In this document: positions 1 through 27,693 of the stretch, piece after piece
Numbering within the stretch: position 1 is the stretch's first letter
Layout: each line of letters begins with the position of its first letter
Source: a virus
Direction: 5' to 3' (one strand)
Length of the DNA: 27,693 nt
IMG/VR virus record: IMGVR_UViG_3300043418_000082
Location: 1-27,693 of that record
Notes under the pieces: generated by a model
Seen by the model: only the letters and a program-made list of their open reading frames with translations
The model's database searches: none
Told to the model about the DNA's origin: nothing
Position numbers and translations under genes: made by a program

Positions 1-724
1 CATATCTATTTGCAGTTGCACCATCATATCTTATCTTCCAAACTGGACCATTAGCTGGACCATTTAAAATCGTATATTCTACTTGTTGTGCAAATCCATT
101 TAAAGACATTGCAGAACCAGTAATGCTACCAGAAGATGTAATATATCCCGCAGGGTTAGTAGCATTGTATGGAGTATAACCAAGTGCTCCAGTAACCATT
201 GCACTTGTAATTCCACTAATATATCCACTTGGATTTGTAGCATTGTAAGGAGTAAATCCTAATGCTCCAGTAACATCCGCAGAACTAAGTACAATTGCTC
301 CAGTTCTAGTGTTAAACGATGTAACACCTGATGCAATAGTCCAAGCTCTGTCTGCACTTAAATCATAAGCAGTACCATTAATCGTTATTGTTCTTGACTG
401 AGGTACTTTAGTCCCTATTGATGTAGTAATAGTTGTAGCAAAGTTTGGATCATTACCCAAAGCTGTTGCTAACTCATTTAATGTATTAAGAGTAGTAGGT
501 GCTGATGCAACAAGGTTTGCTATTGCTGTTTCAACAGATGAAGCTGTAGCATAAGATAAAGATCCTACATACGCACGTATCCAAGCAGTAGTGGCAACCT
601 TTGTTGAGTTGTCAGTACTATCTGGTGTAGCTAATGATAAACTAGCTGGAAGCGTTACTGCTCCAGTAGTAGGATCATATTGAAATACGTTAAGTATATG
701 GGAGGTTTTCCTTTGTTTGTTCAT
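1..724 (-). CDS. Tail fibre protein, 5' part only (runs off left edge)
   Basis: This reading frame is open from an ATG at 724 to the edge of the window (241 codons seen); an in-frame TAA lies four codons upstream of the ATG, so the start is firm. The N-terminal part has the phage fibre motif DNSTKVATTAW at about residues 38-48. It is followed by a stretch beginning SAPTTLNTLNELATALGNDP that also occurs in the next gene upstream. Then come two tandem copies of an LGFTPYNATNPSGYI-type repeat, common in trimeric tail fibres. It lies 23 nt downstream of the 1047-aa fibre gene and looks like a paralogue of it. Its likely role is receptor binding at the virion tip. The C-terminal part is not in the window, so length and any enzymatic domain are unknown. 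Confidence 0.75.
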   Translation of the reverse strand, partial: MNKQRKTSHILNVFQYDPTTGAVTLPASLSLATPDSTDNSTKVATTAWIRAYVGSLSYATASSVETAIANLVASAPTTLNTLNELATALGNDPNFATTITTSIGTKVPQSRTITINGTAYDLSADRAWTIASGVTSFNTRTGAIVLSSADVTGALGFTPYNATNPSGYISGITSAMVTGALGYTPYNATNPAGYITSSGSITGSAMSLNGFAQQVEYTILNGPANGPVWKIRYDGATANRY

Positions 725-747
725 TGTATACTCTTATCTATTATATC

Positions 748-3700
748 TTATGAGAAACTAACTGTTACTGCATCCCAGTTATTACATGTAATCTTAACAC
801 ATACTGTTAAACGACAAGATGTATCAAAAGCTGAGTTAGTTATTTCTAAGTTTCCTGTATTATTATTACGACCCACACCAGCAATACCATTACCTGCCTG
901 CTCTCTTAAATCCCACCATCTTTCATTTGGATTACCTGCTGTATCATATGCAATACCACCTGTATATCTTAAATACCAAATCTCTGCTAAAGTACCAGAA
1001 AGACGTGTTGCATGGAATGTAACCTCATATTGAAACTGAACATTATTTCCACCAGCAACTGTAAACCGCATACTTGTTTGAGAACTATAAGCAGAAACAT
1101 CCATTGTTCTAGAATAGATACGATGACCTTGGTTATTTGTTCCTTGATTTAATCTTAAACCTGTTGTTCTTACATCACCATTAACATGTAAAGGAGCTAG
1201 TGGATTTGTAGTATTTATACCAAGAAAACCTGTATCTGTAATACGTACTCGCTCGCCTTGATTATTAGTATGGAAAGCTATTGCATTTAAAGTACTAATG
1301 ATATATATACCATTATTTCTATTTCCAGAACCAGTTAAAGCTAATCCTGTTGTTCCTCCTTGAATATACATGTACCCATTTGCAGAAGTACTATATATTG
1401 AGTTATTATAAGTTGGAACAGTTGTAATAGTATTAAAGGATAACGGACCATCACTCAATAATCTTATGCGTTCAGTACTTCCTCCTCCGCAAAAAATTAA
1501 ATCTCTACCAGCAAATCTAAGATCTCCCCAAGCTACTGCTGGTTTTAATGAATAAATGTATCCAACATTATTGCTTTCATTATATCCAACTCTTACACCA
1601 TAACCAGCAGTTCCACTACCAAAAATAGCTTGTTGACTATCAGTATCTTCATTTGTAAATGCAGGTAAAACTACATGTAACTTACCTGTTGGTGAAGTTG
1701 TACTTAAACCTAATTTACCATCAGGTGTAAGTTTCATTACAATAGATGCTGTGGAATAACTATACCAGTTCATTGCTAAATCATTAGCTGCAGTATATTG
1801 CTCCCACTTATTACCATTAATGTTAAAGAATATGCCAGCTTCATTACCACCAGTATTTACAGCTGTAAGGTTTAAATAACCATGTGTAGAACTTCCTGCA
1901 AATAGTTGACTTGCCGTAACACTACTCGAAAACGTGGCGGCTCCAGTGGAAGCAATAGTTAAATTTGCAGATGCTCCATTATTTGCAGAAAATAATAATT
2001 TACCACTAACACTTCTAAATACTGCATCACCAGTTGCTGCCCCAGTAATTATTCCATCTGTATTTCCTGCAACACCTATATATAAATAATTAGTTCCATT
2101 TATTTGATAAGCTTGGTATGATGTTCCTGAAGATGGATTTATAGTTAATCCAAGATTTGTATTTGTTATTATAGCTCCACTAAACGTTGCACTCGTACCG
2201 CTTAAAGCTCCCGTAAGTGTGCCTCCGCTTAAAGGAAGATATCCAGATAATGCTGATGAGGTAATATACCCAGATGGATTTAACGAGCTATATGGTATAT
2301 AACCTAAAGCCGAACTAACATCAGTATTAGTAAGAGTAATAGCACCAGTTCGTGTATTAAAGCTCGTTACACCCGCAGCAATAGACCAAGATCTATCTGC
2401 TGAAAGATCATATACTGTACCGTTGATTGTAATAGTTCTAGTCTGTGGTACTTTTGTTCCAATACTAGTTGCTATTGTTGTTGCAAAGTTAGGATCGTTA
2501 CCTAATGCAGTTGCAAGTTCATTAAGGGTATCAAGTGTTGTTGGAGCAGAAGCTACTAAGTTTGATATTGCAGTGTTTACATATCCTTGTGTAGCGTAAG
2601 AGTTTGCTGTTAGATATGCAGCAACACGAGCAGCTGTGTAATAAAGGTTTGTACCTTCAACAATATTTGTTGTTGATGCAGCAATCTTTGTCCATAAGCC
2701 CGTTGATGCAACATACTTAATCATGTCACCATCTGATGCATTCTTTACAGAAAGATCATGTAGTTCATCTAACTCAAAACCGTTTTGTACTTTAACAAAG
2801 ATCTCACCGTTATTTTGTTGAACTCTTGTAACAACCCCAATAAAAACTAAGTGTGCTGGAGCAACAGGTTTATTAGTTAAACCATATAGTAATGTACCAT
2901 TTGGACCTAACCAAACTGGATCTCCAGCTGTTGCGCCATTTGTATTTAATCCAGAAAGCAACCCTTCTGTTATTACAAAAACAATATCATTTGCGGCACC
3001 ACCAGTAGCTAAAAGACCTAATGTTTTAGAAGAAGTTGCTTCAGCAGAATTAGATGACTTAGATACAATCATATTTGTACCTGCATTACCTGTAGAGCCA
3101 GATACATAAACTGGTGTACCAGCAGTCATTGCTTCCCCCAGTTTTACATAGTGCTGTACCTGACTAGTATAGTTGTCTATCCAAGTTGTATCATAACTAG
3201 TTGTACTTGCTTTTGCAAGAATCTGACCAGCTAAACCATTTGCAGGAACAAGACCTTGGTAGTTAGGAATATTAAATACTCCTGTAAGATTATTATACGT
3301 TGCTGCACCTGATACTCCAGTTGTTATTAAAGAAATTGCAGTGCGAACTCTTGCTGGAGTATAGTAAAGATTAACTGTACCTTCTGGAAGGCTATCAGTA
3401 GTTGCTATTGATCCTTGACCAATTGGAGCTGTAATAATAACATCAATAACATCACCTGCTATTGCAGGGTCTAGTAGGGTTACTGTACTCCCGTTTGTTG
3501 CAGTTGTTTGTCCTGGTGATAGATATACACCATTAAGAAAGACATCAATAAGTCCTGTAGTATATCCGTTTGCAATAGTGAATATACTTTGACCTTCTGT
3601 TGCAGTAAATGTCTGAGTCGACTTTAAAGTTATAGATCCACCTGATACTGATAGAACACCAGTAAGTGCATCGATAGCTAAACCTGTACCTACTTTTATA

Positions 3701-3891
3701 CCACCAAGAACGGTAGAAGAAGCAATAGGTAATGTGTAAGGTTGAACAAATGATCTTACCCATGCAGTTGTTGCAAACTTGGTAGAGTTATCATTTGTTG
3801 CTGGAGTCTGACCTGTTGCACTACTGTTGAATACAGCAGCACCATCAACAATCAGACCAGCTTTAGCTAGTATGTCAGACAAAAATCTCAT
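748..3891 (-). CDS. Large tail fibre / receptor-binding protein, 1047 aa
   Basis: A long, Ser/Thr/Gly/Asn-rich, low-charge protein, the usual composition of beta-structured phage fibres. Near the N-terminus it carries NDNSTKFATTAWVRSF (about residues 33-48), a motif frequent in phage fibres, and a VLGGIKVGTGL segment. The middle (about residues 440-560) holds the SAPTTLDTLNELATALGNDP module shared with the following gene. The last third has three repeats of the kind seen in fibre shafts and collars (GKLGLSTTSPTGKLHV, a TERIRLLSDG segment, and GFLGINTTNPLAPLHV). It ends with about 135 residues of a distinct C-terminal domain that may be the trimerisation or receptor-binding tip. It starts 8 nt after the stop of the previous gene. 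Fibre assignment rests on composition, repeats and position; receptor and exact virion location are unknown. Confidence 0.8.
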   Translation of the reverse strand: MRFLSDILAKAGLIVDGAAVFNSSATGQTPATNDNSTKFATTAWVRSFVQPYTLPIASSTVLGGIKVGTGLAIDALTGVLSVSGGSITLKSTQTFTATEGQSIFTIANGYTTGLIDVFLNGVYLSPGQTTATNGSTVTLLDPAIAGDVIDVIITAPIGQGSIATTDSLPEGTVNLYYTPARVRTAISLITTGVSGAATYNNLTGVFNIPNYQGLVPANGLAGQILAKASTTSYDTTWIDNYTSQVQHYVKLGEAMTAGTPVYVSGSTGNAGTNMIVSKSSNSAEATSSKTLGLLATGGAANDIVFVITEGLLSGLNTNGATAGDPVWLGPNGTLLYGLTNKPVAPAHLVFIGVVTRVQQNNGEIFVKVQNGFELDELHDLSVKNASDGDMIKYVASTGLWTKIAASTTNIVEGTNLYYTAARVAAYLTANSYATQGYVNTAISNLVASAPTTLDTLNELATALGNDPNFATTIATSIGTKVPQTRTITINGTVYDLSADRSWSIAAGVTSFNTRTGAITLTNTDVSSALGYIPYSSLNPSGYITSSALSGYLPLSGGTLTGALSGTSATFSGAIITNTNLGLTINPSSGTSYQAYQINGTNYLYIGVAGNTDGIITGAATGDAVFRSVSGKLLFSANNGASANLTIASTGAATFSSSVTASQLFAGSSTHGYLNLTAVNTGGNEAGIFFNINGNKWEQYTAANDLAMNWYSYSTASIVMKLTPDGKLGLSTTSPTGKLHVVLPAFTNEDTDSQQAIFGSGTAGYGVRVGYNESNNVGYIYSLKPAVAWGDLRFAGRDLIFCGGGSTERIRLLSDGPLSFNTITTVPTYNNSIYSTSANGYMYIQGGTTGLALTGSGNRNNGIYIISTLNAIAFHTNNQGERVRITDTGFLGINTTNPLAPLHVNGDVRTTGLRLNQGTNNQGHRIYSRTMDVSAYSSQTSMRFTVAGGNNVQFQYEVTFHATRLSGTLAEIWYLRYTGGIAYDTAGNPNERWWDLREQAGNGIAGVGRNNNTGNLEITNSAFDTSCRLTVCVKITCNNWDAVTVSFS

Positions 3892-3899
3892 TAAGTATA

Positions 3900-5009
3900 T
3901 TATTTCTTGATAACTACACGATACGCATTAGAAGCTGGAGCAACTGCAAAGTTTACAGTAACAACACTTGTTGATGTTAATACAACATCAGTAATAACTT
4001 CTTCGTATGTGGCATTATCATATATTGCAACAATAAGGTCTCTTGTACCTAATCCGTGAGTCAAAGCAAATGAAGTGCTTGTTGTATCTCCAACGTTTGC
4101 TGCATATCCTCCTGTACGATTATCTAATAAAGTCTTTAACTTTAAAGGAGTAACAATACGTTGATCATCAGTACCAGCATCTGTTTCAACTTGTGTTGCA
4201 ATCTCAGCTAATCCTAAAGTTGATTCTGTTGCTTGATTACGATTAACTTCTAACTGAATCCAATCTGCTGCAGATGTAGTTGATGCTGCATTTATCTTTG
4301 CAATAATAACATCACCAACATTAAATGTAACTCCACCAGTAGTACCAGCAGTTGTTACATACCAGTAATCTCCTGATTTTGTGCCAGCAACAGGTGATGA
4401 TCCAACAGGAAAAGATCCTGATGATGCATCCCACCCACCTTCTAAGTTACCAAGTCCGCCAATATTAGCATCAACATATGACTTAATAGCAGAAGATGTA
4501 GCAAGAGTTGTTGATGAAGCATTTGCTAAATCTGTGATAACTGTTACTTCAGAAACGTTACCAGTAGCACCTGACATATTACCAAGAACACGTAAGTTTG
4601 CTATCTGAGCAATCTTATCAAGAGTAACTGCATTACCATTAATCTTAACTGTTGTTACTGCACTGTTAGCTAACTTACCAGTAGTAATACCAAGATCTTT
4701 AACTTGGATAGAGTCACCACCAGAAACCTCAATAGTTGCGTTGTCAACGTTGATATCAAGAGTAATGACATCTCCATTAGCTGAAGTCGTTGCCGTTAAA
4801 CCAGCACCGCCTAAAACGTCTTGAATGTCACCTGACATATCAACCCAAGTAGCACCATCCCAGAAGAACATTCTAAGAACGCTTGGAGTAGTATCAAAAT
4901 AGATCTGACCAACAACAGGGTTTGCTATTGGACCAGCATTATTGTGTACTGCAACGTTTAGTATCTGATTTTTTACAAGATCCAGATTGGTTAAAAACTT
5001 CTTTGCCAT
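3900..5009 (-). CDS. Tail fibre / tail-tip protein, 369 aa
   Basis: The N-terminal segment (LDLVKNQILNVAVH, about residues 8-21) matches the one in the next gene upstream (IDLNKNQLLNARLH), followed in both by a VVGQIYFDTT or GIVVYDTT stretch and a WDGxxW motif. This looks like a common virion-docking domain. The middle is Thr/Ala/Gly/Asn-rich with features of fibre shafts (ATSSAIKSYVDANIGGLGNL). The last 60 residues form a small beta-rich domain (FALTHGLGTRDLIVAIYD to AYRVVIKK) that recurs at the C-termini of the next two proteins upstream. Role inferred: adaptor or short fibre at the tail tip. Spacing to both neighbours is under 10 nt, so it is part of one operon. Confidence 0.7.
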   Translation of the reverse strand: MAKKFLTNLDLVKNQILNVAVHNNAGPIANPVVGQIYFDTTPSVLRMFFWDGATWVDMSGDIQDVLGGAGLTATTSANGDVITLDINVDNATIEVSGGDSIQVKDLGITTGKLANSAVTTVKINGNAVTLDKIAQIANLRVLGNMSGATGNVSEVTVITDLANASSTTLATSSAIKSYVDANIGGLGNLEGGWDASSGSFPVGSSPVAGTKSGDYWYVTTAGTTGGVTFNVGDVIIAKINAASTTSAADWIQLEVNRNQATESTLGLAEIATQVETDAGTDDQRIVTPLKLKTLLDNRTGGYAANVGDTTSTSFALTHGLGTRDLIVAIYDNATYEEVITDVVLTSTSVVTVNFAVAPASNAYRVVIKK

Positions 5010-5017
5010 GATTAATA

Positions 5018-5545
5018 TTAGTTAAGGTAAGCTTCACCACTAAAGGCAGCTGTAAATCTTATTGTTAATGAGTTTAAATCAGTGTATGAGATATCTCCAA
5101 TAACTTCTGTTTTTGTTGCATCAACAACTGTAACAGAAGGATAACAGTTTAAGTCATGTATGATATTCCATTCTGTTGCAGCAACAGCTTGGACATGTAT
5201 ATGCTTAAACTTTATGGAGCTTGATACCGCAGTATTGTCTCTTTTTGTTATAGTTAATAATAAGTTCTCATCATTAGAACTAAGACTAACACTTGCAATA
5301 GTTGAGTTATAAGCTTGTGCAAGCATTGATAACTCCGCATCTGTAAGACCTATTCGTTGCCAAGCATTGCCATCCCAACCATAAAAACTTGCTACTGTTG
5401 TATCGTAAACTACAATACCTTTATCATTAGAGTTATAACCATTACCAAGAATGGTCCTTTCTGCTGTTGTTACAGGATGTAACCTAGCATTTAGTAACTG
5501 ATTCTTGTTAAGATCAATGTCGTAATAATATACTGAAGCACCCAT
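5018..5545 (-). CDS. Small tail-tip protein, 175 aa, shares N- and C-terminal modules with its neighbours
   Basis: Residues about 11-24 (IDLNKNQLLNARLH) and the following VVYDTTVASFYGWDGNAW mirror the N-terminus of the 369-aa fibre protein. The C-terminal 55 residues (WNIIHDLNCYPSVTVVDATK to FSGEAYLN) are the small domain found in both flanking genes. Between them is only a short Ser/Asn-rich linker. The protein therefore looks like the docking and cap domains of the 369-aa protein without the long shaft. The start ATG shares one base position with the stop codon of the 199-aa gene upstream. Likely a structural tail or baseplate component; no enzymatic motif seen. Confidence 0.65.
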   Translation of the reverse strand: MGASVYYYDIDLNKNQLLNARLHPVTTAERTILGNGYNSNDKGIVVYDTTVASFYGWDGNAWQRIGLTDAELSMLAQAYNSTIASVSLSSNDENLLLTITKRDNTAVSSSIKFKHIHVQAVAATEWNIIHDLNCYPSVTVVDATKTEVIGDISYTDLNSLTIRFTAAFSGEAYLN

Positions 5546-6144
5546 TATGATAAGTAAGCTTTACCAGCTACTGGAGTATTAAAGTTAATACGTAAGTTGT
5601 TACTGTCAACGATTTCAATAATACCTTGGATATCATTACCATTAAGATCTTCTGCAAATACGTTTGGTGTAATGCCCATATTGTGCTGAATAACCCACTG
5701 AGTTGACGGAGTCTCCTGTGTAAACAAGAAAGATGAGTTGTTATTGATTGTAATACATGGATTCAAGTTTATTCTAGTTACTGCACCGTTTGCATTAACC
5801 TGAATAATGTTTTGAGATCCATTACTGTACTCATAGAATACACCAAGATTATCTGGACTACGAGGGTTGCTGTATTGATATCCTAAAGCTTCATTATCAA
5901 ATAATAACTCAGAATCATACATACCAGTTGGTAACCAAGTCTTGTACTGAATAGTCTCTTCGCTTAATGCACCAGCATCATCGTTTGCTTGCCAATCAAC
6001 AATAGCTTTCTTAATCTCTGCCATTAAGACATAATCATCAGGGATAGCTTTACCTAATCCATAACGAGATCTACGAAACTTGCTAAAGATGCTTGTTGCG
6101 TAGTTCTTATATATCTCAACTTTTTTTGGCAGTAAGTTCTTCAT
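5545..6144 (-). CDS. Tail-tip structural protein, 199 aa, with shared C-terminal domain
   Basis: The N-terminal half is basic then mixed (KKVEIYKNYATSIFSKFRRS), unlike the neighbouring fibre proteins, and may be the virion-docking part. The C-terminal half contains WVIQHNMGITPNVFAEDLNG and ends VAGKAYLS, the same small beta domain that closes the two genes downstream. It starts one base after the stop of the 53-aa zinc-ribbon gene and overlaps the next gene by one base, so translation is probably coupled. Function is inferred only from context: a minor tail or adaptor protein. I know no specific family name. Confidence 0.6.
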   Translation of the reverse strand: MKNLLPKKVEIYKNYATSIFSKFRRSRYGLGKAIPDDYVLMAEIKKAIVDWQANDDAGALSEETIQYKTWLPTGMYDSELLFDNEALGYQYSNPRSPDNLGVFYEYSNGSQNIIQVNANGAVTRINLNPCITINNNSSFLFTQETPSTQWVIQHNMGITPNVFAEDLNGNDIQGIIEIVDSNNLRINFNTPVAGKAYLS

Positions 6145-6145
6145 C

Positions 6146-6307
6146 TTAGTTTTTGTTTGCCTGAGTATTTCTGATCAAATGTAACTGTTGTTCATAAGTA
6201 CCAATACAGTTTGTGCAAGCTTGTGCTCCGTTTGAAGCTGTTCTTTGCTGGCAACTGCATGTGATTACTGTACCACAGTTAGGGCAGGTAGTTTGGTTTT
6301 GTGACAT
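6146..6307 (-). CDS. Small zinc-ribbon-like protein, 53 aa
   Basis: A short gene translated as a 53-residue protein with cysteines at 8, 11, 17, 19, 31 and 34, arranged CPNC, CSC and CTNC, a likely structural zinc site. It lacks membrane segments. The start at 6307 is preceded by TAAACCAACAATATT, one of the A/C-rich leaders typical of this genome, which supports it as a real gene. It sits between the 184-aa and 199-aa tail genes. Similar small Cys-rich proteins sit among tail genes of other Bacteroidota phages in my recollection. Role unknown; it may be a minor virion component or assembly factor. Confidence 0.65.
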   Translation of the reverse strand: MSQNQTTCPNCGTVITCSCQQRTASNGAQACTNCIGTYEQQLHLIRNTQANKN

Positions 6308-6322
6308 AATATTGTTGGTTTA
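6308..6322 (-). promoter_or_regulatory. A/C-rich leader before the zinc-ribbon gene
   Basis: On the minus strand this reads TAAACCAACAATATT directly before the ATG at 6307. No Shine-Dalgarno is present. It is one of the recurring leaders in this window and helps to decide that the 53-aa frame is translated. Confidence 0.4.
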
Positions 6323-6329
6323 GTTAATA

Positions 6330-6884
6330 TTAGCAGTACTGACCATATGTTTCTGAGTAAGCGTTTAACTTCTTCTGTGCATAGATTAATAACTCCATAC
6401 CTTCATCAGCTTGATGACAATACTCAACTTTTACTTTTGCTGCATCAATATAGTTCTTTATTTCTTGTAACTGACCAAACTTTTCTTTTACATCAGCATC
6501 AGGTTCAGAACCATTGATCTCAAGCTTGCAAAGCTCGTTGTAATACTTGTTTAATGTTTGAGTAACACGAAGATGATTATATTCAGAATATACTTTATCG
6601 TTTGGAGCAACTGAGTAACGAATCACATAGATACCGTCTGGAATGCACTGCAAGCTATCCCCACATCCAGTTTTTTGTAAACCTAATGAACATGCATTAA
6701 GAACGATATTATAATATGGCAATACCTCAACATTAACTGGTAAGTTAAATCCTGGAGATGTAATCTGTAATGTGCCACACTCTTTGTCTAAACCTTCACC
6801 ATACGTACTGGTGTCAAAAATCCTTAATACTTTGCAGTTATTTGTATCAGGAGTCTCAAGGCTTAACTGATGTTTAATAGCCAT
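6330..6884 (-). CDS. Conserved phage structural-module protein, 184 aa
   Basis: No enzymatic motif is visible. The N-terminal half (about residues 1-95) is beta-rich with LQITSPGFNLPVNVEVLPYY and IPDGIYVIRYSVAPNDKV. The C-terminal half is helical (LNKYYNELCKLEI, then KNYIDAAKVKVEYCHQADEG) and ends in Cys. I recall this two-part pattern (beta domain with PDGIYxIxYS, then IDAAKxKVEYCH) from tail or structural regions of Bacteroidota phages, but cannot attach a named family. The neighbours are all tail genes. Start at 6884 chosen because it gives the conserved N-terminus and sits after a 110-nt gap containing a terminator. Probably a virion or tail-assembly protein. Confidence 0.6.
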   Translation of the reverse strand: MAIKHQLSLETPDTNNCKVLRIFDTSTYGEGLDKECGTLQITSPGFNLPVNVEVLPYYNIVLNACSLGLQKTGCGDSLQCIPDGIYVIRYSVAPNDKVYSEYNHLRVTQTLNKYYNELCKLEINGSEPDADVKEKFGQLQEIKNYIDAAKVKVEYCHQADEGMELLIYAQKKLNAYSETYGQYC

Positions 6885-6957
6885 AAACTTCTATTGTTTT
6901 GAATAAGATGATCGTAGTTGTACTCAATAATAATATACTAAAAATCAAGCACAAACA

Positions 6958-6994
6958 CAAAAAAGAAAGGGCAGGCACCGCAAAGTACCTACCC
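6958..6994 (-). terminator. Intrinsic terminator after the 382-aa structural gene
   Basis: On the minus strand GGGTAGGTAC pairs with GTGCCTGCCC (10 bp including two G-T pairs) around a 6-nt loop, followed by TTTCTTTTTT. It lies 24 nt past the stop of the 382-aa gene and upstream of the 184-aa gene, so it closes or attenuates the operon here. Confidence 0.85.
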
Positions 6995-7017
6995 TCGTCT
7001 TCTTTATTTCTATCTGA

Positions 7018-8166
7018 TTAGATAGTCTCTAACGCGATCGCTTGACCAGCTGCAATAGCAGAGTTAACAATGAAGTCAGTAATTGCAGTTGTAGTAGTTC
7101 CAGCAGGAACGTTGATAACAACTAAATACTGATCGTTGTCAAATGTGCTAGATGGGTTGTTGAAACGAGGTACGTTGTGTAATACCATTACTTGATCGTA
7201 CAATCCGTTACGGTTGATAGTAGCTAAACCTGGGTTAGCTTCAATCTCACGCATACGTAATGAATCAACATGTCCACCATCTGGATAAGCTTCTTGACGA
7301 TAACGACCGTCTAAGATCATCTCACGTAATACAGTCTCACCAACACCTGATGCTTGACGAGCAGCTTGTGTTTCAACAGAAGAGATTCCGTTTACTGCAC
7401 ATGGCTCACCTGAATCATCAACAAATGAAGTGTAGATTTGCAATGGAGCAAGATCGTAGTTATCAGTTGGAGTAAAAGTAGCATCACCAAACTTAGTATC
7501 AACATAAGCAACAGTAATAACTAACTTAGCAACATCAGAAGATGTAGCAGCAACACCTGCAAATGAATCATAAGCTGAAGGAGCAACCGTAGCAGCAGCA
7601 GTATCTTTAACAGCAACGGAGATAAACTTACCTAAGTAAGGAGACTCGTTTACTTGTTTAGCCCAAGCGATAGCAACTTTAGTTGGATCGATTACAGCAG
7701 CAACATCTCCAGCAGCACATCCTGTAAAAGCGTCTAATGTCTTATACAAGTTGTGAGATAAGAAACGTAATGCAGGAGAACCTTTCAAATCAACACGTAA
7801 GCGGTATGTAGCATCTTCTAATACATTAGAGATAGATACTTCAACAACTTGATTTTGAGCAGTCTTAGAAGCAACTTTAAATACACGAGAGATGTACTTT
7901 GGATTGATAGTCTTTGACTTAACAGACTCTTGGTATCCACCGTGTACAGGACCAATCTTATCTGAAGTAAAATAAGATCCTTGAGCGATGATAAATGGAG
8001 CTGTACCAGCAGCAGTTAATGCAGCATAAGAAGATGCATTAAATACGCCTAACTTACCTGCAGTTAAAGCCGCAGTAGTTCCTGTTGACGCTAAAGAAAC
8101 CGCACCATTTGCGATACCATTAGAACCTACCAAGAACGCTTTTTTGAATGCATTAGGAAAATACAT
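7018..8166 (-). CDS. Abundant-type virion structural protein, 382 aa
   Basis: The N-terminus (MYFPNAFKKAFLVG) is followed by a long Ala/Thr/Gly-rich region and a central conserved-looking block: DKIGPVHGGYQESVKSK, NPKYISRVFKVASK, then YRLRVDLKGSPALRFLSHNL and DAFTGCAAGDVAAV (about residues 70-155). Later parts mention short motifs such as WAKQVNESPYLGKF. The composition, regular use of frequent codons and a dedicated strong terminator just downstream point to a highly expressed structural protein. I recall related proteins in Bacteroidota phage tail modules but not their role; a tail tube, sheath or major tail component are all possible. Leader before the start reads TATAACCCATAAACACAA. Structural role likely, exact part unknown. 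Confidence 0.6.
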   Translation of the reverse strand: MYFPNAFKKAFLVGSNGIANGAVSLASTGTTAALTAGKLGVFNASSYAALTAAGTAPFIIAQGSYFTSDKIGPVHGGYQESVKSKTINPKYISRVFKVASKTAQNQVVEVSISNVLEDATYRLRVDLKGSPALRFLSHNLYKTLDAFTGCAAGDVAAVIDPTKVAIAWAKQVNESPYLGKFISVAVKDTAAATVAPSAYDSFAGVAATSSDVAKLVITVAYVDTKFGDATFTPTDNYDLAPLQIYTSFVDDSGEPCAVNGISSVETQAARQASGVGETVLREMILDGRYRQEAYPDGGHVDSLRMREIEANPGLATINRNGLYDQVMVLHNVPRFNNPSSTFDNDQYLVVINVPAGTTTTAITDFIVNSAIAAGQAIALETI

Positions 8167-8202
8167 AGTTAATTGTGTTTATGGGTTATAGATAAATAAA
8201 AA

Positions 8203-8616
8203 CTATTTTAAGAACAGTAACTTATACTTGATACTATTAAGGGTTGACTTAACCATATCCAAGTCGTTTACTATTTCACTGTAAGGCATTACGCCTTGTA
8301 ATGATGTAACCATCTGGTATACATCTCTAATATAAGATAACGCTTCTTGTACAGTATTCAAAGAACGAGGTGCATTATCTTCATATGTTAATAACTTCTC
8401 AGCAGCTCCTTGGAATCCTTCAGCTAGTGCATCAGCATGTCCTGGTAAAGCATCATATAACTCGTTAAGAGCTTTATGTGCTGAGAATGAACCTAAGTCT
8501 TTTACCTTTAGGTGCAGTTTGTGGAAACTAGTTGCTGCGTTCATTAACTCGCTAACGCAAGCAGCTGTCTTTGATTCTAAAGATCCGTTTGGTCTTTGCA
8601 ATTTTTGTATCATCAT
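8203..8616 (-). CDS. DUF5856 family protein, Dps/ferritin-like, 137 aa
   Basis: The sequence matches what I know of DUF5856: an all-helical protein with FHKLHLKVKDLGSFSAHKAL (residues 31-50), YDALPGHADALAEGFQGA (about 54-71) and a C-terminal PYSEIVNDLDMVKSTLNSIK. Residues H32, H35, H47, H60, D62 and E66 lie at spacings like those of the ferroxidase region in Dps-type ferritins. The family is known from phages of several hosts, but its activity is not established to my knowledge. It starts 2 nt upstream of the stop-proximal region of the connector gene and is clearly in the structural operon, so a virion-associated protein or a protector of DNA/iron handling are both possible. Two Met codons begin the frame (MM); either may be used. 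Confidence 0.7.
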   Translation of the reverse strand: MMIQKLQRPNGSLESKTAACVSELMNAATSFHKLHLKVKDLGSFSAHKALNELYDALPGHADALAEGFQGAAEKLLTYEDNAPRSLNTVQEALSYIRDVYQMVTSLQGVMPYSEIVNDLDMVKSTLNSIKYKLLFLK

Positions 8617-8618
8617 TA

Positions 8619-9320
8619 TTAACTGTTTCTACCTGCGTTTTGAATATCTCTTTGATATTGATTCATTGACTCTATATCACCCGCTAAGATAGCAGCTGTT
8701 TCATCACATAGAATCTCAGCAACATCATCTTTAAACTCACATGTTACATCATGTTGAATAACAGTATTAGTTTCGATATCAATAGATCCTTTAAACTTAA
8801 TAGCTCTTGGCTTTCTGTAGTAAGTAAGCTTTGGAGCTTCGATGTTAAACTCACCATTTGTATAGATCTTAATCTTGTTACTCATGATTGTACAGAAAGT
8901 CTCAGCCCAATCAAAAGAAGGTGACTTAAAATTATCTGTTAGTAACTCATCAGCATTAGCTTCTTCAGCTAAGTATACTGATATGATTCTACTTGGACAA
9001 CATGATGTAATACCTCTTGCACTAATACGAGTAAAGTGCATATAATCAACTGGGATATCAGATGTTTCAAAGTATACATCTCTCTCAATACCACTAAGAT
9101 TAACTTGCTCTAACAATATCTGTAAGTCATCAACAATATTAGATGACTGTTCAGGCATTAATGCTCTTGGTGTTAAACCATGAATAACTCTTCTTGTCCA
9201 CTCAAGTTGTGCCTTATTAAAAGCCTCTTGAATCTGCCAACTTTCAATGTTGTCATAATCAAAGCTTGCTAACTTGTTCAGACGCTGCTTAATCTTAAGC
9301 TGTATAAGTTTGTTATCCAT
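8619..9320 (-). CDS. Putative head-tail connector / ring protein, 233 aa
   Basis: The N-terminal 45 residues (IKQRLNKLASFDYDNIESWQ, then EAFNKAQLEWTRRVIHG) form a helical segment that I associate with neck or ring proteins of Bacteroidota phages, including crAss-like phages. The middle is beta-rich with ISARGITSCCPSRIISVYL, and the C-terminus is helical (LCDETAAILAGDIESMNQYQ), where the ending DIESMNQY recalls adaptor proteins that bind the portal. Position between the capsid genes and the tail genes fits an adaptor that joins portal and tail. The start at 9320 follows a terminator at 9327-9368, so this gene may have its own promoter. Family assignment is from memory and moderate. Confidence 0.5.
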   Translation of the reverse strand: MDNKLIQLKIKQRLNKLASFDYDNIESWQIQEAFNKAQLEWTRRVIHGLTPRALMPEQSSNIVDDLQILLEQVNLSGIERDVYFETSDIPVDYMHFTRISARGITSCCPSRIISVYLAEEANADELLTDNFKSPSFDWAETFCTIMSNKIKIYTNGEFNIEAPKLTYYRKPRAIKFKGSIDIETNTVIQHDVTCEFKDDVAEILCDETAAILAGDIESMNQYQRDIQNAGRNS

Positions 9321-9326
9321 AGTCTT

Positions 9327-9368
9327 TAAAAAGACCTAGGTGCAGATCTTACGGGATGCAGCCTAGGT
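9327..9368 (-). terminator. Terminator-like hairpin between the 338-aa gene and the connector gene
   Basis: On the minus strand ACCTAGG pairs with CCTAGGT, extended by a TGCA/TGCA inner stem, and the hairpin is followed by CTTTTTAAAG. It lies 12 nt after the stop of the 338-aa gene and only 14 nt before the next start. It may act as a partial terminator or as a processing site. Confidence 0.7.
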
Positions 9369-9379
9369 ACTGTTATTTT

Positions 9380-10396
9380 TTACTGTTGCCAGTACTTCTC
9401 AACACGTTCTGTCACATCTCTTAAAATCTCTTCGTTTAAAGGATTCTTCAAGAACTCAACACAGTCTGACGGTGTACGGCCTAACATTGTTGATGTTGAC
9501 ATGTGATAGATAAATCCGTCAGCTTTTGTTGCAATCATCTTGTAATATGTAGAATCTTTAACAATAGCACGAAGCTTTAAAGTTTCCATATCAAGAGCAG
9601 CTACCTCAATAAAACGTTCTGCTGTTTTACGCTTATTCTTATCAACATACTCTCCGTTGATGTATTTATCCATGTTGTCATAGATAATGTCTGTAGGAGT
9701 AGATTTGCGATACTGAGCAGAGTTTACGTCGATCACTTTTGCAACGTAGAATAACTTATTTGTATTCTTATTAAATAACTTCTCAAGTTCAGATAATGCT
9801 TTGTTACGAAGTTTCTTAACCTCTGTATTTGTTGAAGCAGTTTCTTCTAACTTATCTAAGTAGAACTTTGGTGGAACTGGTGTTGTCTTTGCATCATCAA
9901 GTGACTTTGCAACAATACTAAATCCACCTGCTTCAATAGCATACATACGAATCAAATCGTAAGGATCTTTATCAGGTTCTAAGAAGAGTGGTTCGTTTCC
10001 ACATCTAATCTTTATCTTATCCCAAAAATCATCGTTGTTTGGTTTTAGCAAAACAACTTTGTTCCAGAAGTCAGGATCAGTAGGATCAATAATATTTGCA
10101 GCTAACTCTTTTTCTAACTGACAAACAACAGCACGAATCTGTTTAATCTTTGCTTCTGCTTCTTCAGGATTTAAGTCCTTTATCTCTGGAGCGTATTCAT
10201 TCAAACCAGTCTTATACCGTTTGATTCCATTAATCTCAAGGCATGCAATCGACTCTTCGTGGAAAGCTCCTTCAAACAAAGTTAAACCGTATTTTTGAAG
10301 CCCCATGTTATCAACAGTAGGATCAAAGTATGGTCTAATAGCAATCGTTGATCGCTTATTTTGTGGATAACGTTCCACAATAGTTACTGAACTCAT
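9380..10396 (-). CDS. Conserved virion-module protein, 338 aa, unknown function
   Basis: The protein opens with SSVTIVERYPQNKRSTIAIR and FDPTVDNMGLQKYGLTLFEG, then a helical, charged region (about residues 70-110), a block with DPTDPDFWNKVVLLKPN and NDDFWDKIKIRCGNEP, and a C-terminal half with ADGFIYHMSTSTMLGRTPSD and CVEFLKNPLNEEIL. I recall related sequences next to the capsid genes of Bacteroidota phages but no established function. The start at 10396 is directly preceded by the longest A/C-rich leader in the window (three AAACC units). It is probably a structural or capsid-associated protein by position. No nuclease, protease or ATPase motif is visible. Confidence 0.55.
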   Translation of the reverse strand: MSSVTIVERYPQNKRSTIAIRPYFDPTVDNMGLQKYGLTLFEGAFHEESIACLEINGIKRYKTGLNEYAPEIKDLNPEEAEAKIKQIRAVVCQLEKELAANIIDPTDPDFWNKVVLLKPNNDDFWDKIKIRCGNEPLFLEPDKDPYDLIRMYAIEAGGFSIVAKSLDDAKTTPVPPKFYLDKLEETASTNTEVKKLRNKALSELEKLFNKNTNKLFYVAKVIDVNSAQYRKSTPTDIIYDNMDKYINGEYVDKNKRKTAERFIEVAALDMETLKLRAIVKDSTYYKMIATKADGFIYHMSTSTMLGRTPSDCVEFLKNPLNEEILRDVTERVEKYWQQ

Positions 10397-10418
10397 GTTT
10401 GGTTTGGTTTGGTTTATA
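10397..10418 (-). promoter_or_regulatory. A/C-rich leader with three AAACC units
   Basis: On the minus strand TATA is followed by three AAACC repeats ending in AAAC directly before the ATG at 10396. There is no Shine-Dalgarno. The same element precedes starts at 10680, 13854 and 22203 and, more loosely, others. It may be a late promoter start region, a translation enhancer, or both. Confidence 0.55.
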
Positions 10419-10455
10419 ATAAGACTTACTAGACTTCTAGTAAATATCGTATTTC

Positions 10456-10680
10456 TTAATCTAATATCAAAGAGTTAAAGCTTCGTTCTGTAAGATCCTC
10501 TGGATTCCTACTAGCTCTTAACTCCGCTTTTGCTAACTCTGTTTCAGTAAAGAGTAAACATTTATGGCCATGACCATCTTCATCCTTTACCCATACAGCA
10601 AAATAAGCATCATTAACGTTAGGGAAGTTTTGCTTCTTGCTGTTCTTCACCTTTACTAACTGTCCTAGTCTAGCTTTCAT
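10456..10680 (-). CDS. Small conserved protein, 74 aa, between capsid and 338-aa genes
   Basis: The frame extends upstream to a Met at 10770, but I place the start at 10680 (MKARLGQLVKVKNSKKQNFP) because this ATG is directly preceded by the leader TATAAACCAAACCAACACA, as in neighbouring genes, whereas the Met at 10770 has none. The resulting protein is 74 residues with a mixed beta-type first part (DAYFAVWVKDEDGHGHKCLL) and a helical end (ETELAKAELRASRN). Function unknown. It could be a head-decoration or head-completion protein given its place next to the capsid gene, but nothing in the sequence proves it. Confidence 0.6.
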   Translation of the reverse strand: MKARLGQLVKVKNSKKQNFPNVNDAYFAVWVKDEDGHGHKCLLFTETELAKAELRASRNPEDLTERSFNSLILD

Positions 10681-10699
10681 TGTGTTGGTTTGGTTTATA
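10681..10699 (-). promoter_or_regulatory. A/C-rich leader deciding the start at 10680
   Basis: The minus strand reads TATAAACCAAACCAACACA immediately before ATG. It falls inside the longer open frame and so argues that the first 30 codons of that frame are untranslated leader. Confidence 0.5.
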
Positions 10700-10780
10700 G
10701 AACCTGTTGAGAGTTGCAAGCTCTCCGTATGATCAGTACGGTTTGCGTACAACAGGTTGAGGGTTGACACTTTTGATGTC

Positions 10781-10873
10781 TTAGCAACCTTTCTTACCAG
10801 TCATTCCACCTTTTTTATAAGTTGATGGAGCTTTTGGTGCTGCAGGCTTGCTTGCTTTTGTGGACTTTGCCAT
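10781..10873 (-). CDS. Very small basic peptide, 30 aa
   Basis: A 31-codon frame from ATG at 10873 to TAA at 10781 encodes a Lys/Ala/Pro-rich peptide (starts MAKSTKASKPAAPKAP, ends GGMTGKKGC) with nine lysines and no acidic residue. It lies immediately after the capsid gene terminator, with a leader ACATAAACAAAAGCGATT. Composition suggests binding to DNA or to acidic proteins. I recall similar tiny Lys/Ala/Pro peptides near capsid genes in Bacteroidota phages. Short length makes the call less certain, but the lack of any other feature in this 167-nt gap supports it. Confidence 0.55.
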   Translation of the reverse strand: MAKSTKASKPAAPKAPSTYKKGGMTGKKGC

Positions 10874-10892
10874 AATCGCTTTTGTTTATGTT

Positions 10893-10920
10893 AAAACCTG
10901 GAGGATATTACTCCCCCAGG
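10893..10920 (-). terminator. Strong terminator after the major capsid gene
   Basis: On the minus strand CCTGGGGGA pairs with TCCTCCAGG (9 bp, one G-T pair) around a 6-nt loop and is followed by TTTTAA. It starts 18 nt after the stop of the capsid gene, as expected for the end of a highly expressed unit. Confidence 0.85.
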
Positions 10921-10937
10921 CTTAACAGGTTTCTTGA

Positions 10938-12557
10938 TTAGAATGAACCACCAGTTACAGGGTTACGCATCACAATCTTCAATACCTTAGTTGGGTCTTT
11001 AACCCAGATTGCTGGCATTGTTTGTGACATGAACACACGGTATCCGTTGAACTGTCCAGATGACTGGAAGCCTTGAGAACGACCCATGTAATCCATTGTA
11101 CCGTTTTGGTAGAACCACTTCAATTGATTATCCCAAGATAACTTCAATAAGTAGATGTTATCGTTAGTATTATCAGTGATATCAAAGATAACGAAGTTGT
11201 AAGAAGATAATGGGAAACCATCGATGATAGGGTTCTCAATATCGTTTGTGTGTACGTTATCAAACGCAGGGTTCAATACGAACTTAACGTTAGCTAAGAA
11301 TGGAATAACGTATTGTGTATACGCAAAACCGAAGTTTAAGTCCATTCCTTTACCAGTGATAGCACCAACCTCAGAAGCATTGATTACTAAGCCAGAGTTG
11401 ATCGCCTCTTTCTTAATAGCTTCGTTGATTAACTTCATACCACCCATACCTGTTTGAACAACTAATTCACGACGAGGATCTGGTCCTTGGAACTCAACCT
11501 TACCATTGAAGAAGTTGAAGATCTCAGATTTGAACAAGTCTAAGTTGAATGAACCTTTGTTGTAGATACGCTTGTAAGAGTTATCTAACTGCTTCCAAAG
11601 ACCAACTGATAAACGAATATCATCTGGACCATCTTGCTTAACGCGACCCCCTTGTCCCCACATTAAGTAAGACTCAATGTCAGTAGAGATTTTAGATAAG
11701 TGAGCAGCTTCTAAAGTTGTTAAGAATGTACGAGTCAATTGACCGTTTTCGTATGCTTTCTTAACATAGTCTTTACCCATTTTGTTAGCTAAACCTTGTA
11801 AGTCTGTAACCGCAGGATCGATAGACTTATCAAATGAACGCCATAACTCAACAACTGGTACAGTACCATCTGCTTTCATTCCACCTTTCATCATCAAATC
11901 AGCACGAGATGATACAGAATAGTGAACGTGTGCTTCAGCACCACCAACGTAGTTATAGAACTCACGGTGTCCAGCATTAACTTGACCTAAGTCAGAGAAA
12001 CGCTCGCCATACTCTCCACGTGCAGAACCTTTACGGAAGATCTTAGTTCCTTGCTTTACATACTTGTTGTCTAAGAACTTCAAGTTGTCGTTGTTTACTA
12101 ACTGAACTGTGTAGATGAAACCGTCACCTGCAGGGATAATATCATCTGCTGTTACGTACATCTCAGCTCCGTTGTACTTGTCATAAGTGATGATATCACC
12201 ATGACCGAACTGACGCTTGTTCAATTTGATCTTGAACGACTGTCCGTCAATACCTTTTGTAGCATTTGCAGATTCAATATCTTCTAAGATATAAGGAAGA
12301 TCTTGAGCTACAGGGATTTGCCACTTGTACTCACCACGAGAGTTATCAACGTTGATAACGTTTTTACCTCCGAAAGAAGACATCTGGTACAAAGGCATTT
12401 CTACCTTTTGTGCCATTGCCCACAAATCCACTGGACCTAAGTCCATTGGCTCTGAGCTCTTAAGAAGGTTTGATAAGTGGTATGAATCAACGTGAGATGA
12501 AGCTGCATAGCTCGTATCACGCAAAAATATACCATTATTCAAAACTGGAGTTGCCAT
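10938..12557 (-). CDS. Probable major capsid protein, 539 aa
   Basis: Assignment rests on context and character. The gene follows an acidic, coiled scaffold-like gene, lies downstream of portal and terminase genes in the standard order, ends at a strong terminator, and has the size of a large HK97-fold capsid protein. Visible segments include LDRDT-like N-terminal arm residues (NNGIFLRDTSYAASSHVDSY), YKWQIPVAQDLPYILEDIES, a region rich in beta strands with GKGMDLNFGFAYTQYVIPFL, and a C-terminal GFQSSGQFNGYRVFMSQTMP followed by PTKVLKIVMRNPVTGG. I do not see a protease site or cleaved pro-domain. Leader before the start contains TATAACCCTTTAAC. A structure prediction would settle the fold. Confidence 0.75.
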   Translation of the reverse strand: MATPVLNNGIFLRDTSYAASSHVDSYHLSNLLKSSEPMDLGPVDLWAMAQKVEMPLYQMSSFGGKNVINVDNSRGEYKWQIPVAQDLPYILEDIESANATKGIDGQSFKIKLNKRQFGHGDIITYDKYNGAEMYVTADDIIPAGDGFIYTVQLVNNDNLKFLDNKYVKQGTKIFRKGSARGEYGERFSDLGQVNAGHREFYNYVGGAEAHVHYSVSSRADLMMKGGMKADGTVPVVELWRSFDKSIDPAVTDLQGLANKMGKDYVKKAYENGQLTRTFLTTLEAAHLSKISTDIESYLMWGQGGRVKQDGPDDIRLSVGLWKQLDNSYKRIYNKGSFNLDLFKSEIFNFFNGKVEFQGPDPRRELVVQTGMGGMKLINEAIKKEAINSGLVINASEVGAITGKGMDLNFGFAYTQYVIPFLANVKFVLNPAFDNVHTNDIENPIIDGFPLSSYNFVIFDITDNTNDNIYLLKLSWDNQLKWFYQNGTMDYMGRSQGFQSSGQFNGYRVFMSQTMPAIWVKDPTKVLKIVMRNPVTGGSF

Positions 12558-12600
12558 AATGTTTTATTTTTGTTAAAGGGTTATAATATAATCGTTTTGT

Positions 12601-13854
12601 TTAACGCTGGAATATGTTTGTTGGACGAGGAGCTTTTCTTACAGAAGGACGTTTGTCTTCTTCTTCAGCGTAGCTTGATCCAACTTTTCTTGACTGTTCA
12701 GTTTTTAACTGACGCACAGTCTGTTCAACGGCTTGGTTCTTTGCATTCTTTGCAATGTTTTGACGGTACGCTTCAGGATCTGAAAGTAACCACAATGCTT
12801 CTGCAACTAACGGGTAGTTTGGCTCAACAAACTGAAACTTCTCTAAAAGGTGTCCTAACTGATTTGTTGGACGTCCTGATATTGAAGGATAGTTTGGCTG
12901 TACTAAACCTGCATACAAAGATGCTTGTGTTTTCTTATCTAACTTAAGACCATTGATCTCAGCTGGACGTAAAGCTTCAAACACATTCTCCATGTAAGCT
13001 TCTGCCGCTTGTTTTTGTTGACGATTGCGAGCTTCTTGTTCAGCTAATTGAGACTGAACAATCTCTGCTTGCATACTATCTAACTTAGGTTTAAACTGCT
13101 TTGCTTTCTTTTCAAGCACGCCTAAGTCTTTCCATGTCGTCAACTCTTCTTCTATTTCTTCTGTATCACCAAAGTTTGTTGCTTGTAAGTATGAACGAAC
13201 AATAGACTCTTGATCATTCTCATCTGTAGGATTAAGTTCACGAACTTGTTCTACTTGAGCTAAGGCTTGAAATAAACCTTTAAGATCTTGTCCTCCGTCA
13301 GCAACATACTTTGCTGCAACTTGTAACTCTTCTGGTAAAGACTCAAAAAACTCTTGAGGAGTATTTGAAGCAACTTCGTTCTTTAAGTTATCGATGTTTG
13401 CTTGCCATAACTCTTCATAGTCTTTTTCGGCTAACGTACCTAAGTAATCATCAAGAGTTTGTTTTGACTCATCAAAGTCATCAAACGCAAACATCTCTTT
13501 TGATTCAATACGCTTCTTGAAGAAATCAACTAAGCCAGACTTTTCTGTCTTAGGTCGACCACCTTTATTTGGTTTCTGATCTTCATCATCTGCTGGCTCA
13601 TCACCAAGCTGATTAAACAGTTCATCAACCTTTATAGGTTCGTCTTTTTTGTCATCACCGTTATCCGGATCATCTGACGTGTCATCATCTTTCTTATCAA
13701 TAAAAGAAAGATCTGTTTTGTCTTGACTAAACATTGATGGCTTTGCAGGCTCGCTAGAAGCAGGTGTAATAATACTGTCTGCTCCTGGGGCTGATAACCA
13801 GCTATCAATATCCAAGTCTACTGTACCAGTAGTTGGTTCGTTATTTGTTGACAT
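12601..13854 (-). CDS. Probable capsid scaffold protein, 417 aa
   Basis: Residues 1-100 are strongly acidic and disordered-looking (KKDDDTSDDPDNGDDKKDEP). The middle (about 120-290) is helical with heptad-like, Glu/Gln/Lys-rich stretches (EIVQSQLAEQEARNRQQKQA), and the C-terminus is basic (DKRPSVRKAPRPTNIF). This acidic head, coiled body and basic tail is typical of scaffold proteins that bind capsid subunits through the basic end. The gene lies directly upstream of the capsid gene, 43 nt apart, which is the usual position. Start at 13854 is supported by an A/C-rich leader. A dedicated protease was not seen in the window, so the scaffold may be released rather than cleaved. Confidence 0.7.
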   Translation of the reverse strand: MSTNNEPTTGTVDLDIDSWLSAPGADSIITPASSEPAKPSMFSQDKTDLSFIDKKDDDTSDDPDNGDDKKDEPIKVDELFNQLGDEPADDEDQKPNKGGRPKTEKSGLVDFFKKRIESKEMFAFDDFDESKQTLDDYLGTLAEKDYEELWQANIDNLKNEVASNTPQEFFESLPEELQVAAKYVADGGQDLKGLFQALAQVEQVRELNPTDENDQESIVRSYLQATNFGDTEEIEEELTTWKDLGVLEKKAKQFKPKLDSMQAEIVQSQLAEQEARNRQQKQAAEAYMENVFEALRPAEINGLKLDKKTQASLYAGLVQPNYPSISGRPTNQLGHLLEKFQFVEPNYPLVAEALWLLSDPEAYRQNIAKNAKNQAVEQTVRQLKTEQSRKVGSSYAEEEDKRPSVRKAPRPTNIFQR

Positions 13855-13870
13855 ATGTTGGTTGGTTTAT
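13855..13870 (-). promoter_or_regulatory. A/C-rich leader before the scaffold gene
   Basis: The minus strand reads ATAAACCAACCAACAT just before the ATG at 13854, a close match to the leaders at 10397-10418 and 10681-10699. The rest of the gap up to 13967 is AT-rich and holds no gene that I can support. Confidence 0.5.
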
Positions 13871-13967
13871 TTTCTGTATCTCTACAATTATAATATACAT
13901 AATATTATCAGATAAACTTCTGATGTGTACTATGTATTTATCTTACCCTAGGATTATATCGCTATGG

Positions 13968-14693
13968 TTAATCTTTCTTTTTACCATATCTAAATCTTTT
14001 ACCGTGCGTCATATCACTTTTACCTTTACAAACTCTAGTAATATGTGTATTATTAATGTTAAAAAATCTTCCTGCTTCTGCTGCAGATCTAAAACTCATT
14101 AATATATTATCATCTTGATCAATATAATCTACAGCAATAGAACGAGACTTTATTAAACTTATTCTATAGTCTGGATTATTAGCATGCATCTCTTTAAGTT
14201 TAATAGAATGTTTTTTACCTAGTTCTTTTCTTATATCATCAGAAAGATGGGCTGTACCAAAGTTAATGTTTTGTTCAGCATGAAGTTGCTTCATTATTTT
14301 AGAATGTCTAACATGTTTTTGTTTCCATGCTTCTGATTGTAGTAGACTTTCTAATCGTTTATCTTTTGATTCTTTGATATGCTTATAACCTAAACTACCT
14401 TCTCCTCCTAATGTTAGATTTACTAAGTTGCATCCTGCACTTTTAAATAACTTAATATATCTTTTTTCAGCTGTAATCCATTCGTCTAAACTTACTTCAT
14501 CTATTACTTCCATGATTGGTTTTAATCCTTTATCAGCAAGATTTTTTATCCAAGCATTAAGATGTGTTAACCTAGAAGAGCGTTTCCACTGATAAATATG
14601 TTGAGCATATCTACTAGTTGGTTTAACTGAAGTTTTACCTACGTATCTAACAAGTTTAGTTTCTGGATCTATTAAGGTGTATATAGAAACCAT
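13968..14693 (-). CDS. GIY-YIG homing endonuclease with NUMOD DNA-binding domain, 241 aa
   Basis: The catalytic domain occupies about residues 1-95: the GIY/YIG equivalents are IYTL (4-7) and RYVGKT (16-21), followed by the conserved Arg (SRYAQHI, R28) and the metal-binding Glu in AEKRYI (E76), then NLTLGGEGS. A lysine-rich linker leads to a C-terminal NUMOD1/IENR1-type helix-turn-helix (about 187-231: YIDQDDNILMSFRSAAEAGR, then NTHITRVCKGK). All key residues look intact. The start overlaps the portal stop codon (TAATG), and it splits the otherwise adjacent portal and scaffold genes, as expected for a free-standing homing gene. The gene is more AT-rich than its neighbours, consistent with separate transfer. 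Such enzymes cut related phage genomes lacking the gene and spread by repair. Confidence 0.9.
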   Translation of the reverse strand: MVSIYTLIDPETKLVRYVGKTSVKPTSRYAQHIYQWKRSSRLTHLNAWIKNLADKGLKPIMEVIDEVSLDEWITAEKRYIKLFKSAGCNLVNLTLGGEGSLGYKHIKESKDKRLESLLQSEAWKQKHVRHSKIMKQLHAEQNINFGTAHLSDDIRKELGKKHSIKLKEMHANNPDYRISLIKSRSIAVDYIDQDDNILMSFRSAAEAGRFFNINNTHITRVCKGKSDMTHGKRFRYGKKKD

Positions 14694-17440
14694 TATTCTT
14701 TTGTAGATTGTTTAGTGGGTTTATCAAAACGATTTTTATTCTCACGTGCTATTTGTAAGGCTGTATCCATCTTTTCGCGCTCTACACCCATCTTTTCTCT
14801 TTCCAAAGATAGTTTAGCTTGATTAGATTCATTTTTGTTTATCTCCTGTTCACGTTTAAAGCTCATTTGATCATTGTACTGTTGTTGAGATCTAATATCT
14901 TTTAATGCATCTTGATAATCAGACTGCTGATTTTGATTAATATCAAATCCAGATCCTTTACTAGCAGCATTAATTTCAGCTACTGTGATATCTTTTTGAA
15001 TCATCTTATCATCACGATCTGCTTGAGCTTGAATCTCCATCTGCTTAGCTTTCTCTTGTGCAGCTAATTGCTCTTGTTGCATTTGTTGTTGAGCTTGTTG
15101 CTCTTGCTGCTTCATTTGATTAACCTTGTTCTCAGCCTCTTTTAATACACCAGTTAACTCTGCAATCGATTCAGACTTAATAATGTTTCCTAGGTCATAT
15201 ATCGAAGCCCCAGTAGTATTATTATTTAAAGCTAACTGCTTTAACTGATCCATTATCTGACGTTGATTAGTCTTTGTTGTACAGAAGATGTTTAACTCTC
15301 TTAACAATAAATCTGTACCATTCATCTGGAAGTTAACACGTTCATCGTTTGATGTAATATATTGTAATCTAACAGACGGTTTCTTTGAATGATAGTACTG
15401 AGCTAAGTCAGTTCTCATCTCATGAACACGTGGCATTAAGTAATCACTATGTTGAGTAAAGTAAACTTCAGTCTGTGCATAAGATGCATTAACAGCTTGC
15501 TCAATACCTGTCGCAGTTTGTTGTGAAATCTGCTGACCCATACGTTGAGGATTAATACCAATCGTTTCAAACGCTTGATTCTTAAAGTGATTAGCTAACT
15601 GAATACGTGACATTAAACGATTAGTCTGCTCAAGATTAAGAACCTGATAGTGCTGGAATGATAAAGGATTCTCAGTATTTGTAATCGTTGTATCTAACGG
15701 TAACATCTGGAAGTTCTTCATTGCAACGTATGCTTTCTCAAGGTTATTCTTACCCCAATCTTCACCCATTGAGTGACGAGGTAAAGCATTTTGATCAAAC
15801 ATAATCACTGTTCCTAGTTCATCAACTAAGATATCTGCTATCTGATTGTTAACAATGTTGTATCCAATCTGATAAGGTTTCATCATATCAACAAGAGATG
15901 TTGATCTAGTATTTCTATCACCAAATACAGAACCTTCAACGGGTAACTTACAACCATAAAGTGATGACTCACCTTTAAACTGGAATGGAAGACGTGATGG
16001 TTTACCACCATTTAAACCCATATAGATAGGATTAAGACCTCCTGGATTATTCATACCCCAGAATGCAGGACGATTAGGTCCAATCTTAATACCACCCCAT
16101 GTTTCATTAATCCAGATCCAATCAAGATGTTCACCAAAGATTAATGTTTCTTTTGTTTTGTTCTTTAGTGTAGTAGTATTATATAAAGGTTTTTCAGTAA
16201 TCTTGTATGACTCATCAACGATATCTTGAATTACTTCACCTTCTTCTGTAATCTTTGTTAAGTGACCTAGTTTACGTTGTGATTTCCAATAGATTGTTGA
16301 TACACGTAATAAGTGTGTCTTACCAAAGTCAACAGTATCTTCTGAATCTGCTAAGATCCACTCAACAATATCTCCTGTACCAAAATGTGAATCATATTGA
16401 GATGTAAACTGGCGATATGCTAATGATGGCATTTGTGTATTCCACTCATGTGAGCGAGTACCATCATAATAAGATCCATCATTTTGTTGACCGCCAATAG
16501 CATAACCAGCTGCACGAACAGGATATAAAGTCTCAAGAGACTCCATTTGCTCTGCTGTCATCATCCAACCAAACTTATCAATAACGTCTGATACAGACAT
16601 TAAATCAATCTTACCTACCCAGTTACCTTGTGATACATAACGAACATCTGGAGATTTATGATAGAAAGTAAGTAATGGGTTCCATAACTCTACTTCATAA
16701 TCATCTTCTCTCATCTGGAAGTGCCAGAACTCACGGTCAGTAATTAAACTATCTCTAAAGGCACGTTCTTCAAGTTCTTGCATCTTAAAGCGTTCAACGT
16801 CAACAACCATCTGGTGAGATGCCCATTGTTCAATCATTGAACGATAATCTTTTTTGAAAAAGCCTTCAATACCAGGAAGAGTCATTAAGTTTTCTTTACT
16901 TAACTGTTGTTGGGCTTCCTCTGACTCAAGATCCATTCCTGATTGCAACATTTGCTGCATCATCTTTTGTTGTGCTTCTCCAAGTAATACTTGCTCAACC
17001 ATCGCACGTTTCTCTTCTAACATCTCATTGTAAGAAAGATCGTCAACCGCACGAAAAGTTATTTTATTAACACGCTTTGCAAACTCTGAACAGAGTACGT
17101 TTATAACATTTGGGATAATAGGATAAAACTTTAACTCTAAAGCTGTTTGATCCTCTTGAGTTAACATATCAACAATATCAGACATGTCATTACCATCTTC
17201 AACAATGTAATCACTTTTGTCAATGATACCTTTTGCAAGCTTATAGTTTTTCATCAATCTACGCGAGTTTCTGCGTAGTTGTTTCATTCCCTGGAACTCG
17301 AGCCAGTCTAAGTTATGAGCTTTCCACTCATCATCTTTATCTTTCGCGGGTATAAACTGAATAGGCTGGGTTAACGTACCCATCTTGTTATTTTCAGTCT
17401 TTTTACCTGCCTTGGCGTCAAGGGCATTTATAATCTGCAT
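14693..17440 (-). CDS. Portal protein, 915 aa
   Basis: Identified by size, order and character: it follows TerL and the PhoH-like gene and precedes the scaffold and capsid genes. The main body (about residues 1-740) is alpha/beta and charged, with GEDWGKNNLEKAYVAMKNFQ, QRMGQQISQQTATGIEQAVN and YYHSKKPSVRLQYITSNDER, similar to portals of crAss-like and related Bacteroidota phages as I recall them. The last 170 or so residues are a very Gln/Glu/Lys-rich coiled coil (QQEQQAQQQMQQEQLAAQEK and on), probably a long internal barrel or an extended C-terminal helix. The dodecameric ring at the capsid vertex serves DNA entry and joins the tail. Call is confident on context, moderate on motif. Confidence 0.75.
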   Translation of the reverse strand: MQIINALDAKAGKKTENNKMGTLTQPIQFIPAKDKDDEWKAHNLDWLEFQGMKQLRRNSRRLMKNYKLAKGIIDKSDYIVEDGNDMSDIVDMLTQEDQTALELKFYPIIPNVINVLCSEFAKRVNKITFRAVDDLSYNEMLEEKRAMVEQVLLGEAQQKMMQQMLQSGMDLESEEAQQQLSKENLMTLPGIEGFFKKDYRSMIEQWASHQMVVDVERFKMQELEERAFRDSLITDREFWHFQMREDDYEVELWNPLLTFYHKSPDVRYVSQGNWVGKIDLMSVSDVIDKFGWMMTAEQMESLETLYPVRAAGYAIGGQQNDGSYYDGTRSHEWNTQMPSLAYRQFTSQYDSHFGTGDIVEWILADSEDTVDFGKTHLLRVSTIYWKSQRKLGHLTKITEEGEVIQDIVDESYKITEKPLYNTTTLKNKTKETLIFGEHLDWIWINETWGGIKIGPNRPAFWGMNNPGGLNPIYMGLNGGKPSRLPFQFKGESSLYGCKLPVEGSVFGDRNTRSTSLVDMMKPYQIGYNIVNNQIADILVDELGTVIMFDQNALPRHSMGEDWGKNNLEKAYVAMKNFQMLPLDTTITNTENPLSFQHYQVLNLEQTNRLMSRIQLANHFKNQAFETIGINPQRMGQQISQQTATGIEQAVNASYAQTEVYFTQHSDYLMPRVHEMRTDLAQYYHSKKPSVRLQYITSNDERVNFQMNGTDLLLRELNIFCTTKTNQRQIMDQLKQLALNNNTTGASIYDLGNIIKSESIAELTGVLKEAENKVNQMKQQEQQAQQQMQQEQLAAQEKAKQMEIQAQADRDDKMIQKDITVAEINAASKGSGFDINQNQQSDYQDALKDIRSQQQYNDQMSFKREQEINKNESNQAKLSLEREKMGVEREKMDTALQIARENKNRFDKPTKQSTKE

Positions 17441-17451
17441 CTTTGAACTGT

Positions 17452-17844
17452 TTATTCTTGTGAATCTACTTTCTGTAGATAATCTTGTAATATCTCGTCT
17501 GTTGTCATTTTACCACTTAGCTCTCCTCCGTTAATACGTTGAGATAAAGTAGAAACTACTCCTGTAGTATCAGTATATGTTGCTGATCCAAAACCATTAC
17601 CAGAAACATATGGACTAGTATTTGGTGTAGTTGTATAATAAAAAGGACTTGTACTTGGTAGCGGAACAGGACCTCTAACACCTGGTGGGTATTGTATAGA
17701 GGGATTACTACGCTCTACTACTTCCTCAGTATTTGATAATAAAAGTAATGCCTCTGTTAGATTTATTACTTTTTCGTCAATAAGCCTTGATAACAACTCA
17801 ATCTTATCTTTATGCTTTTGTTGCTGACTTGTTAGTTTTTCCAT
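17452..17844 (-). CDS. Small protein of unknown function, 130 aa
   Basis: The N-terminal 45 residues are helical and charged (TSQQQKHKDKIELLSRLIDE, then LTEALLLL). The middle is Pro/Ser/Thr/Tyr-rich and probably disordered (PPGVRGPVPLPSTSPFYYTT), and the C-terminus is a short acidic helix (TTDEILQDYLQKVDSQE). The first 35 nt overlap the end of the PhoH-like gene, suggesting translational coupling, and the stop is 11 nt before the portal start. Position between terminase and portal genes might suggest a packaging accessory role, but nothing in the sequence shows it. No family recognised. Confidence 0.6.
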   Translation of the reverse strand: MEKLTSQQQKHKDKIELLSRLIDEKVINLTEALLLLSNTEEVVERSNPSIQYPPGVRGPVPLPSTSPFYYTTTPNTSPYVSGNGFGSATYTDTTGVVSTLSQRINGGELSGKMTTDEILQDYLQKVDSQE

Positions 17845-18553
17845 GGTTTATAGTTTCTTCTAATTCCTCGTATTTCAATAACATAGACTCAACAACTGGA
17901 TGTCTATGATTTGTCTTTAAAGTAAATGAATCAGCATCCTTTACTTTATTTGCAACAGATAATAAGAATTTAAAGCCGCTTTCGTTTCTATATTTTAAGT
18001 CAACCTGTGCTGTATCTCCACATATAACCATCTTTGATCTAAGACCAAGTCTGGATATGATCATAATCATATTTTCGTTTGTACAGTTCTGAGCTTCATC
18101 AACAATAACAAACGTGTCTAAGAATGTACGACCTCTCATAAAAGCAAGTGGTACAATCTCTAACTGGTCTTTAAGGACAGAGTCTATCTTATCTTTGTTG
18201 TATAACTGATATAAGTTAGCATAGATAGGCTGCATCCATGGCTCCATCTTTTCTTTTAAGTCACCTGGTAAAAAGCCTATCTCTTCTTTTGAGACAGTTG
18301 GTCGTGTTATCACGATCTTCTTTACCTGTTTCTTAAACAACATATCAAGAGCTACCTGACAAGCTAATAAAGTTTTACCACTTCCTGCTGCTCCTGATAA
18401 TACAGTAACCGCATTCTGTAGTATTATTTCTTTTGCTTGCTTCTGCTCCTCATTCAACTGTAGCTGAAAGTTAACTGGGCGTTTCTTTTCAGCCTTTTGC
18501 TCTTGGATTGTCTTCGTTATTTCAGCGTGACGCTCCGATCGGTTTTGAGCCAT
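17810..18553 (-). CDS. phoH: PhoH-like ATPase, 247 aa
   Basis: A P-loop protein with Walker A GAAGSGKT (residues 54-61), Walker B FVIVDEAQN (148-156), a sensor segment ICGDTAQVD (177-185) and the PhoH hallmark region ITRPTVSKEEIGFLPGDLKE (82-101). Length and motif order fit the PhoH family, related to superfamily 1 helicases. The N-terminus is basic (MAQNRSERHAEITKTIQEQK). PhoH-like genes are widespread in phages with unclear function, possibly RNA-related. It sits 5 nt downstream of TerL and overlaps the next gene. The placement between TerL and portal is noteworthy, as most phage phoH genes are outside the packaging cluster. Confidence 0.9.
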   Translation of the reverse strand: MAQNRSERHAEITKTIQEQKAEKKRPVNFQLQLNEEQKQAKEIILQNAVTVLSGAAGSGKTLLACQVALDMLFKKQVKKIVITRPTVSKEEIGFLPGDLKEKMEPWMQPIYANLYQLYNKDKIDSVLKDQLEIVPLAFMRGRTFLDTFVIVDEAQNCTNENMIMIISRLGLRSKMVICGDTAQVDLKYRNESGFKFLLSVANKVKDADSFTLKTNHRHPVVESMLLKYEELEETINHGKTNKSATKA

Positions 18554-18558
18554 AAAAC

Positions 18559-20769
18559 TTATTTTATGTTTCTGAATGGGTTTCTTGGCTTACGCATTGT
18601 TGTTGAACTAGCGTTGCCACCTCCAATATGTCTAAAAGGAGATCTCATAGTTAATTTACTCATTTTTTGCGAGTTCTGCAACTTATCGTCCTCGACTTCA
18701 ACACGTTTTGACATACCTCTGTTTGACTCTTGTACCTTAACAAAAGATACTAAAGCACAGAATGTTACCAGTCTATCGACGTTAAGCCCTGGTTGGTAAG
18801 CTAACATCTCTTTTAGAATCATTGGATCTGGTATTCTTTCAACACCAAATGTTACACTGGTAATATCTCCGTTATCATTTACCTCTGAATCAATCTCTTC
18901 TTTTACAAACTCAACACCGTAAGATAACATGTGACTCTTAAAGATAGTACCAGTATTCTTCCAACCATACTCTTGGAATACAGATTTGTTTGCACCAATA
19001 TCTTTCAAGAATAGTATCATGTCTTTTGGTACTAGATACTTTTGCTTCCTCTTACTGATCATGTGCTGGATAAAGTGCGAGATATTATTCTCAACAATAG
19101 TCCATGCATTATAGTACTCAATAAGCAACTCTAATCTTTCGTGTGTTTTGTTTATATCATCAAAACGTCCACACCAACTAGCAACAATAGTTCCTGGTTC
19201 TACATAGTTTGACATTGAACCAGATTGATCAATCTTTGATATCTCAACGGAGTTCTTGTAGATGATAATAGAACACAATGAGTCAGATGTTGTTGTCTTT
19301 CCCTCACCAACGGGGTCAATAGAGCCATAGTAAGTACCCCATGATGCATTCTTCATTGGTCTTTCCCAAATAGAAACAACTGCTTCTTTATCTTCAGTCT
19401 TCTTTGATATTGGAAACTCCATGATTGGAAGCTTTCTTGATTCTTTTGCTTCTACCTTACCCTCAGCATTTCTGAACAAATCAACATACTCAACAGGATA
19501 TTCCTTATCTGCAATACGTTGTAACTGTTTGGTAATCAAGTGAGTAGGGAACTTTGCTTCTTTTCTTGTTGCAAAAGCCTCCTCAATATTTCTTGGAGAC
19601 TGTGATACTTCAAGCTGATAAGCCTCTGGTTCTAGTTCTCTCTTTGCTTTTTCAAAACGTTTTTCAAGAGCATCAAGAGCTTCTTTAACTAATGAGTTAC
19701 CATAAGCATCAATGTATGGTGGCATTGACCACTGCTCTGGAATAAACAAACCCGTCTTACCAATAGTCCCATCTTTATCTATAAGATTAGATGATACTGC
19801 ATAAAACTCATTTGCTTCTGGATTTAATACATAGTTCTTTAGAGGTTCGCACTGATCCAAGTCACCGACTGATCCTGCTGCAATAAACTGACCTGTTGTA
19901 ATATCACCAGAACGTAAGGCAGGACGCATGAAACCATATGTATCGTCCATCTTTGGGGCAATACCAGCTTCTTCATGAAAGAAGTAAACAACTGGACCAC
20001 CGACACCATTTGTTGGGTCTTTCTCAAAAGAGTATGACGTGATTGTTGATTTCAAACCTTTATAAGTATCACGACCATTCTGACGTACTTTAATACGCTG
20101 TTGCCATGCTCCTACCTTATCTGGTTCATTTGGTCTATACCAAGCTGTATGCTCATTAAGAAAGTTTTTGTATTCGTCTAAGAACTTCCATGAACCTTTT
20201 TCGTTTATGTAGTCTTTTAAAGATGCACCAAGTTTTAATACAGCACCAGATTCAAACCAGTACGTATTTATAAACTTACCCATGTGGTAATAAGAGGAGG
20301 CTATCTGACGTTTCTTTAGAATTATAGCATGTCTGTAGTGTAACTCTGCAAGATGTTCATACAAAGCCATGTGATACTGGGCATCTCTGACCTTTGCAAA
20401 ACCAAACTTCTTTTCTTCTTTATCATAGATTGGAAGAAAGTTCAGCCACATGTAGTATTCTCTACATAGATACCAAACAAGATCTCCTGATCTATAGATT
20501 ACACCGTTTCTGCATTTATCTTTTTCTGTATCCCAATAATAAACAAAATCTGCTGACTTAAATGGAGCATCACAGTAATATCCATTATTATTAAAGTTAG
20601 TCGCCTGTTCATTAAAAATATCACTAGTTTCATTGAACTGATACTCACCAGGTTCCTTAAAGACAGAAAGGACAAACTCTACATACTCTTCTTTCGTTGA
20701 GAATATAGTGGTTGTCCAGCTTCCATCTACCCAAGTTGGTACTTCTTTATATAATGCTTGATTACTCAT
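18559..20769 (-). CDS. terL: Terminase large subunit, 736 aa
   Basis: The N-terminal ATPase carries a Walker A-like KKRQIASSYYH (residues 152-162; the usual Gly is Ala), Walker B VVYFFHEEAG (260-269) with the catalytic Glu, and a coupling-motif-like QFIAAGSVGDLDQ (about 294-306). The C-terminal RNase H-like nuclease is marked by GSIDPVGEG (D485), TIVENN (E560) and an aspartate near the end in NVDRLVTF. It cuts and pumps DNA into the procapsid through the portal. The C-terminal tail is basic (MSKLTMRSPFRHIGGGN). It precedes phoH and portal in one operon; no separate small-terminase gene is obvious nearby. The 5' gap to the upstream gene is 5 nt. Confidence 0.9.
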   Translation of the reverse strand: MSNQALYKEVPTWVDGSWTTTIFSTKEEYVEFVLSVFKEPGEYQFNETSDIFNEQATNFNNNGYYCDAPFKSADFVYYWDTEKDKCRNGVIYRSGDLVWYLCREYYMWLNFLPIYDKEEKKFGFAKVRDAQYHMALYEHLAELHYRHAIILKKRQIASSYYHMGKFINTYWFESGAVLKLGASLKDYINEKGSWKFLDEYKNFLNEHTAWYRPNEPDKVGAWQQRIKVRQNGRDTYKGLKSTITSYSFEKDPTNGVGGPVVYFFHEEAGIAPKMDDTYGFMRPALRSGDITTGQFIAAGSVGDLDQCEPLKNYVLNPEANEFYAVSSNLIDKDGTIGKTGLFIPEQWSMPPYIDAYGNSLVKEALDALEKRFEKAKRELEPEAYQLEVSQSPRNIEEAFATRKEAKFPTHLITKQLQRIADKEYPVEYVDLFRNAEGKVEAKESRKLPIMEFPISKKTEDKEAVVSIWERPMKNASWGTYYGSIDPVGEGKTTTSDSLCSIIIYKNSVEISKIDQSGSMSNYVEPGTIVASWCGRFDDINKTHERLELLIEYYNAWTIVENNISHFIQHMISKRKQKYLVPKDMILFLKDIGANKSVFQEYGWKNTGTIFKSHMLSYGVEFVKEEIDSEVNDNGDITSVTFGVERIPDPMILKEMLAYQPGLNVDRLVTFCALVSFVKVQESNRGMSKRVEVEDDKLQNSQKMSKLTMRSPFRHIGGGNASSTTMRKPRNPFRNIK

Positions 20770-20774
20770 AGTTA

Positions 20775-20963
20775 TTATTCATCAATACCTAAAGCATCAA
20801 GAAGATCACAAAGTTTACCCATCGTAATAATACGATCATCTTCTTTTGGATCATTGTTCCAATATTCTTGATACACTTCTCTTGGTATTGCATGCCAGAG
20901 TTTTGTATATTGATTATAATGTATCACATAGTTGTGACTGTTAATCTTCTTTAGCATATCCAA
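20775..20963 (-). CDS. Small protein, 62 aa, unknown
   Basis: The start overlaps the ThyX stop by 23 nt; a second Met at codon 3 is also possible. The protein is charged with aromatic residues (YTKLWHAIPREVYQEYWNND), ending in an acidic helix (TMGKLCDLLDALGIDE). No family is recognised. It sits directly upstream of TerL, a place where some phages have a small terminase, but it is too short and lacks a helix-turn-helix to claim this. Confidence 0.55.
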   Translation of the reverse strand: MDMLKKINSHNYVIHYNQYTKLWHAIPREVYQEYWNNDPKEDDRIITMGKLCDLLDALGIDE

Positions 20964-21657
20964 ATGCAGTTAGTGAGTGTTTGAATGGTTCCCAAGGCAA
21001 CTCCTGCACAATGGTTAACATTTGATTAGCAATATCTCTTATCTCAACTTGTGCATGCTCATCGTTTCTAAGCTTCTGAAATAACATAAAGCTTCTAAAG
21101 TTAAACATAACATCAGCAGTAATCTGAGAGTTGTATCCTTTGAAAAATCTTGCTGATTCTTTTGCCCGTTTTCTTCCAAGTACAGGTGTCAAATCTTCTA
21201 AACAGTTGTGATACAAGTAGTTACCAATCTCTGAGTAGTCTTGTAATACACTAGCCCAGCTTGTTCCTTGTTTCCAAGATAACTCTCCGCCTTCATCATT
21301 ACCATCTGAATCCTCTTCATGGATAAACAATGGCTTTGAAAGTTTGATGTCAGTCCAGTCTTCTGGTACAAATATCTTATCTTCTTTTAGTTCTTTGTAT
21401 CGTGCAGATTCCCCATTAACAGCAACACCAATACGGTGTTTAAGAATGTGTATATGTGAGGCAATATCTGATGTAACCAGAAAGTGAAGGGATGATTTTT
21501 CAAACGGTGTATGATGTCCTTCTTTTGCCAGCATATTAAGTAATGCAGGCATTCGATCTTTCTTTTGTTCAAAGTCTCTTGAAGTTGACGTCCAAGCTGA
21601 TAGTGCATGTGTCTGATCGCCTCCATAAAATCCTATAAGTTCAACTGTATTATCCAT
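20941..21657 (-). CDS. thyX: Flavin-dependent thymidylate synthase ThyX, 238 aa
   Basis: Recognised by the ThyX pattern: GHHTPFEKSSLHF (residues 48-60), then the signature region KHRIGVAVNGESARYKE (73-89, corresponding to the RHRx7-8S family motif), and the C-terminal LRNDEHAQVEIRDIANQM segment that binds nucleotide. Length is as expected for the family. The enzyme makes dTMP from dUMP using methylene-tetrahydrofolate and NADPH via FAD, supplying thymidine nucleotides for replication. The first Arg of the motif is Lys here, a variant that may still work. It starts inside the end of the Tad2-like gene (8-nt overlap), so it is co-translated with the anti-defence genes. Confidence 0.9.
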   Translation of the reverse strand: MDNTVELIGFYGGDQTHALSAWTSTSRDFEQKKDRMPALLNMLAKEGHHTPFEKSSLHFLVTSDIASHIHILKHRIGVAVNGESARYKELKEDKIFVPEDWTDIKLSKPLFIHEEDSDGNDEGGELSWKQGTSWASVLQDYSEIGNYLYHNCLEDLTPVLGRKRAKESARFFKGYNSQITADVMFNFRSFMLFQKLRNDEHAQVEIRDIANQMLTIVQELPWEPFKHSLTAFGYAKED

Positions 21658-21901
21658 TTGTTACTGGGGTCCAATCGTCTGCTAACATATCTGTCTGTGA
21701 TGCCAACCAAGGTACTCTTGATTTTGGTGCATCTGGATTTGTTGTGTCCAAACCTGTTGTATCAATGTAGATATACGGTGATGTCATCTTTGACTCCGCA
21801 GTTGGTAGTTGTAACTTAATAAAGATACCTTTACCGTTCCATCCAGCTCTAGCCATCTTGTGACCAAACTTTAGTTGCTCTAACGCTTCTCCAAATGTCA
21901 T
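21650..21901 (-). CDS. tad2: DUF2829 / Tad2-like anti-Thoeris sponge, 83 aa
   Basis: The sequence has the DUF2829 pattern: FGEALEQLKFGHKMARAGWN (residues 3-22) and GKGIFIKL, SPYIYIDTTG, and the C-terminal VPWLASQTDMLADDW (63-77). DUF2829 includes Tad2, shown in published work to bind and sequester the Thoeris signal 1''-3' gcADPR, and some relatives bind further cyclic nucleotides; the family works as a tetramer. Length matches. The gene lies between the Acb2/Tad1-like gene and thyX, with a leader TATAAACTAACAACATT. Family assignment is strong; actual binding partners of this member cannot be read from sequence. Confidence 0.8.
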   Translation of the reverse strand: MTFGEALEQLKFGHKMARAGWNGKGIFIKLQLPTAESKMTSPYIYIDTTGLDTTNPDAPKSRVPWLASQTDMLADDWTPVTNG

Positions 21902-21918
21902 AATGTTGTTAGTTTATA

Positions 21919-22203
21919 TTAGTACTGTAAAGTTAAAGTTTTAACTACCATCATCTGTGCAGCAAGAATATCCATTAGTGCACGTTTAGTCAAATCTTCT
22001 TTTAAAGAAGTTAATGTACCGTGGCGGTAGCTATCTAACTGTGAATCATAGATTAAGTCTGCTAACTCAGCGCAAAGGGCTTTTGCTTTTGCAACTTTAT
22101 CATCACCTGATGGATTAAATGTTTTACCAACTAGTTTTTCTCCATGAGTTAATTCTGTTGGATGAGGAGTTGTCTCAAGATCGGTGTAAGTTTCTTGTGT
22201 CAT
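21919..22203 (-). CDS. Putative Acb2/Tad1-hairpin-like signal sponge, 94 aa
   Basis: A short helical protein: after an acidic N-terminus comes GEKLVGKTFNPSGDDKVAK (residues 21-39), a helix AKALCAELADLIYDS (40-54), and a C-terminal helix ending ALMDILAAQMMVVKTLTL. The pattern F-x-P-x-x-D-x-V then two long helices resembles the Acb2/Tad1 hairpin domain, whose members bind cyclic oligonucleotide or gcADPR signals of CBASS and Thoeris. The resemblance is from memory and is moderate. The frame is open further upstream through the tRNA-Cys gene, but the start at 22203 is preceded by TATAAACCAAACCAAA, which decides it. Next gene downstream is Tad2-like, which strengthens an anti-defence role. Confidence 0.6.
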   Translation of the reverse strand: MTQETYTDLETTPHPTELTHGEKLVGKTFNPSGDDKVAKAKALCAELADLIYDSQLDSYRHGTLTSLKEDLTKRALMDILAAQMMVVKTLTLQY

Positions 22204-22219
22204 TTTGGTTTGGTTTATA
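22204..22219 (-). promoter_or_regulatory. A/C-rich leader deciding the start at 22203
   Basis: The minus strand reads TATAAACCAAACCAAA directly before ATG, the same element as at 10397-10418. It separates the tRNA region from the anti-defence genes and could carry its own transcription start. Confidence 0.5.
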
Positions 22220-22259
22220 CTATCATCAAAACTTGCATTTTTTACAAGTTTTGCTACTG

Positions 22260-22334
22260 AGTAGGAAGAGGGATTCGAACCCCCGGTTTTACTGTTTTGC
22301 AAACAGGTACGTTGGACCACTCCGCCATTCCTAC
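22260..22334 (-). tRNA. tRNA-Cys (GCA)
   Basis: On the minus strand the 7-bp acceptor GTAGGAA/TTCCTAC, a D-arm (GCG/CGT), an anticodon arm CTGT-TTGCAAA-ACAG with anticodon GCA, and a T-arm GGGGG-TTCGAAT-CCCTC fold as a standard 75-nt tRNA with T as the discriminator base. No CCA is encoded. It reads codon UGC (and UGU). It lies 40 nt upstream of the Acb2/Tad1-like gene. Confidence 0.85.
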
Positions 22335-22339
22335 TTATG

Positions 22340-22482
22340 CTGTAGTGGAAGGATTCGAACCTCCAAGTGGACTTTAGCTATAGGACATTGCGCGCTTTGT
22401 GGTCAACCCTTTATCCTACGTTTATCAGTAACTCCACACCCCCGAGACAGGAGGGCACGTCTGCCAGTTTCATCACACTACA
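22340..22482 (-). tRNA. Unusual tRNA with a 74-nt variable region (anticodon tentatively GTC)
   Basis: On the minus strand the acceptor TGTAGTG/CACTACA (7 bp), a class-II-like D-arm (ATG, loop AAACTGGCAGA, CGT), an anticodon arm CCCTC-CTGTCTC-GGGGG and a T-arm GGAGG-TTCGAAT-CCTTC are all present. Between the anticodon stem and T-arm are 74 nt instead of the usual 4-20. This insert can pair GTGGAGTT with AAGTCCAC (one G-G mismatch) as an elongated variable stem, and TAGGA with TCCTA further in. The loop puts GTC (Asp) at positions 34-36, which is unexpected in a Leu/Ser-like body, so identity is unsure. It could be a tRNA with an intron or insertion, or a degenerate tRNA. Confidence 0.55.
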
Positions 22483-22506
22483 GTGTACTCTGTAAATATA
22501 CTAAGT

Positions 22507-23019
22507 TTAAGAATCATATGCAAGGTTTTGCCCACCGCGTACAGAACTCTGTTGCTCTTCTTGTAAATCTCTATAAGTTGATTTAAAGCTTTGTCTGATC
22601 TGGTCAAACTTTGCAGCTGCGTTTATTACAGCAGTAATGTTACCATCTCTACCATGCTCAATATCTGTTACCTCCATGTATTTTGCCAATCGATCAAGCA
22701 TTGACTTCATGCCCATATAGGCTCTAAAAGTTGGCGTTTGATACATTTGCTCACATCTTTTCTTTGCATGCAGTATCATCTCATCATCAAGAGAAAAATC
22801 AGCTCCTACCTCTTTTAAAATCATTGCTTCTTTATCCTTTTCTGGAACATCAAAGAACGGATTAAGATCTGGATTAGGACACGTTGAGTAAAATAAATAA
22901 GTATAGATCTTTATTGCTTCACCTCCATACTCATCCATAATATTCTTCAAGAACTCCAGTGTATAACAGTGCTCAGAAGGAATCACTTTACCATTCTGTA
23001 CATCAAATAATCTTACCAT
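22507..23019 (-). CDS. Conserved crAss-like structural-module protein, 170 aa
   Basis: Recognisable stretches are MVRLFDVQNGKVIPSEHCYT, FYSTCPNPDLNPFFDVPEKD, RAYMGMKSMLDRLAKYMEV and GRDGNITAVINAAAKFDQIR. I recall this family as widely conserved beside the IHF-like and nuclease genes in crAss-like phages, without a known function. The protein is mostly helical, soluble, with no membrane segment and no catalytic motif. The start shares one base position with the end of the nuclease gene, so it belongs to the same operon. The two tRNA genes follow 24 nt after its stop. Confidence 0.7.
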   Translation of the reverse strand: MVRLFDVQNGKVIPSEHCYTLEFLKNIMDEYGGEAIKIYTYLFYSTCPNPDLNPFFDVPEKDKEAMILKEVGADFSLDDEMILHAKKRCEQMYQTPTFRAYMGMKSMLDRLAKYMEVTDIEHGRDGNITAVINAAAKFDQIRQSFKSTYRDLQEEQQSSVRGGQNLAYDS

Positions 23020-23858
23020 TACTTCTTTTTCTTTTTAAACTTAGGTCTGAACTCTTGTAAGTAATCTAACAAAGCTACCACCTCATCCTTTAAGTAAGGT
23101 ACTTCATATGCTGTAATCTCCTCAACAATAGGATTACCCTCATTGTCAAGTGCTGCAATAGGATATCCAAACTTGTCTTCTCCCGCTTTTTCAAACTTGA
23201 TGTGTCTTAGAGTTAACTTACCAGGTTCAAGTTTTGGATTATGTCTCAGTATAATATAAAGATACAAAGATAATTGTAAAGCATAGTGATTAAAGTTACA
23301 ATCATCAAGATGTGCCACTGGATATTTCATCTTTTGAGATATCCCCTCCCAGTTTTTATAGGAAGCCATGGTTATTTCCTTGTTTGTTTTGTAGTCATCA
23401 ATGTTCACTTTATTCATGATCACCTCTGTAAAGTCAGACTGTCCACAAATACCAAAAGATTTTAAGTAAACAAAGTGCTCTGGATAAACACCTTCTCCAA
23501 GTTTCTGAGATGGTGCATATTTCAACCCATCAACAACAACAGGTGGGTAAACAGGAACCTCAACACCTTCTCTAACAATTGTATTCAACGAACATAGATC
23601 CTCCTCACGTTGATTATGATACCATGTTCCTAAATCAGTTGCTCTCTTTGCTTCAGAAGACCATGCATTCAAAATCTCCTCTTCGCTCATCCCGTACCAC
23701 TTTGATTTCTTGTTCTTTGCAGATTTCTGAGCTTGCTTTGGAGCATCAAAATCCTGTTTAAAGAATCCAATAAAACTAGTTGCACTGATCCAATCAATTT
23801 GTTCCTCTTCGCCAACAGACGAATACTCGTGATTGTCTGCTTTAAATATTAACGCCAT
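23019..23858 (-). CDS. PD-(D/E)XK family nuclease, 279 aa
   Basis: Motifs of a RecB/Cas4-like PD-(D/E)XK nuclease are in order: GTWYHNQREED (residues 77-87, with H81), GQSDFTEVI (139-147, D142), IDDYKTNKE (153-161, D155 and K157 as the D-x-K pair), and HYALQLSLYLY (191-201, Q195 and Y199 of motif QxxxY). The C-terminus is very basic (five lysines at the end). Such nucleases act on DNA ends in replication, recombination or repair. I recall one as a common gene in crAss-like phages. It overlaps the upstream Cys-rich gene by 17 nt. Start at 23858 fits the N-terminal sequence and the leader TTTAGACCAACAAAATA. Confidence 0.8.
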   Translation of the reverse strand: MALIFKADNHEYSSVGEEEQIDWISATSFIGFFKQDFDAPKQAQKSAKNKKSKWYGMSEEEILNAWSSEAKRATDLGTWYHNQREEDLCSLNTIVREGVEVPVYPPVVVDGLKYAPSQKLGEGVYPEHFVYLKSFGICGQSDFTEVIMNKVNIDDYKTNKEITMASYKNWEGISQKMKYPVAHLDDCNFNHYALQLSLYLYIILRHNPKLEPGKLTLRHIKFEKAGEDKFGYPIAALDNEGNPIVEEITAYEVPYLKDEVVALLDYLQEFRPKFKKKKK

Positions 23859-24234
23859 TATTTTGTTGGTCTAAACGTTCTCTTAATACTTGCTCTTCAG
23901 CGGGTGATAATAGTGCTACCCATAGTGGATGTTCACCAATGTCTTTTAGATAGCAATCACATGCCATACAGCGTGTCTTTAGTTGTATATTACAACCACA
24001 TCCTCCACAGGCTGGAGATCCTTTAACAAAAGCTTTCTCTGAAGACCCGTCCTTATCATACAAACCACAGGTATTTGATTCACAAATACTTGCTCTCTCA
24101 ATCGCTACTGCCTCAATATCATCCTGCTTGAATATATTGTTTACAATACCCTCTAAGATTTGACCCTTACTCTTCCATACCTTGAGTAGACTCTCCCTGT
24201 TTATTCGCATATGCTGTTTTCTTATGGTTTTCAA
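23842..24234 (-). CDS. Cys-rich, probably zinc-binding protein, 130 aa
   Basis: Eight cysteines lie in the middle and form likely metal sites: C51 and C56, then C76, C79 and C81 (SPACGGCGCN), then C89, C92 and C94 (TRCMACDC). The N-terminus is helical (LLKVWKSKGQILEGIVNNIF). A start at 24210 (MRINRESLL) would reduce the 68-nt overlap with the IHF-like gene and is also possible. The pattern looks like a compact zinc-ribbon protein that I recall as conserved beside the nuclease in related phages. Function unknown; protein-DNA or protein-protein contacts are likely. Confidence 0.65.
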   Translation of the reverse strand: MKTIRKQHMRINRESLLKVWKSKGQILEGIVNNIFKQDDIEAVAIERASICESNTCGLYDKDGSSEKAFVKGSPACGGCGCNIQLKTRCMACDCYLKDIGEHPLWVALLSPAEEQVLRERLDQQNNGVNI

Positions 24235-24577
24235 TAAACTCTTTTCTTGCCATTTCGTCTTCGTATTGTTTCTTTAACTGTAAAAGATCATAATACTTCT
24301 CTGCTGTCCTATAGATATTCTGAGCTTTCTGGTCACCCTTCTGCTCATTCATCTCTTGGGCAGCCTGTTTCTTTGCAAGCTCCTTATCAATCAACCAGTG
24401 CTTTATGGTAAAGTCACCAAAGTTCTCAATATGAATCCTAACGTGCTTTAACCTTGATAAAGATTCTCTGGTAACAGACCAGAAATGATTACCAATATCA
24501 GCAACCATATCTTGGTTCAACTTCAAGTCATCTGCAACTTGATCGTATACGGTCTTAGGCTTCTTGGGACGTAGCAA
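24167..24577 (-). CDS. HU/IHF-family DNA-binding protein, extended, 136 aa
   Basis: The HU/IHF fold is suggested by the helical N-terminus (VYDQVADDLKLNQDMVADIG, then WSVTRESL) and the conserved HIENFGDFTIKHW (residues 49-61), equivalent to the IxNFGxF motif of IHF. The usual DNA-binding beta arm with the Pro tip appears shortened or missing, and a charged helical tail (KQAAQEMNEQKGDQKAQNIY and on) replaces it. IHF-like subunits are a hallmark of the crAss-like structural region. Possible roles are DNA bending or compaction in the virion. It overlaps the neighbouring genes by 23 and 68 nt. Confidence 0.7.
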   Translation of the reverse strand: MLRPKKPKTVYDQVADDLKLNQDMVADIGNHFWSVTRESLSRLKHVRIHIENFGDFTIKHWLIDKELAKKQAAQEMNEQKGDQKAQNIYRTAEKYYDLLQLKKQYEDEMARKEFIENHKKTAYANKQGESTQGMEE

Positions 24578-24929
24578 CGGCTGCGAATTTATAGTCTAAT
24601 AACACATTACCAGAAGAGAACACTTTTAAAGCTGGATTCAGAGCAATCTTTTTCTTTGCCTTTCCATCTTTTACAATCAAGTTCTTCTTCTCAGCCTTTG
24701 TCAACGCATTCCTTACCGTCTGTGCAGAAGAGAATATTCCACGTTCCGCACATCTTGTACAGAATATAGTCAACTCCTGTTCACCAGATAAAGCCAAAAA
24801 CGTTAAACAGTCCAAGTCTGACTCAGACACTGCCACCTTCTCAAGATAGCAGTAAGTTAGAATCTGAAACTTTATCGCGTCCCAGTATTCTAACTTTGCT
24901 TTTCTTTCAACAAGATTAAACTGAGCCAT
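24555..24929 (-). CDS. Conserved small protein with winged-helix-like C-terminus, 124 aa
   Basis: The N-terminal half is helical (LEYWDAIKFQILTYCYLEKV), then SDLDCLTFLALSGEQELT. The region SSAQTVRNALTKAEKKNLIV with KDGKAKKKIALNP (about residues 67-100) looks like a winged helix with its basic wing. I recall this family next to IHF-like genes in Bacteroidota phages. It could be a DNA-binding regulator or a structural adaptor. It overlaps both neighbours (14 and 23 nt), as in a tightly coupled operon. Confidence 0.6.
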   Translation of the reverse strand: MAQFNLVERKAKLEYWDAIKFQILTYCYLEKVAVSESDLDCLTFLALSGEQELTIFCTRCAERGIFSSAQTVRNALTKAEKKNLIVKDGKAKKKIALNPALKVFSSGNVLLDYKFAAVATSQEA

Positions 24930-25194
24930 CAGTTCTTTTTAACTTCTTTTCAAAGTTCTGTTGAATCGGAGCATTATCTTCTTCTTCAGATTCTTCATCC
25001 TCTTGAGGTGACATCATCTGTCCAATAAAAGCAGTTGCTTGAATCTCTTCAGCCTTTGCTTTTATAAACCGTGTGTTTAACTCTTGCAACTTAACCTGCA
25101 ATTCTTTTAACTCGATCTGATCATTATAAAACTTGATCATCTCTTCTCTTGATGGAGCCTTTGACTCATCTTGTACTTCTTGTTCTACTGACAT
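24916..25194 (-). CDS. Coiled-coil protein, 92 aa, unknown
   Basis: The first 60 residues are a heptad-like helix rich in Glu, Lys and Leu (DQIELKELQVKLQELNTRFI), followed by an acidic stretch (EDEESEEEDN) and a basic end. Probably an oligomeric coiled coil. The start is preceded by AAAACCAACAATAGT, which overlaps the stop of the upstream gene. Similar small coiled proteins occur in this conserved block as I recall; no function assigned. Confidence 0.6.
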   Translation of the reverse strand: MSVEQEVQDESKAPSREEMIKFYNDQIELKELQVKLQELNTRFIKAKAEEIQATAFIGQMMSPQEDEESEEEDNAPIQQNFEKKLKRTDGSV

Positions 25195-25207
25195 ACTATT
25201 GTTGGTT

Positions 25208-25489
25208 TTAAAGTTTTGCTTTTGTTTCCTTCTTTACTCGGGCTTTTCCCCTCCATACAGAGAGCATAATATGAAACGGCGTATCAATAACAAATACATC
25301 CGTATTATCCATATACACAGTCGTTGCATAATACTCATCATTCGTCTTCTCAGGAGATTTCCTCTTTAACGCAATGATTGCATCCGTCTCAATTGCAGCA
25401 TCAACCCACACCCCTGGATCAGAAATCCCTAAGTCCTCAAGCTGCTCTTCTTGCATTGTATTGCACAGTACTTTGCACTCGTGTATCAT
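25208..25489 (-). CDS. First gene of the leftward block, 93 aa, unknown
   Basis: A soluble mixed alpha/beta protein (VLCNTMQEEQLEDLGISDPG, then YYATTVYMDNTDVFVIDTPF, ending in a lysine-rich tail). No family recognised, though it belongs to the conserved small-gene block. It is the first gene after the divergent control region and lies about 35-40 nt downstream of a good host-type promoter, so it probably starts the leader of the long leftward transcript. Confidence 0.6.
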   Translation of the reverse strand: MIHECKVLCNTMQEEQLEDLGISDPGVWVDAAIETDAIIALKRKSPEKTNDEYYATTVYMDNTDVFVIDTPFHIMLSVWRGKARVKKETKAKL

Positions 25490-25529
25490 ATCGCCCTAAT
25501 AATAAGATAGTTAATCGGTTTAAACTTAC

Positions 25530-25560
25530 CAAATTTAACTAGACCGCCACTAATATGCAA
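25530..25560 (-). promoter_or_regulatory. Bacteroidota-type promoter for the leftward operon
   Basis: On the minus strand TTG (25560-25558) is followed after 20 nt by TAAATTTG (25537-25530), matching the known Bacteroidota sigma consensus TTTG, 19-21 nt, TAnnTTTG. A start about 7 nt further on, near 25522, would give a short leader before the ATG at 25489. Confidence 0.5.
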
Positions 25561-25614
25561 GTATTTCGACAAGTTTTTTAAAAACGCTGTTTAGAACAAA
25601 CTGAGGGGGTACAG

Positions 25615-25702
25615 TCATAGCTGTGAGACCCTATTATAATAAGTACTATATATACTATTATATTAACCTCTCATAGCTGTGAGATAACCCCCCCCTATTA
25701 TA
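25615..25702. repeat. Two copies of an operator-like box with a shared flank
   Basis: TCATAGCTGTGAGA occurs at 25615-25628 and 25671-25684. Each is followed by CCCTATTATA (directly at 25629-25638, and after an insert at 25693-25702). The core CTCATAGCTGTGAG is a palindrome with one mismatched pair. A 14-bp near-palindrome repeated beside a promoter is typical of a repressor or regulator site. Confidence 0.6.
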
Positions 25703-25834
25703 CATGTCAAACTACTCCCCGCCCATTGGCGATAAGCGTATTGTAGGATCTGATTGGGGCCTAGTAAAACCTTCCCTCCCATCGCTTGGTTGTTGTAGTA
25801 CCCCCTAACCTAAAACCAACAACCACTACATATC

Positions 25835-26140
25835 ATGGCTTCATTCAAAAGCTTCAAGCGTGTTAACAAAAACGAGTTAACAGTAGTCGACGTACAAGAA
25901 TCTCGCGAAGAGAAAATCGGCATCGTAACATTCGATAACGGACAAGACGTCTTGTTCTCATGGGCTAAGCACACTAACTTCAACGAGGAGACAGAGGAGC
26001 TAGACTTAATGTTCGTGAACGAGAGTGACAAGCTTGCACAAGGCTTCACCATCATCCAAGATAAGGACGGACGTGACTGGATTGCAAGCGAGAACAACGA
26101 TCGTCCAGCACGACCAAGCATCGCTTCGCTACGTCGCTAG
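25835..26140 (+). CDS. First rightward gene, 101 aa, unknown
   Basis: A charged, soluble protein (NELTVVDVQESREEKIGIVT, then FDNGQDVLFSWAKHTNF) with a basic tail (PSIASLRR). Its codons are richer in C (aac, atc, cgt, ttc) than those of the leftward genes, which suggests high expression or a different origin. It is followed 8 nt later by a strong terminator, so it forms a one-gene unit, as often seen for early proteins. No family recognised; interaction with host proteins or nucleic acid is possible but not shown. Confidence 0.7.
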   Translation: MASFKSFKRVNKNELTVVDVQESREEKIGIVTFDNGQDVLFSWAKHTNFNEETEELDLMFVNESDKLAQGFTIIQDKDGRDWIASENNDRPARPSIASLRR

Positions 26141-26147
26141 TGGCACA

Positions 26148-26168
26148 GGGCTCCCTTCGGGGCCCTTT
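26148..26168 (+). terminator. Strong intrinsic terminator after the 101-aa gene
   Basis: GGGCTCC pairs with GGGGCCC (7 bp, one G-T pair) around a CTTC loop, giving a stable cUUCGg-type hairpin, followed by TTT and TAG. Confidence 0.8.
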
Positions 26169-26252
26169 AGCCATCCATTAGTGTAGCCATGCATCCGTTC
26201 GGTCTAGTTCGTGAATAGTCAATCTTTACCTAAGCATGTATTAAAACTGCTT

Positions 26253-26325
26253 TTCTTAGAATAGTACAACGGTTTTGAGTATAATCCCTGGAGATTCTCT
26301 GACAACTTCTTAGAATAGTACAACG
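26253..26325 (+). repeat. 19-bp direct repeat, 54 bp apart
   Basis: TTCTTAGAATAGTACAACG occurs exactly at 26253-26271 and 26307-26325. The region around it (26141-26403) is non-coding. Two identical sites upstream of the 85-aa gene suggest a pair of promoters for a phage-encoded or phage-modified polymerase, or regulator binding sites. Confidence 0.6.
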
Positions 26326-26403
26326 ATGTGTGTTAGTGAATGTGTGTGAGACCTCGCTATCGCTACATATCATTAACTTGAATAGTATCCTCAAACAAGC
26401 CTA

Positions 26404-26661
26404 ATGAGTTGGATCAAATGGCTATACAACCCTTTAATCATCACTGACATGTATTTAGTACAGCAAGCAACCAGGTTAATACATACTTGGACAAAAGATG
26501 AACAACTAGTATCTGATATACTTAGTTCTTTTATTAATAGTAATAGTGATCTAGTAGATTCTTGTACAGAGAACCCGAATCCTGCTCTGGAAGTGGTCTT
26601 GCTTTATAAGCTTGACTCGTTTACTGCTGATTACCTTGAAAAGAAATCTTTAACCCTTTAA
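26404..26661 (+). CDS. Small protein, 85 aa, unknown
   Basis: The N-terminus has hydrophobic and aromatic residues (MSWIKWLYNPLIITDMYLVQ), but it is too short and polar to claim a membrane helix. The rest is acidic and helical (LVSDILSSFINSNSDLVDSC, then NPALEVVLLYKLDSF). It is followed 11 nt later by the 47-aa gene and lies downstream of the repeated 19-bp boxes. No family recognised. Confidence 0.5.
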   Translation: MSWIKWLYNPLIITDMYLVQQATRLIHTWTKDEQLVSDILSSFINSNSDLVDSCTENPNPALEVVLLYKLDSFTADYLEKKSLTL

Positions 26662-26672
26662 ATAATAAAGAG

Positions 26673-26816
26673 ATGAGTGAATATAAATACACAGTAGCAT
26701 CAGATGATGGTTACACATGGGGATTGTTCAAGACTAAGTCACAAGCTGGTATCATGAGAAAAGCATTGATAAATGAGTTTGGCTTAACAACAAAGTTTTG
26801 GGTAGAGGAAGTATAG
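26673..26816 (+). CDS. Very small protein, 47 aa, unknown
   Basis: A complete frame from ATG to TAG encodes a 47-residue protein (MSEYKYTVASDDGYTWGLFK, then AGIMRKALINEFGLTTKFW). The stop codon lies at the first base of a terminator stem. An AATAATAAAGAG leader holds an AAAG-type A-rich stretch, possibly a weak ribosome site. The small size lowers certainty, but the position between a gene and a tight terminator supports it. Confidence 0.55.
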   Translation: MSEYKYTVASDDGYTWGLFKTKSQAGIMRKALINEFGLTTKFWVEEV

Positions 26817-26840
26817 GGAGACGTTGTTCTCCCTTTTATT
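26816..26840 (+). terminator. Intrinsic terminator after the 47-aa gene
   Basis: GGGAGA pairs with TCTCCC around the 6-nt loop CGTTGT, followed by TTTTATTT. It closes the two-gene rightward unit. Confidence 0.85.
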
Positions 26841-27121
26841 TAATGCATCATTCTATCTTCCCAAGGGATAGCAATTGTATTATCTGAACACGGCAACGAT
26901 ACTAACCTTCACCCATTAATACTGGACTAGGGACCGAACGTACGAGCTATGTTACAATTGAGTTGCAGAGGGGATAAATCTCGAGTCTGATGAATGATGA
27001 ATATTTCATCACAGTCATTCATTAGCGACAACCAGCCACTGTAAGGGTACGCTCTGGCGTGGAGATGAAATCGTCAACCGGGCAAACGGTACAGAGAGGG
27101 TAATCAGTCCTCTTTTTTTTT
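26841..27121 (+). ncRNA. Candidate structured non-coding RNA, about 280 nt
   Basis: Between two terminators there is a stretch with no supported gene but several paired segments: ATGAATGA/TCATTCAT (26990-26997 with 27015-27022), an alternative TGATGAA/TTCATCA inside it, and ACCG/CGGT (27077-27090). It ends in an independent terminator with an 8-T tail. Its composition is more GC-rich than the coding DNA around it. A transcript ending there that contains no protein gene suggests a small RNA. No known family recognised. Confidence 0.4.
27094..27121 (+). terminator. Terminator ending the non-coding stretch
   Basis: AGAGGG pairs with TCCTCT (one G-T pair) around TAATCAG, followed by eight T. No protein gene lies just upstream, so it probably ends the candidate RNA. 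Confidence 0.75.
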
Positions 27122-27142
27122 CACAACTAACTTTAATTACTT

Positions 27143-27556
27143 ATGTCACTAAACAGATTCCAGAAGTTCTTACTTCAACCAGAAGCATCTCGTGTTATAG
27201 CTGATGTTATAAAGCATTTTCATCCTGGTTATACACCAACTACTGCGCTAAATAAAGTAAAGAAACTTGTAGTATATCCTAAGTATGACTGGATCATAAT
27301 TGAGCAAGGTGATGTTAACATAGGTATCAGTTATCGTGTAGCTGTTAATGGACAACTGCTTATGGGGCCTAAGCAAACAATTAATGAGTTTATTAAAGCT
27401 TATGATACTAGCTATTTCCAAGCTTGGAGATTTATTAATGATAGATCTTATGAACCAGGTGGAGATAATAATCATAATATGAGTGCATTATTCATTCAGC
27501 ATGGTGTACCAAAACCAACTGCTCAAGAGATGTATGAATATTATTATAAAGAATAA
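27143..27556 (+). CDS. Rightward gene of unknown function, 137 aa
   Basis: Soluble mixed alpha/beta protein with SLNRFQKFLLQPEASRVIAD, a central TALNKVKKLVVYPKYDWIII and NIGISYRVAVNGQLLMGPKQ (strands), and a helical C-terminal half ending in YEYYYKE. No signal peptide or membrane segment; no family recognised. The leader (CACAACTAACTTTAATTACTT) has no Shine-Dalgarno. It lies 22 nt after the terminator of the candidate RNA and before a tRNA-like sequence. Confidence 0.65.
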   Translation: MSLNRFQKFLLQPEASRVIADVIKHFHPGYTPTTALNKVKKLVVYPKYDWIIIEQGDVNIGISYRVAVNGQLLMGPKQTINEFIKAYDTSYFQAWRFINDRSYEPGGDNNHNMSALFIQHGVPKPTAQEMYEYYYKE

Positions 27557-27632
27557 TATAAGTAACGAACAACAGGCGGGGAAGGCACACGCACTGAATG
27601 TATGCATCACATGAGTAATTTGTGCTAGTATT

Positions 27633-27693
27633 TAGTTTTATGACAGTGTAAGTCAACGCATACTGAAGGCTTACAAATCATAGGTTCGAATCC
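27633..27693 (+). tRNA. tRNA-like sequence cut by the right edge
   Basis: The window ends in a plus-strand T-arm half (ATAGG TTCGAAT CC). Counting back by standard tRNA spacing gives a D-stem GAC/GTC and GAA (Phe) at the anticodon position, preceded by T as required. The anticodon stem in that register is poor, and TGTAAG/CTTACA pairing competes with it. The 3' half is missing, so this is uncertain. Confidence 0.3.

Follow-up and report, generated by a model that had tools for sequence, protein, structure and literature searches.

Gene order at the locus

The window, i.e. the whole stretch of DNA that was analysed, is a viral record of 27.7 kb (27,693 nt). Its packaging proteins (terminase, portal and capsid) match phage packaging families. 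The nearest relatives of the terminase are in crAss-like and Flavobacterium phages, at ~25% identity, and a relative of crAss001_48 is present as a small gene in a sister locus; thus the host of the window phage is likely to belong to the Bacteroidota.

The minus strand displays the order p5, tRNA-like element, tRNA-Cys, acb2-like gene, tad2, thyX, p4 and terL; the genes, tRNA elements and direct repeats of the window below are on this strand. The p5 open reading frame (22507..23019) encodes a 170 aa protein conserved in the lineage (alignment A4; n = 595 relatives in viral contigs) and forms the left edge of a cargo slot, whose right edge is terL (18559..20769), the crAss-like terminase large subunit (phrog_6681). 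The acb2-like gene (21919..22203) encodes the 94 aa protein P0002, assigned by homology via intermediate sequences and by a structural model, and tad2 (21650..21901) encodes the 83 aa protein P0001. Both start with ATG, and they are 17 nt apart. The two open reading frames are present where the original prediction had placed them, and the motifs quoted from them, ARAGWNGKG, VPWLASQTDMLADDW and FNPSGDDKV, are all found. The neighbouring thyX (20941..21657), also predicted, matches PF02511 (E-value = 5.1e-26). Its 8-nt overlap with the end of tad2 is compatible with co-transcription of these two genes, but thyX is a neighbour of the cassette and is itself no counter-defence gene. A scan for sigma-70 promoters and terminators gave no more matches than chance expects.

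The acb2-like gene is flanked by a short direct repeat, with TATAAACCAA immediately upstream (22210..22219) and its partner TATAAACTAA between acb2 and tad2 (21909..21918). A perfect inverted repeat, AAAACTTG-N9-CAAGTTTT, is located upstream of acb2 at 22228-22252; it occurs once in the window, is retained in relatives, and is a possible regulatory or processing hairpin.

The pair had been described as lying beside tRNA genes. One standard tRNA, tRNA-Cys(gca) (22259..22334), does adjoin it, but the second element (about 22345-22485) is non-standard and is missed by both ARAGORN and Rfam. This tRNA-like RNA (22345-22485) is 141-156 nt long. Its acceptor and T arms are those of a tRNA and its D arm is Leu-like; it also has a giant variable arm and a possible anticodon loop with GUC. 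A 33-nt core is found exactly in 23 viral contigs, and there are 12 compensatory base pairs across 14 distinct copies. The p5-acb2 interval of three loci (L007, L008 and L009) carries tRNA arrays (Thr, Tyr, Cys, Phe, Ile, Met) and further non-standard tRNA-like pieces, and L009 displays an apparent tmRNA-like gene, recognized by eye.

The Tad2 protein

P0001 matches the PF11195 profile with 83.3 bits and an E-value of 1.8e-23, above the curated cut-off of 25. By profile, its predicted assignment to the DUF2829/Tad2 family is certain. Sequence matches in the PDB are to the solved SPO1, Myroides, Hgm and Spt Tad2 proteins, the best being HgmTad2/AcrIIA7. The AlphaFold2 model of the monomer (pLDDT 88) has 24 PDB matches with E-values of 0.001 or less, all of them Tad2/AcrIIA7, and matches SPO1 Tad2 with bound gcADPR at an E-value of about 1e-5. 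In alignments to the solved Tad2 chains, the motifs GWNGK and W..SQTD.LA.DW are kept in P0001; among 43 relatives, residues W21, G23, W65, S68, D71, D76 and W77 are invariant. Both tad2 and the acb2-like gene are under purifying selection, with dN/dS of about 0.03-0.27 relative to their relatives.

The stretch between the two motifs is ~33 residues in P0001 and ~55 in HgmTad2. As judged from the alignments, P0001 is a short-form Tad2, without the long insertion of HgmTad2 and SptTad2. The cyclic-dinucleotide site of Tad2 resides in that insertion (reviewed in PMC12043709), and the short SPO1 Tad2 does not bind 3′3′-cGAMP (PMC11722364). For these reasons the ligand of P0001 is expected to be a signal of the ADP-ribose type. 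The SQTD motif of SPO1, Hgm and Spt Tad2 is present in P0001, where ModTad2, a His-ADPR binder, has SVSD; this hints, by inference, at a cyclic ADPR ligand.

Divergent Tad2 genes of 70 aa adjoin acb2 in two other loci (L025:4072-4281 and L028:2581-2790). These have lost GWNGK and SQTD and still match PF11195, and may be either decayed or retuned to another ligand.

The Acb2-like protein

Searches with P0002 in Pfam (even at an E-value of 10), PHROGs, NCBIfam and the PDB sequences yielded nothing meaningful. P0002 itself falls short of the curated cut-off of PF24729, the Acb2/Tad1 hairpin family, which is matched by 12 of 60 members of the P0002 family (window plus viral contigs). Homologues were found by tblastn in phages Aaphi23 (E-value = 5e-6), DSL-LC05 (1e-4), Pmp11 and PS3, and these align across the full conserved length of P0002. 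Several relatives do pass PF24729: Pmp11 (7.5e-11), DSL-LC05 (3.5e-10) and L083 (4.6e-13), compared with 3.2e-18 for PaP2 Acb2 (8h2j) and 5.5e-20 for T4 Vs.4 (7uq2) as positive controls. P0002 is thus linked to the Acb2 family only through full-length intermediate sequences. A profile-profile comparison of the P0002 and PaP2 branches was weak (E-value = 0.09); with intermediates added it improved to 8e-4, over a short local match only.

The P0002 model (pLDDT 88.6) has helices at positions 20-25, 35-60 and 66-91, i.e. a short helix followed by two long antiparallel helices. This is the layout described for Acb2, a short helix and a two-helix hairpin (PMC12043709). In structural alignment (VIA) the top row is T4 Vs.4 with cGAMP (Z = 7.5), and Acb2 gives Z = 6.5. 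This match is compatible with an Acb2-like fold and is not decisive, since two-helix hairpins are common and unrelated helical hairpins reach Z = 7.4. A Foldseek search with the model found nothing significant. The model shows no structure for residues 1-19 and contains no predicted strand; membership in Tad1 was rejected on the absence of the N-terminal beta-sheet domain from the model.

Two positions of P0002 are nearly or fully invariant: K41 in 60 of 60 relatives and F29 in 59 of 60. The superfamily alignment places K41 on K26 of PaP2 Acb2, and the structural alignment begins in the same register, while F29 corresponds to Y11 in the Pfam register alone. Y11 and K26 are presumably the aromatic and lysine residues that contact the ligand; no contact residues of Acb2 were found published in the open-licence literature. 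The P0002 branch also has its own invariant signature, GEKLVG.TFNPS and AQM..VK..T, which is absent from the PaP2 branch.

From its sequence relatives and model, P0002 is classed as a divergent Acb2-like protein and not as a certified member of PF24729. The core of the original prediction, a Tad2 and a hairpin sponge side by side, is supported, with P0002 joining the Acb2 family via intermediates.

A cargo slot with turnover of acb2

The lineage was sampled by way of p5, independently of either sponge gene, and gave 63 dereplicated clusters. The distance between p5 and terL ranges from zero to about 2.9 kb, and the slot can also carry SNase, GroES-like, glycosyltransferase and other genes. Both sponges are present in 3 clusters, acb2 alone in 1, tad2 alone in 4 and neither in 55, so that the two share the slot more often than chance predicts (Fisher p 0.003 for these 63 clusters).

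The 62 aa open reading frame p4 (20775..20963), immediately before terL, had been put forward as a counter-defence candidate by association. It was rejected: 46 surveyed loci with no sponge of either kind in the interval have a p4 homologue before terL, and p4 is therefore a core gene of the lineage.

Two loci (L101 and L140), which share ~93% identity with this region of the window, lack acb2 alone. Their junction retains a single copy of the repeat that flanks acb2 in the window, TATAAACYAA, with one mismatch in L140. In a third locus (L103) the initial acb2 codons (MTQEVYTDLEMTP) persist, joined in frame to tad2, and this scar reads as a loss of acb2. Because acb2 is missing between short repeats in close relatives, and given the L103 scar, the sequences indicate that acb2 is an accessory unit, gained or lost whole. 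Such a status is expected of a counter-defence gene. Acb2 sets off the Panoptes defence (PMC12657218), and it may be speculated that loss of acb2 is favoured where Acb2-type sponges do so.

Recurrent pairing and fusion

Relatives of P0002 were gathered from viral contigs, nearly all of which are metagenome contigs, and the resulting clusters are not phylogenetically independent. In the sample collected with acb2 only (49 sequence clusters), a Tad2 or RyR-domain gene is present in the fetched DNA of 10 clusters. Nine of these 10 co-occurrences are immediately adjacent or fused: five Tad2 and three RyR genes are adjacent, and one RyR domain is fused. About 80% of the clusters have neither Tad2 nor RyR nearby, and the commonest neighbour family of acb2 is a 95 aa protein (8 neighbours in the 49 clusters); given this, Tad2 and RyR are not claimed to be the main partners of acb2. 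With loci from other queries added (57 clusters), there are 8 adjacent Tad2 genes, 4 adjacent RyR genes, 3 RyR-Acb2 fusions and 2 cases in which the genes are near.

The RyR partners pass PF02026. The recently described RyDEP proteins of phages act on cyclic ADP-ribose signals by cleavage or sequestration, with H75, W78, H100 and D117 as ligand/catalytic residues (PMC13232231, preprint). Each of the 8 RyR partners compared has the equivalent residues with unchanged spacing (H, W+3, H+25, D+42).

Fusions of an RyR (RyDEP-like) domain with Acb2 are found as single open reading frames in L048:281-871, L339:3971-4597 and L345:878-1516. Although known from assemblies, the fusion is seen in three distinct sequences, so that an assembly artefact appears unlikely. 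In the phage collection the L048 fusion is not covered to 80% or more by any record, and searches of phage sequences found no cultured phage with an RyR-Acb2 fusion or a tad2-acb2 pair.

Both gene orders occur among the paired loci, and some of the genes overlap by a few bases. A canonical, PaP2-type Acb2 directly follows an upstream tad2 in L190/L191, where the two overlap, and in L238/L248; this order is the reverse of that in the window. Given these arrangements and the RyR partners, the pairing has arisen in at least two Acb2 branches, and its antagonists of ADP-ribose signals, Tad2 and RyR, are unrelated to each other. A binomial estimate for adjacency is 4e-6; it treats the clusters as independent and sets the chance rate at 20%, both of them rough assumptions, and is given no weight here. 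The pairing of Acb2 with antagonists of ADP-ribose signals is not accidental.

It is conceivable, but unlikely, that tad2 and acb2 are each functional and came together by chance in a permissive p5-terL slot, without cooperation. The slot is variable and admits SNase, GroES-like and glycosyltransferase genes, and many acb2 genes are solitary or located elsewhere. Against this, pairing is also found outside the slot (L328 and the canonical Acb2 loci); it takes either order, can include start/stop overlaps, involves RyR as a second antagonist fold and extends to fusions, in addition to the co-occurrence above chance (Fisher p 0.003).

Another explanation, which is distinctly improbable, is that P0002 has the hairpin fold and a different job, for instance as a small helical virion or packaging protein, or as a sponge for a signal other than those of CBASS. 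The lack of a direct Pfam match would agree with this, as would the branch signature that is missing from the PaP2 branch and the position of some P0002 relatives between lysis and terminase genes or among internal virion genes. However, adjacency to antagonists of ADP-ribose signals and three fusions with them would not be expected of such a protein, canonical Acb2 is paired with tad2 as well, and acb2 comes and goes between phages that are 93% identical, which is atypical of a virion or packaging gene.

That P0001 is a Cas9 inhibitor, instead of or besides a sponge for ADP-ribose signals, is very improbable: AcrIIA7 activity is recorded for the Tad2 family and HgmTad2/AcrIIA7 is the top PDB sequence match of P0001, but P0001 is short like the SPO1 and Myroides Tad2 proteins, which were solved with gcADPR and His-ADPR, and the RyR partners in sister loci come from a cADPR-targeting family (PMC13232231), suggesting a shared ADP-ribose theme.

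Proposed function

The tad2 and acb2-like genes probably form a small cassette with which a crAss-like phage counters immune signalling, two sponges against two immunities. The gene families, model folds, purifying selection, recurrent adjacency and fusion, and turnover are observed; that P0001 and P0002 bind ligands, which ones these are and in what oligomeric state the proteins act is predicted. During infection P0001 would most likely sequester ADP-ribose-derived signals made by Thoeris TIR proteins, and P0002 would most likely oligomerise and sequester the cyclic di- and trinucleotides of CBASS and related systems, both as inferred from their families. With both messengers captured, neither effector class would be activated and two signalling immunities would be blunted.

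Overlapping ligand ranges had been predicted for the two proteins. Complementary ranges are likelier, because P0001 is the short form of Tad2, without the insertion that holds the cyclic-dinucleotide site, and SPO1 Tad2 does not bind 3′3′-cGAMP.

A wider proposal is offered tentatively, at somewhat less than an even chance. Acb2-type sponges and antagonists of ADP-ribose signals may have evolved as a class of two-signal counter-immunity modules, translationally coupled or fused (RyR-Acb2, Tad2 plus Acb2). Such modules would neutralise the messengers of TIR proteins and of cGAS-like enzymes at once, perhaps within a single hetero-oligomer or bifunctional protein, and the window would hold the two-gene form. 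The recurrence of the pairing, at times as a fused protein, suggests that phages assemble two-signal anti-immunity modules.

To our knowledge, the sponge families have so far been studied singly. If sponges for cyclic oligonucleotides are indeed repeatedly coupled or fused to antagonists of ADP-ribose signals, this would show that phages handle both messenger classes as one problem. The pairing supplies a guilt-by-association rule for new counter-signalling proteins, and the natural RyR-Acb2 fusions are compact candidate bifunctional inhibitors, open to direct testing. Near-identical phages with and without acb2 form natural pairs in which the conditions that make a sponge useful or harmful can be compared; harm is conceivable because Acb2 sets off Panoptes.

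Comparison with known systems

P0001 has the family, fold and motifs of Tad2 (PF11195; SPO1 Tad2, ModTad2, HgmTad2/AcrIIA7) and is as short as SPO1 Tad2. It differs in being encoded next to an Acb2-like gene by a crAss-like phage, with an ADP-ribose ligand predicted.

P0002 resembles Acb2 (PF24729; PaP2 p26, T4 Vs.4) in size and helix layout, in a lysine in the first long helix and in a Met/basic pattern in the second, with homology via intermediates. Unlike Acb2, it is below Pfam detection, has its own N-terminal signature (GEKLVG.TFNPS and AQM..VK..T) and has other loop lengths. The hairpin family PF24729 is common to Tad1 and P0002, whereas the N-terminal beta-sheet domain is present in Tad1 only, and P0002 is therefore called Acb2-like.

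RyDEP is a phage RyR-domain glycosidase or cADPR sponge. In sister loci the position of Tad2 next to the Acb2-like domain is taken by an RyR protein, which may also be fused to that domain; the window has no RyR gene. The main text of the RyDEP preprint (PMC13232231) mentions neither Acb2 nor Tad2.

No coupled or fused pair is described in the passages of PMC11722364 consulted, and an earlier report of the pairing beyond the open-licence literature is possible. According to that source, SPO1 carries Tad2 and Acb4, and T4 carries Acb1 and Acb2. On this account SPO1 and T4 are like the window phage in having complementary counter-signalling proteins in one phage, in other combinations of families.
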